Assembly (NCBI GenBank): GCA_030373505.1
Contig: JAUCYS010000002.1
Coordinates: forward strand, 1-64,000
DNA length: 64,000 nt
From: Parasphingorhabdus sp.
GTDB taxonomy: Bacteria; Pseudomonadota; Alphaproteobacteria; Sphingomonadales; Sphingomonadaceae
Direction of reading: 5' to 3'
In this document: positions 1-64,000 of the stretch, piece by piece
How positions within the stretch are numbered: the stretch's first letter is position 1
How the letters are laid out: every line of letters begins with the position of its first letter
Made by a program: the position numbers and the translations under genes
Notes under the pieces: model-generated
The model's input: the letters and a program-made list of their open reading frames with translations, nothing else
Database searches by the model: none
Told to the model about the DNA's origin: nothing

Positions 1-77
1 TCCCAGACCATCAGGCTAAGGGCGATCAATGCAACAAGGATGACCAGCCCGATGCCCGCGCGCTTAAGTGTTTTCAC
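1..77 (-). CDS. N-terminal fragment of an unidentified membrane or exported protein
   Basis: Reading leftwards, a GTG codon at 77-75 opens a frame that stays open to the window edge. It gives VKTLKRAGIGLVILVALIAL and continues hydrophobic: a short basic start followed by a membrane segment or signal anchor. A GAGAGG Shine-Dalgarno-like sequence lies about nine bases upstream of the GTG, which supports this start. Only 25 codons are visible, so the product cannot be named. It is divergent from clpB, with about 160 bp between the two starts. Confidence 0.5.
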   Translation of the reverse strand, partial: MKTLKRAGIGLVILVALIALSLMVW

Positions 78-166
78 GTATATTTTCCTCTCGGGCAGCA
101 AATTATGCTGGATGCACTTTTACTCTGCGACTGGCTTACCATATAAATTCAAAGGAAAAAGTCCTC

Positions 167-201
167 AATATGGTTGTGTTGTACAACTGCAACACCATAT
201 T
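167..201 (+). promoter_or_regulatory. Bulged inverted repeat upstream of clpB
   Basis: AATATGG-TTG-TGTTG, then an 8-nt loop, then CAACACCATATT. This makes a 12-bp stem with a three-base bulge on the left arm. The centre also contains the perfect 10-bp palindrome GTTGTACAAC. The element ends 35 bases before the clpB ATG, so it could be an operator or a 5' leader hairpin affecting clpB. It is not a CIRCE element (TTAGCACTC-N9-GAGTGCTAA), and I see no convincing heat-shock sigma promoter beside it. The function is an inference. Confidence 0.4.
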
Positions 202-236
202 CAGGGCAAGACATTGAGATTGAACAGGATGAACCG

Positions 237-2816
<2,580 letters not shown>

Positions 2817-2867
2817 GGAGACATTGGACTTTAACTAAATAAAACCCAATGCTCTAATAAATCAGGA

Positions 2868-3155
2868 TCACTGTGAATTGGTAAAGCCCTGATTGGCTGT
2901 GTCCACGATATCCTTAGCAAAGCGGTTTCCGTTTTGAGACATTTCCCGCCACTGGGCTATCGTTCGACAGACTTTCTGTTTCTTAATAAGAGAACCTGTA
3001 ACAGCCAAACGCCTGCATTTAATACGCTGCGAGGGATCATTTTCCGTCGCGGAATCATCGGCTTGGTCAGCAGACGCTTCTGGTCCTTGCGCATATGCTA
3101 TAGCAGGAACGGACAATAATGTGGCGGATATCGCCAAAATCGTCATATTTTTCAT
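2868..3155 (-). CDS. Small secreted hypothetical protein with a paired-cysteine core
   Basis: 95 residues. It starts with a clear signal peptide (MKNMTILAISATLLSVPAIAYA, cleavage likely after AYA), followed by an acidic linker and a conserved-looking core CRRLAVTGSLIKKQKVCRT with two cysteines that could form a disulfide. AGGAGTCTCGT just upstream of the ATG is a good ribosome-binding site. Similar short exported proteins with a V.GS...VC.T..EW-like pattern occur in sphingomonads and other alphaproteobacteria, in my recollection without known function. It converges on clpB, with about 50 bp and no strong terminator between them. A periplasmic location is inferred. Confidence 0.75.
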   Translation of the reverse strand: MKNMTILAISATLLSVPAIAYAQGPEASADQADDSATENDPSQRIKCRRLAVTGSLIKKQKVCRTIAQWREMSQNGNRFAKDIVDTANQGFTNSQ

Positions 3156-3240
3156 ACGAGACTCCTTTATTTTCTGATTTTTAGCGGATCGATGTTACCA
3201 ATGCAACAAGACTTGAACAACGACAGATATAACGCCACAA

Positions 3241-4281
3241 ATGCCTATGCCTAATTCTACTGATTTTGTATCCGGAATCGTCAACGATCCCGTTCGTCTT
3301 TTGCATCGCTATGATGAGACGGAAGATCGTTTTCATTTTATAAGGGTACCTCGGGAATTGCATCGACAGTGCACATTCTTGACCAAAGAACATCTTCCGG
3401 AAGATATCGATACAGCAATTCTCCAGCGCAGCGATACAGTAGCTCATTGCAGGCCCCGCGCGCCGCTGCACTTCCTATTTCATTCGGGTTACTGTTGTTC
3501 CACGATGCTGGCACGCGCTTTTGATATCGAAGGTCTCTCGATGGGGCTCAAGGAGCCGGTAATATTGAACGACATGGTAGGCTGGCGGCGGCGGGGAGGA
3601 CATCCCCCGAAAATTGCGGAAGTACTAGATCAGTCGATGAACTGGCTGTCCAAACCTCTGACCGAAGGTGAAACGATCGTCATCAAGCCTTCCAATATCG
3701 TCAATTCGCTGGCGGTCGGAATGCTTGCCATGCGGCCCCAGGCCCGGGCATTGCTCATCTATGCGCCGATGAAAACATATCTTCAATCGATCGCGAAAAA
3801 GAATCTAGACGGCAGGCTGTGGGTGCGGACCTTGCTGATCGGACAAATTCGAGACCAGATGATTGCGCCATTCGGCATGACGCAGGAAGAAATTCTCCAG
3901 CTTTCCGATCTGCAGGTTGCAGCCCTGACCTGGCTTGCCCAGCAGGCCCAATTTGCATCGATAATTGAGCGCGTGGGTACGGAGCGGATCCGCTCGCTCA
4001 ACAGCGAAACCTTCCTGGCCAACCAGCGGGACACGATGCGCAATCTAGCCGAACTGTTTCAACTCGATATGGATGAGGAAATCCTTGACGGAGTGCTGCA
4101 GGGGCCGGCCTTTACCCGCCATTCCAAGCATGATCAGAAATTCGATGCGGCGAGTCGTGTCGAAGAGCATACCGACGCCGCGCAGGTGCATGCCGACGAA
4201 ATCGCAAAGGTCGCGCATTGGGCCGGTATTCTGGCCGATCGCATGGGTATTTCCATGACGCTGGACTCCTCGCTCATCTGA
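3241..4281 (+). CDS. Sulfotransferase-like P-loop protein
   Basis: 346 residues, no signal peptide. The segment FLFHSGYCCSTMLARAF near residue 77 resembles the 5'-PSB loop with which sulfotransferases bind the phosphate of PAPS, and LKEPVILND follows as expected for that fold. A second conserved-looking stretch, around TIVIKPSNIVNSL, fits the 3'-phosphate side. The substrate is unknown. It converges with a large TonB-dependent receptor, separated by a shared terminator hairpin; such proteins are often found near TonB receptors in sphingomonads, so a role in handling an imported or surface molecule is possible. Two in-frame ATGs (3241 and 3247) are equally possible starts. Confidence 0.6.
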   Translation: MPMPNSTDFVSGIVNDPVRLLHRYDETEDRFHFIRVPRELHRQCTFLTKEHLPEDIDTAILQRSDTVAHCRPRAPLHFLFHSGYCCSTMLARAFDIEGLSMGLKEPVILNDMVGWRRRGGHPPKIAEVLDQSMNWLSKPLTEGETIVIKPSNIVNSLAVGMLAMRPQARALLIYAPMKTYLQSIAKKNLDGRLWVRTLLIGQIRDQMIAPFGMTQEEILQLSDLQVAALTWLAQQAQFASIIERVGTERIRSLNSETFLANQRDTMRNLAELFQLDMDEEILDGVLQGPAFTRHSKHDQKFDAASRVEEHTDAAQVHADEIAKVAHWAGILADRMGISMTLDSSLI

Positions 4282-4465
4282 CTATCCGTTTGGACCGGCG
4301 GAATATGCCGTTCACCTGCTACCGCGTCCGATTCCCCATTTATACCGCTGCGCTTGTGTGAAACAGGCCGTCGGCTTGCGCCAAAGCGGTTTCTGATTGA
4401 GATGTCGGAAGCCGGGCAGCCACGCGCTTGCCCGGAACTTCCCGCCGCCATTTTCCGGGCATAAA

Positions 4466-4493
4466 AAAAGGCGGGCATTGCTGCCCGCCTTTT
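4466..4493. terminator. Bidirectional rho-independent terminator
   Basis: AAAAGGCGGGCA, loop TTGC, TGCCCGCCTTTT: a perfect 12-bp stem with A-tract and T-tract on opposite sides, so it can stop transcription from both directions. It lies between the convergent ends of the sulfotransferase-like gene (4281) and the TonB receptor (4513). Confidence 0.9.
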
Positions 4494-4512
4494 CTCTAGC
4501 TTGTTGCTTCTA

Positions 4513-7500
4513 TTAGAAGGTGATTTTCGCCGAGACACCATAGCGCCGACCAAGAGAGTCATAGGTCGAAGGATAGGTGTTGCCGCTGTTGAACGTGGTC
4601 GAACCCAGGTCGTTACCAACAATCGGAGGCTGTTTGTCGAACAGGTTCTGAACGTTGAAGGTCAGCTGGAGGTGATCCATAACCTGCCAACGCGCCGAGA
4701 GATCAAAGTAATGTGCGGCTTTGATATTCCGGAACTCAGGCTGAACAAGACATCCATCAGGATCACTTGGGGCCGGGTCACAACCTTGAGCAATAGCAGC
4801 TGCTTCATCGTCAGCCTGCTGCTGTGGCTCGTACTGAACCGCGTCGATATATCTCCAGAGCAGAGAGACATCCACGCTTTCGAACCCGAGGGTGAAACGG
4901 TTGGTGAACGAGAACTCAGGCTGGATCGAAGCGCAGTTCGGGCTGTAGTAGCCGACGCATTCGCGATTCAGCGAGGTCGGGGTTGCCTGGAACTTGGAGG
5001 TGTGCGTCCAGTTACCGTTGAAGCCCCAGCTCAGTTCCGCAAAGCCCAGATCCCGCTTGTAGCCAACGATCAGATCGATACCGTCAGTTTCCAGACGACC
5101 GAGGTTCGACAAGGCGCCGAACAGGCCAGGCGTGTTCGATGGATCGCCACTCAGGCCACCATCAGCCGGGTTACGACCGATGCTGGTGCAGTTTGGATCC
5201 GTCGCACTTGCCGCGCTGATGTTACCAAAGCAGAGATTGATAATATCACCAGGTGTCGGAACAGTAATCGCACCGGTCACCTTGATGTTATAATAGTCAA
5301 CCGATACCATCAGGCCCGGAATTGCTTCCGGCTGGAAGACACCACCAATGGTGTAGGTGTCTGCAGTTTCAGGGCCGACGTTCAGGTTACCACCAGTGGT
5401 GATATTGACCTGACCAGCAACTGGCTGCGGAATACCACCGATCGTGAACGCTGGCGCACCCTGAGCGACACAAACAGCGGCCAGATTGGCGTTGGTCGTA
5501 GGACCGGTGCCCGCGCAAGGATCAGTACCAAGGTTGGTCAGGCCAGTCGAAACAGGAGAGAACAGCTCGGAGATGTTCGGTGCCCGAACCGCACGGTTGA
5601 AACCGCCACGGATCTTGATGCCGGGTACCGGCGTCCAGTTACCGGCGACCTTCCAGGTCGTGGTCTGGTAGCTTGGCGAACCGGCTGCTTCGATCGTGTA
5701 ATCGGAATAGCGGATACCGGCTTCCAGCGTCAGGTCTTCGAAGAATGGCTTGTCCTGGATCAGAGGAACAATCAATTCGCCGAACGCTTCGTAAACATCA
5801 TAAGCACCGTTGATGTTCGGAGCTGCGCCACCGGCGCCGCCCAGTTCGCCTGGCTGCTGAGCCAGCGAGTCCGCTGCCTGAACCGCAGTGTAGCCGCGAT
5901 ATTCGGCACCAGCAGCGAAACCGATCGGATCGGAAGCGCCAAGCGGCGAAACCAGACCGAAGTCACCGTTAACGGTTGCACGGACCTGAGCCAGCGAAGT
6001 GCGGCGAGCAGTGGTGCTGGTTCCGCGAACATAAGCAGCCATTTCAGGCGTGATGCTGCCTGGAGGGCCAAAGATGTTGATCGGAACGCAGCCAGCGTTG
6101 CCCGAGCGGCAGGTCGTTGCATCGTCAGCAGCAAGCGCATCGACGAGTTTCGAGGTCAGAACATAGTTGTCCTGGGTCAGCACACGGTCGCTTTCACCGT
6201 AGGAACCGTAAATGTCCCAATCGATGGTATCGGTCAGACGGCCACGGAAGCCCAACTTGTAGTCGAACATCTGAGTCTGGTAGTTACCAAGCCGCGGTCC
6301 AACTTCGATCGTACGGCGACGAACGTTCGTGGTGAACTGCTGATAGTTTGGATCAGTCGGGTCAACCGCAGCAGCACCTGCATCGCACTGTGCCTGGGTC
6401 AGAGTCTGAATACCGGGAGTTGCGGCATCAAAGTCGTTGTTGGCGCAGAACTGGTTGCGAATGGCTGTCGGCAGGAACGGATTGTTCAGACCGATGATCT
6501 GCGGGCTGCCGAACGAACCGGATGGTGCGATGATCGTCGATACCAGGTTCTTCGAGAACAGGGCACGCGAATAGACTTCGATTGCATCCGTGATCTCATA
6601 ACGACCGGCAGCATAGATATTGAACCGTTCGTAAGGAGTCTGAAGAATGTTGAACGGGTTAAAGTTGAACAGGCCAAAATCATTCAGCTTCGCCGCACCG
6701 GTGACCGGATCGATCTGCTTGTTGCCCGAAAAATTCACTCCGTTTTGCGGGCAAGGGTTGAGGCCTGCGCAAGAGAAGGAGAATGCCGAAGGAACGGTCG
6801 TAGTCGAACCGCCGACCAGGCCGTCAAACGAGCCAATCGATCCGTTCGAGAAATCACGTGCGCCCTGATAGACGGCATCGCGTTCCTGATAGCCAACGGC
6901 CAGAACAACATTACCGCGGCCATCGTCGAAATTGGCGCCGATGGTGACGTCGGCACGGAAGATGTTGCCATCGCCCTGCTCGGTCAGCTGCTCGGATACA
7001 ACAGCTTCAAAACCGGCGAAATCCTGCTTGGTGATGAAGTTGACGACACCGGCGATCGCGTCGGCACCGTAAGTGGTGGAAGCACCACCGGTCAGCACGT
7101 CAACGCGTTCAACCAGCGACAGTGGAATGTTGTTAAGGTCGAAACGGCCCGAAAGGTCGGTCGGGACGATGCGGTTGCCGTCAAGCAATGTCAGGTTACG
7201 GTTGGAGCCAAGGCCACGAAGATCGAGGAAGGAGGCGCCGCCGTTGCCGTTGTTGACGTTCGAACCGATGCTGGGAACGAGGCCCGGAACTTCGCGGATC
7301 AGTTCTTCAGCACTGGAAGAAAGCTTCAGTTCGATTTCGTCTTCGCTGGTCACGTTGACGGGAGAAGACCGCTCAAGATTTGGATTTGAAATCAACGAGC
7401 CAGTAACGACGATAACGTCCTCTTCTGCTGCAGTTGCTTCCTGCGCAAACGCAGAAGTAGAAACCATGGCCAGTCCGAGCACCATTGGTGCAACAGATGC

Positions 7501-7524
7501 CTTTAGGTTTGAATATTTTCTCAT
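4513..7524 (-). CDS. TonB-dependent outer-membrane receptor (large sphingomonad type)
   Basis: 1003 residues from the ATG at 7524, which has AAGGGA at a good distance and opens a signal peptide (MRKYSNLKASVAPMVLGLAM... ending AFAQ). The track extends 70 codons too far upstream. The plug domain starts near residue 40 with DVIVVTGSLI, and contains VNVTSEDEIE and LRGLGSNRNLTLLDG. The beta-barrel ends with SLGRRYGVSAKITF, with a terminal phenylalanine as expected for barrel assembly. Extracellular loops contain several cysteine pairs. It imports a ligand across the outer membrane with energy from TonB-ExbB-ExbD; the substrate cannot be read from the sequence. The 962-residue plus-strand ORF over the same DNA is a shadow. 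Confidence 0.95.
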   Translation of the reverse strand: MRKYSNLKASVAPMVLGLAMVSTSAFAQEATAAEEDVIVVTGSLISNPNLERSSPVNVTSEDEIELKLSSSAEELIREVPGLVPSIGSNVNNGNGGASFLDLRGLGSNRNLTLLDGNRIVPTDLSGRFDLNNIPLSLVERVDVLTGGASTTYGADAIAGVVNFITKQDFAGFEAVVSEQLTEQGDGNIFRADVTIGANFDDGRGNVVLAVGYQERDAVYQGARDFSNGSIGSFDGLVGGSTTTVPSAFSFSCAGLNPCPQNGVNFSGNKQIDPVTGAAKLNDFGLFNFNPFNILQTPYERFNIYAAGRYEITDAIEVYSRALFSKNLVSTIIAPSGSFGSPQIIGLNNPFLPTAIRNQFCANNDFDAATPGIQTLTQAQCDAGAAAVDPTDPNYQQFTTNVRRRTIEVGPRLGNYQTQMFDYKLGFRGRLTDTIDWDIYGSYGESDRVLTQDNYVLTSKLVDALAADDATTCRSGNAGCVPINIFGPPGSITPEMAAYVRGTSTTARRTSLAQVRATVNGDFGLVSPLGASDPIGFAAGAEYRGYTAVQAADSLAQQPGELGGAGGAAPNINGAYDVYEAFGELIVPLIQDKPFFEDLTLEAGIRYSDYTIEAAGSPSYQTTTWKVAGNWTPVPGIKIRGGFNRAVRAPNISELFSPVSTGLTNLGTDPCAGTGPTTNANLAAVCVAQGAPAFTIGGIPQPVAGQVNITTGGNLNVGPETADTYTIGGVFQPEAIPGLMVSVDYYNIKVTGAITVPTPGDIINLCFGNISAASATDPNCTSIGRNPADGGLSGDPSNTPGLFGALSNLGRLETDGIDLIVGYKRDLGFAELSWGFNGNWTHTSKFQATPTSLNRECVGYYSPNCASIQPEFSFTNRFTLGFESVDVSLLWRYIDAVQYEPQQQADDEAAAIAQGCDPAPSDPDGCLVQPEFRNIKAAHYFDLSARWQVMDHLQLTFNVQNLFDKQPPIVGNDLGSTTFNSGNTYPSTYDSLGRRYGVSAKITF

Positions 7525-7875
7525 GTAATCCAGTCCCTTATTCTGGAGAGATTGACCATTGCGGCCCACCCCGGTTGTTGACCGATGGCAATCTGCGCGC
7601 CCCAAACGCACGGATTCGACCATCGAGTTGGATGTCAATTGCAACATGAGTGTGGGGCTGTAAAGCTCCCGTTCAGCAAAACCCGCTGATTTTGTACAGA
7701 TTGTAACTATTTTGTCACAGTGTGAGATATGCAAGTTGGCCGATGCGAATCGGCAGTATTTTGTGGAGTAATCGACGATTCATTTGGTTACGGAGCAATG
7801 AACAATGAATTGCGTGGAAGGCTCCGATTGCTTATGCGGAGCAGAATAAGAAAATCAGTGACGAGGGAAATCGAA
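7525..7875. other. Intergenic region between divergent TonB receptor and periplasmic-protein genes
   Basis: 351 bp without a credible gene. It must hold both promoters. It contains a small perfect hairpin, GCCGAT-GCGA-ATCGGC (7739-7754). The plus-strand ORF from 7729 begins here, but its first 49 codons look non-coding. No recognisable regulator site was seen. Confidence 0.5.
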
Positions 7876-8445
7876 ATGACTGGTTCCAAACGGATATTTT
7901 CTGGCCTGATGTCGGCGGTGATCGCCGCAACGGCGGGATTGACGCCCCCCGCAATGGCTCAGGATGATAATAGAGAAAAAGCGCTGACAGCCCCCCCGGC
8001 CATCTATACCGATCTGCTGGCTTGCAAGGACGTGAAAGATGCGATGGCCCGACTTGCCTGCTTCGACGAAAAGGTTTCTGCATTGCAGACCGCGCAGTCA
8101 ACCAATCAAGTGGTGATCGCCGACCGGGAGCAAGTGCGTGAAGCTCGACGTGGACTATTCGGCCTGACCCTGCCGCGTATAAAACTGTTCGGCGATGACA
8201 GCGACGAGGGTGACGGAGTGAGTGAACTCGCTTCTGTCATCGAGAAGACAGAGAGAACTAGCAATGGCAAATGGTATTTTGTTCTAGAAGATGGCGCAAG
8301 ATGGGTTCAAACCGATAATACGAGAATATATCCCTATCCGAAAACAGGCAGTGATATTGTGATCAAGCGGGCAGCTCTTGGCAGTTTTACCGCGCAAGTC
8401 GGCGGTGGCGGGAGAAGCTTCAAGATCAAGCGGCTCGTCGAATAG
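7876..8445 (+). CDS. Exported hypothetical protein
   Basis: 189 residues from the ATG at 7876, which follows GAGGGAAA and opens a signal peptide (MTGSKRIFSGLMSAVIAATA... ending AMAQ). The mature part has LACKDVKDAMARLACFDEKV, a Cys-x(12)-Cys arrangement like the short 'C..i.d..aRLaCfD' segments of several periplasmic proteins. A mainly beta C-terminal half follows (NGKWYFVLEDGARWVQ), ending in basic residues. No enzymatic motif is visible. The two cysteines may form a disulfide. It converges on the M23 peptidase gene. The function is unknown. Confidence 0.75.
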   Translation: MTGSKRIFSGLMSAVIAATAGLTPPAMAQDDNREKALTAPPAIYTDLLACKDVKDAMARLACFDEKVSALQTAQSTNQVVIADREQVREARRGLFGLTLPRIKLFGDDSDEGDGVSELASVIEKTERTSNGKWYFVLEDGARWVQTDNTRIYPYPKTGSDIVIKRAALGSFTAQVGGGGRSFKIKRLVE

Positions 8446-8476
8446 CACACCGCTCCAATTTGGCTGCAAAAGACCG

Positions 8477-9349
8477 TCAGTCCATCGGCCCGGTCAGCAG
8501 GATCGGGTCGATGCGGGCGTCGTTCCATTTCATCGACCAGTGCAAATGCGGGCCGGTGGCGCTGCCGGTTGAGCCGATCCGGCCGATCGGTTCGCCGCGC
8601 TTCACTTGCTGTCCCTCGTGGACCAGGATTTCCGAGCTGTGCAGAAAGGCGCTGTTCAGGCCCATACCATGGTCGATCATCAGCAGATTGCCCTCCAGCG
8701 TGAACGGGCTGGACGCAGCCAGCGTGACCACACCATCGGCGGGCGCGACATAATAGGTGCCTTCGCCAGCGGCGATATCGATGCCGCTGTGATAGCTGCC
8801 CGGATCGCCATTATAGATGCGCTGTGATCCGAACTGGCCGGAAATCCGGCCTTTCGCTGGCCAGATGAAGTGCTGACGCCAGCCCTTGCTGCCGCTATGG
8901 ACGGCGCGGGCGGCGCCGATTTGCTCAAGCTCGGGACCGCGCCGCGCCATGAACGCCGCGCTGCGGGTGGTGGCACGGCGGTTGATGCTGACATGTTCGA
9001 TCTGCCATTTGCGCGGCGCGATATTGATGAACTTGCGCACCGTCTGGCCATTGTCGAGGGTCGCCACCAGATTGGCGGCCTGCCCCGCGTCACGGTTGAA
9101 GGCGATGATGAACTTGCCGTCCTCGTCGACCGGGATCGGCTGGCCCTCGAAGGTCAGGCTGCGGGTGCCGGCCGGCGCATCGCCGATCATCACCCCGCCC
9201 TGGATCGCCTCGCCGGTGAAGCCGAATTTTACCGCTTCGCGAAAGGCAGACTGTTCGGCATCGCCGCCTTCGGCATAGGCGGTCGCAGCCGGAACGGCAG
9301 CGGCGGAGACGGCCAACAGGGCGAGAATGGTTCTGGACCGCCGGATCAC
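8477..9349 (-). CDS. M23 (LytM-type) peptidoglycan metallopeptidase
   Basis: 290 residues with a signal peptide (MIRRSRTILALLAVSAAAV... ending TAYA), so it acts in the periplasm. The C-terminal M23 domain (about residues 165-285) has the zinc-binding HSGID (HxxxD) and HLH (HxH) motifs plus the GTGSATGPHLHW-like end. The family cuts peptide cross-bridges in peptidoglycan; all three metal ligands are present, so it is probably active. The start is GTG at 9349 and overlaps the stop of the DUF2093 gene by four bases (GTGA), so xseA, DUF2093 and this gene form one operon. Confidence 0.92.
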   Translation of the reverse strand: MIRRSRTILALLAVSAAAVPAATAYAEGGDAEQSAFREAVKFGFTGEAIQGGVMIGDAPAGTRSLTFEGQPIPVDEDGKFIIAFNRDAGQAANLVATLDNGQTVRKFINIAPRKWQIEHVSINRRATTRSAAFMARRGPELEQIGAARAVHSGSKGWRQHFIWPAKGRISGQFGSQRIYNGDPGSYHSGIDIAAGEGTYYVAPADGVVTLAASSPFTLEGNLLMIDHGMGLNSAFLHSSEILVHEGQQVKRGEPIGRIGSTGSATGPHLHWSMKWNDARIDPILLTGPMD

Positions 9350-9555
9350 TGTTCGCCTTCGGGCAGATGCGCGTGGGCGGAAATCTGGGCGGTGGCATAG
9401 GGTTCCTGTTTCTCGACGCTCCAGTAACGGAGTTCATCGAGCGGAATCGCCTCGCCGGTCACCGCGCACAGCACATGGTCGCCGGCGGTCAGCGGCCGGA
9501 AGCCGTTCGGCATATAGTGCAGCTTTGCTACCTTGTTGCGATTGGACATTAACAT
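9346..9555 (-). CDS. DUF2093 family protein
   Basis: 69 residues, matching the small alphaproteobacterial DUF2093 family: AKLHYMPNGFRPLTAGDHVLCAVTG and IPLDELRYWSVEKQEPY. The function is unknown. It sits between xseA and the M23 peptidase gene, overlapping the latter by four bases, an arrangement I know from other sphingomonads. The ATG codons at 9555 and 9549 are both possible; GGAG lies upstream of both. Confidence 0.88.
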   Translation of the reverse strand: MLMSNRNKVAKLHYMPNGFRPLTAGDHVLCAVTGEAIPLDELRYWSVEKQEPYATAQISAHAHLPEGEQ

Positions 9556-9638
9556 GGGACGCTTTTACTCCTTCAAGCCTTTACCTGCGATTTACCGGGC
9601 CGTGAAATCTTGTCCGGTCCAATATATTGCGGATTTCC

Positions 9639-11103
9639 CTAGAATAAATCCTGCTGCCTGTCATCCGCCGGTTTTTTGTCGCGGCTCGCCGGGCTTTTCG
9701 GCGCGTCCCTGGCGATGATGCGCGTTTCGGTGACCTGCGCGCCGATCGTGCCGTCGGCGAAATGCAGGTTGAGGCTGCCGGCCGCGGCGGCGGCCTTGCG
9801 GCTGCCGACCAGCGTCCCGTCGGCGGCGGACACCCGGGCATAGCCGCGCTTGAGCGGGCCGTCGGGCGAGACCTGCTGCGCCAGTCGCCACAGCGCGTCG
9901 AGCCGCTGCTGCGCGTCGGCCAGCGGGCGCCGGGCCAGCGATACCGGCAGGTCAAGCCGCCGGAACTGCTCCTGCGACCGGGTCAGCCGGTGGGTCAGGA
10001 TCGAAGGGCGGAGCGCACCGGCGCTGCTGGCGAAACGGCTGCGGGCGTGGCCGATATTCTGGCTCATGCCATATTTCATCCGTTCGGACACCTCGTCGAC
10101 CCGCTGCTGGTGCGGACGCAGCAGATCGGCGAGCGCCGGCATCACCCGGCGCTGCGTCTCCAGCCGTTCCTGCGCGGTCAGCAGGCCGCGCTGTACCGCG
10201 CGGGCCATGCGCGACTTCGTCTCGCCGAGCGAGACCAGCCATTCGGTCCGCACCGGCACCGCCATTTCGGCGGCAGCGGTCGGGGTCGGCGCGCGCAGAT
10301 CGGCAGCAAAATCGCACAGGGTCGTATCGGTTTCATGGCCGACCGCCGAGATCACCGGGATCGTGCAGGCCGCGACCGCACGGACCACTTCCTCCTCGTT
10401 GAAGCTCCACAGATCCTCGACCGAGCCGCCGCCGCGAGCGACGATCACCAGATCGGGCCGCGCCACCGGGCCGCCCGGCAGCAACCCGGAGAAGCCGTTG
10501 ATCGCTGCCGCTATCTGCCGCGCCGCGCCTTCGCCCTGGACCAGCACCGGCCAGACGATCACATGGCTGGGGAAGCGGTCGGCGAGCCGGTGGAGGATAT
10601 CGCGGATCACCGAACCGGTCGGCGAGGTGACCACGCCGATCGTCTTCGGCAGGAAGGGAATGCGCTTCTTGCGCTGCTGCTCGAACAGACCCTCGGCGAG
10701 CAGCTTGGCCTTGAGCTTCTCGAACAGCGCCATCAGCGCGCCCTCGCCGGCCAGCTCCATCTTGTCGATCACCACCTGATATTTCGAGCGGCCCGGATAG
10801 GTGGTGAGCTTGCCCGAGACCACGACCTCGATGCCATCCTCGGGACGGAACGGCAGCCGTCCGGCATTGCCCTTCCACATCACCCCGTCGATCACCGCCC
10901 GGTCATCCTTCAGCGCCAGATAGACATGGCCCGAGGCGGCGCGCTTGAAGCCCGAGATTTCGCCGCGAATCCGGACATAGCCGAAGCGATCCTCGACCAC
11001 CCGCTTGAGCGCGCCGGAGATTTCCGAGACCGACAAAGGCGGGGCGTTGTCACCCTGCCCGCTCTCGGCTAGGAGCTTCGCGTCTAGTGAAAGGGAATCG
11101 TCC

Positions 11104-11105
<2 letters not shown>
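9639..11105 (-). CDS. xseA: Exodeoxyribonuclease VII large subunit
   Basis: 488 residues. With the small subunit XseB it degrades single-stranded DNA from both ends into acid-soluble oligonucleotides. The N-terminal OB-fold (about 24-120) contains [27 protein letters not shown] and [11 protein letters not shown]. The catalytic domain has [33 protein letters not shown] and [29 protein letters not shown] in separate blocks, all typical of XseA. It is first in an operon with DUF2093 and the M23 peptidase gene. Its ATG overlaps that of the divergent purD in one CATG. xseB is not in this window. Confidence 0.97.
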
Positions 11106-12384
<1,279 letters not shown>

Positions 12385-12385
12385 G

Positions 12386-13582
12386 TCACTCGGCCAGATT
12401 TTGCACGCCCAGCCGCTTGGCCGCCCATTTGATCGTCGGGCCCTGAATGATGCTGGACAGCAGCACGACGAAGAACACCACATTGAAGATCGTGAAGGCG
12501 CCCGGCACCCCGGCGACCATGGGGAAGGTGGCGAGAACGATCGGAACGGCACCGCGCAGCCCCGCCCAGGACACGAACAGTTTTGACCGCCAGCCGAATT
12601 TGCGGAAAGGCGCCAGACAGATAAAGACGCTGAGCGGGCGAGCGACGAACATCAGGATCACCGTGATCGACAGGCCCGGAATGATCACCGGGCCGAGGTT
12701 GGACGGCGTGACCAGCAGGCCGAGGGTGAAAAACATCACGACCTGCGACAGCCAGGCCATGCCATCCTGGAACTGGGAAACGGTTTCCCTTCCGGCATAG
12801 GCCCGGTTGCCGGCGACAATCCCCGCGATATAGCTGGCCAGAAAGCCGTTGCCGGCAAGCAGTTCCGCCAGACCGAAGGCAATCAGGGCAGCGGCAATCG
12901 AAATGACAAAGGCCAGTCCGCCTTGGCTGAACCCGCCGCGCTTCAGCAGTTCCGGCATGCCATAGCCGACGCCAACGCCGACGAGCGCGCCCATCGCCAT
13001 CTGGATGACAAAATCGGGTGCCAGATCGAGCGGCGATGCGGTCGGACTGGCGATCAAATAGAGCACCGCCCCGACCAGAAATATCGCCATCGGATCATTG
13101 GACCCGGACTCGGTTTCGATCAGCGCCGGGACATCGCCGTGCAGATCAAGCCCGGTCGACCGCAGCACCGCAAATACCGCTGCGGCATCGGTCGAGGCGA
13201 TGACCGCTCCCAGCAAGGCCCCCTGCAGCGGCCCGAAACCCAGTATGAAAATCGCGGCAAGCGTGACGATAGCGGCGCTGATCAACACTCCCACGGTAGC
13301 AAGCAGCAGGGCCGGCGCCGCCATCCGGCGCACATCGCGCCAGTCGGTGCCCATGCCGCCGGAAAACAGGATGAACAGCAGGCAGGCGATGCCGATCCCC
13401 TGCGTCAGCGCGAAATTCTCGAAATAATATCCGCCGGGCCCGTCAATACCGGCCAGCATGCCCAGCCCGAGAAATCCGATCAGCGCCGGAAACCCGAACC
13501 GGCTGGTCAGGGTTCCTGCCAGCACGGTGGTCAGCAGAATGACGCCCAGGATGAGCAGGGTCAGTTCGGTGTTCAGGACCAT
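12386..13582 (-). CDS. CPA1-family cation/proton antiporter (NhaP-like)
   Basis: 398 residues from the ATG at 13582; the track's 88 extra upstream codons are Arg/Ser-rich and not coding-like. About 12 membrane helices are visible. STDAAAVFAVLRSTG and ETESGSNDPMA match the ion-binding region of CPA1 exchangers such as NhaP2/CvrA, where the ND pair is essential. It exchanges Na+ or K+ for protons at the inner membrane. The C-terminal TrkA-C regulatory domain of E. coli NhaP2 (578 residues) is absent, so only the membrane domain is present. Confidence 0.88.
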   Translation of the reverse strand: MVLNTELTLLILGVILLTTVLAGTLTSRFGFPALIGFLGLGMLAGIDGPGGYYFENFALTQGIGIACLLFILFSGGMGTDWRDVRRMAAPALLLATVGVLISAAIVTLAAIFILGFGPLQGALLGAVIASTDAAAVFAVLRSTGLDLHGDVPALIETESGSNDPMAIFLVGAVLYLIASPTASPLDLAPDFVIQMAMGALVGVGVGYGMPELLKRGGFSQGGLAFVISIAAALIAFGLAELLAGNGFLASYIAGIVAGNRAYAGRETVSQFQDGMAWLSQVVMFFTLGLLVTPSNLGPVIIPGLSITVILMFVARPLSVFICLAPFRKFGWRSKLFVSWAGLRGAVPIVLATFPMVAGVPGAFTIFNVVFFVVLLSSIIQGPTIKWAAKRLGVQNLAE

Positions 13583-14241
13583 TATATATTCATATCCCGT
13601 CTTGGCGTTTCGTCGTCGGTCTCTAGATGCACTCGCGGCAAAATGTCGAGAGCGGTAACGGCTTGAGCAGCGTCGAAGCCGTCTTCCTTTTGCGAAGCGG
13701 CGGTGAACCGCAGCCGAACCGTTGATCGGAAAGGCGATGACAGGCACACGGCTTGGCCAGCGACGGGCCCGGTGACGGGTGATGCTGGGGAGTGGCGGGG
13801 CGCGGAACCGCGTCAGGGTTTCAAAGTTCGTGAAAGTTCGGGCCAAGGAGCGGTATTGCGCGCTTATGAGGAGCGGACCGGAGTGGACTCACGCGAAGTC
13901 GCGAAGCCGCCAAGGGATTGTACATGCATTCGGCCTTGGGGGTTTTGGGTCCTGGTGCGAGTTTGGCCAGTTCCCGTTGTGCGGGATGCTTGACAATAAG
14001 CGCAGTTTTTATTTTCTGTAATCTTTGCCGCGAAGCCTCGAATTTCCATAGTTTTCGAGCTATCAGTTCGGCACCGAGTGTGACCTTTCGATGGATGCCC
14101 CAAACCCGCTCGGCATCAAGAAGCGGATAGCCGCCACCGCCTTATCTTCTTCAAATTGTCAAAGAGCCTGTCCTGCGGTTGTCGCGGGCGTGGCGGCGAT
14201 GATATGCGATTGTGCCGGGTGTAGGACAGCGGTTTTTTTTG
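13583..14241. other. Gene-poor intergenic stretch left of the accessory island
   Basis: About 660 bp with no credible gene: the short ORFs have no ribosome-binding sites or recognisable motifs. It contains low-complexity text of the CGCGAAGTCGCGAAGCCGCC kind near 13895, which resembles widespread intergenic repeats, and a perfect TTGACA near 13990 followed by AT-rich DNA that could be an orphan promoter. Composition becomes more AT-rich towards the island at 14.2 kb. Confidence 0.4.
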
Positions 14242-14417
14242 CCTTCTCCCGGGCGGGAGAAGGATACAAAGCCTTATTCGCGAAGCGAATTAGGCGCAGT
14301 TGGATGAGGGTGTTCCGCTGGCGGGATGCTGTGTCATTACCGTCCGGACACCCTCACCGAGCTCCGGCCAGACGATAAGCTGCCAAGTCTTCACAACCCT
14401 TCTGCCTAAACGAGAGG
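14242..14417. repeat. Interspersed intergenic repeat, copy 1
   Basis: The left half is CCTTCTCCCGGGCGGGAGAAGG (itself a hairpin), then ATAC.AAGCCTTAT...TTAGGCGCAGTTGG and ATGAGGGTGTTCCGCT. The right half is ACACCCTCACC.AGCTCC...AAGCTGCCAAGTCTTC.CAACCCT. The halves are partly complementary (GATGAGGGTGT against ACACCCTCA), so the unit can fold into a long hairpin. A second copy in the same orientation is at 16743-16989. The two bracket the phage-type gene, the HigA-like gene and ccdAB. It codes for no transposase. Confidence 0.75.
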
Positions 14418-14474
14418 GAATTTGTGCATTCAGTAAGCGGTCGCCGTGAGCGACGTCGACACTCCACTCACGCG

Positions 14475-15389
14475 CTAAGACAAAACTTTGGGTTTAAAAG
14501 CCTCTATAGCCGCACTGGCTTTTTTGGCGGGTAGCTGCCCTTGTTTAACCTTGCTATTGAGATAATTAGGTAATTTTTTTGGAAGATACTCTTCACGAAC
14601 CCACTTACGAAACTCCCCTAAAGCATCGTCTGGATAACAGTAAGCAGGCTGCGGGTTCGATATCGACTGAGGGAAGTACTTGGGGTAATTATGTTCGTAT
14701 CTGCGGCGCGCGCCGTACACGACATCTAGGTTTTCACCGTTCCAAAATTTGCCCCACGCTAATCCCACGCTGATATCGGGTATGAATGATTTCCCAAGGT
14801 CTGCGCCTTCCCGTATCAATGTAACGAGCATGTCAGCCACTTCCTTAAAAACGCTGAAAAATCCGTCGGGAACCGTGTGATATGAAAGACCCACTCGATC
14901 ATGGAATTGCTGCCAAGCAATGTTTGTGGAACCACTTGGATTGAAACCTACTTGCGCGTAAATAAAATCATTAAAGCCTTTACGAGCCAATATTCTGAAG
15001 CTTTTGGCAGCTTGATCGGTGGTAGTCTTCGCTTCAAAAGCATAATACTCCAACACCGCCATACAGACCGCTGCAGGCACAGCATGCTGAATGATCCCGT
15101 CCCGCGGTACCGCAATAAAAGCGATAGTGTCATCACCACCCTGCGCGCGCACTAACTCCCTCACCTTTGCTTCTCTTGGCTTCATTGGAGTTTCCTGCCA
15201 CGCTGCCGTCATTCTGACTATTGAGGTGCTATCGACGCCGCACATTCTTGCCAGCCCACGAAGTGTCAGAAAAGGCGCTCCGTTTGACAGCACTCCCATT
15301 CCTATACCGTCCACCTCCTTTTCTGCAGCGATTCGAAGGTCGAGGTCCAGCTGTCGAGGGGTGGTGACCATTTCGTTGTTGTTTGACAT
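14475..15389 (-). CDS. Phage-type protein with KilA-N/antirepressor-like N-terminus (possibly BstA-like)
   Basis: 304 residues from the ATG at 15389, chosen because AAAAGG precedes it; the track start at 15440 lacks such a site. The N-terminal half has LTLRGLARMCGVDSTSIVR, reminiscent of a DNA-binding KilA-N/antirepressor domain, followed by VPAAVCMAVLEYYAFEAK and FNDFIYAQVGF. The C-terminal half has EHNYPKYFPQSISNPQPA and FRKWVREEYLPKKLPNYLNS. I recall this overall architecture from prophage and mobile-island proteins, and phage-defence proteins of the BstA family are a candidate match, but I cannot confirm it. The gene is visibly more AT-rich than its neighbours and lies between repeats, which suggests transfer. 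Confidence 0.6.
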   Translation of the reverse strand: MSNNNEMVTTPRQLDLDLRIAAEKEVDGIGMGVLSNGAPFLTLRGLARMCGVDSTSIVRMTAAWQETPMKPREAKVRELVRAQGGDDTIAFIAVPRDGIIQHAVPAAVCMAVLEYYAFEAKTTTDQAAKSFRILARKGFNDFIYAQVGFNPSGSTNIAWQQFHDRVGLSYHTVPDGFFSVFKEVADMLVTLIREGADLGKSFIPDISVGLAWGKFWNGENLDVVYGARRRYEHNYPKYFPQSISNPQPAYCYPDDALGEFRKWVREEYLPKKLPNYLNSKVKQGQLPAKKASAAIEAFKPKVLS

Positions 15390-15783
15390 ATTATCTAGCC
15401 TTTTCAATTCGTTGACATGGTGCTCAACTCGACTAGACACTCGCTTTACCCTTAGCTAAAAGGGCGTTGCACAAAGAGGGCGGCTCAGTCGAGCATAAGG
15501 TGCTGTGAGCAAAATTTGCGACCAGCACCGCCCATCTTACCAAACGTTTTTGATCCGGCTCAGGTTTATTTGGTTAAACCGAGATGAACCATGCTTAAAT
15601 TACGATGACTGGTCCTGCAATTCGGAGTCTCGGACACCTGCATCACGGTGACAGCGCACTTAATTTCAGAATCAGTGGACTATCACCGCGATTCCCAGAG
15701 TTCTCCAAAATAGCAGTCCTCTCAGTTGAAATTGCGGAAATAGTCTACTCACCCCTAAGCCGCATCCTCATATCGAAACGCCT
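15390..15783. other. AT-richer intergenic region upstream of the phage-type gene
   Basis: 394 bp with no credible gene on either strand. It contains two inverted repeats: GGTGCTG-N17-CAGCACC at 15499-15529, with a second palindrome GCAAAATTTGC in its loop, and GGTTTA-N6-TAAACC at 15563-15580. These could be binding sites controlling the phage-type gene. Nothing else recognisable. Confidence 0.45.
15499..15529. promoter_or_regulatory. Inverted repeat with nested palindrome upstream of the phage-type gene
   Basis: GGTGCTG (15499-15505) and CAGCACC (15523-15529) form a perfect 7-bp stem. The loop holds the 11-base palindrome GCAAAATTTGC. It lies about 110 bp upstream of the gene's ATG. It has no T-tract, so it does not look like a terminator. 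An operator or a DNA target of the adjacent protein is an inference. Confidence 0.4.
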
Positions 15784-16056
15784 TCACCCTGATCGACCCC
15801 CCCGCTCCCGCATCAGCGCCGCATCATAGCGCGCTTGCATCCGGAGCAAAGTGTCCATCTTCACACCAAAGGCTTTCTCGACCCGCAACGCCATTTCGGG
15901 CGACAGCGAGGCCTTGCCGTTCAGCAAGGTTGACAGCGCCGGCCGTCCGACGCCCAATATTTTTGCCGCATCGGTCACGGTCAGCTCATCGGGCAGGATC
16001 GCCTGCCGGATAAACACGCCCGGATGAACCGGCTTCATGCCTATTTTGATCGCCAT
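15784..16056 (-). CDS. HigA-type antitoxin without an adjacent HigB
   Basis: 90 residues with a helix-turn-helix of the HigA/VapI family: KPVHPGVFIRQAILPDEL, then VTDAAKILGVGRPALSTLLN, then PEMALRVEKAFGV. HigA neutralises the RNase HigB and represses its own promoter. higB normally lies directly upstream, but here that place is taken by ccdB, 28 bp away, and no RelE-fold ORF is nearby. AAAGGGAAAGC in front of the ATG is a good ribosome-binding site, so it is probably expressed. It could be a solitary regulator, or a third member of the ccdAB operon. Confidence 0.85.
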   Translation of the reverse strand: MAIKIGMKPVHPGVFIRQAILPDELTVTDAAKILGVGRPALSTLLNGKASLSPEMALRVEKAFGVKMDTLLRMQARYDAALMRERGGRSG

Positions 16057-16084
16057 GCTTTCCCTTTCCTAGACCCAATAATCT

Positions 16085-16393
16085 CTAAAACCCCTGAAAC
16101 AGAAAATCCAGCGCATCGACAATCACCGCTCGATATTGCTCCTCCACATTTACCACCGGCTTGCCCAGCGACGTGCGGCGCAGGGTGCCGATGTCGGTGG
16201 TCATCAGGCGGAAGGCTTGCCCCTTGATGGTGATTTCGGGTTTGAGCTTGCGCATGGTTTCGGTCTTGGCGTTGTCCGCCGGGACCAAAGGTATCACGAC
16301 CACGCTGGCCAGATCGGAGAGCAGGTCGGCCTGCACCTCCAGCACATAGGGCACGGCTGCCCGGTTCAGCGCATAGACGTCAAAGCGCGCCAT
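16085..16393 (-). CDS. ccdB: CcdB-family toxin
   Basis: 102 residues (F-plasmid CcdB has 101). Family members poison DNA gyrase by trapping it on cleaved DNA. MARFDVYALNRAAVPYVLEVQADLL, VVVIPLVPAD and QAFRLMTTDIGTLRR are typical blocks. The ATG at 16393 overlaps the end of ccdA by 14 bases, the usual coupling in this module; the track's extra eight codons are ignored. The C-terminus reads FLFQGF, whereas F-plasmid CcdB ends in FWGI; that tryptophan and the last residues are needed for gyrase killing in CcdB(F). The target and potency here are therefore uncertain. Confidence 0.92.
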   Translation of the reverse strand: MARFDVYALNRAAVPYVLEVQADLLSDLASVVVIPLVPADNAKTETMRKLKPEITIKGQAFRLMTTDIGTLRRTSLGKPVVNVEEQYRAVIVDALDFLFQGF

Positions 16394-16643
16394 TGTCGTC
16401 GGCCCAGTCGGGCACAAGCAGAGGGCCGGACTCGGCGATCCGCTGGTTGTGCGCAGAGATGGCCTCGCGGTTTTCGGCCAGCCAGCTTTCTTCCCGTGCC
16501 TGCTTGATCGCTGCCTCGATTCCCGCTTCCGCTGCCTTCGAGGCGTTGAGTTTCAGGGCCTTGGCCTCGCGCAATATATCTTCACGGATGGTCAGGTTTA
16601 TCGGGCGCCGCTTCGGGTTTTGCAGACGCGTGGTCGTGGACAT
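16380..16643 (-). CDS. ccdA: CcdA-family antitoxin
   Basis: 87 residues from the ATG at 16643. The N-terminal ribbon-helix-helix (RPINLTIREDILREAKALKL) binds DNA for autorepression. The C-terminal tail (REESWLAENREAISAHNQRI...GPLLVPDWAD) is the flexible part that wraps and inhibits CcdB. Antitoxin before toxin, with a 14-base overlap, is the normal order. A related but broken copy of the tail lies at 18321-18449. The first 14 codons of the track ORF precede the likely start and are excluded. Confidence 0.93.
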   Translation of the reverse strand: MSTTTRLQNPKRRPINLTIREDILREAKALKLNASKAAEAGIEAAIKQAREESWLAENREAISAHNQRIAESGPLLVPDWADDNGAL

Positions 16644-16742
16644 CGGAGACTCCCTTGATTGCGTATGTGCATATCTTATGCGCATATAGCGGGCAGCACA
16701 ATCCCGGGGCGTTGAAGTTACGGGTTGTGGTGAAATTATCCA

Positions 16743-16989
16743 CCTTCTCCCGTGAGGGAGAAGGATACGAAGCCTTATCCGCAGGATTAGGCGCAGTTGG
16801 ATGAGGGTGTTCCGCTTGTTGTCATCCGTTAGTGGTGAGCCTGTCGAACCACGCCTTTAGTCGCTAGGCGCCCTTCGACAGGCTCAGGACTAACGGGCAA
16901 GCTTTGAGATTGTACACCCTCACCCAGCTCCGACTAGGCAGCAAGCTGCCAAGTCTTCTCAACCCTCTCCCTCACGGGAGAGGGAGTTC
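16743..16989. repeat. Interspersed intergenic repeat, copy 2, interrupted by a REP hairpin
   Basis: Same unit and orientation as 14242-14417: CCTTCTCCCGTGAGGGAGAAGG, then AGCCTTATCCGCAGGATTAGG, CGCAGTTGGATGAGGGTGT, and on the far side ACACCCTCACCCAGCTCC...AAGCTGCCAAGTCTTC.CAACCCT. It closes with the hairpin CCCTCTCCCTCACGGGAGAGGG. A 71-bp REP-type palindrome sits exactly in the middle, so one repeat has landed in another. The repeat abuts the stop codon of the M20 peptidase gene (16991). Confidence 0.75.
16826..16896. repeat. REP-type palindrome (GAGCCTGTCGAA element)
   Basis: The left arm CCGTTAGTGGTGAGCCTGTCGAA and the right arm TTCGACAGGCTCAGGACTAACGG are inverted repeats agreeing at 21 of 23 positions, separated by a 25-bp loop. 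This palindrome is, in my experience, common between genes in sphingomonad genomes. Such elements are probably moved by a RayT-type transposase encoded elsewhere; none is in this window. Confidence 0.8.
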
Positions 16990-16990
16990 A

Positions 16991-18298
16991 TCATTGCGGC
17001 AAATCATGACCCAACAAATCCGCCACCAGCAACGCGGTCCGCTTCGTGGCCTGCTGGAGGCTGTTCACGTCCATATCTTCATTGACGGTGTGCGCGCCGG
17101 TGCCCGAGACGCCCAGTCCGTCCATGCTGGCGACATAGGGGGCGACGAAGCTGATGTCTGCCGCGCCGCGGCTTTCCGGAGGGGAGGCCTGAGCGGGTTC
17201 GAGGCCGAGACGCGCGTGCACCGCGTTGAGGCGGTCGAGCAGCGCTTCATTCGCCTTGGTCAATTCCATCGCGGGATATCGATCCTCGAAGGTGATCGTC
17301 GCCTTGGTCAGCGGCAGGCTGTCCTCGGCAATCCCGAGCATCAGCGTTTTTGCGGCGCGCAGCTGCGCGTCGTTCATGAAGCGCAGGCCTCCTGAAGCAA
17401 TCGCGGTTTCGGCGATCACATTATCCTTGCCGCTGAGCGTGACCGCTCCGGCGCTGCCGACGGGGTCGATGGCCGAGCCTGCCGCGACCATGCCAGGATT
17501 GAAGGTCAATCCGAACGGCCCGCGTACCTCGCCGTAGAAGCGGTTCAATATGCGCGCCATTTCAAAAGCGGCACCGGCGCCACTGTCGTCGCTGAATATT
17601 CCCGAAGAGTGCGCGCGCTTTCCCGTTATCTCGAGTTTCCATTTCGAGAAACCGCGTCGGCCAACCACCGCCCATTCGGGACTGCCCCCTTCAAAATTCA
17701 GCGCATAATCAGCGGCTTTGCCCGCCGCGATCAAGTCCTTGCGGGCCTCGGCGAGCGGCGAACCGGTACTCTCCTCATCACCGGTGAAAAATATCGTCAG
17801 CTTGCCGCCCTTGATCGCGTCGGCATCAAGCAGGGCTCGCACGGCATAGATGACCACCGCATTGCCGCCCTTCATGTCAGAGATGCCCGGCCCCCGCAGC
17901 TTGTCGCCATCGCGCTCGAAGCGCTGGAACGGGCTGTCGGGTTCGAACACCGTGTCGAGATGGCCGATCAGCAAGAGGTCGGGGCCCTCGCCAAAATCCC
18001 GTTCTGCGACCAGATGACCGCCGCGCGCCATCGATTCCGGCATGTCGATCCAGCGAACCGCAAAGCCCATTTCCTCCAGTTCGCGCCGGTAGATTTCGCC
18101 GACCTTGCGGACTCCTTTGGCATTGAGCGACCCGGAATTCTGGTTGACCGTTGTTTCGAGCAATTGCAGCTGCTCCGCACCATTGGCGGCGACGGCGTCA
18201 AGAATGAGCTTGTCGCTGGCGCTGGCGCTCGTGATCGAGACCGTGATCGTGGCAAGCAGCAGGCAGGCGGACGTGGCGGCTTTCATTATCGCGAACAT
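16991..18298 (-). CDS. Exported M20-family metallopeptidase (glutamate carboxypeptidase-like)
   Basis: 435 residues from the ATG at 18298, with a signal peptide (KAATSACLLLATITVSITSASA). M20 zinc-peptidase motifs: LLIGHLDTVFEP (metal His and Asp), GPGISDMKGG (bridging Asp), FFTGDEESTG (catalytic Glu-Glu) and a dimerisation domain around ITGKRAHSSG. The final metal histidine is probably in SGTGAHTVNED. It resembles carboxypeptidase G2, which removes C-terminal glutamate from peptides or folates, but the substrate is not certain. The ribosome-binding site is AAAGG. It lies between the ccdAB island and a ccdA relic. Confidence 0.9.
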   Translation of the reverse strand: MFAIMKAATSACLLLATITVSITSASASDKLILDAVAANGAEQLQLLETTVNQNSGSLNAKGVRKVGEIYRRELEEMGFAVRWIDMPESMARGGHLVAERDFGEGPDLLLIGHLDTVFEPDSPFQRFERDGDKLRGPGISDMKGGNAVVIYAVRALLDADAIKGGKLTIFFTGDEESTGSPLAEARKDLIAAGKAADYALNFEGGSPEWAVVGRRGFSKWKLEITGKRAHSSGIFSDDSGAGAAFEMARILNRFYGEVRGPFGLTFNPGMVAAGSAIDPVGSAGAVTLSGKDNVIAETAIASGGLRFMNDAQLRAAKTLMLGIAEDSLPLTKATITFEDRYPAMELTKANEALLDRLNAVHARLGLEPAQASPPESRGAADISFVAPYVASMDGLGVSGTGAHTVNEDMDVNSLQQATKRTALLVADLLGHDLPQ

Positions 18299-18320
18299 GG
18301 TGGAGGCCTTTTCTCTTTGG

Positions 18321-18449
18321 TCATGAATATTTATCATCGGCCCAGTCGGGGACCAGCAGCGGTCCGGACGCGGCGACAGGTTGATTATGGGCAGCGACTG
18401 CCGCCTGATTTTCGGCCAGCAAATTGTCTTCCCGCGCCTGCGTGATCGC
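18321..18449 (-). pseudogene. ccdA antitoxin relic (C-terminal half only)
   Basis: In the frame ending at 18321, 42 codons read AITQAREDNLLAENQAA, then AHNQPVAASGPLLVPDWADD. This clearly matches the tail of the intact CcdA at 16380-16643 (KQAREESWLAENREA, AHNQRI..SGPLLVPDWADD), and DNA similarity is also visible. The DNA-binding half and any ccdB are gone. Upstream the frame runs into the end of the BCCT gene with no start codon of its own. It is a remnant of a second ccdAB copy or of a rearrangement. Confidence 0.8.
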
Positions 18450-18463
18450 TGTGCTGTCCACCG

Positions 18464-20455
<1,992 letters not shown>

Positions 20456-20598
20456 TAGAAACTCCTGTTATTTACGTTTTCGGCGGTATGACAGAAACGC
20501 AGGAGAGCGCAACCGCTGGTCAAAAACGGGGACAAGCGGTCAGAAGATGAGCGGAGTGGCACCCTGGTCGGTGTCCGGTGCGCGTCCCGTCCAGACCA

Positions 20599-22053
20599 TC
20601 ATTGCGACACGTTCGCCGCCGCCAGCTGCAAATCCCTGACAAATTTGGCATATTCCACCTGCCGCCCCTGCTCGTCCGGAATGCGCAGCAGATAGGACGG
20701 GTGCACCGTCACCAGCAGCGAGCGGCCTTCCGGCCCCGGCAGGATTTCGCCGCGGTGGCGGGCGATCTTGACCGGCTGGCCAGTCAGGCTGCGGGCGGCG
20801 GTGGCGCCGAGGGCGAGAATCAGGCGGGGGTTGACCAGGCGGATTTCCTGCTCGACCCACCAGCGGTAATAGGCGATCTCTCCGGCATTGGGCGTCTCGT
20901 GGATGCGGCGCTTGCCGCGCGGGGAGAATTTGAAGCGCTTGACGGCGTTGGTCAGGAAGGTCTGCTGGCGGTCGATCCCGGCCTCGGCCAAGGCGCGATC
21001 GAGCAGCTGGCCGGCGGGGCCCACGAAGGGTAAGCTCTGGCGGTCTTCCTGGTCGCCGGGCTGCTCGCCGATGATCATCAGCTCTGCCTGATCGGGGCCG
21101 GCGCCGCGCACCAGCGTGGGGGAGGATTTTTCCATTGGCGCATCGGGCTGGCGTTCCAGCATCCGGTAGAGCTGGTCGAGCGAGGCCGGCAGCTCTGCCA
21201 CGGTTTCCCTCGGCCGGTCGTGGATCGGCAGGGTTTCGCCGGGCCGGGCGACCATCGCCGCGACCCGCGTTCCGGCCTGTTCGAGCAGCGCCGGGATCAG
21301 CTCCGCCTCTGGCAGGTTCTTCCAGTATTTCATCGGCATTTCCGACTTCATCGCATTGATATTCACCCGCGCCGGGTTGAAGATATGGGCATAATAAGTG
21401 CGCCATTCTGCCTCGACCACATCTTGCTGCGGCACATCCTCCTTGCGGCCGCCGGGGCCGACCGCCAGCGCCTTGCCGTCCCAGGCGATGCTGGCGCCCG
21501 GGGTGACGATCAGCCAGTCCATGCCGGTGAAGCGGTTGCGGAAAAAGGGAGCGACCGCGGCGGTGATATGATGATCGGGCTCGAACCAGGCGACAAATTG
21601 CTCGCGGTCGCCGCTCTCGCCGATTTTGCGGAAGCGGACAAAGGCGTGCATCTTGTGGATATCGCGGCGGATCGCCTTGGCGTAGCCGTTGAGTTTGAGC
21701 ACGTCCGGGTCGGCGGGGTTGTGGTGCAGGCCGGGAACCGACTGGGCGCGCCAGAGGGTGCGGTAGGCGAGATCGAAGCGGTCGGGATTGCGGTGCAGCA
21801 GGGCGCTGTTGATCAGCGCGAGCAGGTCTTTCGCAATGCGGACCGGGCGGAGCGATTGTGGGGCATCGGCGGTCGGCAGGCTGGCGGGCGGGGACAGGTC
21901 GAGTTCGCCGTCGTCCGGGCGGCCCTCGACCAGCCAGCTGACCGCCTCCGGCGCGATGCCGTGCTGCAGCAGCCGCCGCGCCGCGTCGCGCCAGCCCTCG
22001 CGGTCGGTCTCTCCGGACAGGGTGATGCGATAGTGATGGCGTCCGGACATCAT
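20599..22053 (-). CDS. DUF4130-UdgX fusion, uracil-DNA-binding repair protein
   Basis: 484 residues. The N-terminal half (about 1-255) is the DUF4130/TIGR03915-type domain: PVRIAKDLLALINSALLHRN, RFRKIGESGDREQFVAWFEPDHH and IFNPARVNINAMKSEMPMKYW in separate blocks. The C-terminal half is a family 4-like uracil-DNA glycosylase of the UdgX class: GEQPGDQED, FVGPAGQLLDRAL, the diagnostic loop RGKRRIHETP, and TVHPSYLLR. In mycobacterial UdgX the histidine of KRRIH bonds covalently to the DNA after uracil removal. The whole protein contains no cysteine, so the [4Fe-4S] cluster of typical family members cannot form. It lies 10 bp after the radical SAM gene, so the two are co-transcribed. Confidence 0.92.
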   Translation of the reverse strand: MMSGRHHYRITLSGETDREGWRDAARRLLQHGIAPEAVSWLVEGRPDDGELDLSPPASLPTADAPQSLRPVRIAKDLLALINSALLHRNPDRFDLAYRTLWRAQSVPGLHHNPADPDVLKLNGYAKAIRRDIHKMHAFVRFRKIGESGDREQFVAWFEPDHHITAAVAPFFRNRFTGMDWLIVTPGASIAWDGKALAVGPGGRKEDVPQQDVVEAEWRTYYAHIFNPARVNINAMKSEMPMKYWKNLPEAELIPALLEQAGTRVAAMVARPGETLPIHDRPRETVAELPASLDQLYRMLERQPDAPMEKSSPTLVRGAGPDQAELMIIGEQPGDQEDRQSLPFVGPAGQLLDRALAEAGIDRQQTFLTNAVKRFKFSPRGKRRIHETPNAGEIAYYRWWVEQEIRLVNPRLILALGATAARSLTGQPVKIARHRGEILPGPEGRSLLVTVHPSYLLRIPDEQGRQVEYAKFVRDLQLAAANVSQ

Positions 22054-22063
22054 GCGCGGGCGC

Positions 22064-23305
22064 CTAGGCGGGAAACAGGCTAAGCTGTTCGGGCGGCGGC
22101 TTCAGCCGGTCGTAGAGGCTGAGCGAATCCAGCTGCTTGCCCGGATGCCAGTCGAGCGCGGTGATGAAGGGCAGGATCTTGCGGACGGACTGGCAGATGC
22201 GTTCGAGATCAGCCAGCCGCAGGCCGGAAAAGCGGCGCGCCTGCAGGATCTTGCCGACGCCCTTGCCGCCGAGGCCGGGGATACGGAGCAGGCTTTCCCT
22301 GTCGGCGCGGTTGATATCGACCGGGAAGCGGGCTCGGTTCTGCAGCGCCCAGGCAAGCTTCGGGTCGATGGTCAGGTCGAGCTGACCGGCGGCGCCGCCC
22401 TCCATGATCTCTGCCACGGAAAAACCGTAGAAGCGCAGCAGCCAGTCGGCCTGGTAGAGGCGGTGCTCGCGCATCAGCGGCGGGGCCTGCGGCGGCAGGT
22501 TGCTGCTGGCGTCCGGGATCGGGCTGAAGGCGGAATAATAGATGCGCTTGAGGCCATAGCTGCCGTAGAGGCCATTGCTGGTGGTCAGGATTTTCGCGTC
22601 GTCGGAGGCATCGGCGCCGATGATCATCTGGGTGCTGTGGCCGCCGGGGGCGAAGAGCGGTGCCTTGCGGGAGGTCTTGCGCTCCGCCTTCGCCTCGCGG
22701 ACCTGCCTGCCGAGATTGTCCATCGTCTTGCGGATCAGCTTGCCATCCTTTTCCGGCGCCAGCCGGGTGATGGATTCGTCATCGGGCAGCTCGATATTGA
22801 TCGACAGCCGGTCGGCGTAGAGCCCGGCGCGCTTCAGCAGATCGGGATCGGCCTCGGGGATAGTCTTGAGGTGAATATAGCCGCCGAAGCGGTGGACGAC
22901 CCGCAGCCGGCGAGCGACCTCGACCAGCTGCTCCATCGTATAGTCGGGGCTGCGGATGATGCCGGAGGAGAGGAACAGGCCCTCGATATAGTTGCGCTTG
23001 TAGAAGTCGAGCGTGAGGTCGACGATTTCCTGCACGGTGAAGGCGGCGCGGCGGACGTTGCTCGACGAGCGGTTGATGCAATAGAGGCAGTCGAACATGC
23101 AGTAATTGGTCATCAGGATTTTCAGCAGCGAGATGCAGCGGCCGTCGGGGGCGTAGCTGTGGCAGATGCCCATGCCGCCGGTCGAGCCGATGCCGCCGGA
23201 TTTGGCCGAGTTGCGCTTGACCGAACCGCTCGAGGCGCAGGATGCGTCATATTTGGCGGCGTCGGCGAGAATCGCCAGTTTTTCGGAACGGTCAAGTTTG
23301 GACAT
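22064..23305 (-). CDS. Putative DNA modification/repair radical SAM protein
   Basis: 413 residues, matching the TIGR03916-type family usually paired with UdgX/DUF4130 proteins. The radical SAM cluster motif is NYCMFDCLYC (CxxxCxxC) near residue 70, preceded by CHSYAPDGRCISLLK with two further cysteines. The C-terminus has a helix-hairpin-helix (RIPGLGGKGVGKILQARR), suggesting DNA binding. The family is predicted to act on damaged or modified DNA, with no reaction proven that I know of. It is the first gene of the operon with the UdgX fusion. Confidence 0.92.
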   Translation of the reverse strand: MSKLDRSEKLAILADAAKYDASCASSGSVKRNSAKSGGIGSTGGMGICHSYAPDGRCISLLKILMTNYCMFDCLYCINRSSSNVRRAAFTVQEIVDLTLDFYKRNYIEGLFLSSGIIRSPDYTMEQLVEVARRLRVVHRFGGYIHLKTIPEADPDLLKRAGLYADRLSINIELPDDESITRLAPEKDGKLIRKTMDNLGRQVREAKAERKTSRKAPLFAPGGHSTQMIIGADASDDAKILTTSNGLYGSYGLKRIYYSAFSPIPDASSNLPPQAPPLMREHRLYQADWLLRFYGFSVAEIMEGGAAGQLDLTIDPKLAWALQNRARFPVDINRADRESLLRIPGLGGKGVGKILQARRFSGLRLADLERICQSVRKILPFITALDWHPGKQLDSLSLYDRLKPPPEQLSLFPA

Positions 23306-23449
23306 CCGGCCACGCTATGACTTGTTCCCGTTTTGTTCAATAACCTATATTAGTGTGGCTGCTGTTTCCGCCGGTTTATTTCCCGCGGTAAGGGAAAGGG
23401 GTGCGATGACAGGCTGGACATTGCCCGCCCTGCCACCGCCCTGTGCCGG

Positions 23450-24217
23450 CTACAGGCCCTGACCGCCGGAGACCTCGATCCGCTGGGCATTGACCCAGCG
23501 GTTGCCGGGGGTCAGCAGGCTGGCGATCATCATCCCGATATCGTCCGGCACGCCCACACGGCCCAGAGCAGTCACCTCGGCCAGTTGGCGGTTGATTTCA
23601 GGATTGTCGCGGACCACGCCGCCGCCGAAATCGGTTTCGATCGCGCCCGGGGCAACGGTGTTGGCGGTAATGCCGCGCGCGCCAAATTCCTTGGCCATAT
23701 AGCGGGTCATCACCTCGACCGCGCCTTTCATCACCGCATAGGCGGCATAGCCCGGCAGCGCCATGCGCGTCAGTCCCGATGAAATATTCACGATACGCCC
23801 GTTGTCGGCAATGATCGGCAGCAGCGTCTGGGTGAGGAAGAAGACGCCCTTGACGTGGACGTTCACCAGGCCATCGAACTGCGCCTCGCTGGTCTCGGCA
23901 AAGGGTGCATAGTCGCCGTGGCCGGCGTTGTTGACCAGATAGTCGATATCGTCCCTGCCCCACTCGTCCCGGATGGCAGCGGCCAGATCGTCGCGGAACT
24001 TGGCAAAGCTGGCGATATCGCCGGTATCGAGCGGCAGCGCGATCGCCTTGCCGCCTGTATTTGCTATCGTGGCCACGACCTCGTCGGCAGCAGCCTTGTT
24101 CGAATGATAGGTGAGGATGACACCGACGCCGGATTGCGCGAGATGCTCGGCGGTGTTGCGGCCCAGCCCCCTGCTTCCTCCGGTGATCAATGCGAGTTTG
24201 GTGATTGGATCGGTCAT
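23450..24217 (-). CDS. Short-chain dehydrogenase/reductase
   Basis: 255 residues from the ATG at 24217 (AAGGAATTGAAC upstream); the track adds 27 false codons. Classical SDR features: TGGSRGLGRN cofactor loop, NNAGHGDYAPF, catalytic Ser in NISSG, Tyr-x-x-x-Lys as YAAYAVMKGAVE (a methionine beside the Lys), and APGAIETDF. It is an NAD(P)H-dependent oxidoreductase of unknown substrate. It is divergent from a LysR regulator with a 113-bp gap, the usual layout for a regulator and its target. Confidence 0.92.
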   Translation of the reverse strand: MTDPITKLALITGGSRGLGRNTAEHLAQSGVGVILTYHSNKAAADEVVATIANTGGKAIALPLDTGDIASFAKFRDDLAAAIRDEWGRDDIDYLVNNAGHGDYAPFAETSEAQFDGLVNVHVKGVFFLTQTLLPIIADNGRIVNISSGLTRMALPGYAAYAVMKGAVEVMTRYMAKEFGARGITANTVAPGAIETDFGGGVVRDNPEINRQLAEVTALGRVGVPDDIGMMIASLLTPGNRWVNAQRIEVSGGQGL

Positions 24218-24330
24218 GTTCAATTCCTTGTCCTGCCCGCGCCCTATTGCGGGGTTGGAAGCGATATAGCCATTCCGCACACGCAAATAATCAGGCAAAA
24301 CTTGACATCATTATTCAGTCACAGCAAACA

Positions 24331-25236
24331 ATGTCCATGGACCGGCTGGACAGTATGCGGCTTTTCGTGCGCGTGATCGAGCGGCAGAGCTTTAGCGAGG
24401 CCGCCGCCGATCTGGCGATTCCGCGATCCACGGCGTCGACCGCGATCCGCGCGCTGGAAAACCGGCTCGGCGTCGCTTTGCTGACGCGCACTACCCGCCA
24501 TGTCTCGGCGACTCTGGACGGCGAGGCCTATTACCGGCGCTGCGTCGATATTCTGGCCGAGGTGGAAGATGCGGAAACCGTCTTCCATACCAGGGAAGCG
24601 CAAGGTCTGCTGCGGATCGATGCCAACGCGTCCTTCGTGCGCCGGTTGCTGGCGCCGCAGCTGCCGAAGCTGATGGAACAGCATCCGGACCTCAAGCTGC
24701 ATATCGGGGCCGGCGACCGCTATGTCGATCTGGTCCGCGAGGGCGTCGACTGCGTGATCCGCGGCGGCGAGATTGACGACAGCGACATGATCGTCCGGCG
24801 GCTCGGGGTGCTGCGGGAAATCACCTGTGCGAGCCCGGCCTATCTGGCGAAGCACGGCATTCCCGAGACGCCCGACGATCTGGAGGGGCACCAGATGATC
24901 GGCTTTGTCTCCTCGCGCACGGCCGACGTGATGCCGCTGGAATTCACCCAGGCCGGGAAGCTCAGGGAAATCCGGCTGCCGGCGCGGGTGACGGTGAGCA
25001 ATGCCGACACCATCCAGGCGATGGCGCTGCAGGGCTATGGCCTGGCGCAATCGCCCTATTACGGCTTTCGCGATCATATCGAATCCGGCACTCTGGTCGA
25101 GATACTGGCCGATTATCCGCCCGCGCCTTTGCCGATTTCGGTACTCTATCCCAGCGCCCGCAATCTCTCGCCCCGGGTGCGGATATTCGTCGACTGGCTG
25201 ATCAGCGAGATCGCACCGCAACTGGAGACATTGTAG
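24331..25236 (+). CDS. LysR-family transcriptional regulator
   Basis: 301 residues. The N-terminal winged helix-turn-helix (MDRLDSMRLFVRVIERQSFSEAAADL, then RSTASTAIRALENRLG and LLTRTTRHVSATLDG) is that of the CrgA/AaeR-like branch of LysR, and the C-terminal part is a substrate-binding fold. ATG codons at 24331 and 24337 are both possible; neither has a strong ribosome-binding site. The track start at 24205 is too early. It probably controls the divergent SDR gene from the shared 113-bp region. Confidence 0.93.
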   Translation: MSMDRLDSMRLFVRVIERQSFSEAAADLAIPRSTASTAIRALENRLGVALLTRTTRHVSATLDGEAYYRRCVDILAEVEDAETVFHTREAQGLLRIDANASFVRRLLAPQLPKLMEQHPDLKLHIGAGDRYVDLVREGVDCVIRGGEIDDSDMIVRRLGVLREITCASPAYLAKHGIPETPDDLEGHQMIGFVSSRTADVMPLEFTQAGKLREIRLPARVTVSNADTIQAMALQGYGLAQSPYYGFRDHIESGTLVEILADYPPAPLPISVLYPSARNLSPRVRIFVDWLISEIAPQLETL

Positions 25237-25266
25237 CGGCCAAATAGCCGCCGACCGTCGCAAAGC

Positions 25267-25294
25267 TGTCACGCGCGCGTCACGCCTGTGTCAC
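25267..25294 (+). promoter_or_regulatory. Pho box: three TGTCAC-type repeats spaced 11 bp apart
   Basis: TGTCAC at 25267, CGTCAC at 25278 and TGTCAC at 25289 are exactly one 11-bp PhoB repeat unit apart. PhoB binds direct TGTCA repeats of this spacing in place of a -35 element. A possible -10 (CTAAAT, 25304-25309) follows at the usual distance, and btaA starts at 25344. Phosphate-starvation control of btaAB by PhoB is known in Sinorhizobium meliloti; here it is inferred from the site. Confidence 0.8.
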
Positions 25295-25343
25295 TGCAGC
25301 CGCCTAAATCCGGGGGAATCCATCAGGCAACCGGAGAGATGTC

Positions 25344-26570
25344 ATGAGCGTGCACGCGGGGTCCGTGAAACAGTCCACCATATTGAACGATGCGATCCTG
25401 CCCAATCGCGGCAGCAAGGCGGGGCTGCTCGAGCGCGCCTTTGCGCTGATGTTTCGCGGGCTGGTCTATCCGCAGATCTGGGAGGATCCGGTCGCCGACA
25501 TGGAGGCGCTGGCGATCGGATCGGATCATCATGTCGTGACCATCGCCAGCGGCGGCTGCAATGCGCTCTCCTATCTGGGCGCGGACCCGGCGAAAGTCAC
25601 GGCGGTCGACCTGAATGCCGCCCATATCGCGCTCAACCGGCTGAAATCGGTGGCGGCGCAGCGGCTGGACAACCACGAGGATTTCTTCCGCTTTTTCGGC
25701 CAAGCCAATCACAAGGACAATCTGGCGGTCTATCGCGAGCGGCTGCGTCCGAATCTCGACGCGGCGAGCCGCAAATATTGGGACGGGCGGGACCATTTCG
25801 GCCGGCGGCGGATAAACGGCTTTGCCACCGGCTTCTATCGCAAGGGCGTGCTCGGCAATTTCATCGGGCTGGTGCATCTGCTGGCGCGGCTGGGCGGGGT
25901 GAAGCCAGCGCTGCTGATGACGGCACGGACGCGAGAGGAGCAGATCGCGCTGTTCGACCGGCATATCGGACCGCTGTTCCGGACCGGGCTGATGCGCTTC
26001 CTCTGCTCCAACCCGATGGCGCTGTTCGGGCTCGGCATTCCGCCGGCGCAATATCGCGCGCTGGCTGGCGACCGCCATATGGCCGATGTGCTCTACGAGC
26101 GGACCCGCAAGCTGGCCTGCGACTTTGCCATCGCCGACAATTATTTCGCGCAGCAGGCCTTTGGCCGGGCCTATCAGAGCGCGGAACCCGGGTCGGTGCC
26201 GCCCTATCTGGAAGCGGCCAGCTTTGCCTGGCTGGGCGAGCGCAGCCAGCGGCTGGATATCAGGCAGCAGAATTTCATCGACTTTCTCGCCGGGCAGGAC
26301 GCCGGATCGCTGGACCGCTATATCCTGCTCGATGCGCAGGACTGGATGACCGACCAGCAGCTCAACCGGCTGTGGGGCGAGATTGGCAGGACCGCCAGGC
26401 CCGGCGCGCGGGTGTTGTTCCGGACGGCAGCGGAGGAAACACTGCTACCGGGACGGGTGGCCCAGGAACTGCTCTCCGCCTGGGATTATGACACGGATCT
26501 GTCGCAGGCGCTGACCCGACGGGACCGGTCGGCGATCTACGGGGCGATGCATCTGTACCGCCTGCGATGA
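25344..26570 (+). CDS. btaA: S-adenosylmethionine:diacylglycerol 3-amino-3-carboxypropyltransferase BtaA
   Basis: 408 residues, DUF3419 family. It transfers the aminocarboxypropyl group of S-adenosylmethionine to diacylglycerol, the first step of the phosphorus-free betaine lipid DGTS. Recognisable blocks are VYPQIWEDPVADMEAL, the SAM-binding TIASGGCNALSYL with AVDLNAAHIAL, and YILLDAQDWM near the C-terminus. GGAG precedes the ATG. The stop overlaps btaB by four bases (ATGA). A three-repeat Pho box lies 50 bp upstream, so expression is probably induced by phosphate starvation, when betaine lipids replace phospholipids. Confidence 0.95.
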   Translation: MSVHAGSVKQSTILNDAILPNRGSKAGLLERAFALMFRGLVYPQIWEDPVADMEALAIGSDHHVVTIASGGCNALSYLGADPAKVTAVDLNAAHIALNRLKSVAAQRLDNHEDFFRFFGQANHKDNLAVYRERLRPNLDAASRKYWDGRDHFGRRRINGFATGFYRKGVLGNFIGLVHLLARLGGVKPALLMTARTREEQIALFDRHIGPLFRTGLMRFLCSNPMALFGLGIPPAQYRALAGDRHMADVLYERTRKLACDFAIADNYFAQQAFGRAYQSAEPGSVPPYLEAASFAWLGERSQRLDIRQQNFIDFLAGQDAGSLDRYILLDAQDWMTDQQLNRLWGEIGRTARPGARVLFRTAAEETLLPGRVAQELLSAWDYDTDLSQALTRRDRSAIYGAMHLYRLR

Positions 26571-27274
26571 GCCTGATGGACGACATATTGCGCAAGCGTG
26601 CCAGCGACCGCCACGCCGAGCTGATGGACCGTGTCTATCGCAGCCAGAGCGGCATCTATGACCTGAGCCGCAAATATTATCTGCTCGGGCGCGACCAGCT
26701 GATCGAGGCGCTGGAGCCGCCTGCCGGCGGGCGGGTGCTGGAAATCGGCTGCGGCACTGCGCGCAATCTGGTGCAGGCAGCAAAGGCCTGGCCGGAGGCG
26801 GAATTTTACGGCTTTGATATCAGTTCGGAGATGCTGAAGGCAGCGCGCAAGAATCTGGCGCATGCCGGGATGCAGGGCCGGATCACCCTGTTCCACGGCG
26901 ATGCCGAAAATCCGGGCCGAGCGATGCCACATGCGCTGCGCACATTCGACCGGATATTTCTGTCCTTCTGCCTGTCGATGATCCCCGACTGGCAGGGCGC
27001 GATCCGCCAGGCGCTGACTCTGCTGGCACCGGGCGGCGAGCTGCATATCGTCGACTTTGGCCAGTCGGAGCAATTGCCCTCGGCCTTTCGCTCACTGCTG
27101 CAGGAATGGCTGGCGCTGTTCCACGTCGAGCCGCGCAAGCATCTGCGTGCCTTCCTCGCCGAGCTGGACAGCGAAATCGGTACCCGCAGCGAATTTGTCC
27201 CCATGTATCGGGGCTATAGCTGGCGGTTTGTCGTCCGGCTGCCGGAAGCGACAGCCGGACCCGACGAAATCTAG
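26567..27274 (+). CDS. btaB: Betaine-lipid N-methyltransferase BtaB
   Basis: 235 residues. It is a class I SAM methyltransferase: the glycine-rich loop VLEIGCGTARNL near residue 54, acidic YGFDIS after beta-2, and SFCLSMIPDW at motif IV. The N-terminal YDLSRKYYLLGRD block resembles BtaB. In DGTS synthesis BtaB adds three methyl groups to the amine made by BtaA. The start ATG overlaps the btaA stop, indicating translational coupling, and this pairing makes the assignment firm. Its end faces an M20 peptidase gene only four bases away. Confidence 0.93.
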   Translation: MSLMDDILRKRASDRHAELMDRVYRSQSGIYDLSRKYYLLGRDQLIEALEPPAGGRVLEIGCGTARNLVQAAKAWPEAEFYGFDISSEMLKAARKNLAHAGMQGRITLFHGDAENPGRAMPHALRTFDRIFLSFCLSMIPDWQGAIRQALTLLAPGGELHIVDFGQSEQLPSAFRSLLQEWLALFHVEPRKHLRAFLAELDSEIGTRSEFVPMYRGYSWRFVVRLPEATAGPDEI

Positions 27275-27278
27275 CCCC

Positions 27279-28718
27279 TCACTCGGCCAGCTTTTTCAAA
27301 ATCCAGTACCAGTGATCGAGGCCGCCGTAGAAGGAGGCCACCGGCAGCCGTTCGTTCAGGCCGTGGGCGAACATGTCGGAGGCCTTGAGCGCGGCACCGG
27401 AGATCGCCACCGTATCATAGCCGAGCGTGCGATAATGCATGCCGTCGGTGCCGCCCGATTCCATATAGGGCAGAATGGTCATGCCGGGATATCTTTTGTC
27501 GAGACTGAAGCGCAGGGCCGCTTTGACATCGTCGCGCAGCCTGGATTCCGGGCTTTCGGTGACATCGGTGACCAGCTTGAAGCTGACCTTGTCATCGCCG
27601 ACCGCCTGCTTCAGCTTCGCCTCGGTCGCCGCGGCACCCTCGCCGGGAAAAATCCGGCAGTTGACGGTGGCGGTCGCCGATTGCGGCAAGGCATTTTCGG
27701 CATGGCCGGCCTGCAGCATGGTCGCAACGCAGGTGGTGCCGAGCGTGCCCACGGTTTCCGGATTGGCGCGCAGGGTCGCGATTGCTGATGCGTCGGTCGG
27801 GTCGGCGGCAAAGCGCAGCATCGCCTGGCCCAGTTCGCCCGGAGTCAGCTTGCCGGCGGTGGCAAAATAGCTTCTGGTCAGGTCGGTCGCGCGGACCGGG
27901 AACTGATAGGCGGCGATCTTGCCCAGCACCTCGGCCAGCTCGTAGATCGCATTATCCGACCGCGGCCGCGAGCTGTGGCCGCCGGGATTGGTCACGGTCA
28001 GCTCGTAGGTGGCAAAAGTCTTCTCCGCCGACTGCACGCGAAATGCCACGGGCGTGCCGTCCTCGGCCAGCGCAATGCCGCCGGCGTCGCTGTTCAGGAT
28101 GATTTCGGGGTCGATATTCTCCGCGACATATTTGGCCTGGGCCTTGGTCGAGACCATGCCGGTTTCCTCGTCGCCCGAGAAGACCAGCACCAGATCGCGC
28201 GACGGCTGCCAGCCTTCCTGCTTGAGTCGCAGAAAAGTGGCGGTCAGGTTGGTGATGCCATATTTATTGTCGTCGGTGCCGCGGCCGAAGAAATAGCCCT
28301 CTTCCTCGGTCAGGGTGAAGGGTGGCCGGACCCAGTCCTTGGCCAGCGCGTCGACCACGTCCATATGGCCGAGCAGAACGATCGGTTTGTCGGTGCTGCC
28401 GGGCTTGGCGCGATAGGTGACCATCAGCCCCTGGGTTTTCTCGCCCTCGCTGTCATAGTCGGTGACCTGGATATCTTCGTCGCTGAACCCCGCCTTTTTG
28501 AACCGGTCGACGAGATAGGCGACCATCGCCGGAACCTGCTGCTGGCCGCGCGCGGTGCGAAAGGCGATGACATCGCGGTAGATGTCGCGGGCCAGTTGCT
28601 GGTGCGGAGTGAGAGCGGCGGTATCCTGTGCCAGCGCCGGTTGGGCGGATAAAATGCTAGCCGCCAGCAGCAAGGCCAGTCGGCCGGACCATTTGCTCGA
28701 ATTCCTATATGCTTTCAC
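27279..28718 (-). CDS. Exported M20/M25/M40-family metallopeptidase
   Basis: 479 residues from the GTG at 28718, chosen because GAGGGGG lies nine bases upstream and the frame then opens with a signal peptide (KAYRNSSKWSGRLALLLAAS... ending PALAQ); the track start adds 12 codons. Zinc-peptidase motifs: LLGHMDVVDA, GRGTDDNKYG, FSGDEETGMV and NSDAGG, with a dimerisation domain (TNPGGHSSRPR). The last metal histidine is probably in DMFAHGLNER. It likely cleaves di- or oligopeptides or acylated amino acids in the periplasm; the substrate is not known. Confidence 0.92.
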   Translation of the reverse strand: MKAYRNSSKWSGRLALLLAASILSAQPALAQDTAALTPHQQLARDIYRDVIAFRTARGQQQVPAMVAYLVDRFKKAGFSDEDIQVTDYDSEGEKTQGLMVTYRAKPGSTDKPIVLLGHMDVVDALAKDWVRPPFTLTEEEGYFFGRGTDDNKYGITNLTATFLRLKQEGWQPSRDLVLVFSGDEETGMVSTKAQAKYVAENIDPEIILNSDAGGIALAEDGTPVAFRVQSAEKTFATYELTVTNPGGHSSRPRSDNAIYELAEVLGKIAAYQFPVRATDLTRSYFATAGKLTPGELGQAMLRFAADPTDASAIATLRANPETVGTLGTTCVATMLQAGHAENALPQSATATVNCRIFPGEGAAATEAKLKQAVGDDKVSFKLVTDVTESPESRLRDDVKAALRFSLDKRYPGMTILPYMESGGTDGMHYRTLGYDTVAISGAALKASDMFAHGLNERLPVASFYGGLDHWYWILKKLAE

Positions 28719-28800
28719 AAGCCGTTCCCCCTCAAAAAACCGCAGCTTATCCAATCGGCGAAGAATGTAAATCTTTCTGTAGCTTGCTCCGGGGATGTAC

Positions 28801-28823
28801 GCGGGGGCAAGCTTTGCCCCCGC
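28801..28823. terminator. GC-rich hairpin after the PepSY gene
   Basis: GCGGGGGCAA-GCT-TTGCCCCCGC is a perfect 10-bp stem with a three-base loop. It lies downstream of the PepSY gene (minus) and upstream of the M20 gene (minus). No T-tract follows, so termination is possible but weak; it may instead be an interspersed palindromic repeat. Confidence 0.5.
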
Positions 28824-28844
28824 CGGGAGCTGGCATGACAGGCC

Positions 28845-30050
28845 CTATCCAACTACCCTTCCCTGACCGCGCCCCACCACAGGGCGGGGTCCAGTCGATC
28901 GGACAGGACTGTTCTGGACGCCGCCCTTCGGCGGCGAACAGCATCGCCGCCTTCCTTTCCATCGCAGGATTCCGGTGACAAACAGGATGGTGGGGAGCAA
29001 CCCGCAGAGCGCTACCAGCAGCCGTCCCGCCAGACCGCCAGCCGAGCCTTCGTGCAGCGGATGCAGCCAGTTGTTGACCATGCTCCCGGCCTGCGCCTGC
29101 CGCGCGTCCTGGACCGCCAGAACCTTGCCGCTGGTGCTGTCGAGCCAGACATAGCTGTGCGGAAAGCGGAAGCTGGGATCGCCGGGAACCTGCATGCGCA
29201 ACCGAAAGATACCGCCTTGCGCGGGCGGGGTTTCGATCCAGGCGATACGCGCGCCCGGCAGAGCGGACCGCCCGTTGCGGACGATCTTTGCAATACTGGC
29301 CTGCCGCGCTGACGGTTGCTCGAGTGGATGAACATGCGGCATCGCGTCCACCGGCAATCCGGTAGCGGCGAGCGCGCTATCGCTTTCCTCAGGCAGGGCC
29401 AGCATGATCCCGGTCACCGTCAGGATCACGAGGAACAGCAGACCGGACAGGCCGGCAAGCTTGTGCCAGTCGCGCAGGCTCCGCTGCGGATGGGCGCGCA
29501 GTTTGAGGCGGAATGCCTTGATCCAAGAGCCCTTCGGCCACCATGCCCACAGACCGCTGAGCAGCAAAGCCAGCAATACAAAGCCCAGCCAGCCGAGCAG
29601 CGCGCCGCCGGTCTCGCCCAGCAGCAGCCGGTAGTGCAGGTCATAGAGGAAGGTCATCGCATATTCCCCCCAATAATCGCGGCGCAGCACCCGCGAACCG
29701 TCGGGCGAGAGCCAGATCATCATCGGCCGGAAATCATGGCCGGCGCGTTCGGGCGGATTATAATAGCGCGCGGGGATTGCGCCCGCTTCGCCGGTCAGCT
29801 CGAACCGCCATGGCCCCTGCTTGTCCGGATAGGTTTGGCGGACGGTCGCCAAGGCGCGGTCCCAGTCGGGCTCGGTCTGCGCGCTCGCCTCCTCCCGGAT
29901 TTGGGGATGCAATAGCGCATCCAGCTCCGGATAGAAGACGAGCACCGAACCGGTCAGGCCGAGCATCACCAGCAAGCCGCCGATGCCCAGCCCGAGCCAC
30001 AGATGCACCGTGCGCACCGCGTGGCGCAGCCGGTCGCCCCTGGCCCGCAT
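28845..30050 (-). CDS. PepSY-associated membrane protein
   Basis: 401 residues from the ATG at 30050. The PepSY-TM architecture starts with HAVRTVHLWLGLGIGGLLVM, followed by a first helix, a periplasmic PepSY region (TEPDWDRALATVRQTYPD), paired central helices around LLLGETGGALLGWLGFVLLAL, DWHKLAGLSGLLFLVILTVTG, and a last helix near WKGRRR. Conserved histidines in helices (VHLWLG, DLHYRLLLG, DWHKLAG, WLHPLHEG) suggest haem-coordinating or reductase-like activity, as proposed for members next to siderophore receptors. The ATG overlaps the stop of the TonB receptor (TGATG). The last 30 or so residues (CCSPPKGGVQNSP...) look like translated repeat DNA. Confidence 0.87.
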   Translation of the reverse strand: MRARGDRLRHAVRTVHLWLGLGIGGLLVMLGLTGSVLVFYPELDALLHPQIREEASAQTEPDWDRALATVRQTYPDKQGPWRFELTGEAGAIPARYYNPPERAGHDFRPMMIWLSPDGSRVLRRDYWGEYAMTFLYDLHYRLLLGETGGALLGWLGFVLLALLLSGLWAWWPKGSWIKAFRLKLRAHPQRSLRDWHKLAGLSGLLFLVILTVTGIMLALPEESDSALAATGLPVDAMPHVHPLEQPSARQASIAKIVRNGRSALPGARIAWIETPPAQGGIFRLRMQVPGDPSFRFPHSYVWLDSTSGKVLAVQDARQAQAGSMVNNWLHPLHEGSAGGLAGRLLVALCGLLPTILFVTGILRWKGRRRCCSPPKGGVQNSPVRSTGPRPVVGRGQGRVVG

Positions 30051-32098
30051 CAGAACCGCAGCCGGGCGCTGGCGGTGACATTGCGGCCATTGGCCGGGCT
30101 GTGCAGCGTCTGCGCGCCATCCCACCAGACATATTCATAATAGCGGTCGCCGAGATTCTTGACCGCTAGCCCCAGTTCCACCGTCTCGTTCACGCGCCAG
30201 GCGATGCTGGCATCGAAGACCGCCAGATCCCCCCATTTGCCCTCGGCATTGGCGGTGGTGAGATAGTAGGAGGATTGCCCGCGACCGGTCAGCGACACAG
30301 TCAGCGGTTCGACCGGCGCAAATTCGATGCCGCCGGACCAGATCCAGCGCGGGGTGTGGTTGAGCTCATTGCCGGCCAGCTCCGGCGTTGCCGGTGACGG
30401 CACCGAAATCAGCGCTTTCTGCCAGGACAGCGCACCCCATAGCGACAGCTTTTCGACCGGCTTGAGGCTCAGCTGAAGATCAATGCCCTTGCGGTCGGTG
30501 CCGCCGACATTTTCGAAATCGCCCAACGGATCGTTGAGCTTGCGGGCGATTTCGCCGGTGGCGCTCTGCTGCCAGTAGGCGACGCGCGCTTCCAGCGTTT
30601 CGTCCAGCCGGTATTTGGCGCCCAGTTCCCAGCCCTCGTTGATCGAGGGCGCGAGATCCACCTGCCGGGGCGGGATCAGATAGGCGCCCGAACCCAGGCC
30701 GATCTGGAAGGTCTTGCCCCAGTTGCCATAAAGCGTGACGCCATCGGCCGGGAAGACAGCCACCGACAGCTTGGGCTGGTCGATACTGCCATAATCGTTG
30801 ATCGGTGCCGTCGTGTCGTTCAGCAGATTGCTGAAATTGCCGCCGACCCAGTCGATCCGGTAAGCGGGCGTGATGCGCAGCCAGTCCGCCGGTTCGATGA
30901 TCGCCTGCAGATAGACGCCACCGACCGACAGATCGAACTGCTGCTCTCGCGTCTGGCTGGTCGGTACGCGTTCGACCGACAGCCATCGTGCGGACCGGTT
31001 GTCCTGCCATTCGATATTGCCGCCCGCCTCGAGCATGAACGGCATCCCGGAGATGGCGCTGTGCCAGTGCAAGGCCGAGGAGACGCCATAATGATCTTCC
31101 TCGGTCAGGCGCCGTTGCTGCGATGCCCCGACAGAATATTTGACATAGCGGTCATCGCGGAGCCGGTTGTAATAGGCCATGCTCGACCAGTCGAGATCAT
31201 CGGACAGGGTCGCATCGGCGGTCACTGCATATTGCTGCATCTTGCGGGTGTCGCCGTCGGATATGTTATAGGCGTTGGTCATCCGCGGATCGGCGCGGCT
31301 GTCGGCAAAGGTCAGATAGCCCGGTTCCTCGGCATCCGCGTCATAATAGCGGGCTATGGCGCCAAGTCTGACATTTTCGCCGAGCGCCAGCCCCCATTTG
31401 CCGGAGAGGCTGAACCGGTGCGTGTCGCCATGGTCGCGATAGCCATCGCCGGCGCGGTAGGCAATCTGGTAATTCTGGGTGAGAGCGCCGCGCTCCAGAC
31501 CGGCTACCAGCTGGCCTTCATATGTATTGTAGCTGCCGGCAGAGGCGCGCGCATCGACAAAGGTGCCGCCCGACCGGGTCAGGATATTGGCACTGCCGGC
31601 GATCGCATGCAGCCCATAGCGCGGATCGGAGGTGCCGCGCACCACCTCGATACTGGCGATATTGAGCGGGAATATCATGTCGATATAGGGCATGTTGCCG
31701 TCGTTGCTGTTCGAGGGAATGCCGTCGATCAGCAGCTTGACCGCGTTTATATTGCCCTCGCCATTGAACCCGCGCATCGAGAATTTGCCGTTGGTGGTGC
31801 CCTGGTTGAAGTCGGTCAGCAATATGCCGGGCATGCGGCTGATCAGTTCGTAGACATTGTCGACATCGGCATTCTGGGCAACGTCGCCGCCCAGCCGGTC
31901 GACGGAAGTCAGGACATTGTCGGTGCTGCCCGCCATGCCCCTGGCGGTCACGACAATCTCGCCGACGGAGAAACTGGTGTCGGCTTTTCTGGGAGCGTCC
32001 GCGCGTTGGGCGGGGGCCGCTTTCTCTTCAGCCGAGGCGGAAGGAGAGGTGGCGGCACATATCAGGCCTGCGGCAAGCGCAAGAAAGGAGGTCTTCAT
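30050..32098 (-). CDS. TonB-dependent outer-membrane receptor
   Basis: 682 residues from the ATG at 32098, opening a signal peptide (MKTSFLALAAGLICAATSPSASA). The plug domain has VGEIVVTARGMAG, YELISRMPGILLTDF, FSMRGFNGEGN and SIEVVRGTSDPRYG. The barrel ends with NLGDRYYEYVWWDG and the terminal ASARLRF. The next gene, overlapping, encodes a PepSY membrane protein, and a DUF2946 gene lies upstream. This combination suggests import of a metal or metal chelate (iron or copper), but the substrate is an inference. No clear Fur box was seen upstream. Confidence 0.94.
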   Translation of the reverse strand: MKTSFLALAAGLICAATSPSASAEEKAAPAQRADAPRKADTSFSVGEIVVTARGMAGSTDNVLTSVDRLGGDVAQNADVDNVYELISRMPGILLTDFNQGTTNGKFSMRGFNGEGNINAVKLLIDGIPSNSNDGNMPYIDMIFPLNIASIEVVRGTSDPRYGLHAIAGSANILTRSGGTFVDARASAGSYNTYEGQLVAGLERGALTQNYQIAYRAGDGYRDHGDTHRFSLSGKWGLALGENVRLGAIARYYDADAEEPGYLTFADSRADPRMTNAYNISDGDTRKMQQYAVTADATLSDDLDWSSMAYYNRLRDDRYVKYSVGASQQRRLTEEDHYGVSSALHWHSAISGMPFMLEAGGNIEWQDNRSARWLSVERVPTSQTREQQFDLSVGGVYLQAIIEPADWLRITPAYRIDWVGGNFSNLLNDTTAPINDYGSIDQPKLSVAVFPADGVTLYGNWGKTFQIGLGSGAYLIPPRQVDLAPSINEGWELGAKYRLDETLEARVAYWQQSATGEIARKLNDPLGDFENVGGTDRKGIDLQLSLKPVEKLSLWGALSWQKALISVPSPATPELAGNELNHTPRWIWSGGIEFAPVEPLTVSLTGRGQSSYYLTTANAEGKWGDLAVFDASIAWRVNETVELGLAVKNLGDRYYEYVWWDGAQTLHSPANGRNVTASARLRF

Positions 32099-32239
32099 AT
32101 TGGTGTTCCGATTCTGATGATAGAAATATGCTGTGCGAAGGGGACGCAGCAGAATCGGGATGGATTGCGGATAGACGGCGTTGCAGGTCTTGCCGACCCG
32201 ACACCCTTTCACCCGACAGATTGTGACCGGACAGCTGCG

Positions 32240-32641
32240 TCAGGCAGCCAGTGGCGGGCCTCTGGATGGCGGACGCAAACGGGGCGTATCGCGCCCGTCG
32301 ACAGACGTTTGCGGAGCAAATCCGAGCGCCATAACAAAGGCGATGGCCGAGGCCAGCAGTGCCAGATCGGCGGCGCCGATCACGCCCATCGTCAGCGCCG
32401 TGAAGGGACATTTGCTCTTGGCCGGGTCATGTTCCGCGCCGGCCTTGTCCTTCATCGGGATCGATATCTGCTGCGTGAGCTGTTCGCCGGTGGAATCCGC
32501 GCAAATGACCACGGTCAGCACCATATTCTCGCTCGACACCATATAGCCTGCCGGAACCAGCAGCTTGAACAGCAGCGTAAAAGCGAGCAGCAAGGCTGCC
32601 AGCGTCCCGTTGCTGCGGATCATGGTGCGGATCGAGTCCAT
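32240..32641 (-). CDS. DUF2946-like small membrane protein
   Basis: 133 residues. A first hydrophobic helix (NGTLAALLLAFTLLFKLLVPAGYMV) is followed by a periplasmic part with CADSTGEQ and KSKCPFTAL, then a second hydrophobic stretch (AADLALLASAIAFVMALG) and a Pro/Arg-rich tail. The two cysteines and the CPF motif are typical of DUF2946 proteins, which are often found near metal-related genes. It heads the likely operon with the TonB receptor and PepSY gene, separated from the receptor by 141 bp in which I see no clear element. The function is unknown. Confidence 0.75.
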   Translation of the reverse strand: MDSIRTMIRSNGTLAALLLAFTLLFKLLVPAGYMVSSENMVLTVVICADSTGEQLTQQISIPMKDKAGAEHDPAKSKCPFTALTMGVIGAADLALLASAIAFVMALGFAPQTSVDGRDTPRLRPPSRGPPLAA

Positions 32642-32884
32642 GGGCGCCTGTTAATTGCTGCGGCCCGACTTGTCATCAGCGAAAAAACAGCGGTTTCGGA
32701 CGAATGATGATAGGGAAAAAATGACAAAAATTAACCATTTCTATTAATGTCGTGTTTCATAGCGAGACAAACAGCGCCAGCGGTCCGTCGTGAAACGTCG
32801 CTAGCCAACTGGACTTAATCGCGATTATCCGGCATTTCGGGCAATCGTTTCGCGCAACCGCCGGGAAAGGAATGAACTGAGCCA

Positions 32885-33664
32885 ATGGAAATCGGAAGCA
32901 AGATATTGACCGGTGTAGCGGCGACTGTCGTTCTGGCACTGGTCGGTCATGTCGCGACGGGGGATGCCTTCATTACCGGTCTGGAACAGAAGGCACAGAC
33001 CGAGCTGGCGGCCCGCGGACTGGATGCCGCCACCGTCCGCCTGGGCCACGACCCGCTGTCGCGGGAAGCCGTTATACAGGGTGAACTGCCAGAGGGGTCC
33101 AGGCAGCAAGCGCTGGATGTAGTCATGGCTATTCCCGGCATCTCCAGCGCCAGCTGGAAAGGCCAGCAACCTGTCGCAACCGCCGAAACGGAAGCCGTTG
33201 CAGGCGCGGATGCGGGATCGTCGCCCGCCCTGCCCGCTGCCGACCGCGACAAAATCGCCAGCTGCCAGGCCGAGGTCAACAAGATCGCCGAGACCAGAAA
33301 AATCAGCTTCCGCTCCGGCAGCGCCTATGTGTCGCTGGAATCCCGGCAAATTCTCGACGCACTGGCGAAGGCGCTGAAGGCCTGTGATGGCCTGTCGATC
33401 GCGGTGGAAGGCCATACCGACGACAATGGCGACAAGGACGTCAACCGGGTGATGTCGCAGGAGCGGGCGGACCGGATCAAGGCCGGACTGGTCGAGCGGG
33501 GCATTCCGGAACGGCTGATCACGGCAACCGGCTATGGCTCGACCCGGCCCCGCGCCAAGGGTTCAGATGCAGCGGCCGACGCCCAGAACCGGCGGATTGA
33601 ATTCCGGATCGGTGCGGCAAGCGGTGCGTCGCAAAATGATGCCGAAGCGCAACAGGGGAAATGA
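32885..33664 (+). CDS. OmpA-family protein with BON-like N-terminal region
   Basis: 259 residues. An N-terminal signal anchor (MEIGSKILTGVAATVVLALVGH) is followed by a BON-like segment (FITGLEQKAQTELAARGLD...VIQGELP), an Ala-rich linker, and a C-terminal OmpA domain (residues 135-250) with VEGHTDDNGDKDVNRVMSQ and ERLITATGYGSTRPRA, which binds peptidoglycan. It tethers the envelope to the cell wall. It is followed immediately by a 33-codon membrane ORF and a helix-hairpin-helix membrane protein, all in the same direction. Confidence 0.9.
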   Translation: MEIGSKILTGVAATVVLALVGHVATGDAFITGLEQKAQTELAARGLDAATVRLGHDPLSREAVIQGELPEGSRQQALDVVMAIPGISSASWKGQQPVATAETEAVAGADAGSSPALPAADRDKIASCQAEVNKIAETRKISFRSGSAYVSLESRQILDALAKALKACDGLSIAVEGHTDDNGDKDVNRVMSQERADRIKAGLVERGIPERLITATGYGSTRPRAKGSDAAADAQNRRIEFRIGAASGASQNDAEAQQGK

Positions 33665-33667
33665 TCG

Positions 33668-33769
33668 ATGCCACTTTTACTTGAAAATCTGTTGCTCCTG
33701 CTGATTACTTTTGCAATTGGCCTCGCCATTGGCTGGTTTTTCTGGGGCCGGACCAAGGACAATTTTTAG
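33668..33769 (+). CDS. 33-residue single-pass membrane peptide
   Basis: Too short for the ORF track. ATG at 33668, three bases after the OmpA-type stop; the product starts MPLLLENLLLLLITFAIGLA, continues IGWFFWG and ends RTKDNF. One hydrophobic helix with a small GLAIGWFFWG stretch and a basic end. The position between two co-directional envelope genes with almost no gap supports translation. The next gene also begins with a membrane helix of similar style (LIGIVTAFAVWAATGR). The function is unknown. Confidence 0.6.
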   Translation: MPLLLENLLLLLITFAIGLAIGWFFWGRTKDNF

Positions 33770-33813
33770 CCGGAAACGGCGAAAAACAGGATTCAGAACG
33801 GGATTTTGAGACA

Positions 33814-34401
33814 ATGATTACGCTGATTTCGGCCAATTGGCTGCTCTATCTGATTGCATTGCTTATCGGTATCGTCACGGCCTTTGCGGTCTGGGCGGCA
33901 ACCGGCCGGGAAGCGTCCAACGTCGACACATTTACCGGCGATGACGGCCTGCTCGAGAAGGCCGGAGAACCGGTCCGTCCGGCGGAGCCGTCTCCCGAAC
34001 CGAGCGCGCCCGCAGCAGAAAAGCCGGCACCCCCGCCACCCGCGCCAAAAGCCATCGCCACACCCGCCGTCTCTGCGCCCAAGGCTGCAATCAAGCCTGC
34101 GGCACCGGCAGAAGCAGCGCCAGCGCCTGCGGGCAAGCCGAATATTCCTCCTGCCGTCGGCGAGCCCGACAATCTGCGCCTGATCAAGGGCGTGGGACCG
34201 AAGCTGAACACGCTGCTGAACAATCTGGGCGTCACGCGCTTTGACCAGATTGCCGAATGGAAAGAAGCGGAAATCACCGAGGTCGACCAGTATCTGGAAG
34301 GGTTCAGCGGACGGATCACCCGCGATGCGTGGATCGATCAGGCGAAGTTTCTGGCCAAGGACGATATCGCTGGATTCGAAAAGAAATACGGCAAGCTCTA
34401 G
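33814..34401 (+). CDS. Membrane-anchored helix-hairpin-helix protein
   Basis: 195 residues: an N-terminal membrane helix (WLLYLIALLIGIVTAFAVWAA), an Ala/Pro/Glu-rich linker (about 50-115), and a C-terminal domain starting PDNLRLIKGVGPKLNTLLNNLGV with a helix-hairpin-helix of the type found at the end of some NADH dehydrogenase-related and L21-like proteins. FDQIAEWKEAEITEVDQYL and ITRDAWIDQAKFLA follow. The domain often binds DNA or protein, but no target is known here. The linker composition suggests the domain reaches away from the membrane. Third gene of the OmpA operon. Confidence 0.8.
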   Translation: MITLISANWLLYLIALLIGIVTAFAVWAATGREASNVDTFTGDDGLLEKAGEPVRPAEPSPEPSAPAAEKPAPPPPAPKAIATPAVSAPKAAIKPAAPAEAAPAPAGKPNIPPAVGEPDNLRLIKGVGPKLNTLLNNLGVTRFDQIAEWKEAEITEVDQYLEGFSGRITRDAWIDQAKFLAKDDIAGFEKKYGKL

Positions 34402-34410
34402 CGCCTGGCG

Positions 34411-35727
34411 TCAGTCCACATCGGGATTGCTGGCGCGGACGATCAGCTTGTCAATCTTGCGGCCGTCCATGTCGACAATCTCGAAGATCCAGTCCTGGTC
34501 TTCAAAGCTCTCGCCCTCCTCGGGCAGATGGCGCAGCTGCGCCAGCGCGTGGCCGGCAACCGTGGCATAGTCCCGGTCTTCTGACAGCCGGAGACTAAGC
34601 TTTTCGGCCAACGCATCGATTGCCATGGCACCGGAGACCAGAAAGCTGCCGTCGGCCCGCTCAATCAAGCTGCGCTGGGTCTTTTCATCCTGGTCGGAGA
34701 CAAATTCGCCAGCGATCGAGCTGAGCAGGTCATTGGGGGTCACGATGCCCTCGAAATGACCATATTCGTCGTGCACCAGGATCATCGGCACTTCGGTTTC
34801 GCGCAATATTTCCAGCACATCGAGTGCGTCGAGCTGGTCCGGCACCTTTTCCAGCGGACGCATCAGCTTGCGCAGGTCCAGTTCCTCGCCGCCCAGTTGC
34901 GCGGCGACGATATCGCGCGCCTGGACCACGCCGCGAATTTCGTCGACAGAATGTTCGGCGACGGGAAAACGGCTGTGCTGGGATTCCATCAGCAGCTTGT
35001 GAATATCCTCGCGCTGCGCATCGATGTCGAGCCAGTCGATCTCGGTCCGGGGCGTCATCACCTCGCGGATCGGCCGGTCCGCGAGGCGCACGACTCCGGC
35101 CATCACGGCGCGTTCATGTTCCTCGATCACGCCGGAGCGCGTCGCATCGGCGAACACCATCTGCAATTCTTCCGCGGTCACATGATTGATCTGCTCGCGC
35201 TTGATCCGCAATAGCCGGAAGATAAGGGCACTGCTATTGTCCAGCAGCCAGACCAAGGGCGCCGAGATACGGGCCAGCAATTCCATTGGCTGGGCCATGG
35301 CCAGCGCTATTCGTTCCGCAGAGCGCAAGGCGATCTGCTTGGGTACCAGTTCGCCAATCACCAGAGATGCGTAGGTGGTCAGGCCAATTACCACCGAAAA
35401 TCCGACCGTGCCGGACAGTTCGCGTCCCATCCCCAGCGCCTGCAAACGCTCCGCGACCGGGCCGCCAAGACTCGCTCCAGAAAAGGCACCGGCGACGATA
35501 CCGATCAGGGTGATGCCGATCTGGACGGTGGACAGGAATTTGCCCGGATCGCCGGCCAGGCGAAGCGCGGCTTTCGCTCGCCGGCTGCCCTGATCGGCCA
35601 GACTGTGCAGCTGCGCCTTGCGGGCGGACACGATGGCGAGTTCTGACATGGCAAATACGCCATTGATCAGCACCAGCAATATTATGATCGCGACATCAAA
35701 CCAGGGAAAGGGTGTCATATTGTCCAT
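34411..35727 (-). CDS. CNNM/CorC-type CBS-domain membrane protein (hemolysin family)
   Basis: 438 residues. The N-terminal DUF21 membrane domain (IILLVLINGVFAMSELAIVSARKAQL, about 1-190) is followed by two CBS domains (IREVMTPRTEIDWLD and YGHFEGIVTPNDLLSSI) and a C-terminal CorC_HlyC domain (DGSFLVSGAMAIDALAEKL). Relatives are linked to Mg2+/Co2+ transport or resistance, and the 'hemolysin' label is historical. The ATG at 35727 lacks a strong ribosome-binding site; the ATG at 35718 is an alternative. Confidence 0.92.
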   Translation of the reverse strand: MDNMTPFPWFDVAIIILLVLINGVFAMSELAIVSARKAQLHSLADQGSRRAKAALRLAGDPGKFLSTVQIGITLIGIVAGAFSGASLGGPVAERLQALGMGRELSGTVGFSVVIGLTTYASLVIGELVPKQIALRSAERIALAMAQPMELLARISAPLVWLLDNSSALIFRLLRIKREQINHVTAEELQMVFADATRSGVIEEHERAVMAGVVRLADRPIREVMTPRTEIDWLDIDAQREDIHKLLMESQHSRFPVAEHSVDEIRGVVQARDIVAAQLGGEELDLRKLMRPLEKVPDQLDALDVLEILRETEVPMILVHDEYGHFEGIVTPNDLLSSIAGEFVSDQDEKTQRSLIERADGSFLVSGAMAIDALAEKLSLRLSEDRDYATVAGHALAQLRHLPEEGESFEDQDWIFEIVDMDGRKIDKLIVRASNPDVD

Positions 35728-35884
35728 TGAAAGGGCGAAATGCCATTCGCCCCTTTAGCAGCAAGTTTTACAAAATCTCAAGTTTGCTGTCAGTCACCGT
35801 TCATTTAACTTGCGATAGGCGGAACCTTCGAGGCGACAGGACGTTATCCTGAGTCAACGAGAATACAAAAAAAGGGAAATCAAA

Positions 35885-36565
35885 ATGCGGATGAACAAAA
35901 TAATGGTTGCAGCGGCTTCGCTGAGCGCGCTGGCGCTTACCAGCGGCTGCGTTACCGATCCGGAAACCGGAAACCGGACCATTTCGAAGGCCGCTATCGG
36001 CGGTCTCGGCGGCGTGGTCGGCGGCTATCTGCTTGGCGACGTGCTCGGCGGACGCAACGACCGTACCGCGAAGATCGTCGGCGCCGGCCTTGGTGGCCTC
36101 GCCGGTGCAGGTATCGGCTATTATATGGACGAACAGGAAAAGAAGCTGCGCCAGCAAACCGCCGGAACCGGAATTGATGTCACCCGCGAAGGCGACAATC
36201 TGATCCTGAACATGCCATCGAACGTGACATTCCCGGTCGACAGCAGCGCGATTCAGCCGTCTTTCCAGACCACGCTGAGCAATGTTGCCAATACGCTTGC
36301 GCAATATGAGAAGAGCTATGTCGACGTGCTCGGCCATACCGACAGCACCGGCAGCGATGCCTATAACCAGGCGCTGTCCGAGCGGCGCGCCGAAGCGGTT
36401 GCCAATTTCCTGGCCAACAGCGGCGTCCAGCGCGCCCGTCTCGCAACCAAGGGCTATGGTGAAAGCCAGCCGATCGCGAGCAACGCCACCGAGGAAGGCC
36501 GCGCGGCCAACCGCCGGGTGGAAATCAAGATCGTCCCGATCACCGAAGACGATTTGAACAACTAA
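35885..36565 (+). CDS. YiaD-like OmpA-family lipoprotein
   Basis: 226 residues. The lipoprotein signal has the lipobox LTSGC at residues 17-21. A glycine-zipper segment follows (AAIGGLGGVVGGYLLGDVLGG and GLGGLAGAGIGYYMDEQ), then a C-terminal OmpA domain with DVLGHTDSTGSDAYNQ and RLATKGYGESQPIASN. This is the layout of the YiaD family, an outer-membrane lipoprotein that grips peptidoglycan. GGGAAATCAAA precedes the ATG. It is followed by a near-perfect palindrome at 36594-36629. Confidence 0.93.
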   Translation: MRMNKIMVAAASLSALALTSGCVTDPETGNRTISKAAIGGLGGVVGGYLLGDVLGGRNDRTAKIVGAGLGGLAGAGIGYYMDEQEKKLRQQTAGTGIDVTREGDNLILNMPSNVTFPVDSSAIQPSFQTTLSNVANTLAQYEKSYVDVLGHTDSTGSDAYNQALSERRAEAVANFLANSGVQRARLATKGYGESQPIASNATEEGRAANRRVEIKIVPITEDDLNN

Positions 36566-36593
36566 TTTAGCGCTTGCGCTGATCTGGTCATAA

Positions 36594-36629
36594 CGGGCAT
36601 CCCCTGCAAAAATTTGCAGAGGATGCCCG
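36594..36629. promoter_or_regulatory. 36-bp near-perfect palindrome directly before the SDR start
   Basis: CGGGCATCCCCTGCAAA and TTTGCAGAGGATGCCCG are complementary at 16 of 17 positions, with two bases between them. The right arm contains the AGAGGA that would serve as ribosome-binding site for the SDR ATG at 36633. As RNA it would form a long hairpin hiding that site; it may also end the upstream OmpA-type transcript, though there is no T-tract. As DNA it could be a repressor site. Confidence 0.6.
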
Positions 36630-36632
36630 GAT

Positions 36633-37400
36633 ATGACCACCCCCAATTTTTCCATCGACCTGACAGGACGCACCGCCATAGTGACGGGCGCGTCGGCTGG
36701 CATTGGACGGCGCTTTGCCAAGGTGCTGGCCGCCTGCGGTGCGAAGGTCGCCTGTACCGCACGCCGCAAGGACAGACTCGACGATCTGGTCGCCGAGATC
36801 AGGGTAGATGGCGGTACGGCGCAGGCCTTTGCGCTGGATGTACGCGACGCGGCGCAGCTGCAGGCGATCATTCCGGCCGTAACCGAGGCCCTGGGCCAGC
36901 CCGATATATTGGTGAACAACGCCGGAATCGTCGATGCGGAACATGCCACCCGGATGTCGATCGAGCTGATCGACGATGTTCTGGACACCAATTTGCGCAG
37001 CGTGTTCATCCTCTCGAACGAGTTTGCCCGCCCGCTGATCGCCCAGAAAACGCCCGGACGGATCGTCAATGTCGCGTCTATCGCAGCGATGAGCTATAGT
37101 GGCGGCGGCGCCGCTCTCTATTCGACGACCAAGGCCGGCGTGGTTCGAATAACCGAAACACTGGCGGTCGAATGGTCAAAATTTCATATCAATGTGAATG
37201 GCATCGCACCCGGCCTTTTCGCCACCGACATGGCCGATGGCATGATCGAGCGTGCCGGCGACTTTTCCGTCCATTTCCCGCGCAAGCGAGTGGCGCAACC
37301 GGAACAGATGGACAGCACCCTGCTCTATCTGGTGTCGCCGTCGTCGGATGCGGTCACCGGTACCGTGATCAAGATCGACGATGGCCAGGGGTCGCGCTAG
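36633..37400 (+). CDS. SDR-family oxidoreductase
   Basis: 255 residues. Classical SDR: TGASAGIGRR cofactor loop, VNNAGIVDAEHATRMS, catalytic Ser in NVASI, YSTTKAGVV with the Tyr-x3-Lys pair, and NGIAPGLFATDM. It ends VTGTVIKIDDGQG, as in 3-oxoacyl-ACP reductase-like members. The likely role is reduction or oxidation of an alcohol/ketone with NAD(P). The ribosome-binding site is buried in a 36-bp palindrome, so translation may be regulated. It converges on the UbiH-type gene. Confidence 0.92.
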   Translation: MTTPNFSIDLTGRTAIVTGASAGIGRRFAKVLAACGAKVACTARRKDRLDDLVAEIRVDGGTAQAFALDVRDAAQLQAIIPAVTEALGQPDILVNNAGIVDAEHATRMSIELIDDVLDTNLRSVFILSNEFARPLIAQKTPGRIVNVASIAAMSYSGGGAALYSTTKAGVVRITETLAVEWSKFHINVNGIAPGLFATDMADGMIERAGDFSVHFPRKRVAQPEQMDSTLLYLVSPSSDAVTGTVIKIDDGQGSR

Positions 37401-37409
37401 GGCGCGGCT

Positions 37410-38642
37410 CTAGACCAGCTCGCCCCTGAGCAGTTTCGGCAGGTCGCCCGTTTCGCCCTTGGCCTCGGCCATGAACTGCGCCTTGAGCGGCGGGATTCGC
37501 TGGACAAGGCCAATGCCCATGCGCCGGATTTTGGAAGAGGCCTCTCCCGGCAGGCCGAACAGGCGAGTCAGCAGATCGGTCGCGGCAGAGACCATCATAT
37601 TGTCGAGGCTGCGCCAGCGGTCATAACGAGCGAGTATCTGGGCGTCGCCGAGATCGAGGCCGGTGCGCGCGCCCTCGACCAGACATTCGGTCAGCGCCGC
37701 CACGTCGCGCAGGCCGAGATTGAGCCCCTGCCCGGCGATCGGATGGATGCCGTGACCGGCATCGCCGATCAGCACCAGCCGCTGTGCGGTCAGATGCGAG
37801 CTGTGGTGAAAGCCCAGCGGATAGGTCGCGCGGTCGGTGAGCAGCTCGATTGCGCCCAGAAAACCGCCGGTCTTCTTGCCCATTTCCGCAACAAACGCGC
37901 GCTTGTTGATTTTGGCAAAGGCGGGACCGTCCTTGCGGGACACGGTCCATACCACCGCCGAGCGGTGCCTGCCGTCCTCATCATCCAGCATCGGCAGGAG
38001 AGCGAACGGACCGGGCGGAAAGAACAGCTCATAGGCGGTGTTGCCGTGCGGCTTTTCGTGGGCGATCTTGCAGACAATCGCGCTGTGGTCATATTGCCAG
38101 TGCGCCATGATGATCCCCGCTTCCTCGCGCATCCGGCTGCCGCGGCCGTCGGCGGCGACCAGCAGCGGCGCGGACAGCTGCTCGCCATTTTCGAGCGTGA
38201 CATCGACCCGGTGGACGCCGCGGTCACAGGAAGCGACCTGCGTCGACAGGTGCAGGCTGATCGCATCGTGCGCCTGAACCGCCTCGAACAGAAGCCGGCG
38301 AAGCACGGCATTTTCGACCATGATCCCCATCGGGCCCTCGCCCTCGCCGGGCACAAAGTCGAGCGTGCCCGGTTTCAGCCCGTCATTGACCAGGATCTTT
38401 TCGATATCGCAGCCTTCCGGCCGCAGCTTTTCGGCCAGGCCGATCGCATCGAACATCTTCCAGCTGGCGCTGTTGATCGCGGATACCCGGGCATCATTTT
38501 GCGGATTGGTCAGATCGTCCGGGTCGGCCCGGTCGATAACCGCCACCTGAAGACCATGAGCTGCCAGCGTAAGCGCCTGGGTCAGGCCGATCATGCCCCC
38601 TCCCAATATGATGATATCGCTGTTCCGAGAATCAATACCCAT
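37410..38642 (-). CDS. UbiH/COQ6-family FAD-dependent monooxygenase
   Basis: 410 residues from the ATG at 38642 (AAGGCGGTCTTC upstream); the track start is 11 codons too early. FAD-binding GGGMIGLTQALTLA (GxGxxG), the second motif PLLVAADGRGSRMR, and the diagnostic VLIGDAGHGIHPIAGQGLNLGLRD are those of ubiquinone-ring hydroxylases UbiH/UbiF/UbiI/UbiL. It probably hydroxylates an intermediate of ubiquinone synthesis at the inner membrane; which ring position cannot be told. A COQ9 gene lies 9 kb away. Confidence 0.92.
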   Translation of the reverse strand: MGIDSRNSDIIILGGGMIGLTQALTLAAHGLQVAVIDRADPDDLTNPQNDARVSAINSASWKMFDAIGLAEKLRPEGCDIEKILVNDGLKPGTLDFVPGEGEGPMGIMVENAVLRRLLFEAVQAHDAISLHLSTQVASCDRGVHRVDVTLENGEQLSAPLLVAADGRGSRMREEAGIIMAHWQYDHSAIVCKIAHEKPHGNTAYELFFPPGPFALLPMLDDEDGRHRSAVVWTVSRKDGPAFAKINKRAFVAEMGKKTGGFLGAIELLTDRATYPLGFHHSSHLTAQRLVLIGDAGHGIHPIAGQGLNLGLRDVAALTECLVEGARTGLDLGDAQILARYDRWRSLDNMMVSAATDLLTRLFGLPGEASSKIRRMGIGLVQRIPPLKAQFMAEAKGETGDLPKLLRGELV

Positions 38643-38777
38643 GAAGACCGCCTTTCCGAGCCGCAAATCTATCAACTAGTTAGGCATCGGCGGCGGTGAA
38701 GGAAAGGCAAATCCGGTAAAATAACGCCAAGAAACTTGACGGCGAGTCCCGGATTCGCGCAAAGGAGCGGATAGTTA

Positions 38778-41126
38778 ATGCGCGCCTGCGGCTGGGGTGA
38801 CGCACGGGAGTATATGATGGCGCAAAAAGCCAATGAAGCGAACTGGCGCGAGATCATGCGCCTCAGCCTGCTGCGCAGCGGGGCCCTGATCGGGGCCATC
38901 GCGATCTTTCTGGCGACCATATTCCTGTTGCTGGCACTGGCCAGCTATTCGCCCAGCGATCCGTCGTTCAGCACCTCCGCTGGCAGCGTCGACCATAATT
39001 GGATGGGGATTTTCGGATCCTATCTGTCCGACCTGCTGCTGCTGCTGATCGGTCTCCCCGTCGTGCTGTTCCTGCCACTGCTGCTGCTGCTGGCGAACCG
39101 GCTGTGGCGCGATATTCCGCAGCCCGGCTGGAAGCAGCAGCTGCTCTGGTGCCTGCTCGCCGCGTTGCTGGTCGGTACCGGTCTCGCCCTGTGGTTCCCG
39201 GAACCGCAGATGGAATTGCCCTCCGGTCTGGGCGGGCTTGCCAGCATGCTGCTGGCCAATGGTATCAGTGCCGGCCTCACCGCCGTGTCTGCGAGCTGGA
39301 GCGGCCTGATTTCCGGTATATTGATCGCGCTGACGCTGACCGCCGGCCTCACGCTCGGCTATTTCAGCCTGCGGCTCGACAAGCCGCTGTTCTCCGGCGC
39401 GTCCTTCAAGCTGCCCGAGGTCAAAAGCCCATTCGCCCAGAAAGACGACGATCTGGTGATTGAGCCGGAACGGGCCAGCAAGGCCAAGGCCAAGCCGGAG
39501 CCCGCTCCCCGCAAATCGGTACAGCCCGACAACCGGCCACCGCCGGAGATCAGCGACCGGGCGCTGCCGCCGAAGAAAGCCGGTGTCAGCAAGGCCAAAC
39601 AGGGCGATTTCTTCGGGCCCTATGTGCTGCCGCCGCTCGACCTGCTGACCCCAGCGCCCGAGCAGAACAACAATGTGATCGACAAGGCCGGGCTGGAGCG
39701 CAACGCGCGGCTGCTGGAATCGGTGCTCGACGATTTTCACGTCAAGGGCACGATCAACGCGGTCCGCCCGGGCCCTGTGGTTACCATGTACGAGCTGGAA
39801 CCGGCGCCGGGCATCAAGGCAAGCCGCGTCATCCAGCTGGCCGAGGATATCGCCCGCAACATGTCGGCGCTGTCGGCCCGCGTCGCTGCCATTCCCGGCC
39901 GCACCGTGATGGGCATCGAACTGCCCAACGCCAATCGCGAGATGGTGGTGCTGCACGAGATGGTCGGCAGCGACAGTTTCGCCGAACAGACCGGCAAGCT
40001 GCCGATCATCCTGGGCAAGAATATCTCCGGCGATCCGGTGATCGCCGATCTCGCGCCGATGCCGCATCTGCTGGTCGCGGGCACCACCGGTTCGGGTAAA
40101 TCGGTCGGCCTGAACTGCATGATCCTGTCTTTGCTCTACCGGCTGACGCCCGACGAGTGCAAGATGATCATGATCGATCCGAAGATGCTGGAACTCAGCA
40201 CCTATGACGATATTCCGCATCTCTTGTCGCCGGTGGTGACCGAGCCGGCCAAAGCGATCCGGGCGCTGAAATGGGCGGTCGAGCAGATGGAAGAGCGCTA
40301 CCGGATGATGTCCTCGCTGTCCGTGCGCAATCTTGCCAATTATAACGAGAAGGTTAAGGCCGCCAAGGCAAAGGGCCAGCCGCTCGGACGCCGGGTGCAG
40401 ACCGGCTATGACCCCGAAACCTCGCGTCCGATCTACGAGGAAGAGCAGCTCGATTATGAAGTGCTGCCGCAGATCGTGATCATCGTCGACGAGCTGGCTG
40501 ACCTGATGATGACGGCGGGCAAGGAAGTCGAATTCCTGATCCAGCGGCTGGCGCAAAAGGCGCGCGCCGCGGGCATCCATCTGATCATGGCGACGCAGCG
40601 GCCATCGGTCGACGTCATCACCGGCGTGATCAAGGCCAACCTGCCGACGCGGATCAGCTTCCATGTTACCTCCAAGATCGATTCCCGGACCATCCTTGGC
40701 GAACAGGGAGCGGAACAGCTGCTCGGCAAGGGCGACATGCTGTATATGCCGGGCGGCAAGCAGCTGACCCGTGTGCACGGGCCCTTTGTCTCCGATGACG
40801 AAGTGCGCAGGGTCGCCGACCACTGGCGCTCGCAGGGACAGCCGGACTATATTCAGGCGGTCACCGAGGAACCGGAGGACGGCAGCTTTGCGCTGGACGG
40901 CGCGGACCTGAGCGACAGCAAGGAAGACCGGCAATATACGCAGGCCTGCCAGATCGTCTTTGAAAGCCAGAAGGTTTCGACCAGCTGGCTGCAGCGGCAG
41001 CTCCGGATCGGCTATAACACCGCCGCCCGGATCATCGACCGGATGGAGGAGGACGGGTTCATCACCCCGCCCAACCATATCGGCCGCCGGGAAGTGCTGC
41101 GCGACCAGCATGGCGAACCGCTCTAG
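38778..41126 (+). CDS. ftsK: DNA translocase FtsK
   Basis: 782 residues. Four N-terminal membrane helices (about 35-200) hold it at the septum, followed by a short Lys/Pro/Ala-rich linker (230-280). The motor has alpha and beta RecA-like parts: Walker A GTTGSGKSVG near residue 432, Walker B IVIIVDELADLMM near 564, and ATQRPSVDVITG. The C-terminal gamma winged helix (YTQACQIVFESQKVSTSWLQRQL) recognises KOPS and activates XerCD. It moves chromosome ends apart during division. AAAGGAG precedes the ATG at 38778, but the ATG at 38817 (MAQKANE, with GGGAG) fits homologues better and is possible. Confidence 0.96.
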   Translation: MRACGWGDAREYMMAQKANEANWREIMRLSLLRSGALIGAIAIFLATIFLLLALASYSPSDPSFSTSAGSVDHNWMGIFGSYLSDLLLLLIGLPVVLFLPLLLLLANRLWRDIPQPGWKQQLLWCLLAALLVGTGLALWFPEPQMELPSGLGGLASMLLANGISAGLTAVSASWSGLISGILIALTLTAGLTLGYFSLRLDKPLFSGASFKLPEVKSPFAQKDDDLVIEPERASKAKAKPEPAPRKSVQPDNRPPPEISDRALPPKKAGVSKAKQGDFFGPYVLPPLDLLTPAPEQNNNVIDKAGLERNARLLESVLDDFHVKGTINAVRPGPVVTMYELEPAPGIKASRVIQLAEDIARNMSALSARVAAIPGRTVMGIELPNANREMVVLHEMVGSDSFAEQTGKLPIILGKNISGDPVIADLAPMPHLLVAGTTGSGKSVGLNCMILSLLYRLTPDECKMIMIDPKMLELSTYDDIPHLLSPVVTEPAKAIRALKWAVEQMEERYRMMSSLSVRNLANYNEKVKAAKAKGQPLGRRVQTGYDPETSRPIYEEEQLDYEVLPQIVIIVDELADLMMTAGKEVEFLIQRLAQKARAAGIHLIMATQRPSVDVITGVIKANLPTRISFHVTSKIDSRTILGEQGAEQLLGKGDMLYMPGGKQLTRVHGPFVSDDEVRRVADHWRSQGQPDYIQAVTEEPEDGSFALDGADLSDSKEDRQYTQACQIVFESQKVSTSWLQRQLRIGYNTAARIIDRMEEDGFITPPNHIGRREVLRDQHGEPL

Positions 41127-41220
41127 CGGCGAAATCTCGCGGCTTTCCTGACAGAGTGATTAAGCCATCATTCAATCGCCACCGTCTAGGCGGGCGTCTA
41201 GTTAATCTGGAGTTTTATTA

Positions 41221-41850
41221 ATGTTGAAATATGGTTTCGCCCTGATCGCTGCACCGCTGGCCCTGACCGCCAGCCTGCCTGCCACTGCACAGCAAAGTCC
41301 GACCGACAGCCTGTCGAAAATCTCGAACCATTTGCGGTCGATGTCGACGATGACCGCGAATTTCACCCAGACCGATCGCAGCGGCCAGATGCTGACCGGC
41401 AAGCTCACCATCAAGCAGCCCGGCAAGATCCGCTTTGAATATCAGAAAGATGCCAATCTGCTGATCGTCGGGGACGGCAAGGCGCTGACGCTGATCGACT
41501 ATGATGTGAACCAGGTCCAGCGCTGGCCGATCAGCAACAGCCCGCTGTCGGCTCTGCTCAATCCGGAGCGCGACCTGTCCAAATATGGCAAGATCATTCC
41601 GACTCGCAATCCGGCGGTGCTGAGCGTCGAGGTCAGCGATCCGAAGCGGCCCGAATATGGCGTGATCACGATGGTTTTCACCAAGAAACCCGGCGCGCCC
41701 GGCGGGCTGAGCCTCGACGGCTGGGTTTCGCTCGATTCGAAAAACAATCGCACATCGATCCGGCTTTCGAACCAGAAATTTGGCGCGCAGGTGTCGAACA
41801 GCACCTTCAACTGGGATGATCCGCGGCGGAAAAGTCGCGGCAAGCGGTGA
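41221..41850 (+). CDS. lolA: Outer-membrane lipoprotein carrier protein LolA
   Basis: 209 residues with a signal peptide (MLKYGFALIAAPLALTASLPATA). The LolA fold shows at MSTMTANFTQTDRSGQMLTGKLTIKQPGKIRFEY (blocks), then VGDGKALTLIDYD and GWVSLDSKNNRTSIRLSN. LolA takes lipoproteins from LolCDE in the inner membrane and carries them across the periplasm. The order ftsK-lolA is common in alphaproteobacteria. The window encodes several lipoproteins that depend on it. Confidence 0.94.
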   Translation: MLKYGFALIAAPLALTASLPATAQQSPTDSLSKISNHLRSMSTMTANFTQTDRSGQMLTGKLTIKQPGKIRFEYQKDANLLIVGDGKALTLIDYDVNQVQRWPISNSPLSALLNPERDLSKYGKIIPTRNPAVLSVEVSDPKRPEYGVITMVFTKKPGAPGGLSLDGWVSLDSKNNRTSIRLSNQKFGAQVSNSTFNWDDPRRKSRGKR

Positions 41851-41939
41851 ACCGAGACAGGGCGCCGATCAGCAGAACGCGATATAGTTTCCGTTCATAT
41901 TCCCGACAGAAACGCGGGACTATAACCAAATACAGGATG

Positions 41940-42063
41940 AAGAAAGGCAGTCAGGTTTTCCCCCTGTTACCTGACACAACAAGTTCTTTCTCATCTTTTG
42001 CGTGACGAACGCGAGTTAGCCCCCACCTCCCAAATGCCCCCGGAGGTGGGGGTTTTTCTTTTT
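41940..42063 (+). ncRNA. Candidate small RNA or structured lolA 3' region
   Basis: Between lolA and xth, 288 bp hold no ORF but two plus-strand hairpins. The first is GTCAGGT-N12-ACCTGAC (41951-41976) with a C-rich loop, and the second is the strong terminator at 42020-42063, with a U-rich stretch (TTCTTTCTCATCTTTT) between them. That is a typical small-RNA layout, and the terminator stem/loop carries ACCTCCC and CCCCC that could pair with ribosome-binding sites. No clear promoter was found, so a processed or attenuated lolA 3' UTR is equally possible. No homologue recognised. Confidence 0.35.
42020..42063 (+). terminator. Strong rho-independent terminator
   Basis: CCCCCACCTCC, an 11-base loop, GGAGGTGGGGG, then TTTTTCTTTTT. 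A perfect 11-bp GC-rich stem and a clear T-tract on the plus strand. It ends lolA transcription or the candidate small RNA before xth. Confidence 0.92.
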
Positions 42064-42138
42064 CCGGCGAGAATTTTCCCCACCGCGCCCTTTGCTTTGG
42101 GCTTGGGTTTCTCTGCATGCGTGGCTATCAGACTCGCC

Positions 42139-42933
42139 ATGAGTGATAGCCTTAAAATCGTCAGCTGGAATATCAACAGCATCCGCGCCCGTCTCGACAT
42201 CGTCGAACGCTTCCTGACCGAGGAAGCGCCGGACATATTGTGCCTGCAGGAAACCAAGGTCCGCAATGAACAATTTCCCGAAGGGATGTTCCGGCGGCTT
42301 GGCTATAATCACATGATCCTGAACGGCCAGCCGATGCACCATGGCGTTGCGATCATCAGCCGGGTGCCGCTGCACAAGGACGAACGGTTTGACTGGCAGG
42401 ACAATGGCGAGGCCCGGCATGTCGGCGCGGTGCTGCAAAATGGCGTGCGGATCGAGAATGTCTATATTCCCGCCGGCGGCGAGATTCCGGATCGCGAGCT
42501 CAATCCGAAATTTGGCCAGAAGCTCGATTTCTTTGGCCGGATGACCGAATGGTCGAAGAATCTTAAGGAACCAACGATCCTGATGGGCGACTTCAACGTC
42601 GCGCCGCTCGAATCCGACGTCTGGAGCCACAAGGCGCTGATCAAGGTGGTCAGCCATACGCAGATCGAGATCGACCATCTCTACGCGATGCGCGATGCGC
42701 ACGGCTGGGTGGATGTCGGCCGCAAGCTGATTCCCGATCCCGAGCGGCTGTTTACCTGGTGGAGCTATCGCGCCAAGGACTGGCGTCTGTCCGACAAGGG
42801 ACGGCGGCTCGACCATGTCTGGGTCAGCCCGGAACTGGCGGACAAGGCGAAGAGCCATGTCGTGCTGGAGGATGCCCGCAGCTGGGGCAAGCCGTCGGAT
42901 CATGCGCCATTGATCACGGAATTCGAATTTTGA
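42139..42933 (+). CDS. xthA: Exodeoxyribonuclease III / AP endonuclease
   Basis: 264 residues from the ATG at 42139; the 47 upstream track codons run through the terminator and are not coding. Motifs: [20 protein letters not shown] with the metal-binding Glu, [10 protein letters not shown] (Asn and Asp of the active site), RLDHVWVS and the catalytic ending [12 protein letters not shown]. It cuts DNA at abasic sites and degrades 3' ends in base-excision repair. The stop overlaps the TTG start of ribA by four bases, so the two are coupled. Confidence 0.95.
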
Positions 42934-44027
42934 ACGCAGCGCCTCATGACGGGGGCCGTACGGTAGGTGAGGCCGACAAGGCAGCGGCGCGCCGCGCGGC
43001 CCGCGCGATCGATGCGCTGCGCCGGGGCTGGCCGATCGGCGTCGAGGCGAGCGGCGAGCGGCTCCATCTGCTGCCGGTCGAGACCGGCGCGCTGGAACAA
43101 GCCCTGCCCGCCTCCGGCAATGTGTCGCTGCTGATCTCGGCGAGCCGGGCCGATACGCTGAAACTGCTCAACCAGCGCGCTGCTGCCGACCCGACCCTGC
43201 CGATCCAGATCGGCTTGCCCGCGCCAGTGACCGCGGCAGAAATCATCACCATCGTCGATCCGGTGCTCGACATGCAATATCCGATGAAGGGCCCGTTTCA
43301 GAGCGAGCCGCTGAGCAATCCTGCGGCCGCCACGGCGGCGATGGAACTGGCGCGCCATGCGGCATTGCTGCCCGCCTTCCTGATCGTCGACGAGGCCGAG
43401 GATATGATCCGGGCGGAGGATGTCGCGGCCTATGCCGATTCCAGCGCGCTGACGATCAGCGCCCATGCCCGGCTGCCGGTCGCGGCCAATAGCGAGGCGC
43501 ATATCTACGGCTTTCGCAGCGATGCCGATGCCACCGATCATATCGCGCTGGTGGTGGGCAAGCGCGACGAGAGCACACCGGTGGTGCGGCTGCACAGCGA
43601 ATGTTTGACCGGCGATGTGCTGGGCAGCCTGAAATGCGACTGCGGCCCGCAGCTGCACGCCGCGCTCGACCAGATGGCCGAGGCCAGCTGGGGGGTTCTT
43701 CTCTACCTAAGGCAGGAAGGGCGCGGCATCGGGCTGATCAACAAGCTGCGCGCCTATGCCCTGCAGGATCAGGGCTTTGACACGGTCGATGCCAACCAGC
43801 GGCTCGGCTTTGCCATCGACGCGCGCGATTTCTCGACGGCCGCGCGGATGCTCGACCTGCTCAATGTCCCGAAGGTCCGGCTGATGACCAACAATCCGGA
43901 AAAAGTGGAAGGACTGGAAGCATGCGGCGTGATCGTGGAAGAGCGCCTGCCGGTGAAGATTGCGGCCAATCCGCACAATGAATTCTATCTGGATACGAAA
44001 AGGGACCGGACAGGGCACCAGTTGTAG
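42930..44027 (+). CDS. ribA: GTP cyclohydrolase II (RibA) with an extra N-terminal domain
   Basis: 365 residues from a TTG at 42930 that overlaps the xth stop (TTGA); GGAATTCGAATT precedes it. The C-terminal half is GTP cyclohydrolase [25 protein letters not shown] gives the zinc cysteines in blocks, then [32 protein letters not shown] and RLMTNNPEK. It opens GTP to the pyrimidine precursor of riboflavin. The N-terminal 160 residues resemble the DHBP synthase part of RibBA in position, but the acidic DxEDRE-type active site is not seen ([15 protein letters not shown] instead). It is probably not bifunctional. Confidence 0.92.
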
Positions 44028-44030
44028 CAG

Positions 44031-44591
44031 TCATTCACGACCGATTCCCCGGCAGAACAGGTCGACCAGCAAGGTGACGCGGACTTGCGCCTCGTCGCCG
44101 GTCTCGGCATGTTCCAGAATTCCGTTGACCGACTGGATCAGAACGCTGGCGAGCTGTTCCGCCTGACCCTCGTCCCCGACGCGCCCCGCGATCAGTTCGG
44201 CGACAAGCGCGTGAAACCGGTCGTTCGCCGCCAGTATCACGCCTCCGCAGATCCGGTTTTTCTCGTTGATCAGTTCCCGTCCAAATTCCGACGCGTGCAG
44301 GAGCTCATAGACCCAGCCAACGCGCGCGTTGATCACGCTCGACAGGCGGTCTTCCCACCCGTTTTCCGCAGCAAAGGCTGCCATGACGTCATTATAGACG
44401 CGGGCGTTCATCCGCTCGCTGAGCGCTTTGAAGACGTCCTCCTTGTTGGAGAAATGCTTGTAGAGGGAGGTCCTGGAAATGCCTGCAGCCTCCGCTATGT
44501 CGGCCATGGCGGTTTTGGCAAAGCCGTGGCGATTGAACTGCTCCAGCGCCCCCTCGAGCAGTCGGTTTCTGGTGGATGAAGTGGAGATCAT
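44031..44591 (-). CDS. TetR-family transcriptional regulator
   Basis: 186 residues from the ATG at 44591; 124 upstream codons of the track belong to the opposite-strand gene. The N-terminal helix-turn-helix is STRNRLLEGALEQFNRHGFAKTAM, ADIAEAAGISRTSLYKHFSNKEDVF. The C-terminal ligand domain is not recognisable. It is divergent from the SRPBCC gene with a 41-bp gap, in which its operator must lie, so it probably represses both. No strong ribosome-binding site. Confidence 0.92.
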   Translation of the reverse strand: MISTSSTRNRLLEGALEQFNRHGFAKTAMADIAEAAGISRTSLYKHFSNKEDVFKALSERMNARVYNDVMAAFAAENGWEDRLSSVINARVGWVYELLHASEFGRELINEKNRICGGVILAANDRFHALVAELIAGRVGDEGQAEQLASVLIQSVNGILEHAETGDEAQVRVTLLVDLFCRGIGRE

Positions 44592-44632
44592 GGAAATATG
44601 TTTACAGAATGAACTATATATGTCAATAATGT

Positions 44633-45106
44633 ATGATGAACAAAAAGCCGAACCTGCTTCTGGCGGAGCACAAGCTGTTGATCGATTCACCCGTTGAGCG
44701 GGTGTTCGACTTCCTCGCCAATCACGAGAATTACGCCCGATGGTATCCGAACGTGCTGTCCGTTGTGTCCGGCAACCCGCTGCCGCACGGGCAGGTCGGA
44801 AAATTCTACGAGGAAGCCATCCGCCTACCAACCAGACGGGTTCAGAAAATCCGCATCGCGGTGGTCGAAAGCCGGCCGCCGGAACTGTTCGTGACCGAAG
44901 GGGAGTTTCCGCCGCTGCACCCGCGGATGGAGGTCCGTCTCTCGCCGCAGCCATCCGGCGCAACGCTGCTCCACTGGCAGTTCTTCAGCCGCAGCCAGTC
45001 CGCCATCGGTCGGCGGATGATCCCGCTGTTGCTCGGCAAGAACCTACTGCGCGACACCAGAACCGGCCTGGCGCGCATGAAATCTATGGTCGAGGACGAA
45101 CGCTAG
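44633..45106 (+). CDS. SRPBCC-family (START-like) protein
   Basis: 157 residues. SRPBCC beginning HKLLIDSPVERVFDFLANHENYARWYPNV is typical of polyketide-cyclase-like ligand-binding proteins, with GKFYEEAIRLPTRRVQKI and LLHWQFFSR as further beta strands of the helix-grip fold. There is no signal peptide. It probably binds a hydrophobic small molecule; the ligand is unknown. It is likely controlled by the divergent TetR regulator 41 bp away. The start may be either of two consecutive ATGs. Confidence 0.88.
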   Translation: MMNKKPNLLLAEHKLLIDSPVERVFDFLANHENYARWYPNVLSVVSGNPLPHGQVGKFYEEAIRLPTRRVQKIRIAVVESRPPELFVTEGEFPPLHPRMEVRLSPQPSGATLLHWQFFSRSQSAIGRRMIPLLLGKNLLRDTRTGLARMKSMVEDER

Positions 45107-45131
45107 GCACAGCGCCGCTGGCGCCATGAAA

Positions 45132-45165
45132 AACCGGCAGCGCCCACATGTGGACACTGCCGGTT
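45132..45165 (-). terminator. Rho-independent terminator of ssb
   Basis: AACCGGCAG...CTGCCGGTT, a perfect 9-bp stem with a 16-base loop that can pair further (CCACATGTGG). On the minus strand it is followed by TTTTTC, so it ends ssb transcription. On the plus strand it may also stop the SRPBCC transcript. Confidence 0.8.
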
Positions 45166-45193
45166 GCTGTTCGTTGAAACTTGGTTGTCGGCC

Positions 45194-45709
45194 CTAGAAC
45201 GGAACGTCGTCATCCAGATCGCTGTCAAAGGCGCCGCCGCCCTGGCCGCCGCCGGAGCCGCCGGTCTGACCCCAGCCGCCACCGCCACCGGAAGAACCGC
45301 CGCTCTGGCCGCCACCCCAGCCGTCGTTCGAGCCGCCGCCCTGACCGCCGCCGCCTGGCTTGCTGTCGAGCATTTCCATTTTCGCGTCAAAGCCCTGCAG
45401 CACGACATCGGTCGAATAGCGGTCATTGCCGGACTGGTCCTGCCATTTGCGGGTCTGCAGCTTGCCTTCGAGATAGACCTTGCTGCCCTTGCGCAGATAT
45501 TTTTCGGCGACGCCGGCGAGGCCCTCGTTATAGATCGAGATATTGTGCCACTCGGTCTTTTCCTTGCGCTCGCCGGTCTGCTTGTCCTTCCAGCTTTCCG
45601 AAGTCGCAACGCTGAAATTGCAGACCTTGCCGCCATTGGCAAAGGTGCGGACTTCCGGATCCTTGCCCAGATTGCCTACGATGATGACTTTGTTGATGCC
45701 GCCGGCCAT
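45194..45709 (-). CDS. ssb: Single-stranded DNA-binding protein
   Basis: 171 residues from the ATG at 45709 (GAGGAATTTGAA upstream); the track's first 65 codons are out. The OB-fold (1-115) contains [28 protein letters not shown] and [16 protein letters not shown] Gly/Gln-rich disordered linker follows, and the tip [10 protein letters not shown] is the acidic DDxPF tail through which SSB recruits repair and replication partners. It covers single-stranded DNA in replication, recombination and repair. Confidence 0.97.
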
Positions 45710-45755
45710 TTCAAATTCCTCAAAAAATATACGTGAATATCGATTCTTGGGGACT

Positions 45756-47615
45756 CTATAGACCGAGGGCGACAGCACTCCAATATGTAATACCGGCAGC
45801 CGCATAGGCGAGCGAAAAAAGATAGATGACCATGAAGGCCGGCCATTTCCAGCCGTTGGTTTCGCGCCGGGTAACGGCGATCGTCGAGATGCATTGCGGC
45901 GCAAAAACGAACCAGGCGAGAAAGGCCAGAGCGGTCGGCAGCGACCAGCGACTCTGCAGCCGTTCGGTCAGCGATCGCGCTTCCGCCTCTTCATCCGTGG
46001 CATCGATCGCATAGGTGGTGGCCAGCGCAGCCACCGCCACTTCCCGCGCCGCCATGGCGGGGATCAGGGCGAGAGCGATATCGCGATTGAAACCGATCGG
46101 CTTGACGACGGGAGCGATGACATTGGCGATCCGCCCGGCGACGCTATAGTCGACCTGGCTCATCGCGCTGTCTTCCGGCACTTTCGGGAAGGTCAGCAGC
46201 AGCCAGAGAACCACGGTGGCGGCGAAGATGATCGTACCGGCGCGGCGCAGGAAGATCCAGGCGCGCTGCCACAGGCCGATCAATATATCCTTCATCAGCG
46301 GCAGCTGATATTTCGGCATTTCCATCAGGAAGCCGCTGTTCGGCCCCTTGGTTACGGTGCTGCGCAGCACCAGCGCGACGATCATCGCGCCGATGATGCC
46401 GAAGACATAGAGGCCGAACAGGACCAGACCCTGCAGACCAATGCCCGGGCCGACCGTGCGCGGCGGAATGAAGGCGCCGATGATGATCGCATAGACCGGC
46501 AGCCGCGCCGAACAGGTCATCAGCGGCGCCACCAGGATTGTCGTCAGCCGGTCTCTCGGGTCGGAAATGCTGCGCGTCGCCATGATCCCGGGAATGGCGC
46601 AGGCGAAGGAGGAGAGAAGCGGGATGAAGCTGCGTCCGGACAGGCCGACGCTGGCCATCATCCGGTCCATGATGAAGGCCGCACGGGTCATGTAGCCGCT
46701 GGCTTCAAGCAGCAGGATGAACAGGAACAGGATCAGAATCTGCGGCAGGAAGACGACGACCGATCCAACGCCGCCGATCGCGCCCTCGATGATGAAGTCG
46801 CGGAAGAACCCCCCAGGCATGTTCGTCTCGACTGCGGCGGCCACCCATTCGCTGGCATTTTCGATCATCTCGATCGGCGCTTCCGACCAGGCAAAGACCG
46901 CCTGGAACATGACAAACAGCACCGCGAACAGGATCAGCGGTCCGGCGAACGGGTGCAGGAACAGCGCGTCAGCCCGCTCCGACCAGCGGCGGCCGGCGGT
47001 TTCGGAAACGATCGCCAGTTTTGCGATCCGCTTGGCCTGCTTGCTCAGCCCGTGGCCGCGCTCCTTGGCGATCACCGCTTCGGCCTCGGGCCGCTCTTCC
47101 ACGAGCCGGCCCTCCACCGCTGCGGACAGATCCTCCAGACCGCGACGCCGCACGGCGACTGTCGGGATTACCGGCACGCCCAGCTCTTTCGCGAGCCGGG
47201 CCGGGTCCAGCGTCAGCCCGTCCCGTTCCGCCAGATCCATCATGTTGAGCGCGACCACGACCGGCTGGCCGAGCGCGATCACTTCCAGCGCAAAGCGCAG
47301 ATGATTGTCGAGATTGGCGGCATCAAGGACAAGAATGACGGCGTCGGGGCGGCGTTCGCCCTTCTGCAGTCCCATGATGACGCTGCGCGTCACTTCCTCG
47401 TCGGGGCTGGTCGGATCGAGGCTGTAGCTGCCCGGCAAGTCGACCAGTTCCGCAGGCCGGCCATCGGCAAAGGTGAAATGTCCGGATTTGCGCTCGACCG
47501 TCACGCCCGGATAATTGGCGATCTTCTGACGCGCGCCGGTAAGGGCATTGAACAGGGCGCTTTTGCCGGAATTGGGGTTGCCCGCAAGGACAATGAGAGG
47601 TGCGATTTCGGACAT
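45756..47615 (-). CDS. feoB: Ferrous iron transporter FeoB
   Basis: 619 residues, shorter than the 773 of E. coli but usual for alphaproteobacteria. The N-terminal G domain has [12 protein letters not shown] (G1), DLPGSYSL (G3) and LNMMD (G4); the GDI helices follow to about 230. The membrane part has two Gate domains ([29 protein letters not shown], and [17 protein letters not shown] with the conserved Cys) and ends in hydrophobic helices. It imports Fe2+ across the inner membrane. The true start is the ATG at 47615; the track's first codon is a TTG. It directly follows feoA. Confidence 0.96.
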
Positions 47616-47618
47616 CAA

Positions 47619-47888
47619 TCAGGCAGCGATCGTAACCGCAACGGGGCATACCGAGATCGCCCGGGCGTGGGATTTGCGGACCGCGATCATCATCCGTCCG
47701 ACCCTGAGAGCGATCGGGTCGTTCATCCCGAACATGCCCTTGTAGAGCTTTTCCACCTGCACGCCGGTCTCGATGCCGAGCGCCCGCAGACGCCGGCCCT
47801 CATTGTCGGAAATGGCGGTCCAGTCGATCGCGACGACTTCGGCGCGTTGCCTGAGGGGCAGCAGGTCCAGGGATGTGGATGATGACAT
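47619..47888 (-). CDS. feoA: FeoA-domain protein
   Basis: 89 residues with an SH3-like FeoA domain: LRALGIETGVQVEKLYKGMFG, DPIALRVGRMMIAVRKSHA. FeoA is thought to assist FeoB at the cytoplasmic side. The stop and the feoB start are three bases apart. A Fur-box-like sequence lies 26 bp upstream of the ATG, so feoAB is probably repressed by Fur with iron. Confidence 0.95.
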   Translation of the reverse strand: MSSSTSLDLLPLRQRAEVVAIDWTAISDNEGRRLRALGIETGVQVEKLYKGMFGMNDPIALRVGRMMIAVRKSHARAISVCPVAVTIAA

Positions 47889-47913
47889 ATATATCGAAGC
47901 TCAAACTTTCTAA

Positions 47914-47940
47914 TTGCGATTGATTATCAATATTGATTAG
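47914..47940 (-). promoter_or_regulatory. Fur-box-like sequence upstream of feoA
   Basis: GCGATTGATTATCAATATT matches the 19-bp Fur consensus GATAATGATAATCATTATC at 13 of 19 positions. It contains the palindromic core TTGATTATCAA and overlaps CAATATTG. The site is AT-rich in a GC-rich region and sits where the feoAB promoter should be. Confidence 0.7.
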
Positions 47941-48015
47941 ACTTGGCCAGTCTTTTTGTCAGAATATGGGCCGGTCGGAACGTGACGGCCCACAAAACTG
48001 CCGCTCCGGTGCGGT

Positions 48016-48681
48016 TCAGGCGCCGCGATAGCGCAAGCGCCCGATAAAGCGCGCCATGCTGAAACGATCGCCGCCACGGCCGGTGACCTTGGCCTTGACC
48101 TTCTCAAACTGCATCACATTTTCGATCCTGCGGTCCAGAAAGGCGCGGGTTTCGGCAAAATTCTCGCTTTCATCGTCGAGAAATACGCTGATCGTGCTGC
48201 CATAGACGCCGGAAAGCAGGGTTCGCTTGGTATAATGATTATAGTCGGTGGCGGTGTCGCCAGCGAGCCGCCACATCCGGTCCGCCGCTCGCCAGCCCAT
48301 TTTCGCGGCCCGGCGCAAATGCGGCGGCGCGGCGAGTATGGCCACTGCCCGCCGCAGACCTTCGCGATCTGCATAGAGGATGTCCAGCCGTGCCTCGACC
48401 AGCGCCTTGATCCGTTGACGCACTTTCATCGCGGCCAGTTCATCCGCGCTATATTTTGCCGCCATCTGCTCGTCGATCGCCTGAAACCAGGCGTCGATCA
48501 TGTCGACCGGCCCGTCGTTGAAAGCCAGCCGGGCAAGATCGGAATCGACTCCGGCCAGCTCGGCAGCAGCCAGTACGGCTTTCTCGGTCCAGCCGTCGAA
48601 CGCCGCCTGCGCTGCGAGACTTGGCGCAAGGAAAGCGCGCACCTCATCAAGGGTGGGATCTTCGGGAAGCGATGCGGACAT
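48016..48681 (-). CDS. COQ9-family protein
   Basis: 221 residues. DGWTEKAVLAAAELAGVD, MIDAWFQAIDEQM, KVRQRIKALVEARL and MWRLAGDTATDYNHYTKRTLLSGVY match COQ9, a TetR-fold, lipid-binding protein needed for ubiquinone synthesis, where it helps the COQ7 hydroxylase. The last matched segment, around TDYNHYTKR, is the most conserved part. No coq7 is in the window; a UbiH-type hydroxylase is at 37.4 kb. It is divergent from the Old Yellow Enzyme gene. Confidence 0.93.
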   Translation of the reverse strand: MSASLPEDPTLDEVRAFLAPSLAAQAAFDGWTEKAVLAAAELAGVDSDLARLAFNDGPVDMIDAWFQAIDEQMAAKYSADELAAMKVRQRIKALVEARLDILYADREGLRRAVAILAAPPHLRRAAKMGWRAADRMWRLAGDTATDYNHYTKRTLLSGVYGSTISVFLDDESENFAETRAFLDRRIENVMQFEKVKAKVTGRGGDRFSMARFIGRLRYRGA

Positions 48682-48811
48682 GGATGTTCCTTTGAAATCA
48701 GAGCTATCGATATAGACAGAAATTGCTGGGTTTCAAACCATTGCATTTATCCCTGCCGCCTCTTAACTGTCTGATTAACAATCCATGCCTCTTGTTTCAG
48801 GGAATTCCATC

Positions 48812-49912
48812 TTGACCACATTATTCGATCCGATCACCGTTGGCGCCATCGAGGCCCCGAACCGCATGTTCATGGCCCCCCTCACCCGCTGCCGCTCCAC
48901 CATGGAGCATGTGCCGACACCGATCATGGGCGAATATTATGCGCAGCGCTCCGGTGCCGGCCTGATCATTTCGGAAGCGACCGGGATCAGCCAGCAGGGC
49001 CTGGGTACGCCGTTCGCGCCCGGCATCTGGAACGACGCGCAGACCGAGGCCTGGAAGCCTGTGATCGAGCAGGTCCACCAGGCCGGTGGCCGGATCATCT
49101 GCCAGCTGTGGCATATGGGCCGGATCGTCCATCCCGACTTCCTGAACGGCGAGAAGCCCGTTTCCGCTTCCGCGACCACCGCGCCGGGCAGTGTCCGCAC
49201 CTATGCCGGCAAGCGCGACTATGTCGAGGCGCGGCCACTGGAAATCAGCGAAATTCCGGGCCTGCTGGACGATTATCAAAATGCTGCGGAAAATGCCAAG
49301 AAGGCCGGTTTTGACGGGGTGCAGCTGCACGCCGCCAATGGCTATCTGATCGACCAGTTCATCCGCTCCGGCACCAATTTGCGGACCGACGAATATGGCG
49401 GATCGGCGGAAAATCGCGTCCGTCTGCTGGGAGAGGTGACCCGGCGGCTGGTCGATGTCTGGGGCAGCGACCGGGTGTCTGTTCGCCTGTCACCCAATGG
49501 CGATTCCCAGGGAGCGGACGACGCGACGCCGGTCGAGACCTTTACCACCGCCGCGAAATTGCTCGATACAATCGGCATCGCCTTCCTCGAACTGCGCGAG
49601 CCACCGCCGCACGGCACCTATGGCAACACCGACGTACCGGCGGCCAGCCCCGATATCCGGCCGGTCTTCAGCGGACCGCTGGTGCTCAACAGCGATTATT
49701 TCTATGACAATGCCACGGCCGCGCTGGCCGAGAACAAGGCCGATGCGATCAGTTTCGGGCGGACCTTCATCACCAATCCCGATCTGCCCGAACGGTTCCG
49801 CCAAGGCGCAGAGCTGAACCCGATCGACTTCACGCCGACCTGGTACAGTCAGGGAGCGGAAGGCTATACCGATTATCCAACGATGGATCAGAAAGCGAAG
49901 GTCGGCGCCTGA
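48812..49912 (+). CDS. Old Yellow Enzyme-family alkene reductase
   Basis: 366 residues. It is an FMN-dependent reductase of activated C=C bonds: FDPITVGAIEAPNRMFMAPLTRCRS, GRIVHPDFLNG, and HAANGYLIDQFIR with the substrate-binding His and Asn, followed by NLRTDEYGGSAENRVRLLGEV. GRTFITNPDLPERF holds the phosphate site. It resembles NemA/XenA-type enzymes. I take the TTG at 48812 (MTTLFDPI, with AGGGA eight bases upstream) rather than the ATG at 48785, which has no ribosome-binding site; the latter cannot be excluded. Confidence 0.93.
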   Translation: MTTLFDPITVGAIEAPNRMFMAPLTRCRSTMEHVPTPIMGEYYAQRSGAGLIISEATGISQQGLGTPFAPGIWNDAQTEAWKPVIEQVHQAGGRIICQLWHMGRIVHPDFLNGEKPVSASATTAPGSVRTYAGKRDYVEARPLEISEIPGLLDDYQNAAENAKKAGFDGVQLHAANGYLIDQFIRSGTNLRTDEYGGSAENRVRLLGEVTRRLVDVWGSDRVSVRLSPNGDSQGADDATPVETFTTAAKLLDTIGIAFLELREPPPHGTYGNTDVPAASPDIRPVFSGPLVLNSDYFYDNATAALAENKADAISFGRTFITNPDLPERFRQGAELNPIDFTPTWYSQGAEGYTDYPTMDQKAKVGA

Positions 49913-49939
49913 TCGGAGCCGAGCAGCGGGAGGCGCTGT

Positions 49940-50395
49940 CTAAAAGGCGCTTTGCAGACGACGGAACATGTCCTGAACCGCTGACTCGGCTTCCCTCTCC
50001 CGCTCCATATTGGCGGAGAGGCGGTGCAGGCGCTGGAACAATTCTTCGCTGGCCCGAATGATCTGACCCGCTTCTGCGGGAAACAGCGCGATCATCGACT
50101 GGTCGCTATCCGGCCCGGCACCGAGCATGCGATCATGGTTCCAGGCCTCCCCTGCGGACAATTCTCCGCTGTGCAGGGCTTTCTGATTCAAAAGCCATGC
50201 GATGCAGTGCATCAGCCGGGTCGTCACTTTCAACGATTCACAGGAAAAGGAAACGGCAAGCCTGTTGTCCAGATCGGATTCCTCGTGGAAGCGTCCGGAT
50301 TCAAAATAGGAGCGCGCTTCATCCGCCAGCACCATGGCTTCGGTATAAAGGGCGTCGATCAATTTGGGTGTCAGAAGCGATTCACGAATTTCCAT
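49940..50395 (-). CDS. rcdA: RcdA-like DUF1465 protein
   Basis: 151 residues, all helical. LTPKLIDALYTEAMVLADEARSYF, then CESLKVTTRLMHCIAWLLNQKALHSGE, then AEAGQIIRASEELFQRLHRL match DUF1465, the family of Caulobacter RcdA. RcdA is an adaptor in the ClpXP hierarchy that delivers CtrA and other cell-cycle proteins for degradation. That this copy has the same role is inferred from family membership. No ctrA, cpdR or popA is in the window. Confidence 0.85.
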   Translation of the reverse strand: MEIRESLLTPKLIDALYTEAMVLADEARSYFESGRFHEESDLDNRLAVSFSCESLKVTTRLMHCIAWLLNQKALHSGELSAGEAWNHDRMLGAGPDSDQSMIALFPAEAGQIIRASEELFQRLHRLSANMEREREAESAVQDMFRRLQSAF

Positions 50396-50556
50396 TCGGG
50401 GCCTGTAGCAAAATATCGGCGCATTTTGACAGGCAATTTTAAGAGCGAAACATCGCCGAAAGCCGTCTGTTTCAATCTGACACGCGGCAAATTCAGGAGG
50501 TTAACCGGTGGACCGATCTGGTTAACGCTCCGCTAACCCGCAGGGCTCCTGCCCTC

Positions 50557-50760
50557 TCAGGCAATGATGTCGGGGATCAGCTGGTTTTCGAGCACGATGA
50601 TCCGGTCGCGCAATTGCAATTTTCTTTTCTTGAGTCGCGCCGTCCTCAGCTGATCGGGATTGCCCGCTTCGACCAGCGCATTGATCGCCTCGTCGAGGTC
50701 GCGATGTTCAATTTTCAGCAGTTCAAGCCGCGTCTGCAACTCTTCATCGCTCATCGCCAT
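50557..50760 (-). CDS. DUF465 (YdcH-type) small coiled-coil protein
   Basis: 67 residues, nearly all charged helix: LQTRLELLKIEHRDLDEAINALVEAG, LKKRKLQLRDRIIVLENQLIPDI. The pattern 'L..eH..Ld..I........d...l..LKk.KL.LkD.i' defines DUF465, of unknown role. GGGGGAG lies upstream. It is divergent from a second DUF465 gene at 50944, about 180 bp away. Confidence 0.9.
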   Translation of the reverse strand: MAMSDEELQTRLELLKIEHRDLDEAINALVEAGNPDQLRTARLKKRKLQLRDRIIVLENQLIPDIIA

Positions 50761-50943
50761 TCCGGATCAATCTCCCCCCTTGCGCCGTTGAAACAAATTT
50801 GCAATCTTAACCCTATTCATGGTGCATGTCTAAACCAAGGCAATTTAATCATGAAGTCCGACGCCAAGAATATTGGCCCGTCTATCAGGAAAGGAACTTT
50901 CATCCTCTTTCATTTTCAAAAACACCATTTTGAGGAGACTTTA

Positions 50944-51096
50944 ATGATTCAGAATCACCTGTCAGCATTGCGCGAAAAGCACCAGGCATTGGAACGCAAG
51001 ATCGAAGAAGAAGAAACCCGCCCCCTTCCCGACACGATTCGAATTCACAGTCTCAAGAAAGAGAAACTCAGGTTGAAAGAAGAATTGCTGAATTAG
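50944..51096 (+). CDS. Second DUF465 (YdcH-type) small protein
   Basis: 50 residues from the ATG at 50944, which GAGGAG precedes by six bases; the track hides it inside a 160-codon ORF. HLSALREKHQALERKIEEEETRP and IRIHSLKKEKLRLKEELL give the DUF465 pattern in a shorter form. The function is unknown. It lies 111 bp before ptsP in the same direction and may share its transcript. Confidence 0.82.
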   Translation: MIQNHLSALREKHQALERKIEEEETRPLPDTIRIHSLKKEKLRLKEELLN

Positions 51097-51207
51097 CCCG
51101 GTTTCTGTGACAGCGACGGCACCGGCCTGAAATATTTCCCATCGATTTCGAAGCGAGCGCTATTATTCTGCATCGCGCTCGCGCGGCCTTTCTGTTAGGC
51201 GTACGTC

Positions 51208-53490
51208 ATGTCCACCACAGACCCTTCGAGCACCAAGACCGCCCGCAACATCCTGACCGGCCTGCGGGCGATCATGGCGTCTCGCGGCAATGCCCAGACC
51301 AAGCTGAACCGGGTCGTCGACACCATCGCGGACGCCGTCAACAGCGAAGTCTGCTCGATATATCTGCTTCGCGACGGCGTGCTGGAACTGTTCGCAACCC
51401 GCGGGCTGAATGCCGAAGCGGTGCATGTGACGAAGCTTGCCGTGGGCGAAGGCCTGACCGGCTATATTGCAAAAAATGTCGAGACGCTGAACCTCGACGA
51501 AGCGGCCAGTCACCCCGACTTTCAATATCGACCGGAAACCGGGGAGGAAAAATTCCACAGCTTCGCCGGCGTGCCGATCATCCGCAACCAGCAGGCGATC
51601 GGGGTGCTCTGCGCCCAGCATGTCGAGCCGCGCCGCTATTCGGAAGTGGAGATCGAGGCTTTTGAAACAGCCGCCATGGTGCTGTCCGAACTGATCAGCG
51701 GCGCCGAATTTGTCGACGACAATGTCGCCGAGGCAGGCGCGCTGCTCGATGACGGGGCCACGCGCCTCAGCGGCCTGCAACTGGTCAAGGGCAAGGCCAG
51801 CGGCCATGCGGTCTTTCACCAGCCACGCGTAAAAATCGAGCATACGGTGGCCGAGGATACCGAGGCCGAACGGCACCGCGTCTATTCGGCCTTCGACAAG
51901 ATGCGCGACCAGATCGACCAGATGACCAGCCAGGCGGAATTCGGGGTCGGCGGCGAGCATGAGGAAGTGCTCGAGACCTACAAGATGTTCGCCTATGACG
52001 AAGGCTGGAGCCGGCGGATCAACGAGGCGATCGACAGCGGCCTCACCGCCGAAGCGGCGATTGAGCGCGTGCAGCAGCATACCCGCATGCGCATGCGGCA
52101 GATTGACGATCCGCTGCTGGCGGAACGGATGCACGATCTGGAGGATCTTGCCAACCGGCTGCTGCGCATCGTTTCCGGCCAGATGGGGACCGCGGCCAAA
52201 ATGGGCCTGCGGCAGGACACGATCCTGATCGCCCGCAATCTGGGACCGGCGGAACTGCTGGAATATGACCGGCGGCGCCTGAAGGGAGTCATTCTCGAGG
52301 AGGGGTCGCTGACGGCGCATGTAACGATCATCGCCAGGGCGATGGGCATCCCGATCCTCGGCCAGGTCAAGAATATCCGGCAGGTTGTGCGGGAAGACGA
52401 CCATCTGCTGCTCAATGTCGATGAAAATGTCGTGTTTGTCAGGCCCGGTCCCTCGGTGGTGGAAGCCTTTGAAGCACAGCTGGAGCTGAGCCAGAAAAAA
52501 CGCGCCGCCTATTCGGAATTGCGCGACAAGGAAGCCATCACCAAGGACGGCGTGCGGATCACCGTCAATATCAATGCGGGCCTGCGCGACGACCTCGCCC
52601 TGATCAACCTGACCGGTGCCGACGGCATCGGCCTGTTCCGGACCGAATTGCAGTTTCTGGTCGCCGCGACCATGCCCGGGCGAGCGGGGCAGACCCGTTT
52701 TTACAAGGATGTACTCGATGCGGCCGGCGACAAGCCGGTCATATTTCGTACCATCGATATCGGCGGCGACAAGCCCCTCCCCTATTTTCAGACCGGCGAT
52801 CCGAGGGAAGACAATCCGGCGATGGGCTGGCGGGCGATCCGCATCGGCCTGGAACGGGACGCGCTGATGAAAGTGCAGGCGCGGGCGCTGATCGAGGCGG
52901 CGGCCGGCCGGAAGCTGAATGTCATGTTCCCGATGATCGCCGAACCCTGGGAATTCGATCAGGCGAAAGCGGTCTATGAACATCAGCGCGCCTATCTGCA
53001 AAGCCAGAAGAAGCGGCTGCCGTCCCAGATCCGCTATGGTGCCATGCTGGAAGTGCCGGCGCTGGCCGAATGCCTGGACCTGATGGCGGACCGGCTCGAT
53101 TTTCTGTCGATCGGGACCAACGACCTGACCCAGTTTCTGTTTGCCGCGGACCGGAGCAATCCCAAATTGGCCGAGCGTTTTGACTGGATGAGTCCTGCCA
53201 TATTGCGCTTCCTGAGCCGGGCTTCGGAAAATGCCGCGCGGTTCGACATCATGCTGAGCGTATGCGGGGAAATGGGCGGCCGCCCGCTTGATGCGCTGAC
53301 GCTGCTGGGACTGGGCATTCGCAGCCTGTCGATCACGCCCGCTTCGGTGGGCCCGATCAAGGCGATGGTCCGGTCGCTGGATCTCGGGCAGGCGAAACAG
53401 GAAGTCGAGGCCATTCTGAAGGAGGCGCCTGCAGACGCAAGAGCGCGTCTCGAACAATGGGCCACCCGACACAAGGTCGATCTGGGTTGA
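51208..53490 (+). CDS. ptsP: Phosphoenolpyruvate-protein phosphotransferase PtsP (EI-Ntr)
   Basis: 760 residues. A GAF domain (about 15-165, with LAVGEGLTGYIA and FHSFAGVPIIRN) precedes an enzyme I module. The phosphohistidine motif is TAHVTIIARAMGIP, the PEP-binding TIM barrel has FRTIDIGGDKPLPYF and IGTNDLTQFLFAADR, and the catalytic cysteine is in SVCGEMGGRP. It takes phosphate from PEP and starts the nitrogen-related PTS relay (NPr, EIIA-Ntr), which controls rather than transports. The other PTS-Ntr proteins are not in the window. Confidence 0.96.
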   Translation: MSTTDPSSTKTARNILTGLRAIMASRGNAQTKLNRVVDTIADAVNSEVCSIYLLRDGVLELFATRGLNAEAVHVTKLAVGEGLTGYIAKNVETLNLDEAASHPDFQYRPETGEEKFHSFAGVPIIRNQQAIGVLCAQHVEPRRYSEVEIEAFETAAMVLSELISGAEFVDDNVAEAGALLDDGATRLSGLQLVKGKASGHAVFHQPRVKIEHTVAEDTEAERHRVYSAFDKMRDQIDQMTSQAEFGVGGEHEEVLETYKMFAYDEGWSRRINEAIDSGLTAEAAIERVQQHTRMRMRQIDDPLLAERMHDLEDLANRLLRIVSGQMGTAAKMGLRQDTILIARNLGPAELLEYDRRRLKGVILEEGSLTAHVTIIARAMGIPILGQVKNIRQVVREDDHLLLNVDENVVFVRPGPSVVEAFEAQLELSQKKRAAYSELRDKEAITKDGVRITVNINAGLRDDLALINLTGADGIGLFRTELQFLVAATMPGRAGQTRFYKDVLDAAGDKPVIFRTIDIGGDKPLPYFQTGDPREDNPAMGWRAIRIGLERDALMKVQARALIEAAAGRKLNVMFPMIAEPWEFDQAKAVYEHQRAYLQSQKKRLPSQIRYGAMLEVPALAECLDLMADRLDFLSIGTNDLTQFLFAADRSNPKLAERFDWMSPAILRFLSRASENAARFDIMLSVCGEMGGRPLDALTLLGLGIRSLSITPASVGPIKAMVRSLDLGQAKQEVEAILKEAPADARARLEQWATRHKVDLG

Positions 53491-53661
53491 GCAATTTTAT
53501 GCGGATCTGCCGGCAATTTTTCCTGGAGAGGCCAAAAACGGTAAAATCCGGGCACATCGCCATGATAGCCATTGACTTTTGCCGCCCAAACTGGCTTTTT
53601 TCCAAGCATATCCGGGAAATGCGAAAAGGGTCGCGAAATGATCCGGCCAAGGGAGTTTTGA

Positions 53662-54498
53662 GTGGCCGAAGATAGTGTTGACGACGAAAATGTTGAGTCC
53701 AATCTGCATAGTGCAGGTCAGTTATTGCGCCGTGCCCGGGAGCAGAAGGGCCTGTCGCTGGAAGATATCTCGAAGCAGACCCGAATCCCGAATCGCCATC
53801 TGGCGTCGATCGAAAGCGGCGATTTTGATGCGCTTCCCGGCCGAACCTATGCCATCGGCTTTGCCAAATCCTACGCCAGAGCCGTCGGCCTGAGCGACGC
53901 CTCGATCGGCAGCCAGCTACGGACGGAAATGGATGAACAGGGTCACGGAGCCTATCAGGCGGAATCGAGCGGCTATGCGCCTGCCAACCCCTCCAGCGTC
54001 CCGCCCCTGAACCTGACGTGGGCCGCTGGCATTATCGGCATATTGGTGCTTGTTGGCTATCTGGTGTGGCGCAGCATGATCCTTAATCCGGCCGAAATTG
54101 ATCCTCTGGCAGAAACCGAAACCGCAAGCCCGGTCGAAGCCGCTTCGGCCCCTTCCGATCCGCAGAGCGTGCAGGACGGTCCAGCGGCTCCATCCACTAC
54201 AGGCACGGTTGTGCTGACGGCCACCGAGCCGGTCTGGATGAAAATCTATGATGCCGAGGGCGAACGGCTGTTTGAAAATGAAATGGCGGCCGGAGATACG
54301 TTCACGGTGCCGACGGATGCCGACAATCCGCAGATCCTCACCGGACGCCCCGACGCGCTGACCGTGACCATCGATGGTCAGGTCGTCCCGCCGCTGGGCA
54401 CGGGAGAGCGGACGATCAAGGATATGGGAGTCAGCGCCCAGGCCTTGCTGTCCCGGGAAAAGACGGAAGATCCGGAAACCGACCAGACGCAGGATTGA
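53662..54498 (+). CDS. RodZ-like helix-turn-helix membrane protein
   Basis: 278 residues from the GTG at 53662 (GGGAG six bases upstream). The N-terminal HTH_25 domain (SAGQLLRRAREQKGLSLEDISKQTRIPNRHLASIE) has the Cro/XRE fold. One membrane helix follows (LTWAAGIIGILVLVGYLVW, about 112-132), then a Pro/Ala-rich linker and a DUF4115-type beta domain (VVLTATEPVWMKIYDAEGERLF). This is the layout of RodZ, which links MreB filaments to the wall-elongation machinery. The E. coli protein is 337 residues. Calling it RodZ rests on architecture. Confidence 0.85.
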   Translation: MAEDSVDDENVESNLHSAGQLLRRAREQKGLSLEDISKQTRIPNRHLASIESGDFDALPGRTYAIGFAKSYARAVGLSDASIGSQLRTEMDEQGHGAYQAESSGYAPANPSSVPPLNLTWAAGIIGILVLVGYLVWRSMILNPAEIDPLAETETASPVEAASAPSDPQSVQDGPAAPSTTGTVVLTATEPVWMKIYDAEGERLFENEMAAGDTFTVPTDADNPQILTGRPDALTVTIDGQVVPPLGTGERTIKDMGVSAQALLSREKTEDPETDQTQD

Positions 54499-54619
54499 GA
54501 AAACCAACACGCGTCCGGCGACGCGGACAGCCCGTATTCCGGGGTCGCCGGGCGGTATAATTTTCTTTACCTTTCAGTCCGGTATATGGTTAATATATGT
54601 GAATTCAGCGGAGGCCTCG

Positions 54620-55489
54620 ATGAAGAAATTTGGTATCACGATCCTGCTCACCGGCTTGCTTTTCAGCGCGCCCGCATCGGCCCAGAATGCGAACATAGAA
54701 CCGCGGGTGGACCGGCTGGAACAGGAAATGCGGGCGGTTCAGCGCAAGGTTTTTCCCGGTGGTTCCTCGCGCTATTTTGAACCGGAAATCACGGCGGAGG
54801 CCGGCCCTGCTCCGCCACCGGCAAACAACACGACATCGGCCGTCAGCGACCTGATTGCCCGGGTCGATGCGCTGGAAACCAGTCTGGCCAGTCTTACCGG
54901 CCGGGTCGAGGAAAACGGCTATCGCCTTCAGAAAATCGAGGACAAGCTGGCCGCTGCAGAGGCCGTGACAGCAAGCCCCACCGCCCAGGCCCCGGCGACG
55001 GCACCGCAGCCTTCCAAAACAACCGCCGAAGCGGCGGAAGCGGCACCCGATCCCGAGCGGGTAGCCGGGGTTGCTTCCATCATCATGCCCGAGACCGGGG
55101 ATGCCGCGGAAGATGCCTATATTTACGGCTATCGTCTGTGGGAGGCCAAATTTTATCCCGAAGCGCAGACGCAGCTGAAGAAGATGGTCGAGGATCATCC
55201 CGGCCATCCGCGCGCCAGTTTCGCGCAGAATTTGCTCGGCCGCGCCTATCTTGACGATGGCAAGCCCGCGCTCGCCTCGGTGGCGCTTTACGAAAATTAC
55301 CAGAAAAGACCACGCGGCGAACGCGCACCGGACAGCCTCTATTTTCTCAGCACGGCGCTGGTCCAGCTGGGCAAGAAAAGCGACGCCTGCCGCGTCCTGG
55401 CGGAAATGCAGGATGTCTATCCCGAAGTTGCCAGTGGCCGGCTTGCCGATCGCGTGGCATCGGGCAAGGCCGCTGCCAACTGCAAGTAG
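54620..55489 (+). CDS. cpoB: CpoB/YbgF-like periplasmic TPR protein
   Basis: 289 residues from the ATG at 54620 (GGAGGCCTCG upstream). Signal peptide MKKFGITILLTGLLFSAPASA. Next comes a coiled-coil stretch (VDRLEQEMRAVQRKVF and DLIARVDALETSLASLTGRVEENGYRLQKIEDKL in parts), an Ala/Pro linker, and C-terminal tetratricopeptide repeats (AYIYGYRLWEAKFYPEAQTQLKKMVEDHPGHPRAS). CpoB coordinates Tol-Pal with penicillin-binding proteins at the septum. The Tol-Pal genes are not in view; tilS follows after three bases. Confidence 0.88.
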   Translation: MKKFGITILLTGLLFSAPASAQNANIEPRVDRLEQEMRAVQRKVFPGGSSRYFEPEITAEAGPAPPPANNTTSAVSDLIARVDALETSLASLTGRVEENGYRLQKIEDKLAAAEAVTASPTAQAPATAPQPSKTTAEAAEAAPDPERVAGVASIIMPETGDAAEDAYIYGYRLWEAKFYPEAQTQLKKMVEDHPGHPRASFAQNLLGRAYLDDGKPALASVALYENYQKRPRGERAPDSLYFLSTALVQLGKKSDACRVLAEMQDVYPEVASGRLADRVASGKAAANCK

Positions 55490-55492
55490 ATC

Positions 55493-56446
55493 ATGGAGGA
55501 CGATGCCGCCTCGCTGCAGTCACGGTTCGAGGCGGCGCTTGATCGGCTGATTCCCGGCTTTCCATCCGGTGATCAGAGGCTGGGCCTCGCGGTTTCCGGC
55601 GGCCCTGACAGCCTGGCGCTGTTGCTGCTCGCGTTCCAGTCCTGCCCGGACCGGATCGCTGCCGCCACCGTCGATCATGGCCTGCGCCCCGCCGCGCGCG
55701 CCGAAGCGGAATTTGTCGCGGCTCTCTGCCATGAACGCGGCATTGCTCACAGGATCCTGAAGCCCGTGGTGCCAATCCGCGGCAGCATTCAGAGCGCCGC
55801 CCGGCACGCCCGCTACGGCTTGCTGCACGACTGGATGAAGGAAGAGCATATCCAGTGGCTGGCGACCGCGCATCATGCCGATGATCAGCTGGAAACGATG
55901 ATCATGCGCATATTGCGCGGCAGCGGCATCGACGGGATGTCCGGCATTCGCGAAACAAGGGGCAATATCATCCGGCCGCTACTGCATTTCCAGAAGGCGG
56001 AACTGCAATCCCATGTCGCCAGCCAGGGCATCGAGGCGGTCGACGATCCCTCGAACCGCGATCAGGGCTTTGACCGCGTGCGGGTTCGCAAGGCGCTGGG
56101 CGATCTGGAAGGTTTTGATAGCAGGCTGGCCAGCCAGAGCGCCAGCGCGCTGGGTGCCGCGCGCGAGGCGATCGAGTGGATGGTGGACCGGATTGCCACC
56201 GATCATATCGCCACCACCGATTTCGGCTGTACCGTCTCCCAAACCGCCTTTCCCGCCGAGATTCGCCGCCGGCTGCTGCTCAGATGCCTGCATATCTGCG
56301 ACCCTGCCCTGTCGCCACGCGGCAGCCAGATCGACCAGACGATCATCGCTCTGGACAATGGCGAAACCGTCACCCTTGGCGACATATTGTGCCGTGGCGG
56401 CGCTGTCTGGCACTTCCAGCCGGCACCGAAGCGGCGGAACAACTGA
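55493..56446 (+). CDS. tilS: tRNA(Ile)-lysidine synthase
   Basis: 317 residues, shorter than E. coli TilS (432); the C-terminal domain appears reduced. The PP-loop is LAVSGGPDSLALL near residue 30, followed by VDHGLRPAARAEAEFV, TAHHADDQLETMIMRILRGSG and IIRPLL. It attaches lysine to C34 of tRNA-Ile2 so that AUA is read as isoleucine; it is essential where no alternative tRNA exists. The start is three bases after cpoB, and ftsH follows, a conserved order. Confidence 0.94.
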   Translation: MEDDAASLQSRFEAALDRLIPGFPSGDQRLGLAVSGGPDSLALLLLAFQSCPDRIAAATVDHGLRPAARAEAEFVAALCHERGIAHRILKPVVPIRGSIQSAARHARYGLLHDWMKEEHIQWLATAHHADDQLETMIMRILRGSGIDGMSGIRETRGNIIRPLLHFQKAELQSHVASQGIEAVDDPSNRDQGFDRVRVRKALGDLEGFDSRLASQSASALGAAREAIEWMVDRIATDHIATTDFGCTVSQTAFPAEIRRRLLLRCLHICDPALSPRGSQIDQTIIALDNGETVTLGDILCRGGAVWHFQPAPKRRNN

Positions 56447-56613
56447 ATTTTCCGCTACCGCCCCGGTTCACGCCGTTTCGATAACAGTGATCGGTAAAAA
56501 CATTGGCCTATATATTGTCATCCGCCGCAAAAGGCCTATCTTTACAGGACTGATAAAATCGCAGCGAGATGCCTTTCATCTGCAGCGACCATGATGACAG
56601 GACAAGATGCGCA

Positions 56614-58566
56614 ATGAATGACGAACAGGATCCCAAAGAAAACCCCTGGATGAAGAGCATGTTCATCTGGGCTGGCGTCATCGTTGCGCTGCTGCTGACC
56701 GTTTCGATGTTCGGCGCTGGTGCGGCTTCCGATGCCGGAACCGGGATCAGCTATTCCTCTTTCCGCAACAAGGTTGAAGAAGGCAGCGTGAAAAGCGTTG
56801 CCATCGCACCGGACAAGATCACCGGCGAGCTGACCAATGGCGACATGTTCACCACCACGCCCGTCGGCAGCGATCCGTCGCTGGTAAACCTGCTCGATGA
56901 AAAGGGCGTGGAATATAGCGGCAAGGCGCAGGAACAGGCCAGCATCTGGCAGATCATCCTGGTCCAGTCGCTTCCCTTCCTGCTGATCCTCGGCATCGCC
57001 TTTTTCGTGCTGCGCCAGATGCAGAAGGGCAGCGGATCCGGCGCGATGGGCTTCGGCAAGTCCAAGGCGAAATTGCTGACCGAAAAGCAGGGCAAGGTTA
57101 CCTTTCAGGATGTCGCCGGCATTGACGAGGCGCGCGAAGAGCTGGAAGAGATCGTCGAATTCCTGAAAAATCCCGGTCGCTTCGCCAAGCTCGGCGGACA
57201 GATTCCGAAGGGTGCGCTGCTGGTCGGCTCGCCCGGTACCGGTAAAACGCTTCTCGCGCGCGCCATTGCGGGCGAGGCCGGCGTGCCCTTTTTCTCCATC
57301 TCCGGTTCGGACTTTGTCGAAATGTTTGTCGGTGTCGGCGCCAGCCGTGTCCGCGACATGTTCGAGCAGGCCAAGAAAAACGCGCCTTGCATCGTCTTCA
57401 TCGACGAAATCGACGCGGTGGGTCGCCATCGAGGCGCCGGTCTGGGCAATGGCAATGACGAACGCGAGCAGACGCTGAACCAGCTGCTGGTCGAGATGGA
57501 TGGTTTCGAGGCCAATGAAGGCATCATCATCATTGCCGCCACCAACCGCCCTGACGTGCTTGACCCCGCGCTGCTGCGTCCGGGTCGCTTTGATCGCCAG
57601 GTTGTTGTTCCGCGTCCCGATATCGAGGGCCGCGAGAAGATCCTTGCCGTGCATATGAAAAAAGTGCCGCTGGCTCCCGATGTCGATGCCCGCACGATTG
57701 CGCGCGGTACGCCCGGATTTTCCGGTGCCGACCTCGCCAATCTGGTCAACGAGGCTGCCTTGATGGCAGCGCGCCGTGGCAAGCGGATGGTCGCGATGAG
57801 CGAGTTCGAGGATGCCAAGGACAAGGTTATGATGGGCACCGAGCGCCGGTCGATGGTGATGACCGACGACGAGAAGAAGATGACCGCCTATCATGAAGCC
57901 GGCCACGCGATCGTCTCGGTGCACGAGCCTGCCTCCGATCCGATCCACAAGGCGACGATCATTCCCCGTGGCCGCGCGCTCGGCATGGTGATGCGTCTGC
58001 CGGAGCGGGACAATTACAGCTATCACCGCGACAAGATGCACGCCAATCTGGCGGTGTCGATGGGCGGCCGCGTCGCCGAGGAAATCATCTTCGGCCATGA
58101 CAAGGTCTCTTCCGGCGCCTCCAGCGATATCCAGTACGCGACCAAGCTGGCGCGCGACATGGTCACCCAGTGGGGCATGTCCGAGGAAATGGGACCGCTG
58201 CAATATGAAGAGGAACAGGGTGAAACCTTCCTCGGCTATTCGCAGTCCCAGCGCGTCCATATGTCGGACGAGACGGCCAAGAAGATCGACCTGGAAATCC
58301 GCAAGCTGATCGACGACAGCTACGCCCGGGCGAAGCATTTGCTGACCAAGCACAGCGACCAGCTGCATGCGCTGGCCAATGCGCTGCTCGAATATGAGAC
58401 GCTGTCGGGCGAGGAAATCGACGAACTGGTCAAGAATGGCAAGTTCCACCGGCCAGACGGCGACGTCATCAAGCCGGCGACCGTGCCGACCGTCGGCACG
58501 AGCATTCCGAAGACCGGACGCAAGAAGAAGGGACCGTTTACCGATCCCAAACCGCAGGGCGCCTGA
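56614..58566 (+). CDS. ftsH: ATP-dependent zinc metalloprotease FtsH
   Basis: 650 residues from the ATG at 56614. Two membrane helices (about 12-34 and 105-125) flank a periplasmic domain. The AAA+ module has Walker [14 protein letters not shown] near residue 208, Walker [13 protein letters not shown], and the second region of homology [21 protein letters not shown]. The peptidase has HEAGH near 420 and a downstream Asp as the third zinc ligand. It removes damaged membrane proteins and short-lived regulators. A strong terminator follows. Confidence 0.97.
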
Positions 58567-58591
58567 TCCGCGCCTGCGGTCAAACGCTCAG

Positions 58592-58643
58592 GACAAAGAA
58601 AAGGCCGCTCGGGGAACTGTCCCGGCGGCCTTTTCTTTTGTCT
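58592..58643. terminator. Bidirectional terminator between ftsH and rpoZ
   Basis: GACAAAGAAAAGGCCGC and GCGGCCTTTTCTTTTGTC form a long stem with one extra T, around a GC-rich inner part (CGGG...CCCG). A-rich and T-rich flanks suit both directions, serving ftsH (plus) and rpoZ (minus). Confidence 0.88.
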
Positions 58644-58672
58644 CCAGCGATGCTGGAAATATGGCTACTGGC

Positions 58673-59020
58673 CTAGCGGCGGCCGTAATCCCCGGCAACA
58701 CCGGCACTGCGTGGCGGTGCGGCGGCGGTCAGGCGCAGGGCCTCTGCCGACTGGCTGATCGAACCGATTTCATCCGGCGTGTCGTCATCGTCGATCAGAA
58801 CCTTCTGCAGCGACTGGATCAGGCTTTCTTCCAGATCCTTCGGCTTGATCGTTTCCTCTGCGATTTCGCGCAGCGCGACCACCGGGTTTTTATCGCGGTC
58901 ACGATCCACCGTCAGCTCTGCGCCACCCGAAATCTCGCGTGCGCGCTGGGCAGCGAACAACACCAGATCAAACCGGTTTGTGACTTTATCAACGCAATCT
59001 TCAACCGTAACGCGAGCCAT
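58673..59020 (-). CDS. rpoZ: RNA polymerase omega subunit
   Basis: 115 residues from the ATG at 59020. [31 protein letters not shown] is the conserved omega start, followed by [15 protein letters not shown] and a variable acidic tail. Omega helps assemble RNA polymerase by holding the beta-prime subunit and, in many bacteria, forms part of a ppGpp site. It is monocistronic here, converging on ftsH. Confidence 0.96.
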
Positions 59021-59181
59021 AAGGCGCTCCTGATTCTGCAAACTTTGGGAAAAGAGCCTTTGACTTAGGGATATCGGCGGAATTTGTCAAGAAATCCGGA
59101 CTCGCTCCGCCCGGTTGCTGCACAGCGATCGGCAATCTAATGGTTTGTCGGTGCGCGAATGTTAATCTATGGCCGGATGCG

Positions 59182-60408
59182 ATGGAAAACACCAAGGTGA
59201 AAGCGCAGCAATCGCACCCGGATGCCCCACCGCCCTGGTTTGAAGTCGGCGATAACCGGTTGCGGCTGATCCGCGAACCGGCAGACCGGCTTGCCGCGCT
59301 GACCGACCTGCTGGCAGCTGCTGACAAAAGCCTCAAATTATTCTTCTACATGTTCGAGGACGACGGTCTGGGCGAGAGGATTCTCGCTCTTCTGATCGCC
59401 GCCTGCCAGCGGGGCGTTGCAGTGGAGATGATGGTCGACAGTTTCGGTTCCAACGGAACGCCGCAGAAATTTTTCGATCCCTTCATCGAGGCCGGCGGCA
59501 AATTCGCCATATTCAGCCCCGGTTTCTCGACCAGCTATTTTGTCCGCAATCATCAGAAAATGGTCATCGCCGATGATCGCACGGCGCTGATCGGCGGATT
59601 CAATATCGCGAACGACTATTTCAATTTGCAGCAGGCTGATGGTGACGGGCACTCGAGCGACAATAGCTGGGAAGACCTCGGCCTGGCGATCGAAGGGCCA
59701 GAGGTGGCCAATCTCGCCAGCTATTACCGGGTCCTGTCCGACTGGGTTCGGCAACGAAATGGCGATATGCGCTCATTGCGGAAAATGGTGCGGCACTGGG
59801 ATCCGGGCGAGGGCCAGTTCCGCTGGCTGCTCGGCGGCCCGAGCAACCGCATCAGCCGCTGGGCCGCAGCGATCAAGAAAGACCTCGAGATGGGCAGCCG
59901 GCTCGATCTGGTGACGGCCTATTTTTCCCCGGGCCAAGGACTGTTGCGGCGCATCGGCGGCCTGTCCAAGCGCGGCGGAACAAGCCGGTTGATGTTGCCG
60001 GGCAAGACCGACAATGGCGCGACGATCGGGGCCAGCAGATTGCTCTACGGTTACCTGCTCAAGCGGCGCGCGCGGATTTTCGAATATCAGCCAAGGCGTC
60101 TGCACACTAAATTGGTGGTCGTGGATGATGCCGTCTATATCGGTTCGGCGAATTTCGACTTGCGCAGCCTGTTTATCAATGTGGAAATGATGCTGCGCAT
60201 CGACGATGCCGGCTTTGCCGATCATGCCCGCGCGGTAATCGATATGCTGGAGGAAAATGGCGAAAGGATCACGCCCGAACTGCACCGGTCCCGGCGGACC
60301 TTTCTCAACCGGTTGCGCTGGACCCTGTCCTATTTTCTCGTCAACACGCTCGACTATCGGATCACGCGCCGCTTTAATTTTGGCTCCGGAAACAGGCCGT
60401 CGGAATGA
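59182..60408 (+). CDS. Phospholipase D-type phosphatidyltransferase (cardiolipin synthase-like)
   Basis: 408 residues from the ATG at 59182. Two HKD motifs: HQKMVIADDRTALIGGFN and HTKLVVVDDAVYIGSANFD. There are no membrane helices at the N-terminus, as in ClsB-type enzymes. The family joins phosphatidyl groups to make cardiolipin or hydrolyses phosphodiesters; cardiolipin synthesis is the likely role. The basic C-terminus (RRTFLNRLRWTLSYFLVN) may bind the membrane. A non-specific nuclease role cannot be ruled out. Confidence 0.88.
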   Translation: MENTKVKAQQSHPDAPPPWFEVGDNRLRLIREPADRLAALTDLLAAADKSLKLFFYMFEDDGLGERILALLIAACQRGVAVEMMVDSFGSNGTPQKFFDPFIEAGGKFAIFSPGFSTSYFVRNHQKMVIADDRTALIGGFNIANDYFNLQQADGDGHSSDNSWEDLGLAIEGPEVANLASYYRVLSDWVRQRNGDMRSLRKMVRHWDPGEGQFRWLLGGPSNRISRWAAAIKKDLEMGSRLDLVTAYFSPGQGLLRRIGGLSKRGGTSRLMLPGKTDNGATIGASRLLYGYLLKRRARIFEYQPRRLHTKLVVVDDAVYIGSANFDLRSLFINVEMMLRIDDAGFADHARAVIDMLEENGERITPELHRSRRTFLNRLRWTLSYFLVNTLDYRITRRFNFGSGNRPSE

Positions 60409-60521
60409 CGGGCAACCGGTTTGAAAGACCCCTCCGGGCAACCTGTCGCAGCAGGAGAATCGTTCGCCGCAAACTGCGGTTTTGCCTCTGTTCAGACAGA
60501 AAGGCTTAGTTAGAAGGATAT

Positions 60522-61646
60522 ATGAACATTCCAGCAGCAGAGAGGCGACTGTCCTTGCAACCTTATCGGCACCTGTTGATGGCACTGCTGACCATCAGCC
60601 TGACCGCCTGTGTGGCGGCATCCAACCGGCCACCGCCGCCCCAGGCCAGCGCGACACCGCCGGTATATCAGAACCGCGCGCCCTCGCCCGAGCCCCGGAT
60701 GGAACAGGCCCGAGAACAGCCAAATCCCCAGCTGGTCCGGGAAATCGAGGAGCTTTGGCGCACATTTCCGGGAAAGACCGGGATTGCGGTCAAGCGGATT
60801 GACGGCGACTGGGAATTCGGTTTCCGGCCCGATGAATATTTCCCGCAGCAAAGCGTGTCCAAGCTCTGGGTCGCCATGACCCTGCTCGACAAGGTCGACC
60901 AGGGCAAGGCGTCCCTGTCCGACGCGATCCGTATCGGCAAGGAAGACCTGACCGTCTTCCATCAGCCGATGGCGGCGGAAGTGCAGCGCGATGGCGCGGT
61001 CACCAAAAGCGTCTACACTTTGCTGGAAATGGCCCTGGCAAGCAGTGACAATACGGCGAATGATTCGCTGCTCCGCCATGCTGGTGGCCCGGAAGCGGTG
61101 CGTGCGTTCATCGCCAAACATTCGCTTGGCAAAATTCGTTTCGGCCCCGGCGAGCGGTTGCTGCAAAGCGGTATTGCCGGGATGGAGTGGCGGCAGAATC
61201 TGTCCTATGGACGGACGTTCTATGCGGCCCGCGCCAAAATACCGGTGGAACAGCGGCAGCAATCGCTGGAGGCCTATCTCGCCGATCCTGTTGACGGGGC
61301 CAGCCCGATGGCCATCGCCCACGCTCTGGACAAGCTGGCGCGCGGCGAGCTGCTTTCGGCCAATTCGACCAATTTGCTGCAATCCATCCTGAAACGGACG
61401 CGCAGCGGCCCCAACCGGCTGAAGGCAGGCGTTCCTGCAGGATGGGAATTTCTGCACAAAACCGGAACCGGCCAGGTACTCGGCCCGGTGGCAACCGGAT
61501 ATAATGATATTGGCATCATGACCGCTCCGGACGGGACCCGCTATGCGGTGGTCGTGATGCTGGGCGATACGACCGCCTCGATCCCCGAACGCATGCGGCT
61601 GATGCAGGCCGTCACCCGCGCGGTGGGCCGATATCACCGGGGCTAG
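60522..61646 (+). CDS. Class A beta-lactamase-fold serine hydrolase lipoprotein
   Basis: 374 residues. A signal with lipobox LTAC (near residue 29) is followed by a Pro-rich linker (33-70) and a beta-lactamase2/class A-type domain. The catalytic tetrad SVSK (SxxK) is followed 64 residues later by SDN, and HKTGTG supplies KTG. A glutamate in GERLLQ lies 36 residues after SDN, the position of Glu166; Asn170 would be Gln. All acylation residues are present, but whether it hydrolyses beta-lactams, acts as a peptidase or is structural is unknown. GAAGGATAT precedes the ATG. Confidence 0.85.
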   Translation: MNIPAAERRLSLQPYRHLLMALLTISLTACVAASNRPPPPQASATPPVYQNRAPSPEPRMEQAREQPNPQLVREIEELWRTFPGKTGIAVKRIDGDWEFGFRPDEYFPQQSVSKLWVAMTLLDKVDQGKASLSDAIRIGKEDLTVFHQPMAAEVQRDGAVTKSVYTLLEMALASSDNTANDSLLRHAGGPEAVRAFIAKHSLGKIRFGPGERLLQSGIAGMEWRQNLSYGRTFYAARAKIPVEQRQQSLEAYLADPVDGASPMAIAHALDKLARGELLSANSTNLLQSILKRTRSGPNRLKAGVPAGWEFLHKTGTGQVLGPVATGYNDIGIMTAPDGTRYAVVVMLGDTTASIPERMRLMQAVTRAVGRYHRG

Positions 61647-61649
61647 CAG

Positions 61650-61844
61650 CTATTCGGCGGGAACCGGCTCCGCCTGCTGACTTTCGATCGATTCCGGCGG
61701 CGCATTGCGCTCGTCGAGCATTTCGGCTGCTTCATCAAGAGCCTTCGCTTCGCCGACGGTCACGCCGCCGGGGCCGGGATCATTTTGCGCCGGACCGCAA
61801 GCGGCCAATCCGGTCAATATCAGGACGCTGAACAGGTTTCTCAT
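61650..61844 (-). CDS. Small predicted lipoprotein
   Basis: 64 residues: lipoprotein signal MRNLFSVLILTGLAACG (lipobox LAAC), followed by an acidic, Pro/Glu-rich, low-complexity tail (PGPGGVTVGEAKALDEAAEMLDERN). It is probably anchored in the inner or outer membrane. No known family recognised. The 3' end faces the serine hydrolase gene with three bases between stops. Confidence 0.7.
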   Translation of the reverse strand: MRNLFSVLILTGLAACGPAQNDPGPGGVTVGEAKALDEAAEMLDERNAPPESIESQQAEPVPAE

Positions 61845-61885
61845 GACAATTCCATAAATGCTATTGGGGCCGGACCAAAGCCAAA

Positions 61886-61915
61886 AAAAAGGGCCGTCCG
61901 AGGACAGCCCTTTTT
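61886..61915 (-). terminator. Rho-independent terminator of the Ala/Glu-rich lipoprotein gene
   Basis: AAAAAGGGCCGTCC-GA-GGACAGCCCTTTTT, with one mismatch. On the minus strand a run of eight T follows, so it ends the gene at 61934-62212 before the next small lipoprotein gene. Confidence 0.88.
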
Positions 61916-61933
61916 CTGAAATGAATCAAACGC

Positions 61934-62212
61934 TTATTGAGCTGCTTCTTTAGCAGTTTCAGCAGCGTCTTCAGCCGCATCAGCAGCTTCGCCAGCGGCA
62001 TCAGCAGCTTCTTCGGTTGCTTCAACGGTTGCTGCGCCCATGGCATCAGCTTCGCCTTCAGCAGCATCCATGGCACTATCAGCAGCTTCTTCGGTCGTTG
62101 CTTCCGTGGTTGCAGCTGCGTCTTCTGCGCCAGCTTCAGCATTGTCAGCACCGGAGCATGCGGCCAGGCCGAGTGCAGCGGCGAGAACGAGTGACGTTGT
62201 AACTTTTTTCAT
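61934..62212 (-). CDS. Small Ala/Glu-rich lipoprotein
   Basis: 92 residues: lipoprotein signal MKKVTTSLVLAAALGLAAC with lipobox, followed by a highly repetitive mature part made almost only of Ala, Glu, Asp, Thr and Gly (DAAATTEATTEEAADSAMDA, EEAADAAGEAADAAEDAAE). Such a sequence should form one long acidic amphipathic helix or coiled coil. Similar Ala/Glu-rich lipoproteins are common in sphingomonads and of unknown role. It has its own strong terminator, suggesting high expression. Confidence 0.8.
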   Translation of the reverse strand: MKKVTTSLVLAAALGLAACSGADNAEAGAEDAAATTEATTEEAADSAMDAAEGEADAMGAATVEATEEAADAAGEAADAAEDAAETAKEAAQ

Positions 62213-62246
62213 TGGGATAACCCTCTATTATATTCCTCAAAAACCA

Positions 62247-62283
62247 CGCAGGCCGGAAGTATATTTCCCTCCTCAGGCCTGCG
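62247..62283. promoter_or_regulatory. Hairpin in the divergent region between lipoprotein and arsR-type genes
   Basis: CGCAGGCC...GGCCTGCG is a perfect 8-bp stem, with the inner pairing GGAA...TTCC closing the loop. It lies 35 bp upstream of the lipoprotein ATG, so it may be in its 5' leader. No T-tract. The role is unknown. Confidence 0.4.
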
Positions 62284-62415
62284 GTCCGCATCTTTAGCGA
62301 TGTCTCGGAATGAACGCAATGAAGAACCGGTTGTGACAAATCCGTGACTTTCAGATTCGCGCCGATTAAACGCTCCCAACAAAAGCCAAGCCTGAAAATC
62401 TAGCCGATTGACCAG

Positions 62416-62435
62416 ATATAAAGATTTCTTTATAT
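62416..62435 (+). promoter_or_regulatory. 20-bp palindromic operator before the ArsR-methyltransferase gene
   Basis: ATATAAAGA-TT-TCTTTATAT is a perfect 9-bp inverted repeat 11 bp before the ATG at 62447. The size, AT-richness and position are those of an ArsR-family operator. The adjoining gene encodes an ArsR-type domain and overlaps metF, which points to S-adenosylhomocysteine-responsive (SahR-like) autoregulation of methionine-cycle genes. The assignment is inferred. Confidence 0.75.
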
Positions 62436-62446
62436 AGCTATCCGTA

Positions 62447-63466
62447 ATGGACGATATCTTGAACATTTTTAGGGCACTCGCGGACCCGACACGGTTGCGA
62501 ATCATGCTGTTGCTGCAAAAAATGGAACTGGCAGTGGGCGAGCTTGCCCAGATTCTCAACCAGAGCCAGCCACGCATCTCCCGGCATATCCGCATTCTGG
62601 ATGAGGCCGGGCTGGCAGAGCGCCGCAAGGAAGGCAGCTGGGTATTTCTCAAACCCGGACCGGCCTCCGAACTGGAAATATTGGGGCGGATTTTCCGGTC
62701 GAACAAGGTCGCCAAGTCCGAACAGGCCGAGCAGGATCAGGCGCAACTTTCGCTGGTCCGCAAGGCGCGCGCCGAAATGGCGGATCGCTATTTTGCTGCG
62801 CATGCCGAAGAATGGGATGCGATTCGCTCCCTGCATTTGCCCGAGGCCGAGGTTGAGCGGGCCATGCTGGCTCTGCTGCGCGATGCGCCTCTTGGCACAA
62901 TGCTGGATATCGGAACCGGGACCGGGCGGATGGTCGAACTGTTCGGCGCTGCGGCACAATCCATTATCGCAATCGACAACAGTCCCGAAATGTTGCGCCT
63001 GGCACGAGCGAAATTGCTCGAAAGCGAGGCCGGGCACGGGTCCAATCTGGTCCAGAAAACGGAATTGAAACAGGGCGACTTCAACAATCTGCCTTTGACC
63101 GATGGCACGGTTGACAGCGTCATCCTTCATCAGGTCCTGCATTATGCACAACATCCCGAAGCGGTGCTGGCGGAAGTGTCGAGGGTGCTGAAATCGGCCG
63201 GGATCGTTCTGATCGCCGACTTTGCCGCCCATGACCGCGAAGATTTGCGCACCGAACATGCCCATGCGCGGCTTGGCTTCAGCGATGACAGCATGAAACA
63301 CTGGCTCGCGGCCTCGAAGCTTGACCTGGTTCAGACCCGAACGCTGGACGGCGGCGAACTGACTGTGAAGATCTGGGTCGCCAGAAAGGCAGCGATTCCA
63401 AACCTGCATCCCGATTCCGACACATTGCCTTCCCGAACCCAAAATTTGAAAAGAGCATCAGCATGA
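62447..63466 (+). CDS. ArsR-type regulator fused to a SAM-dependent methyltransferase
   Basis: 339 residues. The N-terminal winged helix (FRALADPTRLRIMLLLQKMEL, VGELAQILNQSQPRISRHIRIL, about 5-90) is ArsR/SmtB-type without the metal-binding cysteine motif. The C-terminal class I methyltransferase has MLDIGTGTGRMVEL, IAIDNSPEML and LHQVLHYAQHPEAVL. Such fusions sit next to metF, metH or ahcY in alphaproteobacteria and are thought to sense SAM or SAH and control the methionine cycle. The ATG at 62447 follows a 20-bp palindrome, probably its own operator. The stop overlaps metF by four bases (ATGA). Confidence 0.92.
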   Translation: MDDILNIFRALADPTRLRIMLLLQKMELAVGELAQILNQSQPRISRHIRILDEAGLAERRKEGSWVFLKPGPASELEILGRIFRSNKVAKSEQAEQDQAQLSLVRKARAEMADRYFAAHAEEWDAIRSLHLPEAEVERAMLALLRDAPLGTMLDIGTGTGRMVELFGAAAQSIIAIDNSPEMLRLARAKLLESEAGHGSNLVQKTELKQGDFNNLPLTDGTVDSVILHQVLHYAQHPEAVLAEVSRVLKSAGIVLIADFAAHDREDLRTEHAHARLGFSDDSMKHWLAASKLDLVQTRTLDGGELTVKIWVARKAAIPNLHPDSDTLPSRTQNLKRASA

Positions 63467-64000
63467 CCAATCCAAGCCGTCCGATGGGGCTAGTCGAACT
63501 GGAAGAGGCAAAGCGCGCGCTTGATGTGCCACTTTTCGCCGGACTGAGCGGGGACGCGGATGTTTCCTTCGAGTTTTTTCCGCCGAAATCGGAGAAGATG
63601 GAAAAGACCCTTTGGGAAAGTGTCGTGACGCTGGAACCGCTTAATCCGCGATTTGTTTCGGTCACTTATGGTGCCGGCGGCACCACCCGCGAACGCACCC
63701 ATGCGACCGTGGCCAGAATCGCCAAGGAAACCAATATTCCGGCTGCGGCCCATCTGACCTGCGTCGGGGCCAGCAAGGCGGAGATCGCGGAAGTCGCCCG
63801 GTCCTACTGGGATGCCGGCGTGCGTCATATCGTCGCGCTGCGCGGCGACCCGCCGGCGGAAGGCCAGGCGTTCGAGCCACACCCGCAGGGCTATGCCAGC
63901 GCTGCAGACCTGGTGAAGGGCCTGACGGATATTGCGCCGTTTGAAATCTCGGTCGCTGCCTATCCGGAAACCCATCCCGAGGCCGATTGCCCGCAGACCG
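63463..64000 (+). CDS. metF: Methylenetetrahydrofolate reductase, N-terminal part (runs off the window)
   Basis: 179 codons are visible before the window ends; the track omits it because no stop is reached. VSFEFFPPKSEKMEKTLWE, then PRFVSVTYGAGGTTRERTH, then AHLTCVGASKAEI and VRHIVALRGDPP are the MetF signatures for FAD and folate binding. It reduces 5,10-methylene-THF to 5-methyl-THF, the methyl donor for methionine synthase. Its start overlaps the ArsR-methyltransferase stop, so both are made from one message and share the upstream operator. Confidence 0.95.
   Translation, partial: MTNPSRPMGLVELEEAKRALDVPLFAGLSGDADVSFEFFPPKSEKMEKTLWESVVTLEPLNPRFVSVTYGAGGTTRERTHATVARIAKETNIPAAAHLTCVGASKAEIAEVARSYWDAGVRHIVALRGDPPAEGQAFEPHPQGYASAADLVKGLTDIAPFEISVAAYPETHPEADCPQT

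Follow-up and report, generated by a model that had tools for sequence, protein, structure and literature searches.

A conserved array of 11-bp Pho-type repeats precedes the betaine-lipid operon btaAB in Parasphingorhabdus sp.

We analysed a window of 64,000 nucleotides, the whole stretch of DNA under study here, from Parasphingorhabdus sp., a marine-type sphingomonad. It contains a two-gene operon, btaAB (25344-27274), preceded by four tandem repeats in an 11-bp register and by a -10-like hexamer lying nine nucleotides past the last of them. Very probably this operon is activated by PhoB, in which case phosphate scarcity would lead to the synthesis of DGTS, a membrane lipid without phosphorus, from diacylglycerol supplied by a homologue of PlcP.

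The genes btaA and btaB

The gene btaA (25344-26570, + strand), preceded by the Shine-Dalgarno-like sequence GGAGAG (25333-25338, + strand, from sequence reading), encodes a predicted S-adenosylmethionine (SAM):diacylglycerol 3-amino-3-carboxypropyl transferase of 408 aa. The profile PF11899 (DUF3419) matches it with E 9.6e-108 and nearly over its full length (residues 36-406 against profile positions 5-384 of 385), and the protein is 51% identical to that of S. meliloti 4H41. In an alignment of 81 sequences, 97 columns are conserved in at least 97% of the sequences. The AlphaFold model is confident (pLDDT 87.5). Its best fold matches in the PDB are weak (E 0.007) and comprise SAM methyltransferases, spermidine synthases and one 3-amino-3-carboxypropyl transferase, which is in line with the known aminocarboxypropyl chemistry but is no proof of it; a sequence search of structures found no solved structure similar to BtaA by sequence.

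The gene btaB (26567-27274, + strand) encodes a class I methyltransferase of 235 aa (Methyltransf_25, E 6.4e-20), the predicted SAM-dependent diacylglyceryl-homoserine N-methyltransferase. The stop codon TGA of btaA (26568-26570) and the ATG of btaB (26567-26569) share the letters ATGA. This overlap, as well as the identity of both genes, had been claimed in an earlier note made from the sequence alone, and both claims hold: the identities follow from the PF11899 match and the identity to S. meliloti BtaA for the first gene, and from the Methyltransf_25 match and synteny for the second. Among the family loci examined, all those with a full btaA have a btaB homologue at its 3' end, and in S. 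meliloti a homologue which is 46% identical adjoins btaA.

BtaB was assigned by synteny and by this identity of about 46% to the S. meliloti neighbour, while none of the curated NCBIfam methyltransferase models reaches its cut-off on BtaB. One could therefore suppose that the enzymes do not make DGTS but another homoserine lipid, or one whose methylation is incomplete, or that they use another acceptor. We hold this to be very unlikely: btaB always accompanies a full btaA in the family loci examined, DGTS is the product of the two-gene btaAB sets found in relatives (PMC3972451), and Erythrobacter sp. NAP1, which belongs to the same order, makes it too (PMC4796936).

The promoter of btaA

All the elements of the promoter lie on the + strand. 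Starting from the gene and going upstream, one meets the hexamer CTAAAT (25304-25309), whose first letters CTA are found at this place in nine congeners; then, 9 nt away and at the place expected for a -35 element, the repeat TGTCAC (25289-25294; CGTCAC or GGTCAT in the nine congeners); then CGTCAC (25278-25283; conserved as SGTCAY) and TGTCAC (25267-25272; conserved as TGTCAY). The earlier note had described these three repeats at exact 11-bp steps, an array beginning at 25267. The three repeats are correct, their count is not: a degenerate fourth one, CGTCGC (25256-25261), stands in the same register and is conserved among the congeners (CGTCTY or CGTCGC in eight of the nine, GGTCTC in the ninth), and the true start of the array is 11 bp earlier, at 25256. 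The whole arrangement of four repeats, N9 and CTA is kept in the nine congeners. From the last repeat to the ATG of btaA at 25344 there are 49 nt, in agreement with the 50 bp or so given before, and the -10-like hexamer was also rightly placed.

A Pho box is defined by at least two 11-bp direct repeats with a unit of the TGTCAY type (PMC4415409), and the btaA promoter, with its four 11-bp units at 25256-25294, corresponds to this definition. As in Pho box promoters, the -10 element lies about 10 bp downstream in the absence of a -35 element (here N9, then CTAAAT): we found no sigma-70 -35/-10 pair upstream of btaA on the same strand.

Chance expectation

Hexamers resembling TGTCAC are common, and such repeats might be a chance match in a GC-rich sequence. 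A pattern close to the array has a single exact match in the window, where only 0.4 matches are expected even when three mismatches are allowed. The genome, an assembly of 28 contigs with a completeness of 88%, was scanned by pattern and in targeted stretches. The perfect three-repeat pattern has one match in the whole 3.13 Mb against none for the mirror control, and 12 Mb of order-1 Markov sequence yielded no array scoring as high as that of btaA. With this unique exact match, the silence of the simulated sequence and the strong footprint in the family described below, a chance origin of the repeats is extremely unlikely.

Weaker patterns behave differently. A strict two-repeat pattern matches 12 times in the genome against once in the control, the majority of matches lying within genes, while a relaxed pattern (one mismatch, with the -10) gives 16 hits against 29 in the mirror control and is not enriched genome-wide. 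For the scan of the whole genome that had been suggested earlier, the outcome is that the perfect array is unique to btaAB and that the relaxed pattern falls below its control. Hence the regulon is not definable from motif matches alone, and the case for it, as far as sequence can make it, rests on conservation and on the identity of the genes.

Conservation in the family and beyond

The closest named relatives are Parasphingorhabdus and Sphingorhabdus, of the order Sphingomonadales (the BtaA of P. flavimaris, L128, is 87% identical), which agrees with the sphingomonad-type organism supposed beforehand. The gene btaA occurs in 59 of 301 genomes of the family and in 11 of the 33 genomes of the genus; matches were obtained in 40 of 385 genomes of the class, a few of them weak. 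In a tree of BtaA, the Sphingomonadales sequences group in a single clade (SH-aLRT 98); the nearest sequences, at weaker support, are from Bosea and Beijerinckiaceae. One genome with a true btaA also has a second, distant DUF3419-like match (L102, G262:C1:1347124-1348215, 25% identity).

We scored pairs of Pho-type repeats in the 59 btaA promoters of the family. About 85% of them reach a score of at least 11.5; among the controls, shuffles do so in 7% of cases, random windows in 5% and opposite strands in 12%. At a score of at least 13 the figures are 56% and, in controls, 0.4-1.7%. These promoters are mutually related and do not count as independent events, yet outside the genus the identity of BtaA is no higher than 54-62%. 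When 50 family promoters were picked on the box alone, 29 of them had [CA]TA at 8-10 nt past the last repeat; control offsets give a rate of 3.4%. In about 15% of the family promoters, among them those of the g7 loci L077, L078 and L082, no convincing box is seen; hence Pho control of btaA may vary across the family.

Other Pho-type promoters of the genome

The genome encodes PhoB (TIGR02154, 348.8 bits for a curated cut-off of 296.2). On the same contig stretch, some 4 kb from phoB, there is a pstS gene, and the genes between them are, judged by eye, pst- and phoU-like. Both pstS promoters share the four-repeat register of btaA: tandem 11-bp repeats, N9, and then CTAGAA or GTAGAG. The promoter of phoD (PF09423, E 5.4e-85) has two repeats, CGTCAT-N5-TGTCTT-N9-CTATTT, and ends about 33 nt before the start of the gene.

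A plcP-like metallophosphatase gene is found at C8:38539-39138. Its sole match in S. meliloti 4H41 is 49% identical and could not be identified as plcP by name; its scores with LpxH models are only weak. In front of it there is a degenerate four-repeat array, conserved among congeners, most of which have N9 and then CTA, the -10 being GTATGA in the present genome. Reading frames on its flanks were identified by eye as clpB, a NUDIX-like gene and a gene resembling those of NADPH-quinone reductases; we sought a plcP-agt cluster at this place and found none. It lies on another contig than btaAB. The parts of a PlcP-BtaA-BtaB remodelling route thus appear, from their genes and promoters, to be present and co-regulated.

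The promoters of pstS, phoD and the plcP homologue match that of btaA and, together with the family footprint, support the reading of the array as a Pho box. The conservation of the btaA promoter, the shared register and the presence of phoB are comparative evidence, and on this ground the sequence-based case for PhoB control of btaAB is strong.

The neighbourhood of the operon

Another possibility is that the operon is real but constitutive, or that it answers to another signal, for instance through the neighbouring LysR regulator, the repeats mattering little. The LysR gene runs in the same direction as btaA, with 30 nt between its end and the first clear Pho repeat, and no terminator-like site was found between the two genes. 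In the congeners with enough flank, however, we did not find this LysR gene next to btaA (a radical-SAM/UDG pair usually stands there), and every one of them retains the array; the Pho array is moreover conserved far beyond the genus. We judge this explanation quite unlikely and retain activation by PhoB.

In these congeners, btaAB usually lies between the radical-SAM/UDG pair and an M20 peptidase gene; in L127 the pair is on the opposite side of btaAB. In our window the pair (20599-23305) consists of a radical-SAM gene (PF04055) and of a gene which we take to be UDG-like, and as a conserved pair it also accompanies btaAB in many congeners. Between the radical-SAM gene and btaA the window has an SDR gene and, placed divergently, a LysR regulator (23450-25236). 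Copies of the M20 gene at high identity occur almost only in the congeners bearing btaA; G306 has one without btaAB, which suggests that btaAB was lost there. In L247, the M20 gene adjoining btaAB (G091:C1:3417668-3419146) has one in-frame TGA. About 5 kb upstream of btaA, at 18464-20455, there is a gene for a BCCT-family betaine/choline transporter close to BetT, with no link to the lipid operon.

Proposed mechanism

Under phosphate scarcity, phosphorylated PhoB, probably in the form of two dimers arranged head to tail, would bind the tandem array of four 11-bp repeats. It would stand in for the missing -35 contact and bring the sigma-70 polymerase to CTAAAT. BtaA would then use SAM as the donor of a 3-amino-3-carboxypropyl group for diacylglycerol, and BtaB would trimethylate the product of BtaA into DGTS, while the co-regulated PlcP homologue would hydrolyse phospholipids, supplying diacylglycerol and freeing phosphate. 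From the sequences, we infer PhoB binding, induction of btaAB, enzyme activity, accumulation of DGTS and replacement of phospholipids.

A protein of the same genome (C28:245397-246491) matches the serine palmitoyltransferase of Sphingomonas wittichii (2x8u) with E 8e-210 over 397 residues, which supports the view that a betaine lipid route would exist alongside sphingolipids. A broader idea is that a family-wide PhoB regulon (pstS, phoD, plcP and btaAB, in one promoter register) would swap the remaining glycerophospholipids for DGTS in sphingomonads whose outer membrane already bears glycosphingolipids, with a starved envelope nearly free of phosphorus in both membranes; we put it forward as doubtful.

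Comparison with known systems

In S. meliloti, btaAB is regulated by PhoB (PMC3972451) and strongly induced by phosphate stress (PMC8829014), which bears out the enzyme roles and the PhoB control stated in the earlier note. The resemblance extends to the adjoining btaA and btaB, to BtaA (51%), to the plcP-like homologue (49%) and to Pho repeats with a -10 nine bases downstream: the btaA promoter of S. meliloti 4H41, CGTCAT-N5-TGTAGC-N9-TTAGAA, has the same layout at a similar distance to the gene. The core has two repeats there, whereas here there are four in tandem, and the present host is of the sphingolipid type.

Erythrobacter sp. NAP1, which is also of the order Sphingomonadales and also carries plcP, increases DGTS under P limitation (Sebastian et al. 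2016, PMC4796936); its plcP lies beside agt and it makes MGDG/GADG as well, whereas here the plcP homologue has no adjoining lipid gene. In Phaeobacter sp. MED193, btaAB lies downstream of plcP (PMC4796936), while here they are on separate contigs; that PlcP feeds BtaAB is common to both, here as a prediction from the genes. Caulobacter crescentus, an alphaproteobacterium with sphingolipid genes, makes the PhoB-linked phosphorus-free lipid GSL-2 under phosphate starvation (PMC6445935), but this is a glycosphingolipid from a ceramide-based route and not a betaine lipid. We found no report of DGTS in Parasphingorhabdus, Novosphingobium or other sphingomonads beyond Erythrobacter, most subscription journals lying outside the search.

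The hope that a second phosphate-saving lipid route would be new to sphingomonads is not sustained, as the rise of DGTS under P limitation was already described in Erythrobacter sp. NAP1. Since work on S. meliloti has established the pathway and its control by PhoB, and DGTS is reported in Erythrobacter, btaAB is here a well-founded but essentially ordinary case of a known strategy, and opens no new class of systems. Tandem 11-bp repeats, N9 and CTA make up a testable promoter rule for the Pho regulon genes of these bacteria, and phosphate saving based on DGTS is now solidly backed by sequence in a group of sphingolipid makers for which we found only one experimental report, that on Erythrobacter.
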